Shown: in pieces, positions 1-42,186 of the stretch
How positions within the stretch are numbered: position 1 is the stretch's first letter
Layout of the letters: every line of letters starts with the position of its first letter
Assembly (NCBI GenBank): GCA_021163775.1
Contig: JAGGTI010000087.1
Coordinates: 1 to 42,186 of the forward strand
Origin: Candidatus Zixiibacteriota bacterium
GTDB lineage: Bacteria; Zixibacteria; MSB-5A5; GN15; FEB-12
Length of the DNA: 42,186 bases
Reading direction: 5' to 3'
Notes under the pieces: generated by a model
Told to the model about the DNA's origin: nothing
The model's input: only the letters and a program-made list of their open reading frames with translations
Database searches by the model: none
Program-made: the position numbers and the translations under genes

Positions 1-3000
1 CGCTACAGCCGCGAATCGTCTCGGTATACCAAACTTTGGCGTAAGACACCTGAGCTTCAAGATCAGACAGGGTGCCGTTACGGACTGTCGTAAGGACTGT
101 CCAGAAGTTCAGCGTATCAGTAGCACCAAGGTCGTAGTCATGGACATAAGTGAACCAGACCGCATAGTCCGATATCCCTTCAGACTCTATATTCGGATCG
201 AAGTTCAGACCACTCACGGCCGTCTCGTCCCACCAGGCCAACGGATCGGGCTGAGACGGAACAAGTGGCGTTTCATCACGCATCTGGTTCGTATCAATCA
301 TCAGAAGCTGGCCCAGAGCGTTGAAACCGTGGTAAACACTACCGTTCACACAGTTGTTGGCTTCCCATTCGGCCGAAGTGTAACCGCCACCAAAAGCTTC
401 CGTAGCGAACCGATTAACATTGGGCTGACAGGCTTCAGAGTTTACCGTATCCGTACCCTGTATATAGACGAAACTGCTACCCTCGCCACTCGTGTTATCC
501 GGGACATCGTCTGTTGGCACATCCCAGTCACACACATTACCGATAGTAACATGACTGTGAGCGGCACCGTCAGCAGAGTACACTTTCGTATTCATAACTA
601 CAAAATTGATAATTTCGTTAGTTGGATCAGCCGAACGCGGACCGTAAACAGTGCGCTCCATGGCAATCGTGGTATCACGGTTGACAAAAGCACCAGTGTA
701 AACAGAGTCATAATCATTACCATTACCACCAGTACCCAGACCGCCAGCAATACTACCCTTGGTACCGATCGGATCCCAGCCGGTCGCGTCACCCTGGTGG
801 GCATCGTTGGTCGACTGCGTCAGCTTGGCGTTAGTACCGTCACTGGCATCGGCTAGAATTGTAAAGGCCGTTGAGCCCATCAAATAATAACCGTCACGAT
901 CACGCTCACCACACTCTGTCTCTGACTCAACATAGTCGAGGTTAACGGAGCCACTGGTACCAGCACCCCATCCGAGATCACCGTTGTTACCAACGGCCAA
1001 TGCAACGCATTCACCTTCAGGAGTAAAATACTCGGTGAACATATTCTCATGGGTCATAACCGTATCCCAAACCACCGGCTCAACTTCGACCGCGGCCAGA
1101 ACGTGGATAGGAATAGTAACTGTGGGGAAATCTGCGGCGTCCGAAGTGAGTACAACTTCACCGTCCAACCAAGCGGTTGTGCTCAAGCCGGAAGCGTCAA
1201 TAGTAACATCGAAAGTGTTGGTATTGATCACACCAGCCGTCACAACGAAAGGAGCACCCGAAGTAGGGCTGATGCTCGCGCTCAACCAGCCGCCACCGCC
1301 ATCGGTGAGAGCAACATCACTCACATTTAGAGGTACGTTACCAGGGTTTTTCACTGTGATAGGGATAATGTTGGCTTGACCCAACTCAACCCATGACGGC
1401 CACTCCAGACTGCGAGGAGAAACCTCGATCAGTGAAGCTTCGACCGGTTCCACACACGCAATACGGAGCCATTTCATAGAGTTGAGGGAGTACACCCCAT
1501 TGGGGTCACGACCCTCAAGATCCCAAGCCGCACCTGGGAACTGATCATCCATGTACTCACAGTTCAAGTAGTAGTTACCAGTATATGAACCTTCACCGTC
1601 CGGTGTCAGATCAACTATAGTTTCCGGCGGCCAGGTAAGACTCATACCAGCTTCGTCGAGACCATAGTGTTCCACGTACGGCTTGTACTCACTACCACAT
1701 ACACCACCAGTCGCATCAGGATCACCCGGAAGACCACAATTTGGTGTAAACGTATTCGTCACATGACGGGCCGGATCCCAAAGAGTCGGAGATGAAACCT
1801 GGGCCACCGACATAATGATCTCCCAGTTGGCCATCGTGAGGCGTTCACCAGTATAAGCACAGTCAGTTAGCAACTCCGGTTGAATAGTATAGTCGCCCTG
1901 ATTGGCCCAAGGGTGAATCTGGTTCCATACGGCATACAGCTTGCCATCACACTCAGAGATATTGAAGAACTGAGTGTATGTAGCCGGGTCACCGCCAAAA
2001 CCACAGTGGATCGTATTGATCGATCCGGTCAGGTAATCATCGTTCATATAGGTGCCGTTTGCTACCCGAACATAAGCATCCGAGAACTCATCCCAGTGGG
2101 CGATATCCTGGTTGAAATCCATCCAGTTATAACCATCAAAGTAAGGATCCAACGATGCCGGCGTTTGCTGGAACAGGATATGCAGGTTACCATCGGAGGA
2201 ATACAAGGCCTTGACCTCGTAATACATTGAGTAGTGCGGCCCAGGAACAGCATTAAGATAATTGGTGATATTGGTCTTGTCATCCCAAGTTACACCATAG
2301 TCCTGAGACTCACGGAAGTAACAATCCTTGTCCCAGGGGTTATTAAGTAAACACCCATAGTAACTAGGATTTGAATAGGCAATTACTACCCGGCTACTCC
2401 AGGGATCAACAACCATATCGGCAAAGTTGCGCTCAATAGTGTCAATAATCGTACCGGCGCTCCAGGTACCAACGTTACCGGCTCCCACCTTACGGAAGTG
2501 TGCAAAAACGCGATAATCCGCACCTTCGGCATAACCAGTCCCGGAGGGCTCCATCGAGTTCATTTCAGCCATCAAGACATGAGTGATCTCATTTGAACTA
2601 CCATCAATCTGCGTAGCCACAGCCGGATATAAGGCGTGGTTACCAGGGGAATCGTCATTCCAAAGAGGTTGAAATATCGAGGAGTCGATAAACGAAGTGT
2701 TAATGCCCGACCGAGGGTCATAGACACAGTTATGCTGTGCGCCCTGATAATAAAGCAAATTCGACTGGTAATAATCACCATTGCCCAACTGATCCGCGAA
2801 AAAGCGCGAGTCAGCAATTATCGTCGCCAAACCATTGGGGCGCATTACCATATTAGCCCCGCTACCGGTACCAATATCGTCAGTAGCCTGTAGCACACAA
2901 CCTTGGTCCTGACCACGAGGCCAGTTTCCAGCGCCTTGGGCGACATACACGTTGTAGCCGGTCTGTTTAGCCGGCAGACCATCGTGAATACTCGCCGTAG

Positions 3001-3409
3001 TGTCATCGGTCATTTCGTAAACAAAGTGAACCTCAACTTCAAGGCCAGTACCTGTTTCACCGTTCCAATAGTGCGACAGGTGCCGTCCCACCGGGTAGTA
3101 CACCTGGTGGTCATCCCATGTGAGCGCAATACTCTCACCGATTCCGGCGCCATTATCAGGAGACACAGCCGAGCCTACTGCACGGCGGACACTCGATGAT
3201 GTTGTAGACACCGGATCCGAAGTATAAGCATCTTTGTCGTCAAATATCGTCATTGGCGCATGAATCCCAAGTTGATCGAACTGCTCAATATTCTGAGATC
3301 TTGAGGCATCAGCGCGATCAGCCCGAGTTCCAACTGCCGCATTGGTTACCGCCGCCAGCATCATCACCAACGACAGCACAACCAGTGCTATTAAGGGTCT
3401 TCTCATCAT
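1..3409 (-). CDS. Very long exported protein with BNR/Asp-box and ASH-like region, 3' end beyond window
   Basis: I read the minus strand codon by codon from the ATG at 3409 and found no stop as far as position 1, so at least 1136 residues are encoded and the C-terminus lies outside the window. The start has a good ribosome site (AAAGGA, about 8 bases upstream) and a clear signal peptide (MMRRPLIALVVLSLVMMLAA), so the product should be exported. The N-terminal two thirds look like a sialidase/BNR-type propeller: residues 368-375 read SQDYGVTW, an Asp-box. Around residues 650-775 there is a beta-sandwich segment of the ASH/choice-of-anchor type (VSPRSLEWPSW, then ITVKNPGNVPLNV). Given the neighbours, a C-terminal sorting domain is expected beyond the edge but is not visible. 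It runs divergently from the subtilase gene. The precise function is unknown to me. Confidence 0.85.
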   Translation of the reverse strand, partial: MMRRPLIALVVLSLVMMLAAVTNAAVGTRADRADASRSQNIEQFDQLGIHAPMTIFDDKDAYTSDPVSTTSSSVRRAVGSAVSPDNGAGIGESIALTWDDHQVYYPVGRHLSHYWNGETGTGLEVEVHFVYEMTDDTTASIHDGLPAKQTGYNVYVAQGAGNWPRGQDQGCVLQATDDIGTGSGANMVMRPNGLATIIADSRFFADQLGNGDYYQSNLLYYQGAQHNCVYDPRSGINTSFIDSSIFQPLWNDDSPGNHALYPAVATQIDGSSNEITHVLMAEMNSMEPSGTGYAEGADYRVFAHFRKVGAGNVGTWSAGTIIDTIERNFADMVVDPWSSRVVIAYSNPSYYGCLLNNPWDKDCYFRESQDYGVTWDDKTNITNYLNAVPGPHYSMYYEVKALYSSDGNLHILFQQTPASLDPYFDGYNWMDFNQDIAHWDEFSDAYVRVANGTYMNDDYLTGSINTIHCGFGGDPATYTQFFNISECDGKLYAVWNQIHPWANQGDYTIQPELLTDCAYTGERLTMANWEIIMSVAQVSSPTLWDPARHVTNTFTPNCGLPGDPDATGGVCGSEYKPYVEHYGLDEAGMSLTWPPETIVDLTPDGEGSYTGNYYLNCEYMDDQFPGAAWDLEGRDPNGVYSLNSMKWLRIACVEPVEASLIEVSPRSLEWPSWVELGQANIIPITVKNPGNVPLNVSDVALTDGGGGWLSASISPTSGAPFVVTAGVINTNTFDVTIDASGLSTTAWLDGEVVLTSDAADFPTVTIPIHVLAAVEVEPVVWDTVMTHENMFTEYFTPEGECVALAVGNNGDLGWGAGTSGSVNLDYVESETECGERDRDGYYLMGSTAFTILADASDGTNAKLTQSTNDAHQGDATGWDPIGTKGSIAGGLGTGGNGNDYDSVYTGAFVNRDTTIAMERTVYGPRSADPTNEIINFVVMNTKVYSADGAAHSHVTIGNVCDWDVPTDDVPDNTSGEGSSFVYIQGTDTVNSEACQPNVNRFATEAFGGGYTSAEWEANNCVNGSVYHGFNALGQLLMIDTNQMRDETPLVPSQPDPLAWWDETAVSGLNFDPNIESEGISDYAVWFTYVHDYDLGATDTLNFWTVLTTVRNGTLSDLEAQVSYAKVWYTETIRGCS

Positions 3410-4289
3410 TCTAGTTTCCTTTCGAAAGAAATTTCCTATTTCCCTACCGTCAGGGAATTTGAATCACAATCGGGAACACCTTATAACCAGTAGGTCTGGT
3501 GTTCTCAAAAAAATCCTATTACCTCTTACTGTAAGACTACCTCCTTTCAAATTTTCATTCTGATTCTTGGTCCAATTGTCCGTCAAAATTTAATACCTGT
3601 TTTGGCAAGACCGAACCACACCACTGTGACCCAGCGTGCTCATAAAGCTCAATACATCAACTGATTACCTACCTCAGTTCAGGGTTCAGTCCAACCACTG
3701 CGAGGTCTCAGGGAATCAGTTCACCATATCACATACCAAATCCCGGTCACTATAAGACTTAACAGTTACCAGGCACAAATTTACTAAATTTTTACGCATT
3801 CCATGAGAAGGCCAGAACTACTTGAACGATGAACAAATATAGCAACCCACAATTGCTATGATGTCAACCTGTCCTTCCTATCCTTATGTCATATATAACT
3901 AAGAAACCCAGAACTGTCAAGCCCTTTCCCCCCTTCTCATAGTAATGTTGTAAAGACCAAGTATCCAGACATCAAAGATCTTGATAAATCGAGGGTTCAC
4001 ATTATATTGATACTGTAGATAAGAGCACCCTATTCACAGTTGTGTCAAGTCCTTGTCCCGTCCAGACGGAATTGAAACCTGACACGTAAGTACATATCGG
4101 ACAATGGCAACTGAAAGGATTGGGCTGTGTCCAGCAAATTTCGCCAAATCGCTGTTATCCTATCGAGACTCGCGATCGCCCCACTTCACGAACCTATTGC
4201 AGTAGCAAGAGGATTCGGCTTGAACACTATCGACTTCATCAACGTTGATACTGTAGACAATATGGATTGTCGCCAATGAAAGACCTACT
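3410..4289. other. Long non-coding gap between divergent secreted-protein genes
   Basis: These 880 bases are AT-rich and contain no ORF that looks real. They must hold the promoters of the divergent genes on both sides. Visible structure: a small hairpin in the leader of the left gene (TTCCCT at 3440-3445 with AGGGAA at 3452-3457), a strong Shine-Dalgarno-like run on the minus strand at 3537-3548 with no start codon behind it, a 13-base direct repeat (4007-4019 and 4245-4257), and one copy of a dispersed stem-loop repeat at 4032-4106. I see no tRNA or riboswitch of a known class. Confidence 0.6.
4032..4106. repeat. Dispersed stem-loop repeat, copy A
   Basis: This stretch aligns without gaps to 27748-27822; over the first 58 positions I count 49 identical bases by hand. 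It folds into a hairpin: GTGTCA (4042-4047) pairs with TGACAC (4080-4085) and the apex is CCGTC-CA-GACGG. Both copies are intergenic and tens of kilobases apart. It could be a REP/MITE-like element or a small structured RNA. Confidence 0.6.
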
Positions 4290-7200
4290 ATGTGGATAAC
4301 CCGACTGACGAAGCTCTCAGGCATGTTGGCATTAATCGGCCCGTTATTGCTGGCCGCGCCTATTCTACCCCAGACTACTCCCAGTGGACCGATTCCGGGA
4401 CGTTTTGTGGTCAAGCTGGCTCCACGCATCTCAGCAACCCATATCAGTCAGGCTTTATCCGATGGACAACGTCTAACTCGACCGTCACAACTATTGGTTG
4501 ATGACCGATTGTCGGGTGCTTCCCAGTGGGATCGTGTCTACATACTTCACACTGAGGATCACAATCTTACTGCGGATCAACTACGTCAGCAAATCGGGAC
4601 AGACAATGTAGAGTACGTTGAACCTGACTATTATCTTGAGTTCTTTGATTACCCCACCGACTCTCACTTTGAACATCAGTGGTATTTGAACAACACCGGT
4701 CAGGATTACTGGGCGGTCGACCGTCTTGACGGCATAATGAACGACAGCCTTGCTCTCAGACACGGAAATCCGGGCCATGATATCGGTGTCGCCTATTACT
4801 ACGAGAACCAACCGACCCTGACAACCAAAGTGGTGGTGGCCGTAATCGATACCGGAGTCGACCCAACCCATCCCGAATTGCAGGGACGTCTTTGGCGCAA
4901 CCCTGATGAAATCCCTGGCAATAACATTGATGACGACCACAATGGCTTCATTGACGACACTCTCGGCTACGACGTATCTGGAGACAGTCTAACCTTGTTT
5001 GACGTGGTCGGCGACAATGATCCGACCGATATAATTGGTCACGGCACCCACTTGGCGGGAATTATTGTGGCCAATCACGACCAAACCGGCATTGCCGGGA
5101 TAGCTTCCTCGGCCGAAATAATGGCTGTCAAGATCAGGCCAAACGGAACTACCGTAGTGGGCGCTATGGGTATTGTTTATGCGGTCAATGCCGGTGCCAA
5201 CGTGCTCAATATTAGTTGGGGCACCCCGTTTGAAACACTGATTCTTCTGGACGCTGTGCGGTTTGCCCGCGACAACGGTGTGCTGGTCTGTGTGTCGTCC
5301 GGAAACAGCGGCGATGCCCGCCTGTACTACCCCGCCGCATTCGACGAATCATTTACGGTCGGAGCCGCTAACTCATCGGGTAACGTAACATATTTCAGCA
5401 CTTACGGATCACACCTCGACCTGGTAGCCCCGGGTCAGAATATTCTGTCCCTGCGGGCGGCCGGAACTGATATGTACGCTGGCGCCAATGAACCTGACGT
5501 TCACATCGTCGGCGACAATGACAATTATTACCTGGCCGATGGTACTTCGATGGCGGCACCCATGGTAGCCGGTGCCGCGGCCTTAATCTGGTCAATTCGC
5601 CCTCAGTTAACCCTTGACCAATTAGAGTTTGATCTCCTCCATGGCGCCAGGGACATAGTCGACCCATTTGGTCTTGGCGATTCCCTGCCCGGCCCTGATT
5701 CCCTCAGTGGCTATGGTCATCTTGATATACGAGGCACACTGGAATTGATTCGCAATGGCGGTATATTTTTCGTATCTCCAGAACCCCATAACCGCTATCT
5801 CAACAGTATAGAAATCAAAGCCACCACTGTTGGCGGTTACCTTGGCGGCTGGGCACTGGCTTATGCGACTTCAGTGGTCCCCAACACCTGGCATCAGTTG
5901 GCTGTGGGCAGTTCAGTGCCAACAGACTCGGTGCTCTTTGTTCTCAGTGATCCCGCACTGAGCGGCCATCTCACTCTGCGCCTCACCGATGACTTCGGCG
6001 CAGAGCGTTTTGTCAAAGCGATTCTTGTGTCGGACATGCATCTTGAAATCAGTTCACCCCAGCCCGGCGCAACTTACGATTACAACGTACCAATCAGTGG
6101 TTCAATCTACGGCCCCGGTTACCACTCAACCGCTGTTTATTATCGGAGCAATGGCGGTCCGCGTATTTTGTTGACTGAAACAAGCGGCGAGTATTTCGAT
6201 TCGCTCATCTACAGTTGGAACGCCTCAGGGATACCGTTGGGGGATTACACTATCTACCTGGAAGCCGACTTTGAAACCGGTGTGCTGAGCGACAGTGTTA
6301 CTTTTGAACTGGCTTCGGCTTTTGCCCAGGGATGGCCCCAGGAATTGAGCGGTCGTGGTGGACTGAGCGCCATGGCAGTCGACCTTAACAACGGCGGCAC
6401 TAAAGAGATAGTAGTCGGAACAACATTTGGCCTTCAAGTATTTGGGGCCAACGGCCAAATAGTGGACGGTTTTCCCGCTCTCATCGACACAGCGGTCAGA
6501 TGTGTGCCAGCGGCCTATGATGTAGATCATGATGGCCGCCCGGAAATAATCTGCACATCTGACAGCGCCATCCACGTCTTCAATTATGACGGTACGACCG
6601 TACCCGGTTGGCCGGTAAAGGCAAATCTGGGACACACCAGCTACGGCTCACCCACCCCCACAGTGGCGGAAATGAATAGTGATGGAGATTCGGCTATACT
6701 CGTGATCGACAGAGACGGCAACGTTCTGGCGTATGAATTCGATGGCACTTCATACTTCTACTCTCTGGAGGGCTGGTTCACTTCGTTTAATCTGGAACCG
6801 ATAGGTTCGGTTTATATCAATAACAACACTATCAGTAGTGCCGACCTGAACGGTGATAATTATAACGAGATAGTAGTATCGCACTCCTCGGAACTACCTT
6901 ATTCAGGTGTCGCCATTTTTGAAGGACGCACGGGGCAACCAGCTTTAGGCCGATCCCTTCCCTACACTATCGAAGTCAGTGGACTTTATGGCACCATTCT
7001 GGCCGACTTGACCGGCGACAAGCTTCCTGAAATTGTGACATCCGGATATGATTTAACCGGAGCGATGCATCTATGGGTCAAAACCGATGGATTTGACAAT
7101 CTACCCGGCTGGCCAATCACCCTGCCTGATGTCGAAGACTGGATCGGGGTCTACCCCTCGGTGGCCGATTTGGACCTCGATGGAATACCGGAAGTTCTTG

Positions 7201-7970
7201 CCATCTATTATGAGTTTGATATTGGCGTCCTGTATGTTTTCAGGGCCGATGGCACTCCCTATATTACCCTGGAAGGTCGCCCGCCTGGGGAAGCTTTCCG
7301 ATACGCGGCCACACTCGGAACTCCAATCGTAGCCGATCTGCTTGACGACGCACACCCCGAGGTAGTTATCAGATCAGGGCGTATTTTCCCCGGCTCAGGT
7401 CGCGAGGCGGTTCATATTCTGGATCACACCCTGACACCAATTCCGGGCTGGCCGATCCTGACCCCCACCCAACCAGCTCAGGTATTTTCCACACCGTACG
7501 CGCCAATGGTCGATGACGTTGACGGCGACGGCCTGGTGGAACTGGTTCTGGTCGGTGAGGGTATGACCGTGTTCGTATGGGATTTTGATGCTTCGGCGGC
7601 CGAGGGCACTAATCACGGCAGGATGTTCGTGGACAATCTCAACTCGGGTGTTGTGGACCCGAACCAAATTGTTACTGATGTGGATGACACCCCGGCTCAA
7701 ATACCGCGCCGATTCGTTCTTGAACAGAACTACCCCAACCCGTTTAACCCGACCACAGCGATTTCATTTGCCACGCCATCCCGCCAGATGGTCACTCTTG
7801 AGATATTCAATGTCCTGGGGCAAAAAGTTACCACACTCGTTGATCAAGTTCTTCCAGCCGGTCAACACACGATTGAGTTCGACGGTTCACAGTGTGCTTC
7901 GGGTGTTTATCTGTACCGCCTTCGAGCCGATTCCGAGACCTTAACCCACAAAATGGTGCTAATAAAATGA
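4290..7970 (+). CDS. Secreted subtilisin-family (S8) serine protease with FG-GAP repeats and T9SS sorting domain
   Basis: This is an exported endopeptidase of 1226 residues. A signal peptide (MWITRLTKLSGMLALIGPLL) is followed by a propeptide-like segment ending near YVEPDYYLEFF. The S8 catalytic triad is visible: D187 in VAVIDTGVD, H251 in GHGTHLAG and S420 in GTSMAAPMVAG; the oxyanion N339 lies in SSGNSGD. A beta-sandwich linker follows. About eight FG-GAP/VCBS-like calcium-loop repeats then occur between residues 690 and 1110 (for example DVDHDGRPEI, DLDLDGIPEV, DVDGDGLVEL). From about 1140 to the end is a YPNPFNPTT type A sorting domain ending KMVLIK, as in type IX secretion cargo. The gene is intact, with only a weak GAAAG ribosome site. 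Its stop overlaps the start of the next gene (ATGA), so the two are translationally coupled. Substrate is unknown. Confidence 0.93.
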   Translation: MWITRLTKLSGMLALIGPLLLAAPILPQTTPSGPIPGRFVVKLAPRISATHISQALSDGQRLTRPSQLLVDDRLSGASQWDRVYILHTEDHNLTADQLRQQIGTDNVEYVEPDYYLEFFDYPTDSHFEHQWYLNNTGQDYWAVDRLDGIMNDSLALRHGNPGHDIGVAYYYENQPTLTTKVVVAVIDTGVDPTHPELQGRLWRNPDEIPGNNIDDDHNGFIDDTLGYDVSGDSLTLFDVVGDNDPTDIIGHGTHLAGIIVANHDQTGIAGIASSAEIMAVKIRPNGTTVVGAMGIVYAVNAGANVLNISWGTPFETLILLDAVRFARDNGVLVCVSSGNSGDARLYYPAAFDESFTVGAANSSGNVTYFSTYGSHLDLVAPGQNILSLRAAGTDMYAGANEPDVHIVGDNDNYYLADGTSMAAPMVAGAAALIWSIRPQLTLDQLEFDLLHGARDIVDPFGLGDSLPGPDSLSGYGHLDIRGTLELIRNGGIFFVSPEPHNRYLNSIEIKATTVGGYLGGWALAYATSVVPNTWHQLAVGSSVPTDSVLFVLSDPALSGHLTLRLTDDFGAERFVKAILVSDMHLEISSPQPGATYDYNVPISGSIYGPGYHSTAVYYRSNGGPRILLTETSGEYFDSLIYSWNASGIPLGDYTIYLEADFETGVLSDSVTFELASAFAQGWPQELSGRGGLSAMAVDLNNGGTKEIVVGTTFGLQVFGANGQIVDGFPALIDTAVRCVPAAYDVDHDGRPEIICTSDSAIHVFNYDGTTVPGWPVKANLGHTSYGSPTPTVAEMNSDGDSAILVIDRDGNVLAYEFDGTSYFYSLEGWFTSFNLEPIGSVYINNNTISSADLNGDNYNEIVVSHSSELPYSGVAIFEGRTGQPALGRSLPYTIEVSGLYGTILADLTGDKLPEIVTSGYDLTGAMHLWVKTDGFDNLPGWPITLPDVEDWIGVYPSVADLDLDGIPEVLAIYYEFDIGVLYVFRADGTPYITLEGRPPGEAFRYAATLGTPIVADLLDDAHPEVVIRSGRIFPGSGREAVHILDHTLTPIPGWPILTPTQPAQVFSTPYAPMVDDVDGDGLVELVLVGEGMTVFVWDFDASAAEGTNHGRMFVDNLNSGVVDPNQIVTDVDDTPAQIPRRFVLEQNYPNPFNPTTAISFATPSRQMVTLEIFNVLGQKVTTLVDQVLPAGQHTIEFDGSQCASGVYLYRLRADSETLTHKMVLIK

Positions 7971-10174
7971 CACGAATGGTCATAATCATATTCTTTGCGG
8001 CGACTATTCTGGTGTCCTCATCAACTGCTGACATCACCGACCTGCCCGATGACTCGTTTCTGTGGAATGACCTTCACTATATTCAGGTTGTCGACAGTTT
8101 TGCAATTGCGGTCTCCGACTATGGCCTTGTGGCTCTTAAGCTCAACGATGCCACCGGCTTTTTCGATCCGACAAATCACCTGCTACTGAACACTCAGCCG
8201 GTGAGTATCAAAGTTTTTGATTACATCGCCCTGGTGAACAGTGCGGCCGGATTGACCTATCTGGTTGATCTGTCAGAATTGCCACAGTTGCATCTTCTTG
8301 GTGAGCTTGATATGGGTAGCTCGGTTTATGATTTAGCACTCAGCGGCGATGACCTCTATCTCGCCTGTGGCTTCCAGGGATTACGACACTACCGCCTGAC
8401 TAATTACGCTTCACCGGAATTCGTAGACTCTAGTCTGGCTGGAGTGCATTGCATACAAGTTGATATTCAGAATGATGCCCTACTGGTTCTGGACGACTAC
8501 AATGCCGTGTTGCGTTACGATCTGACCGCACCGGGGATAAACTCACCCGCTGATTTCTTGTGGCTACCCCGCCATGCTCAGAGATTCTTCAGTATCGGGG
8601 ACACGCTGATCATTCCAATTGTCAATCAGCCTTTCATCTACCGGGGTCTGCTCAATGACACCGAGAGTCTACTACTTGACTCCATTGTGCTCGACCTGAT
8701 GCCCGAGAACGTCTATGCGATTGACACTTTCCTGGTCGCGGTTGATACCGATCGTAACCTGATGGAAATAATATCCACCGAAAACAATGCTCACAGTCTG
8801 TACGACATTCACTGGTATCCAGGTCTGAACCCGAGTGGTTGTGCCTACTACGAAGCTAATGTACCGCACCTTCTGCTAACCTCCGACTACAGCGGCCTGG
8901 TCAGCTTCAATCTCGAAAACATCTGGTTCGATCCGGAGCCGCGTGATGCTTACAACCATCCCGGGCCAATCACCACCCTGGCGTTCCAGAACGGTCGCCT
9001 TTTCACCGGAGGAGAGCGCAATCCGCTGGAATCCTATCTAATCGATCCCGACGGCCGCGCTGTTTTCGACACGGCCGTGTACGGACTTAACAATGTAGGT
9101 TGCGTAATACCTGCCGAGGATGCGGTGTTAGTGCATTTCCCATCGGTCGAGTTATTATCGGCCCTTCAATTCGACACCAACTCTATTGAAACCCTGGGTA
9201 GTCGGAGCGTCTCCAGTCAACCTATCAGATCAATCAAATACGACCCTTGCAGGTATATCAACAATCTGTCTATGGTTCTTACTGTAACCGCCAACAGAAT
9301 AGATGTTATCGGTATCTCGGATGACTGGCAGATGACCTGGGCCGACGATGCCCGCACTCTCGATGAGATACTTGATGTCATCGTGATTGATTCCTTCCTG
9401 ATGGTCACTACTGTCGACCACCAGTTACACGTATTTCGAGTGTTTAATAGTCTCCGTACCATTCTGTGGTGGACAATCAGTACTCCCGGCCCAATCAACC
9501 ACATGGTCACAGTTAATGAACGGGAAGCCGACGACGGCTCCTGGTGGCATCCGCGCACGATTCTTGGCTTTGATGGTAATCACATGTACGAAATTCTAAT
9601 GAGAGTCGATGGTTACCGCACCTTCATCACCTTCATCGATCTGGGACAGTTGCCCGTTGATGTCAAAAAGACCTCACAGGGCATGAATATGGTCTTTACT
9701 ATCGGCGATCAGGGGGTCGGCGTGATCGATATGACCGTGCCTGTTCCTACAATGATAAAGCACGGCGGATACGGCGGACATATTATTGCATTTGGTGATT
9801 CTACGCTGGCAACATCAGACGGTTCGGCGGTTCATCTATTTTCGTATCGGAACGCGACCGCACTTGACCCTGAAGGTGATATTATATTGGCATCAACGGC
9901 GCAATACTTGAAACCGAACTACCCCAACCCATTCAACCCCCTCACTCGGATAGATTTCTATCTACCACAACCGAGCCAGATCGAGATTTCAGTGTTCAAC
10001 CTGCTCGGACGACAAGTGATCAATTTGATGAGTGGCCCGGTTCAGGCAGGTTTGCACAGTGTAGAATGGGATGGCACCGATCGCGCCGGTCGACGGGTAG
10101 CTAGTGGAGTGTATTTCTACCGTCTAACGACTCCGACTTTATCGGAAACGCGTAAAATGGTATTGTTGAAATAG
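7967..10174 (+). CDS. Secreted beta-propeller-like protein with T9SS sorting domain
   Basis: The start at 7967 overlaps the preceding stop in an ATGA and gives a clean signal peptide (MTRMVIIIFFAATILVSSST); an upstream in-frame ATG at 7892 would lie inside the subtilase gene and lacks a signal. The product has 735 residues. The body consists of repeated short beta-strand units of the LVIVD/WD40 kind (SVYDLALSGDDLYLACGFQG, then similar VYAIDTFLVAVDTD units), which suggests one or two propellers, but I cannot assign a family with certainty. From about residue 645 comes a sorting domain (NYPNPFNPLTRIDF, then SGVYFYRLTT, ending KMVLLK). Co-translated with the subtilase, it may be a substrate-binding or accessory partner. 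No catalytic motif is seen. Confidence 0.88.
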   Translation: MTRMVIIIFFAATILVSSSTADITDLPDDSFLWNDLHYIQVVDSFAIAVSDYGLVALKLNDATGFFDPTNHLLLNTQPVSIKVFDYIALVNSAAGLTYLVDLSELPQLHLLGELDMGSSVYDLALSGDDLYLACGFQGLRHYRLTNYASPEFVDSSLAGVHCIQVDIQNDALLVLDDYNAVLRYDLTAPGINSPADFLWLPRHAQRFFSIGDTLIIPIVNQPFIYRGLLNDTESLLLDSIVLDLMPENVYAIDTFLVAVDTDRNLMEIISTENNAHSLYDIHWYPGLNPSGCAYYEANVPHLLLTSDYSGLVSFNLENIWFDPEPRDAYNHPGPITTLAFQNGRLFTGGERNPLESYLIDPDGRAVFDTAVYGLNNVGCVIPAEDAVLVHFPSVELLSALQFDTNSIETLGSRSVSSQPIRSIKYDPCRYINNLSMVLTVTANRIDVIGISDDWQMTWADDARTLDEILDVIVIDSFLMVTTVDHQLHVFRVFNSLRTILWWTISTPGPINHMVTVNEREADDGSWWHPRTILGFDGNHMYEILMRVDGYRTFITFIDLGQLPVDVKKTSQGMNMVFTIGDQGVGVIDMTVPVPTMIKHGGYGGHIIAFGDSTLATSDGSAVHLFSYRNATALDPEGDIILASTAQYLKPNYPNPFNPLTRIDFYLPQPSQIEISVFNLLGRQVINLMSGPVQAGLHSVEWDGTDRAGRRVASGVYFYRLTTPTLSETRKMVLLK

Positions 10175-10218
10175 AAATTAGTTCCTGCGTGGCACCAGGA
10201 TTATTATTTTGGCGAACA

Positions 10219-12840
10219 ATGAAAAGTAAGTATCTAATCATCTGGCTGGTTCTGACTTTGGCTTTGGGAATCAGAACCGTTCAGCCAGCCACTTTTATAG
10301 TAAACTCACCGGTCGACAGTCACGATGTCGTGCCCGGCGATGGCCTTGCGGCCGACCACACCGATCCGGATTTGGCTCGGTGTACTCTTCGTGCGGCGAT
10401 AGAAGAAGCCAATGCGCAACTCGGATCGGACACCATTCTGGTCCCGTTCAATATCGGGGTGATCTATCTGAATCTTGGTGTCCTGCGTGTGCTGGACAAC
10501 GGCACAGTTCTGACGGGTATCAATGGTCGCCCGATGATTGATGGAGTTCACAACATCATTAACCACGCCACGCTGACCATAGAATCTGACTCCAACTTGA
10601 TCTCCGGCCTGCATTTCCGTCGCGCCCGAGGCGATGCTGTCACTATTACTGGTTCCTACAATACCCTCGGAGATTCAACCGCCGAGAAGCGTCTTCTGCT
10701 CACCGAAAACGGTCTGGACAATCAGAATGCCGCCGCTATACGGATCACCGGTACAGAGGCTACCCACAACCTGGTCATCGGCAACTATATCGGTCTGGAG
10801 GAAAACGGACTGACGGCTTTTGGCAATCGCCACGGCGTTACAATCGAACAAGGAGCATCGGATAACAGGATCGGCACCGGGCAGACCGGAGACCGTAATA
10901 TCATTTCGGGCAACAATGGTTACGGGGTGATAATCTCCGCAACTTCACACTCCAATCAAATAGCTGGAAATTTTGTAGGACCCGATAGCACTGGCAACAA
11001 CGGACCGGGGAATCAACTCGGTGGCATTCTGGTCAAGGACAATGCTCATGACAATCTAATCGGTGCCGAAGATCTCACGCTTGGCAATCTTATCTCCGGC
11101 AACCAGGGAATCGGCATCGAACTGAGTGGCACCGGCGTCACCGATAACACTGTCAACGGCAACCTGATCGGGACTAATCTGTCAGGACGGTACCAACTCG
11201 GCAATTTGGGTGACGGCTTGCGCTTGAGCCAAGGTGCATACAACAACATAATCGGCGGCCCCCATGCCAATTCGGGGAATCTCGTATCGGGTAACGGCGG
11301 TAACGGCATCTGCCTGCGTGGCGAAAATGTTACCGGCAATCTTCTCACAGCCAATTGGGTCGGCCCTACCCTCTCCGGCTACGGAGCACTGGGCAATGGC
11401 TGGATCGACGGCGATGGCATCCTGCTCGACAGTGGCACCCACCACAACACGATTGGCGGCATGACTGAAGCCGAGCGTAACGTCGCCTCCGGCAACTTTC
11501 GGTTTGGTTTGCACCTTGAAGGAGCCGGGACGAACGACAACGAAGTCATCGGCAACTTTTTCGGTGTCAATGGATCCGGGACCAGTTCCCTTGGCAACGC
11601 CGTTGGCGTGGTGATTAGTGGTGGTGCCCAGAGTAACACGATCGGGGGACTGGATGCGAGTTTCCGTAATATCATTTCGGGTAATCGCTCGGACGACTTC
11701 CCTTACGGCGCAGGTGTGTTGATTGAGGGCGAAGGTACCAATTTCAATGCTATCAGTGCCAATATCATTGGATTGGATGTCACTGGGCAGAACCCTCGAC
11801 GCAACGGCACAACCGGGGTAATTATTGGAGGCGGTGCACAATACAACCTGATCGGCGGCGACCATTTTAGCGATGGCAACCTCATTTCTGGTAACGGTCT
11901 TGACGATCCGATTGATGGCCGTGCGGCTGGAATCCACATCTATGGCTCAACTACGGCTCACAACCGAATTGTCAGCAACATCATTGGACTCAATATTGAT
12001 GGCCACGAGATCATCGGCAATAGGGGGCATGGAATCGGTATATACTCTGGATCCTGTCACAACCAGATCGGCGGCGAGACAATTCTCAGGATCAATCAGA
12101 TAGTTGGTAGCGAAGGGGCCGGGGTGTTTATTGCAGGCAGAGAGACCAAATCCAATTTGATTCGCAACAATATGATATATAATAACACAAGTTTAGGAAT
12201 TGACATTCGCGATTCAGCTCAGGCTGGCATCTATCCTCCTACAATAGTTACAGTCAGCCGTCTTGCGACACCGGGACCACGCTACGTAACTGGTCGCGAC
12301 GCCCCTCCTGGCTCCCGAATAGATTTTTATCGTGTTGACCTTCCGCCGGATCCTTCAGGGGCCGGAGAAGGCTCAAATTACCTCGGCTATGGATTTGCCA
12401 ACGCTAATGGATTCTTCACGGCCTATCTGCAACCAGGGCCAGCCGGACCAATTGTTCTCACGGCTATCGCAACCGATTCGTCTAACAACAGTTCCGAATT
12501 TTCAGTAAATGCCAATTCGCCCGATGTTACTTCAGTTGAGGATAACCTTACGGAACTACCTCACAGCTTATTGCTCGATCAAAATTATCCAAACCCATTC
12601 AATGCCGGCACGCTGATCTCTTTCAGCATCCCTCGGGCGGCTGACACCCGGCTGACGATTTTCAATACACTGGGACAAGAAATACTCCGACTCGTGGACC
12701 ATCGCTATTCCGCTGGTAAACATCAGGTTTTCTGGGATGGCAACAACTCTCAGGGCCTTCCAGTGGCCAGCGGCGTTTATTTGTACCGTCTCGATCTCGG
12801 CTACCAGACCGCAGTCCGCAAGATGCTCCTGCTCAAGTGA
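10219..12840 (+). CDS. Secreted CSLREA-type right-handed beta-helix protein with T9SS sorting domain
   Basis: I chose the ATG at 10219 because it begins a normal signal peptide (MKSKYLIIWLVLTLALG); a GTG at 10189 in frame is possible. The product has 873 residues. Residues 55-66 read CTLRAAIEEANA, the CSLREA-domain signature found in front of parallel beta-helix adhesins. From about 110 to 690 there are many repeats of roughly 60 residues in the style N-x-IGG ... NxISGN, with N-G steps at each turn, as in pectate-lyase-like helices. The end (about 785-873) is a sorting domain (NYPNPFNAGTLISF, then SGVYLYRLDLG, ending KMLLLK). It follows the propeller gene by 44 bases and probably shares its transcript. 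A polysaccharide-binding or adhesive role is inferred; no catalytic residues can be claimed. Confidence 0.88.
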   Translation: MKSKYLIIWLVLTLALGIRTVQPATFIVNSPVDSHDVVPGDGLAADHTDPDLARCTLRAAIEEANAQLGSDTILVPFNIGVIYLNLGVLRVLDNGTVLTGINGRPMIDGVHNIINHATLTIESDSNLISGLHFRRARGDAVTITGSYNTLGDSTAEKRLLLTENGLDNQNAAAIRITGTEATHNLVIGNYIGLEENGLTAFGNRHGVTIEQGASDNRIGTGQTGDRNIISGNNGYGVIISATSHSNQIAGNFVGPDSTGNNGPGNQLGGILVKDNAHDNLIGAEDLTLGNLISGNQGIGIELSGTGVTDNTVNGNLIGTNLSGRYQLGNLGDGLRLSQGAYNNIIGGPHANSGNLVSGNGGNGICLRGENVTGNLLTANWVGPTLSGYGALGNGWIDGDGILLDSGTHHNTIGGMTEAERNVASGNFRFGLHLEGAGTNDNEVIGNFFGVNGSGTSSLGNAVGVVISGGAQSNTIGGLDASFRNIISGNRSDDFPYGAGVLIEGEGTNFNAISANIIGLDVTGQNPRRNGTTGVIIGGGAQYNLIGGDHFSDGNLISGNGLDDPIDGRAAGIHIYGSTTAHNRIVSNIIGLNIDGHEIIGNRGHGIGIYSGSCHNQIGGETILRINQIVGSEGAGVFIAGRETKSNLIRNNMIYNNTSLGIDIRDSAQAGIYPPTIVTVSRLATPGPRYVTGRDAPPGSRIDFYRVDLPPDPSGAGEGSNYLGYGFANANGFFTAYLQPGPAGPIVLTAIATDSSNNSSEFSVNANSPDVTSVEDNLTELPHSLLLDQNYPNPFNAGTLISFSIPRAADTRLTIFNTLGQEILRLVDHRYSAGKHQVFWDGNNSQGLPVASGVYLYRLDLGYQTAVRKMLLLK

Positions 12841-12912
12841 CTCACCACCGACGATACCTGTCCTATCAAAGCGCTTTCCTCCGTCCATCCGATCTTTTAT
12901 AATACTCACGAT

Positions 12913-13569
12913 ATGGATCAGTCTGACCAGCCTTCAGACGTCGATCACATCTCCCACCGGATGAGAATGGTCGATGAGCAACTGCTTCGTCGCGGCGTTA
13001 ACGATGCGTCCGTGCTGGCCGCCATGCGCACCGTGCCTCGCCACCGATTTGTTCGTCCGGTAGATATCGATCAAGCCTACGGCGATTACCCTCTGTCGAT
13101 CGACTACGAACAAACAATATCCCAGCCTTTCATCGTTGGCTCAATGACCCAGGAACTACAACTTGACACCGATTCACGAGTTCTTGAAATAGGCACCGGT
13201 TGCGGCTATCAAACCGCGGTCTTAGCTGAAATCGTCCAACACGTGTTCTCGATTGAGCGCATTCCCGATTTGTTACGAACTGCCAACGATTGTCTCAAAG
13301 ACCTTGAATATACCAATATCACTTTAATGCTCGGGAACGGAGCTTTGGGCTGGGAACAGCATGCCCCGTTTGATGGCATTCTGGTGACTGCCGCCGCGAT
13401 GGAGATCCCGCCTGCGCTTCTTCAGCAACTGGCTGATCCCGGCCGGATGGTCATACCGATCGGGCCGGAGAATTTCAACCAGGATTTGGTGTTAATTAAG
13501 AAACGCTACGGCAAAATCACTCAACGGATATTGTACGGCGTGCGCTTCGTTCCCCTGAAAACCAACTGA
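12913..13569 (+). CDS. pcm: Protein-L-isoaspartate O-methyltransferase
   Basis: This cytosolic enzyme transfers a methyl group from S-adenosylmethionine to L-isoaspartyl residues, starting repair of aged proteins. The 218 residues match the family length. Diagnostic pieces are YEQTISQP (65-72), the SAM motif I VLEIGTGCGYQ (90-100), VFSIERIPDLL (111-121), APFDGILVTAAA and the C-terminal VRFVPL. The gene begins 72 bases after the beta-helix gene on the same strand and ends 7 bases from the convergent DUF819 gene. No strong ribosome site precedes the ATG. Confidence 0.95.
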   Translation: MDQSDQPSDVDHISHRMRMVDEQLLRRGVNDASVLAAMRTVPRHRFVRPVDIDQAYGDYPLSIDYEQTISQPFIVGSMTQELQLDTDSRVLEIGTGCGYQTAVLAEIVQHVFSIERIPDLLRTANDCLKDLEYTNITLMLGNGALGWEQHAPFDGILVTAAAMEIPPALLQQLADPGRMVIPIGPENFNQDLVLIKKRYGKITQRILYGVRFVPLKTN

Positions 13570-13576
13570 TGCCTTT

Positions 13577-14767
13577 CTAACCAAAGAAACGACACAGCAA
13601 CGCCGCACCGTAAGCCACCGGGTTGCCGATCGCATAGCCTAACAGGGCCATCAGAATCGACACCGGGACCAGTGCTGGTTTGTGGTACGCGGCAACAATC
13701 GGAGCCGAGGCCGCCCCACCTATATTGGCCGCCGATGCAATCGCGGCAGTGTGAACATCAACCCGGAACAAACGTGCGGCCACCAGTAGAAAGAAACCGT
13801 GGATGAATATCCAGATAAACGCTCCGAGTAGGAACCAGAGCACTGAAACATCAATATTGCTCAGGTCAGCTTTGGCACCCATACGGGCAACGAAAAGGTA
13901 AATCAGCGCCATTGAGAAGGCGTGCGAACTCGGTATCTTACTTGCCGGTGTGAAAGAGAGCGTAACACCAAAAACAGTCACCAGCAGAATCTTGTAAGTA
14001 TTCGCGGAAACTATGATCTGTCCGGCCGCGGTCCGAATCGGTTCCAGTTGACCGGCAATCCAGGTCGATAGTGCTGTAACAGCAAAACCGAGAAATATGA
14101 GGTAAAGGAAATGACGCATCTCCACCTTACCCTTGTCGGTCGTCAACTCTTTCGCCGCCGCTTCCATGCGCTCCAGACGATCCGAAGATACCCGCGTGAA
14201 TTTATGAAACCATCCCGCGAAATTCTTTGAACCCAACATAATCGGCAACCAAATGAGATAGACAGCATTGTCGGCTATAACCGCATAGCCGAATTCCAGC
14301 GAGCTTTCGTCCAACCCAACCATCTGCCCCACCGCCAACATATTACCGGTGCCACCGATCCAACTGCCAGCCAGCGCCCCAAAACCTTTCCAGGCTTCGG
14401 GTCCAAGACCGTGACTAACCAGCATATACGCAATTGGCGCCCCGACAACCACCCCTAACGTACCCAGTAACATAACAAAAATGCCTTTGCCCATCACACG
14501 GATCGTAGCCAACAGGTCAACATCGAGAAGCATGATGACCAGGAACATCGGTAGAATGTTAGCTCCCATAAAATCATACACCGGCGCTTTATTGGGGATA
14601 ACACTAGTGTTTGACAGCACTACCGGAATCAGGTAGATGAAAATGAGTGGTGGAAAATAGTTAAATAGTTTCCAGGCGGTTTTCTTTTCCAGTAAGAAAA
14701 AAAGCGAAGCTACCGCGGCCAGTGCGGCGATGATCCCGGCAGAAGATGTAATCCAGGCGTCTTGCAT
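13577..14767 (-). CDS. DUF819 (YjcL-like) multi-pass membrane protein
   Basis: A 396-residue inner-membrane protein with about ten or eleven hydrophobic segments, a charged cytoplasmic loop in the middle (SSDRLERMEAAAKELTTDKG) and the family's glycine-rich stretches GSWIGGTGNMLAV and ASAANIGGAASAPIVAA. These fit the DUF819 family, which is thought to be transporter-like, but the substrate is not known. The ATG at 14767 has AAGAGG 12 bases upstream. It stands alone, convergent with pcm and divergent from the small RIS-domain gene. The gene looks intact. Confidence 0.87.
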   Translation of the reverse strand: MQDAWITSSAGIIAALAAVASLFFLLEKKTAWKLFNYFPPLIFIYLIPVVLSNTSVIPNKAPVYDFMGANILPMFLVIMLLDVDLLATIRVMGKGIFVMLLGTLGVVVGAPIAYMLVSHGLGPEAWKGFGALAGSWIGGTGNMLAVGQMVGLDESSLEFGYAVIADNAVYLIWLPIMLGSKNFAGWFHKFTRVSSDRLERMEAAAKELTTDKGKVEMRHFLYLIFLGFAVTALSTWIAGQLEPIRTAAGQIIVSANTYKILLVTVFGVTLSFTPASKIPSSHAFSMALIYLFVARMGAKADLSNIDVSVLWFLLGAFIWIFIHGFFLLVAARLFRVDVHTAAIASAANIGGAASAPIVAAYHKPALVPVSILMALLGYAIGNPVAYGAALLCRFFG

Positions 14768-14887
14768 AATGTCTAAGCCTCTTGTCAGATTAAGAGGCCA
14801 ATAAACAGTTGATCGCCGTGCAGAACAAATAGAATTGTGCCTATCTCGATCACTTGCGCAACTCCCCAGAACGAACTATTTTATCGT

Positions 14888-15436
14888 ATGGCAGACAAAA
14901 CATCTTCCTCGCCGCTTCTCAAAGAGCGATATGTCCTAGCCAAGTGCTGTTCACCATCGGAGACCGATCAAATCACCGGCTATTTCAGCTATGACAACCT
15001 GATCAAAGTCCACAGGCATGACTGCGCCAACCTGATCAAAGCCGAACCTGATCGTCTGGTACAACTCGTGTGGAAGGAAATCCTGGCCACCCACAAATTC
15101 CGACCCGGCACCGACTATACTGACTTAGACGCTACCGACTTCGCCATTCTCAAGCATCATCGCGATTACGATATCGACTACTCGCTCAAAGTCGCCCAGG
15201 TGCTCGGACTGGAGAAACAGGAGACGTTCGACCGACATCGGAAACTGCGTGAACTCGGTTTACTGGAGCGAGTTGAGACTCTGATTGTTCAGTACCGCAA
15301 GAAGATCGCGAAGAACAAGTGGATCAAACATCGGAATCACACATATTATAAATTGACCGAGCGGGGCATAGCCTACCTAAATTTTTATCTCGCCGAAAAT
15401 ATCCCGAATATCGAAAGTGACACTAATCGAGAATAG
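14888..15436 (+). CDS. RelA/SpoT-type zinc-finger (RIS) domain fused to a winged-helix domain
   Basis: Residues 12-62 resemble the zinc-finger/RIS domain from the C-terminal half of RelA/SpoT: C20-C21 in LAKCCSP, then D-Q-I-T-G-Y, then H42 in VHRHDC and C46, then RLVQLVW. No hydrolase, synthetase, TGS or ACT domain is present. Residues 82-170 form a predicted winged helix (FAILKHHRDYDIDYSLKVAQ, RKLRELGLLERVE, YYKLTERGIAYLNFYL), resembling DUF2250-type or MarR-like folds. The protein is therefore a small putative regulator of 182 residues. I chose the ATG at 14888 because it begins directly before the conserved domain; a GTG at 14837 would add 17 residues. No good ribosome site is visible for either. 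The function is inferred only. Confidence 0.72.
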   Translation: MADKTSSSPLLKERYVLAKCCSPSETDQITGYFSYDNLIKVHRHDCANLIKAEPDRLVQLVWKEILATHKFRPGTDYTDLDATDFAILKHHRDYDIDYSLKVAQVLGLEKQETFDRHRKLRELGLLERVETLIVQYRKKIAKNKWIKHRNHTYYKLTERGIAYLNFYLAENIPNIESDTNRE

Positions 15437-15544
15437 AACTTGCCTGCAATTACAAATGCAACATATTGAGGTATCAGACGTTTTATTAATGATATTCAAT
15501 GGCTACATTGATGAATATATGAATTCACTTCCTCGGAGGATCTA

Positions 15545-18208
15545 ATGTCCAAAAGAAGTATAACTATTGCCGTGGCCCTGATGCTGGCCTTCTTCCTATT
15601 CGATACCGCCGGTGCCCAGATTCGGGATCATTCAACCGCAAAACAAAAGTCAAAGGCGACTTCCAACGACAAGTCGGGAAAGAACGGTTTGAAACCGTTC
15701 GCCACCCTGATCAAGGACAAGGTCGTTATTGAAGGCCTCTTCACTTTCTATCGTGACACAGTTGATAACAGCATGCTAATGGCGATCAAAGCTGATCAGC
15801 TCGGGCCGTATTACCTGTGTAACATGGCTAAAGGAACCGCCGATGGCTCGTACTACGATACCGGCCCGTTGGGGCGTTCTTTCCCGTTCTATTTCAAACG
15901 GGTAGGCAAGAAAATTATGATGTTGGAAAAAAACCTACGGTTCCGGGCCGATAGTGCCAGCACCATGAGCGATGCTGTGGCTAAAGGGATTTCCGATCAT
16001 CTGTTTGCCAGTATGGATGTCAAGTCGCTACCCAAAGACTCAGCCGGAGCGGTCCTGATTAACCCGTCTGCAATCTTCATTCGCGACGCTGACAACGTCA
16101 GTTACTATCTTGGCCAACGTGCCCGGTTGGGTGTCAGCTTTGACTCCAAGAATAGTTTTTACGAAACCGTCAAATCGTTCCCTGAAAATTCTGAGATCAA
16201 CGTCAAACTACATTTCAAGGCTAATCACAATCTGGGTGGCGTCTCATTACAAAACGGCCGGAGCTTTTTCCACACCTACCACTACTCGTTGTCATCGCTC
16301 CCTGAGACCGATTACGAGCCGCGCCTGGCCGACGACCGAGTCGCCTATTTCATAACCCAGTATCAGGACTACACCAATCTCGACACCCGCACACCGTATA
16401 TCCGCTATATTGATCGATGGAATCTAAAGAAAAAGAACCCAGATGCTCGCATTTCTGAACCGGTAAAACCAATTGTATATTGGATCGACAACGCTGTTCC
16501 GGTCGAGTTCCGCGATGCCATTGCTGAGGGAGTCGAATTCTGGAACCCGGCGTTTGAGAAAATCGGCTTTCGCAATGCCATCGTAGCCAAACAGATGCCC
16601 GACACCGTCGATTGGGATCCGCTTGATGTCCGCTATAGCACGATTCGCTGGATGGTCTCCCCCGGCGCTGGTTACGCTATCGGACCACACCGCGCCAATC
16701 CGTTTACCGGTCAAATCTACGATGCCGACATCTCGATTTCGGTTGATCTGATGCGTTACTTCTTCAACCTGGTTGACGAATTCGTTTTACCGGTATCTAC
16801 TGACGGGCGTATCTTGGACAACACCGAGATTCCTGAGAGAAACGAAGGGATGCAAGAATATAACGATCGACATTGCAACTACGCCGAGGAATTGGCGCGA
16901 GAAGCCGCCTTTGGTCTTTCGTATCTCTTGAGTACTGAAGGTGCTTTCGCTAACAAAGATTCAGTGACACGTGAATACGTCCACGCCGTACTGGTCGAGT
17001 TTGTGGCTCACGAAGTCGGGCACACGCTCGGTTTCCGACACAATTTCAAAGCCTCCTCAATCTACACCCTGGAACAGCTCCGCGATCGCAATTTCACCCG
17101 CACTCACAGTACCGGCGGGACGGTCATGGACTACAATCCGCCGCTCATATCCGGCAAAGGTCAGGTCCAGGGTGAGTTTTTCGCCTCGGTGCCCGGACCT
17201 TACGACGACTTCATGATTGAATACGGCTACTCGGAGTTCGGCGACGTTTCTGTTGAAGAAGAGACTGAACACTTGAAGACAATAGCATCGCGCATAGCTG
17301 AACCACAACTGGCTTACGCCACAGATTTTGATCTCAACGCCTTTGCGGTCGATCCGCTGGCCCAACAACACGATATGGGTAACGACCCAATCGCTTACTC
17401 CGAGCACCAGATCGGCCTTACTCGGGAGCTCTGGCAGAATGCGGCCAACCGTTTTGAGAAATCGGGCGAAAGCTACGAGAAAATCCGTCTGGTTTTCCAG
17501 AACGGCTGGCGGGCCTATCGTGGGGCGGCTCGTATCGTCCCGCGTGTTGTTGGCGGCCTCTATCACAGCAAGAGTTATGTCGGCGATCCCGGCGGTAAGG
17601 TTCCATTTACACCTGTTCCGGCGACTGAACAACGCCGTGCGGTCAAGTTTATATGCGACAATATTTTCGCCGCTGATGCTTTCGATGTCCCGGCCGAACT
17701 ACTTAACAAACTCCAACCGGCTCGTTTTGGCGATTTCGCAGGTACAATCTATCGGTCACCGATCGCTTATCAATGGCACGAGCGGGTGCTCAATATCCAG
17801 CGACGGGCTGTCAACACCCTCTACATTCCACGCACACTCGCTCGCCTGCTCAACAACCTGTCGAGAGTACCCGATGACCAGCCGAAGTACACTATGCATG
17901 ATCTCTTCACCGAGGTACGCCGCTCAATCTGGAGCGAAATCGTCGCCCCGAACAATGTCTCGAGCCTGCGACGACAGTTGCAGATGTTTCACCTGAGACG
18001 TATCATATATATCTATCTGAGCAACGCCTCGGTGTATCCATCGGATGCCCTGACCCTTGCGGCCAACGATCTGGAAATTCTGAAGAACGCCGCACAGAAT
18101 GCTATCCGATCAAAAGCGATTAACGAGATGACTCGGGCACATTTCAAAGAAGTGCTTCGACAAATCAATGCCGCCCTCAGTGCCGATCGGAATTACTTCG
18201 ATTTATAG
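15545..18208 (+). CDS. Secreted zinc-dependent metalloprotease (DUF5117/DUF4953 type)
   Basis: A signal peptide (MSKRSITIAVALMLAFFLFDTAGAQ) and an excellent ribosome site (GGAGGAT, 6-7 bases before the ATG) support this start. The 887-residue product carries a metzincin-like site: H489-E490-V-G-H493-T-L-G-F-R-H499, followed by a likely Met-turn in GGTVMDYNPP. The preceding half (about 80-400) has the strand-rich pattern of DUF5117, and the segment after the active site fits DUF4953, as in large bacterial zinc proteases of the FCB group. It should be exported to the periplasm or outside; no sorting domain is seen at its C-terminus (NAALSADRNYFDL), unlike the other secreted proteins here. It has its own 108-base upstream gap and looks monocistronic. 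Confidence 0.9.
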   Translation: MSKRSITIAVALMLAFFLFDTAGAQIRDHSTAKQKSKATSNDKSGKNGLKPFATLIKDKVVIEGLFTFYRDTVDNSMLMAIKADQLGPYYLCNMAKGTADGSYYDTGPLGRSFPFYFKRVGKKIMMLEKNLRFRADSASTMSDAVAKGISDHLFASMDVKSLPKDSAGAVLINPSAIFIRDADNVSYYLGQRARLGVSFDSKNSFYETVKSFPENSEINVKLHFKANHNLGGVSLQNGRSFFHTYHYSLSSLPETDYEPRLADDRVAYFITQYQDYTNLDTRTPYIRYIDRWNLKKKNPDARISEPVKPIVYWIDNAVPVEFRDAIAEGVEFWNPAFEKIGFRNAIVAKQMPDTVDWDPLDVRYSTIRWMVSPGAGYAIGPHRANPFTGQIYDADISISVDLMRYFFNLVDEFVLPVSTDGRILDNTEIPERNEGMQEYNDRHCNYAEELAREAAFGLSYLLSTEGAFANKDSVTREYVHAVLVEFVAHEVGHTLGFRHNFKASSIYTLEQLRDRNFTRTHSTGGTVMDYNPPLISGKGQVQGEFFASVPGPYDDFMIEYGYSEFGDVSVEEETEHLKTIASRIAEPQLAYATDFDLNAFAVDPLAQQHDMGNDPIAYSEHQIGLTRELWQNAANRFEKSGESYEKIRLVFQNGWRAYRGAARIVPRVVGGLYHSKSYVGDPGGKVPFTPVPATEQRRAVKFICDNIFAADAFDVPAELLNKLQPARFGDFAGTIYRSPIAYQWHERVLNIQRRAVNTLYIPRTLARLLNNLSRVPDDQPKYTMHDLFTEVRRSIWSEIVAPNNVSSLRRQLQMFHLRRIIYIYLSNASVYPSDALTLAANDLEILKNAAQNAIRSKAINEMTRAHFKEVLRQINAALSADRNYFDL

Positions 18209-18705
18209 TTTTCACTGACAATAAGTTCATAGGATGGCCGGGTCACTTGACTCGGCCATTTGAATATGCGGTCAAGAAGTTCGTGGTGTATGTCATCGTA
18301 TGGCGCAATCAAATGACAGTCTGCCGTATACATAAGATTCTTGCAGGGCGGAACCCCTTGGTGGTTCCGCCATTTTGTAGGCGGCATGATTTGTGAGTTG
18401 CAGACGCCCTCGACGGCAGAACCGCTAAAGGGTTCTGCCCTACGCAAGAAGAAGTCAACTGAGAACAGTAGGTCACGCCTACTTTCCGTCACATCCGCGC
18501 AGGCGGATGCCTATGTCTACTCGCGTCCCTGAAAAGCAGTCAAGAATCAGTCTGAAACTTTGCTCCAATGCGGATCAACATCTGTTCTGCAAAGATTGGT
18601 GGTCATAGATTCCCGTCTGCACGGAAATGACGAAGGGGAATACTTTCAGGCGCAGACGAGGGCGTCTGCCGCCCACAAAACCCGTCCATGCGAGAATATA
18701 ACCAA
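18209..18705. other. Palindrome-rich non-coding region
   Basis: This 497-base gap has no credible gene. It contains at least seven hairpins: 18234-18259 (ATGGCCG/CGGCCAT, a possible weak terminator for the metalloprotease), 18347-18371, 18415-18439, 18467-18483 (AGTAGG/CCTACT), 18492-18509 (CATCCGC/GCGGATG), 18610-18627 (TTCCCGT/ACGGAAA) and 18652-18669 (GCAGACG/CGTCTGC). A 13-mer, GCAGACGCCCTCG at 18400-18412, recurs inverted at 18657-18669. It looks like an accumulation site for short palindromic repeats. Confidence 0.7.
18343..18443. repeat. REPIN-like pair of inverted GYAGGG palindromes, element 1
   Basis: A plus-oriented palindrome at 18343-18371 (GCAGGG, then stem GGCGGAACC/GGTTCCGCC) faces a minus-oriented copy at 18415-18443 (stem GGCAGAACC/GGTTCTGCC, ending CCCTAC). 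By hand, 23 of 29 bases match, and one difference is a compensated stem pair (G-C to A-T). Confidence 0.65.
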
Positions 18706-19617
18706 TCACTCCGCAACATCTATAGAGTGTATCTTCGGTTTGCCGCCTCGGCCGAGGACACCGTTTTCATCGGCCGTTTCGTAGAAATACTTGATGTAAT
18801 TCCAGGCATCAACCGCCTTGTCGGCATAGACGAACAGCTTGATATCCTCAGGCGCAATCGTCCCCTGTTCCACCAAGTAATCGAAATCGATCAACCCTTT
18901 CCAGAACTTCTCGCCAAAAAGTATGATCGGCAACGGACGGACTTTTTTCGTCTGAACCAGAGTAAGACCTTCAAACAACTCGTCCATTGTACCGTAACCG
19001 CCGGGAAAGGCCAACAATGCTTTGGCTCTCAGCAGAAAGTGCATTTTGCGGATCGCAAAATAGTGGAACTGAAAACAAAGCTCCGGCGTGATATACGCGT
19101 TGGGTTCTTGTTCCATCGGCAGAGTGATGTTTAGTCCGATCGATTTCGCGTCCACGTCATGCGCACCCCGGTTGGCCGCCTCCATGACTCCCGGGCCGCC
19201 ACCGGTGACGATCACATACTCGTGGTCGTGATGATCCTGACATTCCGACGATACCAACCGCGAAAACTCACGGGCTTCGTTGTAGTACCCCGACTTTTCG
19301 AGGATAGAGCGGGCGATGCGCAGATCGCGTTTCAGCGTAGTGTCACCCGGTTTCTTTTTTAGTCGAACCTCAGCCCGCTTGACCGCTTTCCTGGCTTCGG
19401 CTGGTTCCACTATTCTGGTTCCACCGAACACAACAATAGTCGACCTGATTCTGTTGAGGCGCAACCCGATTTCAGCCTTCAATTGCTCCAATTGTAACCG
19501 AGCCGGTCGGGCAAAGCCAGAGTCAAGAAATTCCATGTCCTTATAGGCAACGCGGTATGCCTTTGAGCGCTTCAATCGGGCTATAGCCTTCTCTTTATCA
19601 AACTTCTTTTTCGCCAT
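18706..19617 (-). CDS. LOG family protein (putative nucleoside 5'-monophosphate phosphoribohydrolase)
   Basis: The Rossmann core carries the two LOG signatures GGGPGVMEA (139-147) and PGGYGTMDE (205-213), which in characterised members bind and split nucleoside monophosphates into base and ribose 5-phosphate. At 303 residues it is longer than the smallest LOG proteins, with an N-terminal, lysine-rich helical extension of about 55 residues (MAKKKFDKEKAIARLKRSKA). The ATG at 19617 has AGGAA about 7 bases upstream. It lies 19 bases downstream of the beta-CASP hydrolase and probably forms an operon with it. The cellular role (nucleotide turnover) is inferred from the family. Confidence 0.88.
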   Translation of the reverse strand: MAKKKFDKEKAIARLKRSKAYRVAYKDMEFLDSGFARPARLQLEQLKAEIGLRLNRIRSTIVVFGGTRIVEPAEARKAVKRAEVRLKKKPGDTTLKRDLRIARSILEKSGYYNEAREFSRLVSSECQDHHDHEYVIVTGGGPGVMEAANRGAHDVDAKSIGLNITLPMEQEPNAYITPELCFQFHYFAIRKMHFLLRAKALLAFPGGYGTMDELFEGLTLVQTKKVRPLPIILFGEKFWKGLIDFDYLVEQGTIAPEDIKLFVYADKAVDAWNYIKYFYETADENGVLGRGGKPKIHSIDVAE

Positions 19618-19636
19618 TCTCTATTCCTATGTTATT

Positions 19637-21019
19637 CTAAAGTTCAACTGTTTCTCCAAGTTTCGGGATGTGACAATCCCAGCCACGCTCCTCTTTGAGA
19701 TGCCCTGCCATCGCTTCCGCCTGATCCAGTTCACCATGCGTCACGAAAACCCGACGAGGAGCCTCGGTTACCGGCTCCAACCAGTGAAGTATCTCATAGA
19801 AATCGGCATGACCGGACAGACCGTGCATCGTAATCACCTCGGCGTTCACCTTGACTACCTGCTTGTGAATACGTAACTCGGTCGCCCCTTCGGCCAGAAG
19901 TCGACCGCGGGTGCCGGTAGCCATGTAGCCCACCAGCGCCACGGTGGTGTTCTTGTCCGGTAGCCGTTGCATCAGATGGTGCATGATGCGCCCTCCGGTC
20001 AGCATACCACTTGATGACAGGATTACCGCCGGTCCCTTCAGACGGTTCAGCTTCTTTGACGACTCCCGTTTCCTATGCAAAAAAACATTACATCCACCAA
20101 GAATACAGTTCTCCCCGACTAAGTTCTCAATGTCGATCTCGTGAAAGTCGTGGAACTTGGTGTAAACATCGGTAACCGATACCGCCATCGGTGAATCGAT
20201 ATGAATATCGACTCGTGGTATCAGCTCGTGACGCATCAGTTCATTGAGCAAATAGGTGATCTGCTGAGTGCGACCGATGGCAAAAGCCGGAATAAGCAGT
20301 ACACTCTTCCGTTCGACAATCTGGTTGATTATATCGATAAACATCGCCCTCGGGTCTTCCGGTTCGTGCAGGCGTCCGCCGTAGGTCGATTCACACACCA
20401 GGTAGTCGCAGGTTGGCGGTTCAGCCGGATCAATAGTCAGCGGGTTACCATAGCGACCGACATCACCGGAAAACAGAATCGACACCTTGCGACCGTTTTC
20501 GCGAATCTCCACCTCCACTGCGGCGGCACCCAGGATGTGACCGACAACATGATACCGGATTCGTATACCTTGACAGCAATCCTGCCAGCGAGAGTACGGC
20601 GTCGGTTTGATATAGCTGAGCGCTTCTTTGGCGTTTTCGACGGTATAGAGAGGTAGAGCTTTCTTGTGCCGCGTAATCTTTTTCTTATTGCGCCAAGCGG
20701 CATCTTCTTCCTGAATCGAGGCGCTGTCAATCAGCGAGATGTTGATCAGATCGGAGGTGGGCCCGGTAGCAAATACTTCACCCCGAAAGCCATGCCTGAC
20801 CAGGCGCGGCAGGTAACCCATATGATCGATATGAGCGTGCGTTAAAACTACGGCCGAAACCGAGGCCGGATCAAATGAAGGATCCTCCCAGTTGAGTTGC
20901 CGTAAGTGTCCCGGTCCCTGAAAGAGACCGCAGTCGACCAAAATCTTCTGGCCGTTTGCTTCCACGAGATACTTGGACCCTGTGACTGTTTCAGCGGCAC
21001 CATAAAATGAAATCTGCAT
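19637..21019 (-). CDS. MBL-fold beta-CASP hydrolase, RNA-processing type
   Basis: The metallo-beta-lactamase motif 2 is complete: H61-A-H63-I-D65-H66, with the motif-1 strand ILVDCGLFQG just before it and LFSGDVGRYGNPL (motif 4) later. A beta-CASP cap with IPAFAIGRTQQ and the RMMBL-type C-terminus (TMHGLSGHADFYEIL, VFVTHGELDQAEAMA) place it with RNA endo/exonucleases of the CPSF-73/YSH1-like bacterial group. Length is 460 residues from the ATG at 21019; a TTG one codon earlier is also possible. AGGT lies 7-8 bases upstream. It is followed by the LOG gene at 19 bases, and pfkA lies upstream across a gap carrying a palindromic repeat pair. Function: cytosolic RNA cleavage, inferred from the family. 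Confidence 0.9.
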   Translation of the reverse strand: MQISFYGAAETVTGSKYLVEANGQKILVDCGLFQGPGHLRQLNWEDPSFDPASVSAVVLTHAHIDHMGYLPRLVRHGFRGEVFATGPTSDLINISLIDSASIQEEDAAWRNKKKITRHKKALPLYTVENAKEALSYIKPTPYSRWQDCCQGIRIRYHVVGHILGAAAVEVEIRENGRKVSILFSGDVGRYGNPLTIDPAEPPTCDYLVCESTYGGRLHEPEDPRAMFIDIINQIVERKSVLLIPAFAIGRTQQITYLLNELMRHELIPRVDIHIDSPMAVSVTDVYTKFHDFHEIDIENLVGENCILGGCNVFLHRKRESSKKLNRLKGPAVILSSSGMLTGGRIMHHLMQRLPDKNTTVALVGYMATGTRGRLLAEGATELRIHKQVVKVNAEVITMHGLSGHADFYEILHWLEPVTEAPRRVFVTHGELDQAEAMAGHLKEERGWDCHIPKLGETVEL

Positions 21020-21061
21020 CAATCAACCTGTTTCCTATATGTGAAGGCTTTCAGCCACCCT

Positions 21062-21139
21062 GTAGGGCAGGTCTTTTTTTGGTGTCTTCAAACCTGCCAT
21101 TTTTCCCAAGAGGCGGATTCGAAAACGGATCCACCCTGC
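21062..21139. repeat. REPIN-like pair of inverted GYAGGG palindromes, element 2
   Basis: Between pfkA and the beta-CASP gene, GTAGGG (21062-21067) opens a hairpin with stem GGCAGGT (21066-21072) and ACCTGCC (21092-21098). A second, oppositely oriented hairpin pairs GGCGGAT (21112-21118) with ATCCACC (21129-21135), one wobble pair included, and ends CCCTGC at 21139. The architecture matches the element at 18343-18443: GYAGGG outside, CCCTRC at the other end. It could also act as an attenuator between the two genes. Confidence 0.55.
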
Positions 21140-21147
21140 TATACTTC

Positions 21148-22272
21148 CTACTCAAACGCATCTTCAATCGGCAACTCTGAGTCATAGCCCAACGAGATAC
21201 CGATCGATGTCGCTGTTCGTACCCACGGATGGTCGGCGGTGACTTTGCGAATCTTGCCGGCCACTTCCGCGATTGGGATAGTCGTCACATCGGTTCCTCG
21301 CAACACCATCATTTCGCCCGACTTACCCTCGACCGCCTGGCGCATCGCTTCCACTCCAAATCGGGTAGCCAGCACTCGGTCAAAAGCAGTGGGTGATCCG
21401 CCTCGGAGCAAATGGCCCAGGATAGTCACTCGGCATTCGATGTTTAGCAAACCCTCAAGCTGGGCCGCCAACTGATGCGACACACCACCTAACCGAATCG
21501 GATCAGGCGAGTTTGCCACGGTGTGGCCCACCACCATTTCGCCACCAATCGCTTTAGCTCCTTCACCAACAACTACAATCGAGAAACGTTTTCCGCGCGA
21601 GTTTCTCTCCTTGATCCGATCGCATACCGCTTCAATGTCATACGGGATCTCGGGAATGAGAATGATGTCGCCGCCGCCAGCCAATCCTGAACCGAGTGCC
21701 ACCCATCCGGCATACCGCCCCATCACCTCCACAAGCATCACCCGGTGGTGTGACTGAGCAGTGGTGTGAATACGGTCTATCGCTTCGGTTGCCACCGATA
21801 GTGCCGAATCGAAACCAAAGGTGACATCGGTGCCCCACAGGTCGTTGTCGATTGTTTTCGGGACACCGATCACCGGCAGACCTTTTTCCATCATACCGGC
21901 CGAGGCCGCCATTGTCCCATCGCCTCCAATCGCCACTAACACTTCGAGACCCAACGCCTCGAAATTTCTTACTGCCTGCGAGGAGCGATCCAGATAGACA
22001 TATTCTTCATCCTGTAAGACCGGAAACCGGAACGGATTAGCTCGATTAGAGGAGCCCAGGATTGTTCCGCCCAGAGCCATTATACCAGAAACATCCTTAA
22101 GTCCCAGTGATACATACCGGTTTTCGATCAGACCCTCGTATCCATCCAGAAAACCAATAACTTCCCAATCATAGTCCCGCTCTGCCGTCTTAACTATAGC
22201 ACTTATAACTGCATTCAGGCCGGGACAATCACCACCACCGGTAAGAACCCCCACTCGCTTGGACTGTCTCAT
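21148..22272 (-). CDS. pfkA: 6-phosphofructokinase
   Basis: This glycolytic enzyme phosphorylates fructose 6-phosphate to the 1,6-bisphosphate. Visible are the N-terminal GVLTGGGDCPGLN (8-20), GGDGT (116-120), PKTIDND (138-144, catalytic D142) and EVMGRYAGW. Of the two donor-specificity positions, one is ATP-like (glycine in GGDGT) and the other (K139 in PKTIDND) is the residue usual in PPi-dependent and group III enzymes. In characterised group III members the glycine goes with ATP use, so ATP is the likelier donor. GAGGT lies about 9 bases before the ATG. It is divergent from an alpha-glucan phosphorylase, so glycogen breakdown and glycolysis share a control region. 374 residues, intact. 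Confidence 0.94.
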   Translation of the reverse strand: MRQSKRVGVLTGGGDCPGLNAVISAIVKTAERDYDWEVIGFLDGYEGLIENRYVSLGLKDVSGIMALGGTILGSSNRANPFRFPVLQDEEYVYLDRSSQAVRNFEALGLEVLVAIGGDGTMAASAGMMEKGLPVIGVPKTIDNDLWGTDVTFGFDSALSVATEAIDRIHTTAQSHHRVMLVEVMGRYAGWVALGSGLAGGGDIILIPEIPYDIEAVCDRIKERNSRGKRFSIVVVGEGAKAIGGEMVVGHTVANSPDPIRLGGVSHQLAAQLEGLLNIECRVTILGHLLRGGSPTAFDRVLATRFGVEAMRQAVEGKSGEMMVLRGTDVTTIPIAEVAGKIRKVTADHPWVRTATSIGISLGYDSELPIEDAFE

Positions 22273-22474
22273 TCAGTCATACCTCATTTTAGACGATACC
22301 ACGCAATTAGCTCAATGTTACTGTATATCGACCGACTTTGAAATATAAAAAGGCGTCCGTAAGTCCTAACTGTAATAACTACAAATTGGGCTCGCTTGAA
22401 ATATTTGTTGCCGAAACGGCACTGCCGGAGTTATAGAGAACACTGAAACTTATTGCATCGCACAGGATCAATAT

Positions 22475-25036
22475 ATGCGCAAGAAACAACTGCTCGTTTT
22501 ACCCAAACTGCCCAAGCGATTAGCTAAACTCGAAAAACTAGCGGCCGATTTATGGTATTCCTGGAGTTGGGATGTCGTCCGGCTATTCATCCGACTCGAT
22601 GCCGATATGTGGGAAAAGTGCTATCAGAACCCGGTATTCATGCTGTCCAAACTGCCACAGGAACGTCTGGAAACAGCCGCGGCCGACGAAGCTTTCCTCT
22701 CCAGCCTGGACAAAGTATACGAGCAATACCAGGACTACCGAACGCGCAAGCGCTGGTTTCATTTCAAGCACGGCGAGCACGAATCTCAGCGCATAGCCTA
22801 CTTCTCCCTGGAATACGGTCTCGACACCGGACTTCCGGTCTACTCGGGTGGACTGGGGATTCTGTCTGGTGACACCCTAAAATCGGCATCAGACCTTGGG
22901 CTACCTATGGTGGCCATAGGATTGCTCTATCGTTACGGCTATTTCCGTCAATTCTTGTCAGCCGACGGCTACCAGCAGGAACGCTATACTGAAAACGACT
23001 GGTATCACATGCCGGTAAGTCTGGTTCGCGATCAGGAAGGCCGACCGGTACGAGTATCGATCACACTTGACAATGTTCCGGTTCAAATCCAGACATGGAA
23101 AGTCAAAGTCGGACTTGTCCCTCTCTATCTGCTCGATACCAATATTCCAGAAAACGCTTCCAAGGCACGTGAGATAACTTCTGTTCTCTACGGTGGCGAC
23201 AAAGATATGCGCATACGCCAGGAAATAGTTCTTGGAGTAGGTGGCATCCACGCCATGCGAGCACTAAATATCAAGCCGGCTGTAGTTCACTGTAATGAAG
23301 GCCATTCCTGGTTTCTGACACTTGAGCGCCTGCGTCACCTGATCCAGGAACATAATCTGAGTCTGGCCGAAGCTACCCAGTATGTCTGGTCAACAACCAT
23401 CTTCACAACTCACACCCCGGTACCAGCTGGCAATGAAAAATTTGATCCGATACTGGCCCGTCGTTATCTCGGTGATCTTGTTGACCAATTGGGTATGTCC
23501 TGGGATGATTTCCTGAGTATTGGCCGGGTCAATCCATCTGATGAAACCGAACACTTCGGTATGACAGTTGCCGCCCTCAAATCATCGGCCTTCTGCAACG
23601 GCGTCTCGAAACTTCATGGTACGGTCTCTCGTCAGATGTGGCGCCATATCTGGCCCGACCTGCCAGCTGAAGAAGTACCCATCCAGGCGATCACCAACGG
23701 AGTCCATCCAGCATCGTGGATCTCGCACGATGTCAAGGAGCTATATGAATCATATTTCGGTCCCCGCTTTGTTGAGCGACCTGGTGCACCCGAAGTTTGG
23801 CGCAAGGTTCACAATATTCCCAATGTTGAACTCTGGCGAGTCCGTAACAAGCGGCGCGAAAGACTGATCTACTTCGCCCGTAAACGCATGAAGGGACAGT
23901 TGCAACAACGAGGTGCCACCCAGGGCGAAATTCAAAAAGTTGATATGGCTCTTGATCCCCAGGCACTGACTATCGGTTTCGCCCGCCGTTTCTCGACCTA
24001 CAAGCGGGGCAATTTGATCTTCAACGATTTGAACCGGTTGGCTGAGATCATCGGCAATGAGCGCTATCCTGTGCAGATAATTATTGCGGGCAAAGCTCAC
24101 CCGCTTGACACCCCAGGCAAAGAGATTATTCGGGAGATAATCGAGCATACCCGAGATCCGAGATTCCACCATCGAATTGTATTCCTCGAGGATTATGATA
24201 TAAACGTCGCCCGCTACATGGTCCAGGGGGCTGATATCTGGTTGAATAATCCGCGCCGACCACAGGAAGCATCCGGCACCTCGGGCATGAAGGCCGCTCT
24301 TAACGGAGTGATTAACCTGTCTATTCTCGATGGTTGGTGGGACGAGGGGTACGATGACACCAGCGGTTTCAAAATCGGCAATGGTGAAGAATACGAAAAC
24401 CGCAAAATCCAGGATCATCTCGAATCCGAAGCACTCTACAATACTTTAGAGCGCGATATAGTACCGCTATTCTATGAACGATCCGATATTGACCTGCCTG
24501 AAGGCTGGCTGGCCAAAATGAAAGCGGCTATTTGCAAAACCGGCGAAGAGTTCTCTGCTCAGCGTATGGTCATGGACTACACTAATCGTTTCTACATTCC
24601 CGCTATTGTGGCCGGGAAAAAACTACAGGCAGACGAATTCGCCCTGACCCGTAAAGTCACCACCTGGATCGACCGGATCGGACACAGCTGGAATAGTATA
24701 AGTATCAGCGATATTCGCTTCCCCGACATTGGTGCCACAATGCAGGTAGGCGAAATAGTCGAACTTGATATCGATGTCAACCTCGGAGACTTGACCCCCG
24801 ATGATATCAGGGTTGAGATTGTCTCGGGGCGTTTGGATTCCCAGGAACAGTTCATTAATCAATCACCCAGTTCTGCTCAACTCAACGGCTCGTATCCAAA
24901 CGATACCGGTGTGTACACCTATCATGGTAAAGTTACCTGTAGAGAAACAGGACGGCTGGGCATCACCGCCCGCATCGTACCACACAACGATAACCTGCCT
25001 CACACATGTCGCCCCAAACTGATCAGTTGGTGGTAG
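22475..25036 (+). CDS. glgP: Alpha-glucan (glycogen/maltodextrin) phosphorylase
   Basis: This cytosolic PLP enzyme cleaves alpha-1,4-glucans with phosphate, releasing glucose 1-phosphate. The N-terminus (LEKLAADLWYSWSWD) is the DUF3417 segment seen in the short bacterial phosphorylase branch. The core has YFSLEYGLDTGLPVYSGGLG, HCNEGHSWF, TNGVHPASW, and RFSTYKRGNLI. The PLP-lysine region reads EASGTSGMKAALNG, with the lysine at about 606. The protein has 853 residues, and the last 100 or so form an extra beta-sandwich-like tail. The ribosome site is AGGAT, about 7 bases before the ATG. It is divergent from pfkA. No terminator with a T-run is visible directly after it. Confidence 0.93.
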   Translation: MRKKQLLVLPKLPKRLAKLEKLAADLWYSWSWDVVRLFIRLDADMWEKCYQNPVFMLSKLPQERLETAAADEAFLSSLDKVYEQYQDYRTRKRWFHFKHGEHESQRIAYFSLEYGLDTGLPVYSGGLGILSGDTLKSASDLGLPMVAIGLLYRYGYFRQFLSADGYQQERYTENDWYHMPVSLVRDQEGRPVRVSITLDNVPVQIQTWKVKVGLVPLYLLDTNIPENASKAREITSVLYGGDKDMRIRQEIVLGVGGIHAMRALNIKPAVVHCNEGHSWFLTLERLRHLIQEHNLSLAEATQYVWSTTIFTTHTPVPAGNEKFDPILARRYLGDLVDQLGMSWDDFLSIGRVNPSDETEHFGMTVAALKSSAFCNGVSKLHGTVSRQMWRHIWPDLPAEEVPIQAITNGVHPASWISHDVKELYESYFGPRFVERPGAPEVWRKVHNIPNVELWRVRNKRRERLIYFARKRMKGQLQQRGATQGEIQKVDMALDPQALTIGFARRFSTYKRGNLIFNDLNRLAEIIGNERYPVQIIIAGKAHPLDTPGKEIIREIIEHTRDPRFHHRIVFLEDYDINVARYMVQGADIWLNNPRRPQEASGTSGMKAALNGVINLSILDGWWDEGYDDTSGFKIGNGEEYENRKIQDHLESEALYNTLERDIVPLFYERSDIDLPEGWLAKMKAAICKTGEEFSAQRMVMDYTNRFYIPAIVAGKKLQADEFALTRKVTTWIDRIGHSWNSISISDIRFPDIGATMQVGEIVELDIDVNLGDLTPDDIRVEIVSGRLDSQEQFINQSPSSAQLNGSYPNDTGVYTYHGKVTCRETGRLGITARIVPHNDNLPHTCRPKLISWW

Positions 25037-25130
25037 TTGATTGGTAAAGCGGACTGCGAATCGGTTTCAACCGAAAAATAACAAGAACTGAATACTACAA
25101 TTACACTTATCCTTGATTGCAATTAAAAGA

Positions 25131-25217
25131 ATCTGACGGCGTCCCGTACTGATGTTCGATTGGGTTAGCAATCGATAGTGGTAACGGAATCAACCCAGTA
25201 CGTTCCCACCGTCAGAT
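25131..25217. other. Interrupted long hairpin, unassigned structured element
   Basis: ATCTGACGG (25131-25139) pairs exactly with CCGTCAGAT (25209-25217), CGTACTG (25145-25151) with CAGTACG (25196-25202), and inside lies CGATTG (25157-25162) with CAATCG (25169-25174), loop GGTTAG. The nested pairing suggests a folded RNA or a second, back-up terminator; on the minus strand it is followed by TTCTTTT. I do not recognise a known riboswitch class. Confidence 0.45.
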
Positions 25218-25224
25218 CTTTAAT

Positions 25225-25273
25225 AAAAAACGTACCCGGGAGGTCATTGAGGGGGGACCAGAATCCCGGGTAC
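25225..25273 (-). terminator. Rho-independent terminator of the PAS-LuxR gene
   Basis: A perfect 10-base stem, GTACCCGGGA (25232-25241) with TCCCGGGTAC (25264-25273), is followed on the minus strand by six T residues (25225-25230). It lies about 75 bases after the stop of the minus-strand regulator. Confidence 0.8.
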
Positions 25274-25346
25274 TACACACACAACGTACAATAATATAAT
25301 CGCATATTTGATAATATCCCACAATGAGGATTAAATACGTATAACA

Positions 25347-27026
25347 CTACGTATGACGCGACTCCAAGTATCGACGGAGGTACGCACCAAGGACGACACG
25401 TTTGCCGGTAAGTCCGAGCTTCTTGCGGATTTTCTCCCTATGCTTCAGTACCGTCAATAGGGACAGATTCATGTCTTCGGCTATCTCTTTGGAAGACCTG
25501 CCCTTAGCTATCTCCTCGCAGACTTCCATCTCTCGCACTGTCATACTCTCAAGACGTCTGGAGAAGTCATCAGTATCGGCGGCAAGGATCACATTAAGAG
25601 TACTCTTGAGTTCTTCAAATTCCGAGGCGCGTTTTGGTCCTGCCAGTTTGGCTAATTCACCAAGAAAAGGCGTTATCGCCTGCTCCAGATTTACCTGTAA
25701 TTTTCGCCTCCAGTCCTGCTTCTGACTCTCCATGTGATCGAGAACCTGTTTGAGCGCAATATTCTTCTCATGTAAGGCTCCACGCTCAACCATCAGCTCT
25801 TCAGCCATAGCCTGAAGCGACGCTTCGTTCTCTTTGAGTTTGGTTACATCACGCATAATTACCTGGACACCATAAATCGTACCATCCGCTTTTCTGGCTG
25901 GCTGACCGCTGGACCAGAACCAACGGTGACCATTGGGAGTGTCTGTCTCGTCCAGATGATCTTCACCCTCACCGCTCTCAATCACGCGAGCGGAACGCTC
26001 CATGTAGCGGTCGGCACTCTCGGGGTAGGTGTCGCGTAAGCCTTTTCCAACTAAATCAGACGGCACGCCTCCAAGTATCCTGGCTCCATCATTATTGATT
26101 AACAGCAGGACACCTTCCTTATCGTACAGCAAGATCGGACAGCCGATGTTATCGATAAGTAGACGATATTTTTCGTTGCTCTCGCGCAATTCGGCCTCGG
26201 CCAGCTTGCGTGCGGTAATGTCGCGCACATTCCCCACTATCCTGATCGGCTCACCTCTGTCGTCATACAACAGTGAATTATGCATAATCGTTGGGAACAC
26301 GTTACCATCGCGATGCACATGCCAAACTTCCCCATTGAATTCGCCAGTCTTTCGAATCTGGTCGTTAATCATCAAAACAGCCGCCATCTGGTCTTCGGTG
26401 TGGAATATGGACAGGTTTTCACCAACCAGTTCCTCAGCTTGATACCCGTGCATGCGAGCGAAGGCGTCATTGATGTATTGGATATCGCCGTCCATATCGA
26501 TCAACGCCACCCCTTCGGAACTCTGCCTGACGATCGACGACAACAGCTTCTGCTGTTTCTCCGTCTGCTTCAGGTCGGTAATGTCATGGGAAGCAAGTAG
26601 CAGGCAACACACGGTACCGTCGGTCTCTTTTATCGGCACATAACATGATGTGAACCAATGCGTACCGGTGGGAGTTTCCATTTTGAACTCGTGGCGTTCT
26701 GTCTCTCCGAACTCAAATGAGTGTTGAATCCGCTCATCGCTGGCACCGGGGAGAAGATCGAAAATCGACCGACCAACCACTTCGTCTGGTGTCATCTTTA
26801 CGACTGCCGCCCCTGCGGCATTCACCTCAAGAATAGCACCGTTCCTACTCAGACGCATCACCGGAAAGTCCACATTGTCAAAAAGCGCTCGATACTGTGT
26901 CTCGCACACCAGCAAAGCCTCTGATTTGCTACCGTACTCAGTTAGTTTGGATTCAAGTTCAGCGACTCTCTTATTTAGTCGCTTGGTCTCATCCAGCAAT
27001 TCCTGTTTAGTCTTCGGTTTGCTCAT
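25347..27026 (-). CDS. Triple-PAS sensor with LuxR-type HTH, no kinase domain
   Basis: A 559-residue soluble regulator. After a short coiled coil (about 5-38) there are three PAS domains at roughly 41-155, 160-285 and 290-405 (repeated pattern: YRALFDNV, then NAAG or NDAF, then HDITDLKQ / RDITARKLAE / RDVTKLKEN). A second coiled coil (405-450) leads to a C-terminal LuxR-type helix-turn-helix (about 497-555: MTVREMEVCEEIAKGRSSKE, then NLSLLTVLKHREKIRKKLGL). There is no histidine kinase, receiver or transmembrane segment, so it should sense a ligand in the cytosol and act directly on DNA, a one-component design. The signal is unknown. The ribosome site is weak. It lies 185 bases downstream of the cupin gene on the same strand. 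Confidence 0.87.
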   Translation of the reverse strand: MSKPKTKQELLDETKRLNKRVAELESKLTEYGSKSEALLVCETQYRALFDNVDFPVMRLSRNGAILEVNAAGAAVVKMTPDEVVGRSIFDLLPGASDERIQHSFEFGETERHEFKMETPTGTHWFTSCYVPIKETDGTVCCLLLASHDITDLKQTEKQQKLLSSIVRQSSEGVALIDMDGDIQYINDAFARMHGYQAEELVGENLSIFHTEDQMAAVLMINDQIRKTGEFNGEVWHVHRDGNVFPTIMHNSLLYDDRGEPIRIVGNVRDITARKLAEAELRESNEKYRLLIDNIGCPILLYDKEGVLLLINNDGARILGGVPSDLVGKGLRDTYPESADRYMERSARVIESGEGEDHLDETDTPNGHRWFWSSGQPARKADGTIYGVQVIMRDVTKLKENEASLQAMAEELMVERGALHEKNIALKQVLDHMESQKQDWRRKLQVNLEQAITPFLGELAKLAGPKRASEFEELKSTLNVILAADTDDFSRRLESMTVREMEVCEEIAKGRSSKEIAEDMNLSLLTVLKHREKIRKKLGLTGKRVVLGAYLRRYLESRHT

Positions 27027-27211
27027 ACTTGACTTAGTTCACTTGGCGGTTAGTTGCAGACTCCTCTACTGACCCGATGTTAGACCCAGCATCAACTCAA
27101 TTCTAACATTATTTCCGTTCGATTTCAACCTGAAAGACAGCCTCAAACCCCGCAACTTGCCAACCAAATAGAAACGCGCCACCGGACCGAACAGTCTCAA
27201 GCAGGGTGCCT

Positions 27212-27556
27212 TCAGGCTCCGCGCTTGGGGACAATACAGATAAACTCGAAATCCTCGTCGTTCGGATTCCGAAACTGGTGCATCGTATTCGGCGGCACAA
27301 ACGCGAAATCCTTCTCGCTTAATTCAAACGTCTCATCACCAATGGTCAACGTACCCTTACCGCTGATCACATGGTTGACATGTTCCCAATCGTGCTGATG
27401 GCTCGGGGTATTACCTCCGGGAGCAATCCTGAACACGCGCATCGCGTTTTCACCCCAACCTTCATCGGGGCCGATCACAGCGGCTTTGGTTGTAAGTGAA
27501 ACGCCGTCCATTCTGACCTCTGAACGACTAATACCCTTGTAACTAACTACCGGCAT
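27212..27556 (-). CDS. Small single-domain cupin protein
   Basis: At 114 residues this is a single-domain cupin. The metal-binding cupin motif 1 is complete: HQHDWEHVNHVISG supplies two His, a Glu and a further His; motif 2 (FVPPNTMHQFRN) supplies the last His. Such proteins are small metal enzymes or binding proteins of varied function, so no reaction can be named. A good AAGAGGT lies about 6 bases before the ATG. It is upstream of the PAS regulator on the same strand and may be cotranscribed with it. Confidence 0.88.
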   Translation of the reverse strand: MPVVSYKGISRSEVRMDGVSLTTKAAVIGPDEGWGENAMRVFRIAPGGNTPSHQHDWEHVNHVISGKGTLTIGDETFELSEKDFAFVPPNTMHQFRNPNDEDFEFICIVPKRGA

Positions 27557-27747
27557 TCTATACCTCTTTTCATGTCGAGGTGAATTATAGGTGTAAGACT
27601 AATACCGACGCAACCGAAAAGACTTCAGGTTCATAGATACAGACGGTACCCCACCCAGAGCGAACAGGCGTAACCTGGTAGCGTCGGATGGACGGCACCG
27701 AAGAAGATTCACCCGTTAGGTGGGCTACTAACTTGTTGAAAAAACCA

Positions 27748-27822
27748 ATTCACAGTTATGTCGGATCCTTATCCCGTCAAGACGGGATTGAGAACTGACA
27801 CGTAAATGCACGTCAGACATAA
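27748..27822. repeat. Dispersed stem-loop repeat, copy B
   Basis: It matches 4032-4106 (49 of 58 bases over the first part, no gaps). The apex is an 8-base perfect stem, ATCCCGTC-AA-GACGGGAT, stronger than in copy A, and TGTC/GACA closes the outer stem. Confidence 0.6.
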
Positions 27823-27870
27823 GCGGCAGGTCTCACGACTTCGCCTAAGCGAATTCGAAGGACCAGCCGC
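27823..27870. repeat. Long imperfect hairpin next to the dispersed repeat
   Basis: Two 21-base arms (27823-27843 and 27850-27870) share GCGGC at the outer end, then GGTC, and CGA plus TTCG near the loop CCTAAG (27844-27849), with several mismatches between. It abuts repeat copy B and may be part of one larger composite element. Confidence 0.45.
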
Positions 27871-27970
27871 AACTACACGAGGGGGCTTAACCAACAAGCC
27901 GCAAACAGGTGGGTTATCCCGACGGCCATCAGGTCGAATCCCCAACAGCACTTACCATTGTTTTACTATC

Positions 27971-29989
27971 TCACCTCTTATAATTCCCAAAAACATCCTT
28001 GCCATCGTCGCGAATATCGGTGTGCCAGTCGGACAGGTTACCGGCGCGCCGGATCAAATCCAGCAATTCTTCGGTTTGCTCACCGGGCAGTTCGCGCCGG
28101 AGCGGCTCAGCAATCCGGTACAAGTCGGCGAAACTCGTCTCGATCCCGAAGGCAGTACCTTTGAGAATCTCGGCGAACCGTCCAGCCACCAGAGCCAAAC
28201 GCAGTTCAGGTCGTGACTGCGCGAACGACTGACGATTGCGCCTCCACTTGACTTCGCGGGACAACTCGGAGATTTCACGCTCGTCCGGATTCTTCCACCG
28301 CACGAACACGGTAGCAACACGGCCTTTAGACCGATGCGTCTGCATGGTCAGTTCGTACAAAGCGGTGACTTCGTGACCGGCCCCAACCTCGCCCCCGTCC
28401 TGGCGGTTGTCACGGAACAGGTGATCGGGTACGTCACGGTTTTCGTACCCCAGCAGGCGATACGATTGCACCAGTTGCGGGTCAAACTCGACCTGCACTT
28501 TGACATCGCGAGCCAGAATCTGCGTGTTAGAGATGAAATCATCGACAAACACTTTGCGCACTTCGTCCTGGTCGTTGATGTAGCCATAGCGACCATTCCC
28601 TTTCTGTGACAGTTGTTCCAACATAACATCGTTGTAGTTGCCCATCCCATAGCCGTAGCTGTTCAGGCTGATTCCTTTCTTAGCCCAACGATCAATATGG
28701 CTCATGATTGCGTCCGGGTTGGTGCGTCCAACATTTGCTACACCATCGCTACAAAGGATCACAATATTGCTGTGGCCATTGACAAACTGCTGATTGGCCA
28801 TGTCGTAGCCGAGACGGATACCAGCTTCGGCATAGGTTGAACCGCCCGGATGCAGTCGGTCGATCGCTTCGAAAATCATGCGACGTCGATCAGCCATCAC
28901 CGGCTCAAGCGCTACATAAGCATTTGAACCGTAGGCGACAATCCCAACCCGATCATTTTGGTTGAGTTGCTTGACCAGAGAGCGGATTGACCGCTGAACC
29001 AACTGGAAACGATTGCCCTGCCCCATTGATCCAGAGACATCAACCACAAACGTGATATTGAGCGGTTTGCGCTCCCTCCGGTCGATCTCGCGACCTTTGA
29101 TCGCGATTTTCATGATCTGCCGGCCCCGCTCAAACGGTGAGTCGGTGACTTCTGTAAAGACCCGGAACTTCTCGTGCTCTGGTACATTGTAGCCGTAGTC
29201 GAAATGATTGATAAATTCCTCAACCCGAACCGCATCAGACGGCACAGCGTTACCTTCCTGAAGGTACCTTCGCACCAGTGTGTAGGAGGCATCATCGACA
29301 TCAGTCGCAAAGGTAGAGAACCTGTCTATACGAGCATCAGTGAAACCATTAGTGCCGTAGTCCTTGAAAAACATGTCGCGCGGCGGCCACAAATAGTCAT
29401 TTTCTGACGGATAGTGATAGCCACCCGGCTGGCGCTTGACTCGCCCCTGACGACCATGCTTCTGGTCTGAGCGATTATCACCCACTCCGGATGGGACAGG
29501 CACGATACTGGAATATCCATCGCTAATTGACGGCGTCGCCGACTGAGATATTTCCTCTCTATCACGCCCGACGCCAAACCAATCGCTTATTCGATCAAGA
29601 TATGATTGATCTTCCTTGAGTTTAGCCGCCTCATTCTTAAACTTATCAGTCAACGTGAATGAAATCTGAGTCGCTTGGCCAACTTCGACTTTGACCACCA
29701 GATCGGCCAACCCCTGCACCGTTCCGTAGTTCTCGTGAGTCACAATCAGATTGTAGGTTCCCGGCTTCAGATTCTTGATTTCAAAGCATCCGGCCGAATC
29801 GGTGCGGGCGCCCTGGTTGTTTTCGAGAACTGCCACCCAGGCATCGACAATCGGCTGGCCGGTCTCAGCATCGGTCAAACAACCGGAAACGGCCCCGGTA
29901 TTGGCTGGTTTGGCTGGTTTATCCGGCCCTCCCAGCACGACTGACACCAGGGTCAAGGTGAGGATAAATACTGTCTTGATCGTGTTCAT
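27971..29989 (-). CDS. Exported von Willebrand factor A domain protein (YfbK-like) with carboxypeptidase-regulatory domain
   Basis: I chose the ATG at 29989 over the longer frame: AAAGGAGCCAG sits just upstream and the peptide MNTIKTVFILTLTLVSVVLG is a clear signal. The product has 672 residues. Residues 30-112 are a carboxypeptidase-regulatory-like beta-sandwich (GCLTDAETGQPIVDAWVAV, then LKPGTYNLIVTHENYG). At about 220-290 lies the vWF_A N-terminal domain (RFSTFATDVDDASYTLVRRY). The VWA domain follows with an intact MIDAS D317-x-S319-x-S321 (DVSGSMG). A YfbK-type C-terminal domain (DUF3520) ends at 672. It is an envelope protein, probably periplasmic, binding partners through a divalent metal; the partner is unknown. 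It diverges from the M16 peptidase pair. Confidence 0.9.
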   Translation of the reverse strand: MNTIKTVFILTLTLVSVVLGGPDKPAKPANTGAVSGCLTDAETGQPIVDAWVAVLENNQGARTDSAGCFEIKNLKPGTYNLIVTHENYGTVQGLADLVVKVEVGQATQISFTLTDKFKNEAAKLKEDQSYLDRISDWFGVGRDREEISQSATPSISDGYSSIVPVPSGVGDNRSDQKHGRQGRVKRQPGGYHYPSENDYLWPPRDMFFKDYGTNGFTDARIDRFSTFATDVDDASYTLVRRYLQEGNAVPSDAVRVEEFINHFDYGYNVPEHEKFRVFTEVTDSPFERGRQIMKIAIKGREIDRRERKPLNITFVVDVSGSMGQGNRFQLVQRSIRSLVKQLNQNDRVGIVAYGSNAYVALEPVMADRRRMIFEAIDRLHPGGSTYAEAGIRLGYDMANQQFVNGHSNIVILCSDGVANVGRTNPDAIMSHIDRWAKKGISLNSYGYGMGNYNDVMLEQLSQKGNGRYGYINDQDEVRKVFVDDFISNTQILARDVKVQVEFDPQLVQSYRLLGYENRDVPDHLFRDNRQDGGEVGAGHEVTALYELTMQTHRSKGRVATVFVRWKNPDEREISELSREVKWRRNRQSFAQSRPELRLALVAGRFAEILKGTAFGIETSFADLYRIAEPLRRELPGEQTEELLDLIRRAGNLSDWHTDIRDDGKDVFGNYKR

Positions 29990-30205
29990 AGCTGGCTCCT
30001 TTATAATTGATCTGCGTTGCCTTCTGGTCCGGATACCAGTTGGAATCAAGATTCTTCCAGAAAAATCACCTGATTCTTGCAAACCGGGACTTTTCCCCGA
30101 CCTGTCCTATTTCCGGCTATCTCCTTAGAGGGCTTGACACTTAAGCCAATAGCCAGTTTATTTGTCGTTAAATTTGAAACTCAAACTTTCATTTGGAGAA
30201 ACCAT

Positions 30206-31708
30206 ATGATGAGTGCACTAAAAATCGTTCTAATGGCGATTTTCCTGTTAGCCATCGGAACGGCGGCAGGAAATTGCTTCGATTTCTCGGAACTGGAAAA
30301 TTCAGTCGAGGAATTCACGCTGGATAACGGCATGAAATTCATCGTTCTCGAACAACACCAGGCACCGGTAGTCTCGTTTGTAATCTATGCCAATGTCGGC
30401 TCGGTCGATGACCCGAAAGAGTACACCGGTCTGGCCCACATGTTTGAACATATGGCGTTCAAAGGTACGACGACTTTAGGTAGCAAAGATATTGATGCCG
30501 AGCTGAAACTGATTGCGGTCGAAGATTCCGTCTTCATGGAATTGAGATCAGAGAGGCTCAAGGGACGTCTGGCCGATTCCGCCCGGATCGCCGAACTAAC
30601 CGAAGCTTACGATGCCGCTCGGGATGCCTCGTATGAACTGGTGGAGCCGAACGCCTTCTCTAAACTGGTTCGCAGACAAGGTGGTGTAGGTATGAATGCG
30701 GGCACAGGTTCGGACCAAACCGTTTACTTCTACAGTCTGCCATCCAACAAGGTTGAGCTATGGATGGCGCTTGATTCTGAGCGATTCCTCAACCCCGTCC
30801 TGCGCGAAATGTACCGGGAGCGGGATGTGGTCGCCGAGGAGCGGCGAATGAGAATAGATTCCAGTCCATTCGGTCGCCTTTTCGAAGAACTGTTAGGCCT
30901 GGCCTTCAGGGCTCACCCTTACGGTATCAGTACTATCGGACACATGTCGGATATCCAGAATTACTCAAGAGAATACGCCAAAACTGTCTTTGAGAAATAC
31001 TATGGACCATCAAATTTAGTGGTCGCCATCGTGGGCGATGTTAAGATCAAAGACGTTCGTCGATTGGCCAAAAAGTACTGGGGACGTATTCCCTATCGCC
31101 CAGCTCCGGAACGAATTCCAACTGTCGAACCAAAACAATTGGGCGAACGTCGAATGGTCATGGTAGATCCCTCCCAACCGATCTACGCCGCCGCCTGGCA
31201 TATTCCAGAGGAAACGCACCCCGACCGACCAGCTATCGACGCTATGATGGACTACTTGGGTCAGGGGCGAACTTCACTGTTGTACAAGAGCCTGGTCAAA
31301 GAAAAGAAGATTGCTTCTCAGACAGGAGTTATCGTTGGCGTCCCCGGTAACAAATATCCAACTCTGGCAATTGCTTTCGCTCTTCCATCTCCGGAACATA
31401 CCAATATGGAATGTGAGGAAGACATACTAACCCAGATCAAGTGGATGAAAGAAGAACCGGTGACTCCGGATGAACTGGAAAAAATAGCCGCTCGAGCCAA
31501 ATCTGGATTCATTAACGGGCTGATTAGCAATCAGGGTTTGGCCACGCAGTTGGCCGGCTATCAAACAAGCTGGGGCGACTGGCGCGAAATGTTCCGCGAA
31601 CTGGACCGCATTAACGCCGTTACTTCGGAGAACATCCAGCGGGTAGCCAACGAGTACTTCACTAAGAAGAACCGCTCGGTCATAATGATTGAAACGGAAG
31701 AACGTTAA
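30206..31708 (+). CDS. M16 (insulinase/pitrilysin) zinc peptidase, active subunit
   Basis: The ATG at 30206 has GGAG about 7 bases upstream and gives a signal-like N-terminus (MMSALKIVLMAIFLLAIGTAAG), so the protein should cross the inner membrane; a longer frame from 30077 has neither. The product has 500 residues. The inverted zinc motif H78-M-F-E81-H82 sits in GLAHMFEHMAFKGT, and the third ligand Glu is likely in RERDVVAEERRMRID. The C-terminal M16 half is present. It is followed after 15 bases by a second M16 protein lacking the motif, as in heterodimeric M16B enzymes. The substrate is unknown. Confidence 0.92.
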   Translation: MMSALKIVLMAIFLLAIGTAAGNCFDFSELENSVEEFTLDNGMKFIVLEQHQAPVVSFVIYANVGSVDDPKEYTGLAHMFEHMAFKGTTTLGSKDIDAELKLIAVEDSVFMELRSERLKGRLADSARIAELTEAYDAARDASYELVEPNAFSKLVRRQGGVGMNAGTGSDQTVYFYSLPSNKVELWMALDSERFLNPVLREMYRERDVVAEERRMRIDSSPFGRLFEELLGLAFRAHPYGISTIGHMSDIQNYSREYAKTVFEKYYGPSNLVVAIVGDVKIKDVRRLAKKYWGRIPYRPAPERIPTVEPKQLGERRMVMVDPSQPIYAAAWHIPEETHPDRPAIDAMMDYLGQGRTSLLYKSLVKEKKIASQTGVIVGVPGNKYPTLAIAFALPSPEHTNMECEEDILTQIKWMKEEPVTPDELEKIAARAKSGFINGLISNQGLATQLAGYQTSWGDWREMFRELDRINAVTSENIQRVANEYFTKKNRSVIMIETEER

Positions 31709-31723
31709 TTGGAGGCTGGCTAG

Positions 31724-33865
31724 ATGAAAAGAAATATAGTATTGCTGACCGTTCTGGTATCATTGCTGGCCTTTATGGCCCCAGCATCTCAAAGCGGAAC
31801 AATTGAAGACCTTGAGTTTCCCAAATTGAACAAACTGGAGATTCCCGATGTTGACCGCATCACACTTGACAACGGAATGCGTCTTTATTTGGTAGAAGAC
31901 AATCGCCTGCCAATCTTCCGTATGTCGGTAAGAATCAACGGCGGCGCATACCTGGAACCGGCTGACAAGGTTGGGCTGATTGAAATCTTAGGCGAGGTAC
32001 TACGAACAGGCGGCACCGCCAAATGGACGGGGGATGAACTGGATGAACTGCTGGAGGGCATTGGCGGGTCCGTCGAAACTTTTGGTGGCACTACCAGTTG
32101 CGGCGCTTATGTCAATGTTCTTTCTGAATACAGTGATCTCGGCCTGGAAGTGCTGGCTGACATCTTGCGTAATCCGGTCTTCGACCAGGATAAAATCGAA
32201 CTATCTAAAGTTGGTCACAACTCGGCAATTTCACGACGCAATGACGATCCTATGAGGTTGGCCCGTCGCGAGTTCCGCAAACTGATCTACGGCGCCGAGT
32301 CACCTTACGCCCGACATTCAGAATATGCAACTATCGAGGCCATCGGCCGTGACGATCTCGTAGCCTTCCACAGCGCATTTTTCAAACCAGAGAATGTCCA
32401 GATGGCTATCTGGGGCGACTATAACAAAGACAAGTTGCTATCCAAGATAGAAACTCTCTTCGGTGATTGGGAAACTGGCGGAACTCCGGTACCTCCCCCA
32501 CCGGAAATCACCCACACTCCTGAGCAAAAAGTGTTTTACGTCGACAAAACCGATGTCAACCAGTCACAGGTAATGCTTGGTCATATCGGTGGCAAAATGA
32601 CCGACCCCGACTACGCCGATCGTATCATCATGAATACGATCATGGGTGTCGGTTTCGGTAGTCGCATGGTGAATATCGTCCGGTCCAAGGAAGGTTTGGC
32701 TTACTCCACCGTCTCTACCTACGGTGCCAACCTCGGACGACGCGGCATTTTCTACAACTATGCCGCCACTAGGTCGGAGTCGACCGGCAAGGCAATACTC
32801 CTTATGATTGATGTCATCAAGAGTATGCAAACCGAGCCGCCAACCAAGTCCGAACTAGCCCAGGGCAAGGACAGCTATCTGAACTCGTTCGTGTTCAATT
32901 TCGACACCCGCTCTGAGATCGTCAACCGTATGATGCAATACGACTTCTATGGTGTCCCTGAAGATTTTCTGCAGAAAATAAAGGAACGCGTCGAGGAACT
33001 GAAAGCTGAGGACATAATAGCCGCCGCCCAGAAATACCTGCACCCGGATAGCCTGGTCTTCTTCGTCGTTGGCAAAACCGATGACTATGACATCCCGCTT
33101 GACTCACTCGGTCTGGGACCGGTCGAAGAAATTGACGTCACAATTCCTTCCGGTGAGCCACAAAGTGAAATAGTAGTCACACCAGAGTCTCTTGAACGTG
33201 GCAGTTCATTGCTGGCTCAAGCTATTGCGGCTCATGGCGGTCTGGAGGCGTACCAGAACATCACATCGGTGATATCCAAGGGCACGCTTACGGTGAGTAT
33301 TGGCGGCCAGGAAATGCCGCTTCAAATGGAAATGACCCGAGTTTTGCCGGATAAGAGCCGCTCGGTGATCAGTTTCATGGGCAACCAGATATTCAGTATC
33401 AATAATGGCGTCAGCGGTTGGAAAACCCAGGGTATGGGCGGCCCGATTGTCGCCAAAACCGAGGAAGACCTTGCGAGCGACACCGAAGAAAATCGTCGCA
33501 AGATTCTCATGATCTTCCGCCAAGCGGGCGAAGGGAGCTTCCAAGCTGTATATGGTGGACCGGATCAAATCGATGGCATCGATGTCGAGACCCTAACTCT
33601 GCTTGACCCGGCCGGAGGAACAATCTGTCGTCTGGCTATTGATGCTAACACGCACAGACTGATACAGGAATCGTATTGGGGCGAAACCCCAACCGGTGAA
33701 GGCAACCTGACTGAACGTTTCGTAGAGTGGACAACAGTTGAGGGAGTAGAATTACCTACCCGTATTGAGACAAGCATGAACGGTCAGGTGGTCACCACTG
33801 CTGTCATGTCCGAAATTCAGATTAACCAGGAAGTCCCCGAAGGAACATTCGACAAACCTGAATAG
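31724..33865 (+). CDS. M16 peptidase-like pseudo-subunit with extra C-terminal domain
   Basis: A signal peptide (MKRNIVLLTVLVSLLAFMAP) and GGAGG about 8 bases before the ATG support the start. The first 450 residues have the M16 fold, but where the zinc motif should be the sequence reads GLIEILGEVLRTGG, with no HxxEH, so this subunit should be catalytically dead. The R-Y pair typical of the partner half is visible (NIVRSKEGLAYSTVSTYG). After a linker, residues from about 490 to 713 add a beta-rich domain resembling LolA/lipoprotein-sorting folds (QAIAAHGGLEAYQNITS, then SVISFMGNQIFS). 713 residues. It is co-transcribed with the active subunit and ends before a terminator. Function inferred: shapes the chamber or anchors the complex. 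Confidence 0.85.
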   Translation: MKRNIVLLTVLVSLLAFMAPASQSGTIEDLEFPKLNKLEIPDVDRITLDNGMRLYLVEDNRLPIFRMSVRINGGAYLEPADKVGLIEILGEVLRTGGTAKWTGDELDELLEGIGGSVETFGGTTSCGAYVNVLSEYSDLGLEVLADILRNPVFDQDKIELSKVGHNSAISRRNDDPMRLARREFRKLIYGAESPYARHSEYATIEAIGRDDLVAFHSAFFKPENVQMAIWGDYNKDKLLSKIETLFGDWETGGTPVPPPPEITHTPEQKVFYVDKTDVNQSQVMLGHIGGKMTDPDYADRIIMNTIMGVGFGSRMVNIVRSKEGLAYSTVSTYGANLGRRGIFYNYAATRSESTGKAILLMIDVIKSMQTEPPTKSELAQGKDSYLNSFVFNFDTRSEIVNRMMQYDFYGVPEDFLQKIKERVEELKAEDIIAAAQKYLHPDSLVFFVVGKTDDYDIPLDSLGLGPVEEIDVTIPSGEPQSEIVVTPESLERGSSLLAQAIAAHGGLEAYQNITSVISKGTLTVSIGGQEMPLQMEMTRVLPDKSRSVISFMGNQIFSINNGVSGWKTQGMGGPIVAKTEEDLASDTEENRRKILMIFRQAGEGSFQAVYGGPDQIDGIDVETLTLLDPAGGTICRLAIDANTHRLIQESYWGETPTGEGNLTERFVEWTTVEGVELPTRIETSMNGQVVTTAVMSEIQINQEVPEGTFDKPE

Positions 33866-34191
33866 AACAACTACACTATACTATAGTATCCAATCCACAC
33901 GGCGTCCGAATTTCACCAATTTGGACGCCGTTCTCCTGATCTCCCCCCATGCTATCCCATTGCTCTATCAGAAGTTAGACCCCAGTACCTATCGAATCGT
34001 AACAATCAAACGATGCAGAAACAAACTCCTCGCATGACAATAAAGGTCTGTACACAAAAGCAAAAAACACTTGCTTTCGGGAGGTAACTTCTGTTCAATT
34101 ACCGGGATGAAGTATATGTGTTTTACACAATTTGCTTGCTTCAAACGTTAGTTAGGCAACAATATAGATTAGCATAGTCAAGGACAGTGTA
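33866..34191. other. Intergenic region with terminator and upstream region of next gene
   Basis: This 326-base gap has a small palindrome (ATACTATAGTAT, 33878-33889), a terminator at 33900-33930, and an AT-rich stretch leading to the next gene, whose ribosome site is AAGGA. I cannot fix a promoter with confidence. Confidence 0.6.
33900..33930 (+). terminator. Likely intrinsic terminator of the M16 pair
   Basis: Stem CGGCGTCC G AATT (33900-33912) pairs with AATT T GGACGCCG (33918-33930), one G-T wobble included, 13 pairs with a 5-base loop. The following TTCTCCTG is only weakly T-rich. Confidence 0.6.
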
Positions 34192-36882
34192 ATGTTAAGG
34201 AAATTCTTCTGTTCCGCCTCCCTTTTGGGATGTTTTCTCTTGGTTGGCATAAGTGCCATTGAAGCTCGTACTCTGGACGGTATCCGACCGAGTAACGATC
34301 AACCCAATGCCACCTCACCAGCTTACTGCAACACTTACCACAATGTAGGACGAATGGCTCTGGAAGTAAGCAATGATGGTACTTTCGCAACGTTGGGCCT
34401 GTCAGTCTCCGGTTCACAACGAGATTGTTTCACCAACGAAGCCCTGCCGAACTGCGAATTTCCTAAGGGCAGTCGGACTTCGTATTGTTTTGGGGCCGCA
34501 CTCTGGATTGGCGCAGTAGTCGGTCGTGATACGCTGGTATCAACGGGGGCCGATGGTTGGGCCAGATCGGGTAACGAGTTTCATCCCGACGAAGCACCAT
34601 TCGGGAGCATGATTTATCGATCGACTATCGATCCGGCTCGTCCGGAGTTTGAGGGTGCGATTTCCGAACAAGATTACATCGCTGTGTATTCCGACACCTG
34701 CACAAACTGTACGGGTGTAACTCCAAACCCGGATGGACGACCTCACATACCTCTAAATATCGAGGTAACCCAACGCACTTTTGCATGGTCATACTCCTAC
34801 GCACAGGATTTTGTACTGTTTGATTATGCGATAAAGAACATCGGCTCCGAGCGTATGCATCGCTTGTACATGGGATTCTATGTTGACGCCGACATTTACG
34901 ACAATGCCATTCAGGGGGGTGATGGCGCTCAGGATGATTTCTGTGGTTTCAGAGAATACCAGCCAGCCCTGTACCTGGGTGATAACTGCAAGCCCGATTC
35001 CGACCAGGTGAATATTGCCTGGACAGCGGACAATGACGCTGAGTTCGGACAGGTTGTGTACCAAACTACACCCCACATCACAGCCACGAGGATCATCCGA
35101 ACACCTTCGGATTCCCTTGAAGTATCATTTAACTGGTGGGTGAGCAATGGAAACGCAGAACTTGACTTTGGCCCTATGGCCCGATCCAACCAACGCGACT
35201 TTGGAACCGGCGGATCAGGGACACCGGAAGGCGACCGGAACAAGTTCTTCATCCTCAGCAACGGCGAGTTTGATTTTGACCAACCTCGATCAGCCACAAT
35301 TGGAGCTCTCGACTCGATCTGGCTACCGGTACCAGCTGATCGGGCACGTATATGGGCAACCGGTCTTGACACACGTTATGTCCTTTCGTTTGGTCCTTTC
35401 GATGTCGAACCAGGTCAGACCCTACCGATCTCATTGGCCTACGTAGCCGGTGCCAATTTCCATCTTTCTGAGGGCAACTTCGCCAATCTACCGGACAACC
35501 CTGATAGCTGGTACGAAGGGGTCAATTTTGACTCACTTGGCTCCAATGCTACTTGGGCCGACTGGGTATACGATAACCCTGGCGTTGATACTGACAGTGA
35601 CGGCTACGCTGGCGAGTATACTGTCTGTAATCTCGGTGGCGACTCCACATTGATGTGTGACACGACCTGGGATTCATCGGTCACTCCCCCCGTTACCACT
35701 GAGATCGTTTGCTACTGGGACTACGAACATGCTGACACCATTTGGCGCAAAGGTGACGGGGTACCTGACTTCCGCGGCGCCAGCCCACCACCCCGCCCTG
35801 TCCTTCACACTGTAGAATCTCGTGTGGGCAGTGCTCGTTTGGTTTGGAACGGTGCCCTGACCGAGAACACCCAGGATGTCTTCTCGCGCGAAATTGATTT
35901 TGAAGGCTACCGTATCTGGGTTGGACGTGATGACCGCCGCAGTAGTTATTCATTACTGGCTTCGTATGATATTGAAGATTTCAACCGCTGGGATTACAGT
36001 GAGGCCTCAGGTGATTTCGTACTAAACGAAAGTCCATTCACACTACTACAGCTCCGCTGTATGTACGCTGACAGTTGTACTGATACAACCTGGCACCCGC
36101 TCGATTTTCCCAGGCACCGGCCGCTGGTAATTGATCAGGGATCTTCAGAGGATCCACTAATTTACTATTTCGAGCCACAGGATCACAACCAGTCGATTCT
36201 CGCTAACGAACCGAACTTCACAACACCAATCAAAAAGGTTTTCCCGAACGCGCCTCGTCCTCCCGTGCTGGAACCGGATTCAATCAGGATTCTGTTCCCG
36301 AATGGTCTGGACACGCTTTATCTGACTGACGATGGTTTTGTGAAATGCTATGAATACGAATACACCCTTGAAGGCCTGCTCCCCACAGTGCCATACTGGC
36401 TGAACGTAACTGCTTTTGACTACGGTTCACCCAAGTCCGGACTGGAAGCTCTGGAGACAAGCCCCACCATGGAACCGAAAGTAGTATATCCCATGGAAGC
36501 GCCTGATCCGGCGAATTCGTTGGGCAGTACCGAAGTCTTCATCTGGCCCAATCCGTACCGCATAGACGGAGAGTATCGCGAACGAGGCCTTGAAGATTTT
36601 GGTGCTAATGATATTCCCGATGATCGGGTTCGGGCAATTCACTTTGCCAACCTGCCAAATCGGTGCACTATTAGCATATACTCTATCGACGGTGACCTGG
36701 TGCGTGAGTTATCTCACCCAGCCACTTTTTATCCCGATGGTAGTTGCCCATATACCGAACACGAGGCTTGCTGGGATCTGATCACGCGCAACATGCAACA
36801 GGTCGTGTCCGGACTATACTATTGGACGGTTGAAGACGAAGCCGGAAATGTTCAAATCGGCAAATTGGTAGTAATTATGTAA
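34192..36882 (+). CDS. Exported protein with NPYR-variant sorting domain, paralogue 1
   Basis: AAGGA lies about 7 bases before the ATG, and residues 1-22 (MLRKFFCSASLLGCFLLVGIS) form a signal peptide. The product has 896 residues and no enzyme motif that I recognise. Seen in order: a Cys- and Trp-rich beta region with SFNWWVSNGNAELDFGP, a calcium-loop-like VDTDSDGYAGEY near 463, a possible fibronectin III-like module (FEGYRIWVGRDDRRSS), and from about 784 a variant sorting domain starting WPNPYR, with VVSGLYYWTVED, ending GKLVVIM. The next gene (37048) encodes a paralogue with the same order of parts, so this is probably a tandem duplication. Localisation is likely the cell surface. A 20-base palindrome and a strong terminator lie just after the stop. 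Confidence 0.86.
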   Translation: MLRKFFCSASLLGCFLLVGISAIEARTLDGIRPSNDQPNATSPAYCNTYHNVGRMALEVSNDGTFATLGLSVSGSQRDCFTNEALPNCEFPKGSRTSYCFGAALWIGAVVGRDTLVSTGADGWARSGNEFHPDEAPFGSMIYRSTIDPARPEFEGAISEQDYIAVYSDTCTNCTGVTPNPDGRPHIPLNIEVTQRTFAWSYSYAQDFVLFDYAIKNIGSERMHRLYMGFYVDADIYDNAIQGGDGAQDDFCGFREYQPALYLGDNCKPDSDQVNIAWTADNDAEFGQVVYQTTPHITATRIIRTPSDSLEVSFNWWVSNGNAELDFGPMARSNQRDFGTGGSGTPEGDRNKFFILSNGEFDFDQPRSATIGALDSIWLPVPADRARIWATGLDTRYVLSFGPFDVEPGQTLPISLAYVAGANFHLSEGNFANLPDNPDSWYEGVNFDSLGSNATWADWVYDNPGVDTDSDGYAGEYTVCNLGGDSTLMCDTTWDSSVTPPVTTEIVCYWDYEHADTIWRKGDGVPDFRGASPPPRPVLHTVESRVGSARLVWNGALTENTQDVFSREIDFEGYRIWVGRDDRRSSYSLLASYDIEDFNRWDYSEASGDFVLNESPFTLLQLRCMYADSCTDTTWHPLDFPRHRPLVIDQGSSEDPLIYYFEPQDHNQSILANEPNFTTPIKKVFPNAPRPPVLEPDSIRILFPNGLDTLYLTDDGFVKCYEYEYTLEGLLPTVPYWLNVTAFDYGSPKSGLEALETSPTMEPKVVYPMEAPDPANSLGSTEVFIWPNPYRIDGEYRERGLEDFGANDIPDDRVRAIHFANLPNRCTISIYSIDGDLVRELSHPATFYPDGSCPYTEHEACWDLITRNMQQVVSGLYYWTVEDEAGNVQIGKLVVIM

Positions 36883-36890
36883 GCGAATGA

Positions 36891-36910
36891 ATGCAATCAA
36901 TTGATTGCAT
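36891..36910. other. Perfect 20-base palindrome after a stop codon
   Basis: ATGCAATCAATTGATTGCAT is its own reverse complement, 8 bases after the upstream stop and 17 bases before a separate terminator stem. It may be a protein-binding site or a transcript 3' end element. Confidence 0.5.
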
Positions 36911-36927
36911 AAGATAAGCAATGCAGG

Positions 36928-36964
36928 CCGGCTCTGGAAAAAATCAGAGCCGGTTTGTTTTTTT
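36928..36964 (+). terminator. Strong Rho-independent terminator
   Basis: CCGGCTCTG (36928-36936) pairs with CAGAGCCGG (36945-36953), loop of eight mostly A bases, then a run TTTGTTTTTTT. It separates paralogue 1 from paralogue 2, which therefore likely has its own promoter. Confidence 0.9.
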
Positions 36965-37047
36965 GTCTGACATGTGTACGCGACAAACAAAGTCCCGTGA
37001 TTGCTTTTGGCTACGATTTTTCGTAAGATTAGGTTATGAGGGTTGAA

Positions 37048-39633
37048 ATGAATCGCTGGATAGCATACCTGACACTCACCTGCTGTGTTCTGCTCGGTCT
37101 GACCGCGACAGTAACGGCCAGAGAAGCCCAAATCAGTTACAAAGAAACTGCTGGACAACGCTTCCAGGAACGGCTGGCTACTGCTGTACCCCAAGTGATT
37201 CGCACCGCACACAGCCGCGGCAACATTCGGCTGGCGGTGGGCAACAACGGCACTTTCGGTACCTTTGGTCAGGTCATCATGGATCCGTTCAGTGGCGAAC
37301 CTTTGCCATCCTGCGAATATCCACGCGGTTCTGATGTCGTTTTTCTTTACATCGCCGCCATATGGATCGGTGCGGTTGTTAATGGTGACACCCTGGTGTC
37401 CTGCGGTTCGGAAGATTTTTACCAGACCGATGAACTCTGGCCCGATCTGCCCGAATTGGGCGGACAGTTCAAATATGGCTCCATTGATATCAACTCAAAG
37501 TACTATTCCGATGATGTTGAGGCATATTCCGAAGAAGATATCCTGGCTGAATACTATGATACAGAAACCTCGGCCAACCTGGTCGGGTACGATCCCACTG
37601 ACGCCCGAGGCCATAAACCCCTTGGGCTAAAAATCAAACAGCGCTCAATGGCCTGGAGTTACGAGTACGCCGATGACTTCATCCTGTTTGATTACGAAAT
37701 TTCCAACATTGGCACCGATCGGTTACGAAATGTTTTCATTGGCATTTGGGTCGATGGTGACACCTGGCACAGTTCTCGTAACACACCTGAAGGATGGGAT
37801 GACGACATCTCCGGTTTCTATCGAACCCACCCCGCCCCCGAAGGCTGTGGATTCATTGACACTGTCAATATCGCCTGGCACGCCGACAACGATGGCGATG
37901 GCATGCCGCGTGAAAACCCAAATCATTGGGATTATCGCTCTACCACCGGTATCGTGGGCACCCGAGTAGTTCGCACCCCGGCGGACTCGCTGGAATACTC
38001 TTTCAACTGGTGGATCATCAACTATTCAGATCCATCACTTGATTTCGGGCCTCGCATGCGAAGCACTGATACACGTCCATTCCGTAATTTCGGCACACGC
38101 CTGGGTACCCCTGAAGGCGACCGCAATAAGTACTATGTAATGAGTCAACCGGAATTTGACTACGACCTGATGTGGGTAGCCAAGGATCAGACCGGCGATG
38201 GCTGGTTGTCGCCTCCGGCCGAAGCCTCGATCTACGCCACGGGGTACGATTGCCGTTATCTTTTGTCTTTCGGGCCGTTTGATATCGAGCCGGGGCAGGC
38301 ACTCCCGGTCACTTTTGCCTGGGTTGGCGGTGAAGATTTCCACCAGAAGCCAAACGACATGTGGGACTATTTCGACCCTTACAACCCTGAAGTCTATTAT
38401 GATCGACTCAATTTCGACAACTTGGCCGCCAATGCGCGGTGGGCCTCATGGGTCTATGACAATCCGGGCGTCGATACCGACGGCGACGGCTACAAGGGCA
38501 AAGCACGCATCTGTATGGAAGGTGGTGGTTCTGATTCTACCGAGGTTGATTCCCTCTGGTATGAAGGTGATGGCGTACCTGACTTCCGAGGCGCAGGTCC
38601 ACCTCCGGCTCCAAAAATCAGAATTATCCCCTCACTTGGCAAACTCACCGTTCGTTTCAACGGTTACTACTCTGAGACTACAAAAGATGTATTCACCAAT
38701 CGAGCCGACTTTGAAGGCTATCGTATTTATGCCGCCCTTGATGACCGACCATCAAGCTTCTCATTGATCCGTTCTTTCGACCTGCTAAACTACAACCGCT
38801 TCGTTTGGATCGAAGGAGATGTTCGCCAAGGCTGGGTGCGCGATGAAACACCTTACACTCTGATACAACTTCGTTGCCTGCACGCTGACAGTTGTGACGA
38901 CACAACCTGGTCACCCCTGGATTATCCCAGCTACTCTCCTCTGGTAGTATCCAGTGATGAGATTTACTACTTCGAATGCCAGGATTTCAACCAATCAGAC
39001 CTGTCGGCCATTGATGGCATCCACAGAGTCTTCCCCAACGCGACTGATCCGGGAACTGACAGTTCTACCTGGCTGACCGATGATCTCGTCTATGACTATG
39101 GCGAGCCGCTCCCCAAGTTCTACGAATACGAGTACACACTGGATAACCTCTTGCCGACTATACCGTATTTCCTGGCGGTCACAGCTTTTGATCATGGTTC
39201 GCCCAACTCCGGCCTGAAATCGTTGGAGAACAAACCAGAAAATAGTTTCGTACAAGCCTATCCCCAGTTTTCATCAGAACACACAATTGAAACCAGTTTT
39301 GATGTCTTTGTCGTGCCTAATCCATACCGATTGGATGGCGGTTATCAGGATTGCGGCTTTGAAAATCGTTCGCGGTCAATCGCTGATCCAGATCGTGCGC
39401 GGCGGATTCAGTTTTTCAATCTACCGGTTGTCTGTAAGATCAGCATCTATTCGCTTGATGGCGATCTAATCCGAGAATGGCGGCATGACTCATCCCCGGG
39501 TAATCCTACATCGACACATGACAGTTGGGATTTGATCACCCGCAACTCGCAGACCGTGGTGTCAGGGCTATACTACTGGGTGGTAGAAGCCGAGGATAGA
39601 ACCCAGATCGGAAAGATGGCCATTATCAAATAG
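37048..39633 (+). CDS. Exported protein with NPYR-variant sorting domain, paralogue 2
   Basis: Two start codons are possible; I prefer the ATG at 37048, which has GAGGG 5 bases upstream, over the one at 37036. Residues 1-25 form a signal peptide (MNRWIAYLTLTCCVLLGLTA). The 861-residue body parallels paralogue 1: SFNWWIINYSDPSLDFGP, then VDTDGDGYKGK, then GYRIYAALDDRPSSFSL, LPTIPYFLAVTAFDHGSPNSG, and a C-terminal domain from about 752 starting with PNPYRLDGG and ending GKMAIIK. The second half is more alike than the first. No catalytic residues are recognised. It follows the terminator of paralogue 1 and ends 3 bases before the convergent MFS gene. Confidence 0.86.
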   Translation: MNRWIAYLTLTCCVLLGLTATVTAREAQISYKETAGQRFQERLATAVPQVIRTAHSRGNIRLAVGNNGTFGTFGQVIMDPFSGEPLPSCEYPRGSDVVFLYIAAIWIGAVVNGDTLVSCGSEDFYQTDELWPDLPELGGQFKYGSIDINSKYYSDDVEAYSEEDILAEYYDTETSANLVGYDPTDARGHKPLGLKIKQRSMAWSYEYADDFILFDYEISNIGTDRLRNVFIGIWVDGDTWHSSRNTPEGWDDDISGFYRTHPAPEGCGFIDTVNIAWHADNDGDGMPRENPNHWDYRSTTGIVGTRVVRTPADSLEYSFNWWIINYSDPSLDFGPRMRSTDTRPFRNFGTRLGTPEGDRNKYYVMSQPEFDYDLMWVAKDQTGDGWLSPPAEASIYATGYDCRYLLSFGPFDIEPGQALPVTFAWVGGEDFHQKPNDMWDYFDPYNPEVYYDRLNFDNLAANARWASWVYDNPGVDTDGDGYKGKARICMEGGGSDSTEVDSLWYEGDGVPDFRGAGPPPAPKIRIIPSLGKLTVRFNGYYSETTKDVFTNRADFEGYRIYAALDDRPSSFSLIRSFDLLNYNRFVWIEGDVRQGWVRDETPYTLIQLRCLHADSCDDTTWSPLDYPSYSPLVVSSDEIYYFECQDFNQSDLSAIDGIHRVFPNATDPGTDSSTWLTDDLVYDYGEPLPKFYEYEYTLDNLLPTIPYFLAVTAFDHGSPNSGLKSLENKPENSFVQAYPQFSSEHTIETSFDVFVVPNPYRLDGGYQDCGFENRSRSIADPDRARRIQFFNLPVVCKISIYSLDGDLIREWRHDSSPGNPTSTHDSWDLITRNSQTVVSGLYYWVVEAEDRTQIGKMAIIK

Positions 39634-39636
39634 AAA

Positions 39637-40854
39637 CTATTTTCGATTCAGAGTGTCGGGCAAACGACGCCCAAACCATAGGTAGCCCACGGCAGCCACC
39701 ACCGCCAATGAAGCAATCAACAGCCAGGCTAATTGCGGTTGATCCGAGAAATGGTCAAGGAACCAGCCACCGTAAAGCGGGCCAAGCGACCAACCACCAA
39801 CCATAAAAAACCCGTATATACCCATGTAACGACCGATCTTGCCCTCTGGCGCAAGGCTTGATGTAATCATCATTGATGGCGGTGACATCATCATCTCCCC
39901 GCTCGACACAATTATAATTATGAGTATCAGATAAACATACTGACCCGATAAGCCCAAAGCGCCGTAGCCGATGAAATACAGCATTGCACCAAAGGCAAGT
40001 TGTGTCGTGAACCGAAAACGCGATAAAAGTCTGGTAACGGGCAGTTGAGTAAAACCGACCAACAATCCGTTGATCGTGAACAACCAGCCAAGTTGCAATT
40101 CCGAGATACCGGTAGTATCAACGGTATAGACCGAAAAGGGTGCGATTAGTTGCGCCACAACCAGAAATAGCACCAGGCTCAGGACGCAATGTATGGCCAG
40201 ATTAGAATCATCCTTGATTGCCAGCAAATCCGAAATTCGAAAAGATTCCTTGTTTCGATTTTGCGTGGGTGACTTAAAGGCAAAAAGGAAAACCAATGCC
40301 GACGCCAGTGTCATCGCCGCCGAAACATAGAAAAGTACAGCATACGAACTGTGAGCCATGAAACCACCGATAGCAGGACCAGCCGCCCATCCCAGGTTGC
40401 CAGCTGAACGAGTCAGGGCGTAGCCATCAAGTCGCTTCTCTTTGGGTAAAATGTCGGACACCAGCGCATTTATTGTCGGCAAGTAGACAGCACCGAAAAT
40501 CGACTGGATCATCATCAGCACCGCAATCGTCCAAAAACCAAGATGGTAATAAATCGCCAGGCCAAGACTGAGGAAAGAAAAGGCTCGAACAATCTGGGTA
40601 TTGATCAGCAGGTTGCGACGACTCATGCGATCAGACAGCTCACCACCTAACGCCTGAAAAATGGCTCGTACAATTGCCATAGCACCGAAGAAAATACCGA
40701 TCTGGGTCATCGAGAGATCAAGTTGTTTGTGGAAATAGATAGATATGAAAGGTATCGAGGCGGCAAACCCCAAAGCCCCCACAAACCACCCAAGACAAAG
40801 CACCCAGAGGCTTCGCTCAAATTGTCGCAGATATGCTTGAAGACGTTCGATCAT
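39637..40854 (-). CDS. MFS (major facilitator superfamily) transporter
   Basis: About twelve hydrophobic segments with the MFS loop signature between helices 2 and 3 (GGELSDRMSRRNLL) place it as an inner-membrane secondary transporter of about 405 residues. The substrate is unknown; the pattern fits drug- or metabolite-efflux branches. The start is uncertain: I use the ATG at 40854 (MIERLQAYLRQFERSLWVL), a normal MFS beginning, but an in-frame ATG at 40896 with AGGGG upstream is also credible and would add a short hydrophobic stretch. It lies downstream of the glycosyltransferase-like gene on the same strand, possibly one operon. Confidence 0.87.
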   Translation of the reverse strand: MIERLQAYLRQFERSLWVLCLGWFVGALGFAASIPFISIYFHKQLDLSMTQIGIFFGAMAIVRAIFQALGGELSDRMSRRNLLINTQIVRAFSFLSLGLAIYYHLGFWTIAVLMMIQSIFGAVYLPTINALVSDILPKEKRLDGYALTRSAGNLGWAAGPAIGGFMAHSSYAVLFYVSAAMTLASALVFLFAFKSPTQNRNKESFRISDLLAIKDDSNLAIHCVLSLVLFLVVAQLIAPFSVYTVDTTGISELQLGWLFTINGLLVGFTQLPVTRLLSRFRFTTQLAFGAMLYFIGYGALGLSGQYVYLILIIIIVSSGEMMMSPPSMMITSSLAPEGKIGRYMGIYGFFMVGGWSLGPLYGGWFLDHFSDQPQLAWLLIASLAVVAAVGYLWFGRRLPDTLNRK

Positions 40855-40916
40855 TATTAGCTGAATATACCACGACAAAACTAACAGACCAACCATTAAC
40901 CCCTAACGTCAACTTG

Positions 40917-42053
40917 TCAGTCTGACGCGGTTATGGTTATCAGGAAATCAGCGCCGCGTGCGAAACCATCAATTTTATAATGCCCCCAACCTCGTTCGGA
41001 CATTCGGATCAGTTGTCCCGTTCGATGCAGTTCGGTCAATCGAGATCCGAAATCAGCGGCGGCGGCAAGATCACGAATCGCCTCACCGACTCCGCGATTC
41101 TCGATCAGGACCAAATTAAGAGGAGCAAACGAGCCAATCGTCGGCGTCAGTGCAAACATCGGCAACCCCAATCCCACCGCCCAGTTTGTCCGTTCGTGCG
41201 AGGGTGCCACCAGATAATCAGCCTTCGGTACCAATTTGGCCGACAGTTTAGCCTCCTCGCGTCGCTCAGTGAAGAAATGCATACGGACGCTATCAGGCAA
41301 TTCTGTCGATGCCAGCGCCCGATCCAAACGTCCCCCGCGCCGTACCAACACATCGGCGCGCCCCCCGCCTTTGACCACAGAATTAAGACCAGTAACAATC
41401 TTCACCACGTGCGCCGGCGGTTCTGCGCCGGATGACAGGAATAATCCGGTCAACGGCGCATCTTTGCTCAAGCGAGTCTGGCGATTCCGGTAGTCGTATT
41501 CGGCTCTTGCCACCAGTGCGTTTTCAATGCACAGCCCGGTTACCACTACCTGCGCCGATTCATACCCGGCATCGACAAACCGCCGGGCAACCTTATCCGT
41601 CGGCACCAGCACCGTGCCTGCCCCGGTCATCAGCGCTTCGTCCGACGCCACCAACTCACCATGTTGATACACTAGACCCGGACGCCCCCTGAAAACACCA
41701 ACCAGGATCGGATGAGCCACCACCAAAGTACCGAACACTCCAGCCCGAAATTTCCGTAGATCTCTTCCCAAAATCGTGAAACTGAGCGATGAGCCATTGT
41801 GATTACTGCGGCGCCGCAATCGACCGTACAGCCGTCGTCCCACCGGACCAGACGAACCGTTATGATACAACCAACGCGCCGCCTTCCATCCAATCAGAGA
41901 GAGACCTCGGGATTGCGCAAACACATCACCGACATTAAGTAATAGGTCGGAACGCTCCCTGTCGCGCAACTGCTCAAGTAAGCCATCCAGGTAGAACGGA
42001 TGCCCTCGCCCTATGTTCGTGTAGAGGAAATCTATTTCACCTGAATGTTTCAC
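40917..42053 (-). CDS. GT-B-like glycosyltransferase (MurG/MGDG-synthase-like)
   Basis: The 378-residue protein begins DFLYTNIGRGHPFYLDGLL, the loop that in GT-B enzymes of the MurG/MGDG-synthase kind binds the acceptor. Later come VLVPTDKVARRFVDAGY, VVVTGLCIENALVAR and a C-terminal helix typical of the fold. The second-half nucleotide-sugar region is divergent, so donor and acceptor cannot be named. The start is a GTG at 42053 without an obvious ribosome site; the frame is open for 12 more codons upstream but offers no better start codon, so the true N-terminus may differ. No signal peptide or transmembrane segment is seen, so it should be cytosolic or peripheral. Confidence 0.6.
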   Translation of the reverse strand: MKHSGEIDFLYTNIGRGHPFYLDGLLEQLRDRERSDLLLNVGDVFAQSRGLSLIGWKAARWLYHNGSSGPVGRRLYGRLRRRSNHNGSSLSFTILGRDLRKFRAGVFGTLVVAHPILVGVFRGRPGLVYQHGELVASDEALMTGAGTVLVPTDKVARRFVDAGYESAQVVVTGLCIENALVARAEYDYRNRQTRLSKDAPLTGLFLSSGAEPPAHVVKIVTGLNSVVKGGGRADVLVRRGGRLDRALASTELPDSVRMHFFTERREEAKLSAKLVPKADYLVAPSHERTNWAVGLGLPMFALTPTIGSFAPLNLVLIENRGVGEAIRDLAAAADFGSRLTELHRTGQLIRMSERGWGHYKIDGFARGADFLITITASD

Positions 42054-42099
42054 ATATTCAAGGTAGCCGTAACGATCCTCGGTGTCAAATCAAGGCAAC

Positions 42100-42127
42100 A
42101 AAAAAGGACCGGTCGGAAACCAGCCCT
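42100..42127 (-). terminator. Terminator of a minus-strand gene beyond the right edge
   Basis: On the minus strand, GGGCTGGT pairs with ACCGGTCC (two wobble pairs), closed by six T residues (42100-42105). It lies upstream of the glycosyltransferase gene and so should end an unseen gene to the right. Confidence 0.6.
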
Positions 42128-42186
42128 TCTTGCGCTAAGTGCAATTTTATTCAGCCAATAGCGGCCATTTCGGTCATGTCTATTAC

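Follow-up and report, generated by a model that had tools for sequence, protein, structure and literature searches.

In RelA the RIS domain (also termed ZFD or CC) is a ribosome-docking domain. According to a structural report, it bridges the ribosomal subunits with a helix in the groove of the A-site finger and a sheet on S19, and ACT, the next domain in RelA, also sits on the A-site finger (PMC4974054). Residue R629 of E. coli RelA is described as close to 23S phosphates, in a GRG loop that faces the rRNA, and the changes R629E and C612A/C613A have been used to weaken the binding of RelA to the ribosome (PMC7058999). A further report links the CC domain of the RelA/SpoT (RSH) enzymes to dimerisation and cross-talk (PMC3153485). 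In the open-access literature we found no description of a RIS domain outside a RelA/SpoT enzyme. Two further groups are relevant to the protein described below: the MarR-family regulators, and the Pfam family DUF2250 (PF10007), which Pfam calls archaeal.

The gene lies on a stretch of 42,186 nucleotides from a Candidatus Zixiibacteriota bacterium, which we call the window. It occupies positions 14888..15436 of the forward strand, stop codon included, in agreement with the coordinates assigned earlier, and encodes 182 aa. An alternative in-frame GTG upstream, at 14837, would lengthen the protein by 17 aa; we favour the ATG at 14888 because of the alignment of relatives and because a candidate -10 element, TATTTT (14877..14882, forward strand), stands 11 bases before it. 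The N-terminal part is a zinc-finger domain of the RIS/ZFD type (14918..15085, forward strand; residues ~11-66) with C20, C21, H42 and C46, and the C-terminal part is a DUF2250 winged helix (15125..15397, forward strand; residues ~80-170). Neither Pfam nor NCBIfam gave one family model spanning both halves. Pfam detected no HD, synthetase, TGS, AH or ACT domain in the 182 aa, and the protein differs from RSHs in that its RIS domain stands outside such an enzyme, without AH or ACT neighbours. The genome of the window also codes for an ordinary long RSH with the full domain set, as judged by Pfam.

The proposal that the N-terminal half is a RIS-type zinc finger, made in a sequence-only reading of this gene, is borne out by profile matches, by sequence and fold matches to PDB entries, and by the invariance of the Cys-Cys-His-Cys positions. 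Residues 8-68 match the NCBIfam model TIGR00691 (spoT_relA) at its RIS positions 548-610 with an E-value of 5.4e-9, and a phmmer search of the PDB matched residues 16-65 to RelA/Rel chains (E 6e-5); with a profile of 62 relatives, the N-terminal half reached E 5e-13 against the PDB. When the N-terminal halves of 62 family members were compared by hhalign with 19 RSH RIS domains (19 of the 35 from RSHs of Zixibacteria and Poribacteria), the match was 99.4%, with E 5.1e-22. The predicted zinc-ligand positions C20, C21, H42 and C46 align without gaps to C612, C613, H634 and C638 of E. coli RelA; all 75 aligned members have them unchanged, and all 20 further loci from the profile search carry the set. 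Our first alignment comprised 24 of 30 loci (L006, L010, L016, L019, L020 and L024 were left out) and our second the window plus 74 of 80 loci; the six left out of the latter (L058, L060, L062, L080, L096 and L109) had been extended automatically through a stop or had an uncertain start.

The structural comparisons agree. Modelled alone, the N-terminal half had a pLDDT of 90.4, and Foldseek placed RelA/SpoT/Rsh entries at all of ranks 1-9 with a probability of 1.00, the later listed rows being at 0.07 or below. With VIA-align the RSH entries scored Z 6.1-7.0 and the next entry 2.1; a Z below 8 would be weak alone, but the sharp drop in Z together with the sequence match makes the assignment safe. 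We conclude that residues ~11-66 form a true RIS/ZFD domain, with a predicted zinc site. They share with RSHs the fold, the C-C...H...C spacing and the conserved G31, V/I41 and W62, and the RIS residues kept across both phyla of the family are mainly core positions. The Pfam model PF19296 (RelA_AH_RIS), to which the window protein had no match at E <= 10, is unusable as a test for RIS because in the genome's own RSH only its AH half was matched. Two other explanations of the domain were rejected: a chance motif, on the hhalign profile and Foldseek fold evidence, and a fragment of a broken RSH, on the presence of full-length relatives in two phyla and of an intact RSH elsewhere in the genome.

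The C-terminal half had been read as a winged helix, and this too was upheld: it has a MarR-like winged-helix fold, and residues 82-162 match DUF2250 above its gathering cut-off (48.4 bits against 24.4; E 1e-12). All 24 members of the first alignment match DUF2250 at E <= 1. The whole-protein model (mean pLDDT 84.8) matches MarR-family regulators; our models are metal-free. MarR-family regulators are the nearest folds of this half, the best row having Z 13.6 and an rmsd of 2.3 A over 79 residues, in a list from which the absence of a family does not exclude it, and the Pfam MarR models gave weak matches in just 1-2 of the 24 members. The protein differs from the MarR family in carrying the zinc finger in place of the N-terminal dimerisation helices, and in a wing that is longer, flexible and invariant; because the C-terminal helix is short in the model, a MarR-type dimer is not evident. 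Two haloarchaeal plasmid proteins with DUF2250 share the H-T-Y-Y end of the wing but have another N-terminal part and no RIS domain. By eye, these haloarchaeal proteins, P0002 and P0003 (L115:2189-3046 and L116:2204-3067), apparently hold two winged-helix copies, at least one of which ends in H-T-Y-Y. Membership in the eS10/Plectin-S10 family (S10_plectin) was rejected, the window protein scoring 15.8 bits against a gathering cut-off of 26.9.

The wing (15278..15349, forward strand; residues 131-154), with its K-W-I-K-H-R-N-H-T-Y tip, is the best-conserved segment of the protein: in the alignment of members its mean majority share is 0.83, compared with 0.67 for the winged-helix core and 0.59 for the RIS domain. 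Its residues 131-150 are modelled with a pLDDT of only ~55, and low pLDDT beside high conservation is what would be expected if the loop becomes ordered on a partner. Wing conservation in the second alignment is partly a matter of selection, since the 80-locus scan was seeded on the wing motif; fairer evidence comes from the members found by whole-protein search, of which 24 keep the motif with one K-to-R change (L008), and by profile search, of which 20 keep it with one I-to-M change (L200).

The fusion proved to be a conserved family when its spread in related genomes was examined. With rows at E < 1e-30, the gene is found in 75 of 132 genomes of Zixibacteria, the phylum of the window, in 66 of 84 Poribacteria genomes, and in 59 of 98 relatives; the match is partial in three of the Zixibacterial and one of the Poribacterial genomes, and the tool's tallies of 125, 81 and 77, respectively, take in the RIS domain of RSHs themselves. 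The RIS domain and the winged helix are conserved as one unit in two phyla. Genomes with the gene mostly carry a single copy (two in G028), and the Poribacterial sequences form one group with a support of 100/100. A single further genome represents the window's genus; it is rated as 100% complete and lacks the gene. A scan for relatives yielded records of the Zixibacteria type and of Poribacteria among the 80 listed of 116 confirmed. We note that two records titled Ignavibacterium (L090) and Calditrichaeota (L072) match, by their coordinates, genomes placed in the order and family of the window, and their titles are probably wrong. Within Zixibacteria, matches to DUF2250 fall on genes of this family, with one extra match, in G037, to what we take by eye to be a DtxR-like protein. 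Viral contigs gave 24 pattern matches and no relatives, and plasmids, among the 20 of 43 records listed, gave only RSHs, short haloarchaeal DUF2250 matches or unannotated matches to the RIS part.

The family departs from the RSH enzymes in the loop that faces the rRNA. The PxPGD and TRGRG motifs of the RSH domain, R629 included, are replaced in the stand-alone family. We examined 81 members at this position (including the six left out of the second alignment) and set aside nine with one extra loop residue, one of which, L066, has a loop arginine. Among the remaining 72, arginine occurs in none and lysine in three. As controls we used RSHs from Zixibacteria and Poribacteria, for which 35 of 40 stretches were RSH RIS domains, the other five being of the stand-alone family; here the residue is R in 32 of 35, K in two and G in one, and the glycines that flank it on both sides, replaced in the stand-alone family, are kept in 35 of 35. 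By sequence comparison, then, the family appears to keep the zinc core of the RIS domain without the ribosome-contact loop of RSHs. With the arginine and glycines replaced, the domain is RIS by descent and fold but has lost the best-studied RSH contact; other faces of it could still touch the ribosome. A family with the zinc core but without the rRNA contact separates the two roles of the RIS domain, and a small soluble protein offers a means of studying the RIS zinc finger in isolation.

A possible, though clearly less favoured, function is that of a ribosome- or rRNA-associated factor, whose RIS domain would dock at the intersubunit bridge while the winged helix and its basic wing take the place of ACT on rRNA. 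The only known role of the RIS domain is that of ribosome-intersubunit domain in RSHs, as in the structural report cited above, which also puts ACT on the A-site finger (PMC4974054). The housekeeping-like single copy, the invariant basic wing and the weak matches of 4 of 24 members to S10_plectin (that of the window protein itself lying below the cut-off) point the same way. Against this, every ungapped member has lost R629 and the GRG loop, the two phyla have their basic loop residues at different positions (K40 for Zixibacteria, K34 for Poribacteria), and the recurrent neighbour clusters hold no ribosomal gene. A bolder form of the idea, which we regard as unlikely, is that the freed RIS domain has been reused as a docking module: the protein would sit at the intersubunit bridge through a remodelled RIS face, with its wing on rRNA, would compete with or report to the cell's RSH, and would shuttle between ribosome and DNA, such that transcription, its own leaderless mRNA included, would follow the state of the ribosome.

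Less likely still is a transcription regulator whose RIS domain senses starvation because it binds to starved ribosomes, to tRNA or to the RSH enzyme. RIS homology favours it, as does the link of the RSH CC domain to dimerisation and cross-talk (PMC3153485). An RSH was also present in six of six genomes searched and in that of the window. Nearly all bacteria have an RSH, however, so that finding both together carries little weight; the loop that contacts the ribosome is lost; and no gene link to amino acids or (p)ppGpp was seen, save a neighbour upstream in four loci that by eye we take to be glutamine-synthetase-like. Among the recurrent neighbour clusters we found no neighbour or partner that ties the family to (p)ppGpp or starvation. 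The sequence-only reading had suggested a regulator that uses the stringent-response sensing module without making or degrading (p)ppGpp. The sensing part of that suggestion is not supported, given that RIS is a ribosome-docking domain in RelA and that its rRNA-facing R629/GRG residues are replaced here; the remainder is, since a protein with a RIS domain and a winged helix, and with no synthetase or hydrolase domain, is probably a regulator.

The surroundings of the gene fit a transcription regulator in the Zixibacteria. Of 52 other Zixibacterial members (loci L035-L082), 30 have the sequence TATATT between -20 and -6, lying 8-18 bases ahead of the start codon, where the window has its own TATTTT; among the remaining ORFs of these loci, whose starts are approximate, only 2 of 230 have it. 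Conversely, an SD-like sequence precedes 2 of the 52 and 81 of the 230. This enrichment and rarity make it likely that the mRNA is leaderless in Zixibacteria. A promoter and terminator scan returned none, and an Rfam search across the entire window likewise returned none. Immediately divergent from the gene is a DUF819 putative permease (13577..14767, reverse strand), an arrangement which, with the likely leaderless start, fits a transcription regulator. It recurs in 32 of the 39 genomes of the window's family that have the gene, with 108-459 bp between the matched regions, and DUF819 has the same divergent orientation in three genomes of a second Zixibacterial family (G071, G076 and G072), two of which (G076 and G072) have what by eye is presumably a nitroreductase-like gene in between.

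DUF819 also co-occurs with the gene. In the window's family it is present in 35 of 39 genomes with the gene and 5 of 15 without it (Fisher p 8e-5), and outside that family in 16 of 36 and 5 of 36 (p 0.009), both values being uncorrected for ancestry. The table covers 126 of the 132 Zixibacteria genomes (G081, G085, G090, G094, G098 and G128 were left out), with the DUF819 column drawn from 129. Ten tabulated genomes have DUF819 without the gene, and G081, outside the table, is another row against the link. None of the 84 Poribacteria genomes, 66 of which have the gene, contains DUF819, and the permease is therefore not the general target but at most a lineage-specific one. Neighbours vary between lineages: in 21 Poribacterial loci a gene that we take to be purD lies less than 400 bases upstream, and in 24 Zixibacterial loci an exported met-zincin metallopeptidase (DUF4953 with DUF5117/DUF5118; in the window at 15545..18208, forward strand) follows downstream, its functional link to the gene being putative. 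A search for palindromic operators at first gave a motif that outscored plain shuffles. Palindromes ahead of gene-matched control genes, however, scored as high as the best ones ahead of the gene itself, and we therefore claim no operator.

While the anatomy of the protein is certain, its function is what we infer, and we favour, at a probability of roughly 0.5, a nucleic-acid-binding regulator with a zinc-finger module, encoded in single copy and most likely acting on transcription. This reading is supported by the MarR-family folds nearest to its C-terminal half, the invariant predicted zinc ligands, the loss of R629, the pairing with DUF819, and a strongly conserved basic wing whose conservation exceeds that of the RIS domain. 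Against it stand the lack of an operator above controls, the absence of DUF819 from Poribacteria, the lineage-dependent neighbours and the short C-terminal helix, with which a MarR-type dimer is not evident; in addition, RNA and protein are also possible ligands of a winged helix, and one invariant wing in two phyla exceeds the need of a repressor with one target. We rank it above the ribosome-associated factor, which in turn stands above the starvation sensor. Ranked last, and doubtful, is a repressor that responds to zinc or redox state and controls metal or metallopeptidase genes: it would suit the invariant Cys-Cys-His-Cys set and the met-zincin gene that is often next in Zixibacteria, but a structural zinc site needs identical residues, no metal transporter was seen adjoining the gene, and in Poribacteria the recurrent neighbours do not include the met-zincin gene.

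If the protein is a transcription regulator, its zinc finger may serve as a structural, dimerising or zinc/redox-responsive module and not as a ribosome clamp, while the winged helix would bind DNA, on which the flexible wing would become ordered. In Zixibacteria it may act on the promoter region that the divergent DUF819 gene shares with the regulator's own, probably leaderless, gene; in Poribacteria, which are without DUF819, the target would have to be a different one. The family thereby provides a candidate function for DUF2250 and, in Zixibacteria, a candidate regulator for DUF819 permeases. Elsewhere on the window, at 10189-12840 of the forward strand, we observed a repetitive, secreted-type protein of 883 aa, whose C-terminal domain, by eye, we take to resemble a type IX secretion sorting signal.

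Follow-up and report, generated by a model that had tools for sequence, protein, structure and literature searches.

GTAG-tagged REP hairpins in a Candidatus Zixiibacteriota genome: a pile-up of probable singlets, a dispersed inverted doublet, and the RAYT lineages that go with them

Two intergenic elements, at positions 18343-18443 and 21062-21139 of a 42,186-nucleotide stretch of Candidatus Zixiibacteriota DNA (hereafter the window), each pair a plus-oriented hairpin with a minus-oriented one, and they raise the question of whether such pairs are REP doublets (REPINs) moved by a RAYT transposase or hairpins selected as RNA. The MAG to which the window belongs, as contig C11, comprises 2.37 Mb in 130 contigs and is 77% complete. 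The first element lies between two convergent genes, an 887-aa gene on the plus strand and a LOG gene on the minus strand, and the gene order 887-aa gene - LOG - MBL - PFK is conserved in much of the family. An Rfam scan of the window returned no matches. The features discussed here are the following.

18234..18259, plus strand: hairpin immediately 3' of the 887-aa gene
18343..18371, plus strand: REP, most likely a singlet, of the GGYGGAACC subfamily, with GCAG tag, 9-bp stem and 7-nt loop, GCAG+GGCGGAACC(CCTTGGT)GGTTCCGCC
18390..18412, plus strand: truncated GTGG-tagged REP (GTGGGCGGCAGACGCCCTCGTCTGCC) of the family that flanks the RAYT on contig C22
18415..18443, minus strand: REP, most likely a singlet, of the GGCAGAACC subfamily, with GTAG tag, 9-bp stem and 7-nt loop, GTAG+GGCAGAACC(CTTTAGC)GGTTCTGCC
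18468..18483, plus strand: truncated REP of the GTAGGTCACGCCTACTCGGGGCGTGAC family (also written GTAGGTCACGCC), which has intact copies elsewhere
18652..18679, minus strand: nearly complete GTGG-tagged REP of the C22 RAYT family
21062..21098, plus strand: left arm of the second element, GTAG+GGCAGGT..ACCTGCC, with a loop longer than the consensus
21099..21111, no strand: doublet spacer, similar across other copies (ATTCCCC..AAAA)
21112..21139, minus strand: right arm of the second element, GCAG+GGTGGATCCG..CGAATCCGCC

The hairpins of the first element are as the preliminary description had them: both 9-bp stems are perfect, both loops have 7 nt, GYAG stands outside (GCAG at the left end of the element, CTAC at the right), and the arms are identical at 23 of 29 bases. 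The GTAG-bearing strand of the GGCAGAACC type, tag included, reads GTAGGGCAGAACC..GGTTCTGCC. Simple arithmetic gives an expectation of about 0.02 perfect GYAG+9-bp hairpins in the window, against 2 observed; a Markov shuffle gave a mean of 0.29, a figure that is too high through an end-of-sequence artefact.

The arms are not confined to the window. The pattern GGCRGAACC-N7-GGTTCYGCC, with up to 3 mismatches, has 66 sites genome-wide, and 30 bases of the 18415..18443 arm have a 100% copy at C8:37238-37267. The arm is carried by 38 of 98 relatives, and exact matches to the arm pattern across GTDB species fall mostly in Candidatus Zixiibacteriota. Searching with the left half only, so that pairing was not used, retrieved 60 copies on many contigs, in 38 of which the right half is present with no more than 1 mismatch. 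Within a 416-kb sample, itself enriched for REP copies, GYAG heads 54 hairpins, compared with 3-23 for each of seven other tetranucleotide heads, and the many stem types found behind the GYAG tag in the sample include GGCRGAACC, GTCGGAACC, GTCGAAACC, GTCACGCC, GTCGGGCC, GTCAGGTTGC and GGCAGGCC. Tags among the 60 copies are GTxx in 46 and GCxx in 14 (the tag being part of the search pattern), and at the flanks of RAYT genes they are GTAG in 141 cases and GCAG in 5. The arms therefore combine the marks of GTAG-tagged REPs, a GYAG tag before a short palindrome and many dispersed copies. That they are a product of chance, or a purely local inverted repeat or duplication, is extremely improbable: the reversed pattern has no match, either in this genome (against the 66 sites) or among the relatives (against the 38), and we found no support for this reading. 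Two copies (L051 and L054; rows 3064 and 12481, reverse strand) share the extra bases AACCAACCTGTGGTTG at the loop edge, which form a hairpin within the hairpin.

One stem position had been described as covarying between the two arms, changing from G-C to A-T on both sides. Among the copies found by the left half only, 27 carry G-C and 8 carry A-T at stem pair 4, and therefore the double change is real but marks the difference between two genome-wide subfamilies. The same copies have two A-T pairs at stem pair 5, one reversed G-C at stem pair 8 and a T-G wobble at stem pair 3 in 13 cases. One RAYT of a relative (L104) lies between a GGCAGAACC REP on its upstream side and a GGCGGAACC REP on its downstream side.

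The kind of transposase that the preliminary description had in mind is present in this genome, which contains six intact RAYT genes above the NF047646 cut-off, two of them identical, plus a truncated seventh (NF047646/PF01797). Of the five distinct intact RAYTs, four are each bracketed by clear copies, in inverted orientation, of a hairpin family of their own (GTGGGCGGCAGACG on C22, GTGCCCGGCAGATG on C61, GGTAGCCCACAGC on C86 and TGCCCCATCCGC on C29), and the RAYT on C17 has only a shorter shared repeat. The window's arm type is not among the hairpin families flanking these intact genes. It occurs 13 bp past the stop codon of the truncated RAYT on C52, on the 3' side only; this fragment has no HxH motif and falls below the NF047646 cut-off. 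No intact cognate (GGCRGA-clade) RAYT was found in the 77% complete genome. Because the cognate RAYT remains only as a C-terminal fragment, the window's arm population has probably stopped spreading, unless the quarter of the genome that the assembly lacks holds an intact RAYT. On C86 (L052), 1.8 kb separates the two identical RAYT genes, each of which is enclosed by GGTAGCCCACAGCTTGCTGTGGGTT repeats in a neighbourhood of TPR-like genes; on C29 (L053), the flanking hairpin CCCCACCGCAAGCGGATGGGGCACC downstream of the RAYT stands in a tandem array together with about 200 surrounding bases.

Homologues of the C52 fragment, queried with its 83 C-terminal residues, occur in 82 of the 98 relatives. 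At 117 loci with a RAYT match, a GYAG hairpin is found upstream in 90, downstream in 74 and on both sides in 64, and for labelled C52-type RAYTs the downstream hairpin lies a median of 11 nt from the stop. Intact RAYTs of the C52 clade in the relatives have GTAG+GGCRGAACC hairpins on both sides, so that the cognate RAYT is flanked there by the repeat of the window, while in the genome of the window the truncated RAYT keeps the one 3' copy. Conversely, loci fetched by the arm pattern alone yielded 5 RAYTs, all of them with a C52-type best match and all abutting a REP. A tree of 81 C52-type RAYTs places the GGCRGA stems in a clade of 11 rows that includes the fragment of our genome (SH-aLRT 96), with one GGCAGA row (L122) lying outside it. 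A GTCGAA clade has 27 rows (SH-aLRT 97) and also contains four GTCGGA rows and one GCCAAG row, and a GTCGGG clade has 17 rows (SH-aLRT 99), with one CTCGGG and one GTCAGT. The six-base stem label changes 21 times on this tree, whereas 200 shuffles averaged 50.8 changes and never gave fewer than 45; therefore the arm family of the window belongs to one RAYT clade, which in the window genome is represented by the fragment without the catalytic HuH part. The enzymes align with E. coli TnpA-REP (PDB 4ER8; E 2e-27). Of 87 labelled RAYTs, 85 have the HxH motif and 79 the Y..NP motif, and Gly-Glu/Asp forms the C-terminal end of 86 out of 88. In 111 of 135 RAYT-flanking REPs, the final base of the stem together with its 3' neighbour is CA (89) or CT (22).

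We regard the arms at 18343-18443 as very probably GTAG-tagged REPs, that is, non-autonomous single-strand mobile hairpins dispersed via a HuH/Y1 RAYT (TnpA-REP). The suggestion that a RAYT moved them is strongly supported by the copy number, the GTAG tag, the RAYTs with matched inverted REPs, the correspondence of clade and stem, and the turnover at the site described below. By homology with the TnpA-REP enzymes of E. coli and Marinomonas, the RAYT would bind the folded GTAG-bearing strand, read the tag and the foot of the stem, and cut at CA/CT dinucleotides beside the hairpin, after which REP copies would be pasted into intergenic DNA. Gly160 and Glu161 in the C-terminal tail of E. coli TnpA-REP contact GTAG, and the cleavage sites are CT for this enzyme and both CT and CA for that of Marinomonas (PMC8266576). 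We would like to note that the GCAG tag of the 18343-18371 arm counts against the REP-RAYT reading, since cleavage was strongly reduced with a GCAG tag variant in the Stenotrophomonas system (PMC8266576).

Whether the hairpins also move as pairs has a different answer for each element. At 21062-21139 the REPIN reading holds: BLAST finds both arms and the spacer recurring jointly at five other places (C52, C103, C2 and twice on C76), with a further copy of this type, its left arm damaged, on C104. The element is a member of a second, dispersed inverted-doublet family, with the aligned unit GTAGGGCAGGTCTGTCTTCAAACCTGCCATTCCCC.AAAAGGCGGATTCGAAGACGGATCCGCCCTAC, and a true REPIN-like unit. Its right arm is an imperfect hairpin on the minus strand (GCAG+GGTGGAT..ATCCGCC), and its stems are poorer than those of 18343-18443 and different from them. 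Since the inner stems are unlike, only the GYAG-outside arrangement of the common design proposed earlier is left to the two elements, and that single design merges a pairing of singlets (18343-18443) with a true inverted-doublet family (21062-21139).

It could still be argued that 18343-18443 is itself a REPIN, moved whole as an inverted doublet whose spacer later diverged or was overwritten; its arms are oriented heads-out, an arrangement also seen around RAYT genes, and the doublet nearby is a real unit. Nevertheless, BLAST of the doublet against the genome gave 46 matches, none of which besides the element itself covers both arms, the arms come from two subfamilies that each have independent copies, and about half of the spacer is filled by the truncated REP at 18390-18412, which belongs to another RAYT family. 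Among neighbouring REPs up to 120 bp apart in the sampled stretches, 12 pairs are tandem, 7 heads-out (including one case in which a lone palindrome, tagged at both ends, was counted twice) and 2 heads-in, which is near the 2:1:1 expected for random orientation and, in a number as small as about 20 pairs, shows no clear excess of inverted orientation. We consider this origin quite unlikely, and without a second arm-to-arm copy or a clear orientation excess the REPIN label had to be withdrawn for 18343-18443, which is most likely two REP singlets of two subfamilies, inserted separately within a pile-up.

The intergenic region that holds the singlets, 497 bp between the 887-aa gene and LOG, is a REP pile-up of at least three families. 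The orthologous region of a same-genus genome is 286 bp long with REPs of other kinds, that of G020 is occupied by still different REPs, and in G012, G013 and G024 it has no REPs and a terminator-like hairpin alone is left; REPs have thus turned over at this site, relatives having other REPs or none. The hairpin at 18234..18259 is probably the terminator of the 887-aa gene rather than a REP, because relatives without REPs retain a hairpin there. The position between convergent genes would also suit hairpins that are kept, whatever their origin, as RNA elements such as a bidirectional terminator or a 3'-end stabiliser, and so would the stem pairs that vary with pairing retained, the frequent T-G wobble, and the RNA role suggested in other species for REPs downstream of genes (PMC3733652). 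However, relatives keep the separate hairpin near the 887-aa gene and not the REPs, and the 60 copies have no conserved T run (U-tract) 3' of the stem: T is common only at +2 after the stem (46 of 60) and stands at +3 in 32 of 60, so that the G+C-rich hairpin followed by a T run of an intrinsic terminator does not appear. A reading as RNA elements, which also leaves the GTAG tag and the RAYT link in need of another explanation, strikes us as unlikely, and selection for an RNA hairpin is not needed to account for 18343-18443. The pile-up between the 887-aa gene and LOG is replaced in many relatives (L244, L247-L250 and L252-L254) by a gene of about 190 codons that, judged by eye, resembles a nitroreductase.

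Taken as a case of RAYT-dispersed REPs, the element in the window is unremarkable; earlier work already describes GTAG REPs, subfamilies that differ by complementary stem changes, multiple families per genome and RAYT flanking (PMC3733652, PMC3686654). Similar to the GTAG REP families and REPtrons of PMC3733652, those found here have a GYAG tag, 6-9-bp stems, subfamilies arising by complementary changes, several families per genome and repeat-flanked RAYTs. The hosts of GTAG repeats named in that paper are Proteobacteria, Cyanobacteria, Chloroflexi and the PVC group, and the present host, Candidatus Zixiibacteriota, is not among them; the paper also gives GTAG-outside (HH) dimers as usual and tandem (HT) ones as rare, whereas here neighbours in tandem are no less frequent than GTAG-outside ones. 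The REPINs of Pseudomonas fluorescens (PMC3116915) are likewise inverted REP doublets in a genome with a RAYT, and 21062-21139 resembles them in being dispersed with a similar spacer in each copy, but 18343-18443 is not repeated as a doublet and the two arms of the 21062 family have different stems. E. coli TnpA-REP (4ER8; PMC8266576) shares with our system a homologous RAYT, the Gly-Glu/Asp end, the GTAG tag and CA/CT at the stem end. In contrast to E. coli REPs, in which a bulge is required, the stems here, as read from sequence, are perfect palindromes, a feature ascribed to group 3 (PMC8266576). The REP classes of Pseudomonas and Stenotrophomonas (PMC3686654) also number several per genome, each with a cognate RAYT, and deviations from this pairing were explained there by RAYT loss; in comparison, the correspondence of RAYT clade and stem is traced here over many genera and several families. 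A search of open-access literature, which is weak evidence, found nothing joining Zixibacteria with REPs or a tyrosine transposase. The present data add the little-studied phylum Candidatus Zixiibacteriota to the known range of GTAG REPs and RAYTs, and over about 80 RAYT-REP pairs the stem varies together with the lineage of the enzyme.

The choice of a REP by its RAYT is only partly understood, three systems having been studied (PMC8266576), and the pairs collected here (RAYTs at L101-L130, L295-L354 and L392-L424, residues numbered as in L117) point to a place to look. The alignment column that best tracks stem base pair 2 (GTAG-GGC versus GTAG-GTC) is residue 5, the next column being far weaker. 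Arg occupies residue 5 in 66 of the 69 GT-type RAYTs and in 1 of the 21 GG-type ones, the contrasting residues being Leu/Ile/Lys, and each of the 16 GG-type RAYTs in the first set has Lys at residue 3. The residue-5 rule was derived from 78 RAYTs and checked against 15 fetched afterwards, with REPs assigned by eye, and 14 of these 15 agree with it, the miss being the divergent L418. Held-out RAYTs with stems starting in C fall beyond the GG/GT contrast and were therefore not counted; of these, L399 (Arg5, stem CGC) would go against the rule and L435 (Arg5, stem CTC) would agree with it. An independent-pairs test counted 7 switches, only 2 of them on well-supported branches, so that significance was unreachable. 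The association is strong, yet it is compatible with common descent, because the single-gene tree offers only two well-supported independent switches. With somewhat less than even confidence, we propose that residue 5, helped by residue 3 (Asn/Ser/Thr versus Lys), may select REP stem pair 2 (T-A versus G-C), so that RAYT lineages of Zixiibacteriota and relatives would switch REP population through these residues while GTAG stays fixed, a putative N-terminal specificity code. This natural RAYT-REP series, and especially the association of residue 5 with pair 2, makes REP choice testable by oligonucleotide cleavage.

The arm type also appears outside the phylum. A Calditrichaeota CLD4 MAG has it with identical loops (CTTTAGT/CTTTAGC; L135, L139, L146 and L155) and has RAYTs as well, and Methylococcales matches have the head and stem in common with the arm and a different loop. 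Such sharing across phyla may reflect shared descent, transfer, convergence or MAG contamination. Short palindromic repeats are, besides, very abundant in the genome of the window: a dispersed palindrome without a GTAG tag, ATTCCCGACTNCTCGGGAATGACG, lies at 18611-18634 and at many other loci (L025, L016 and L027 among them), and CATCCGCCTTCGCGGATG is a second dispersed palindrome.
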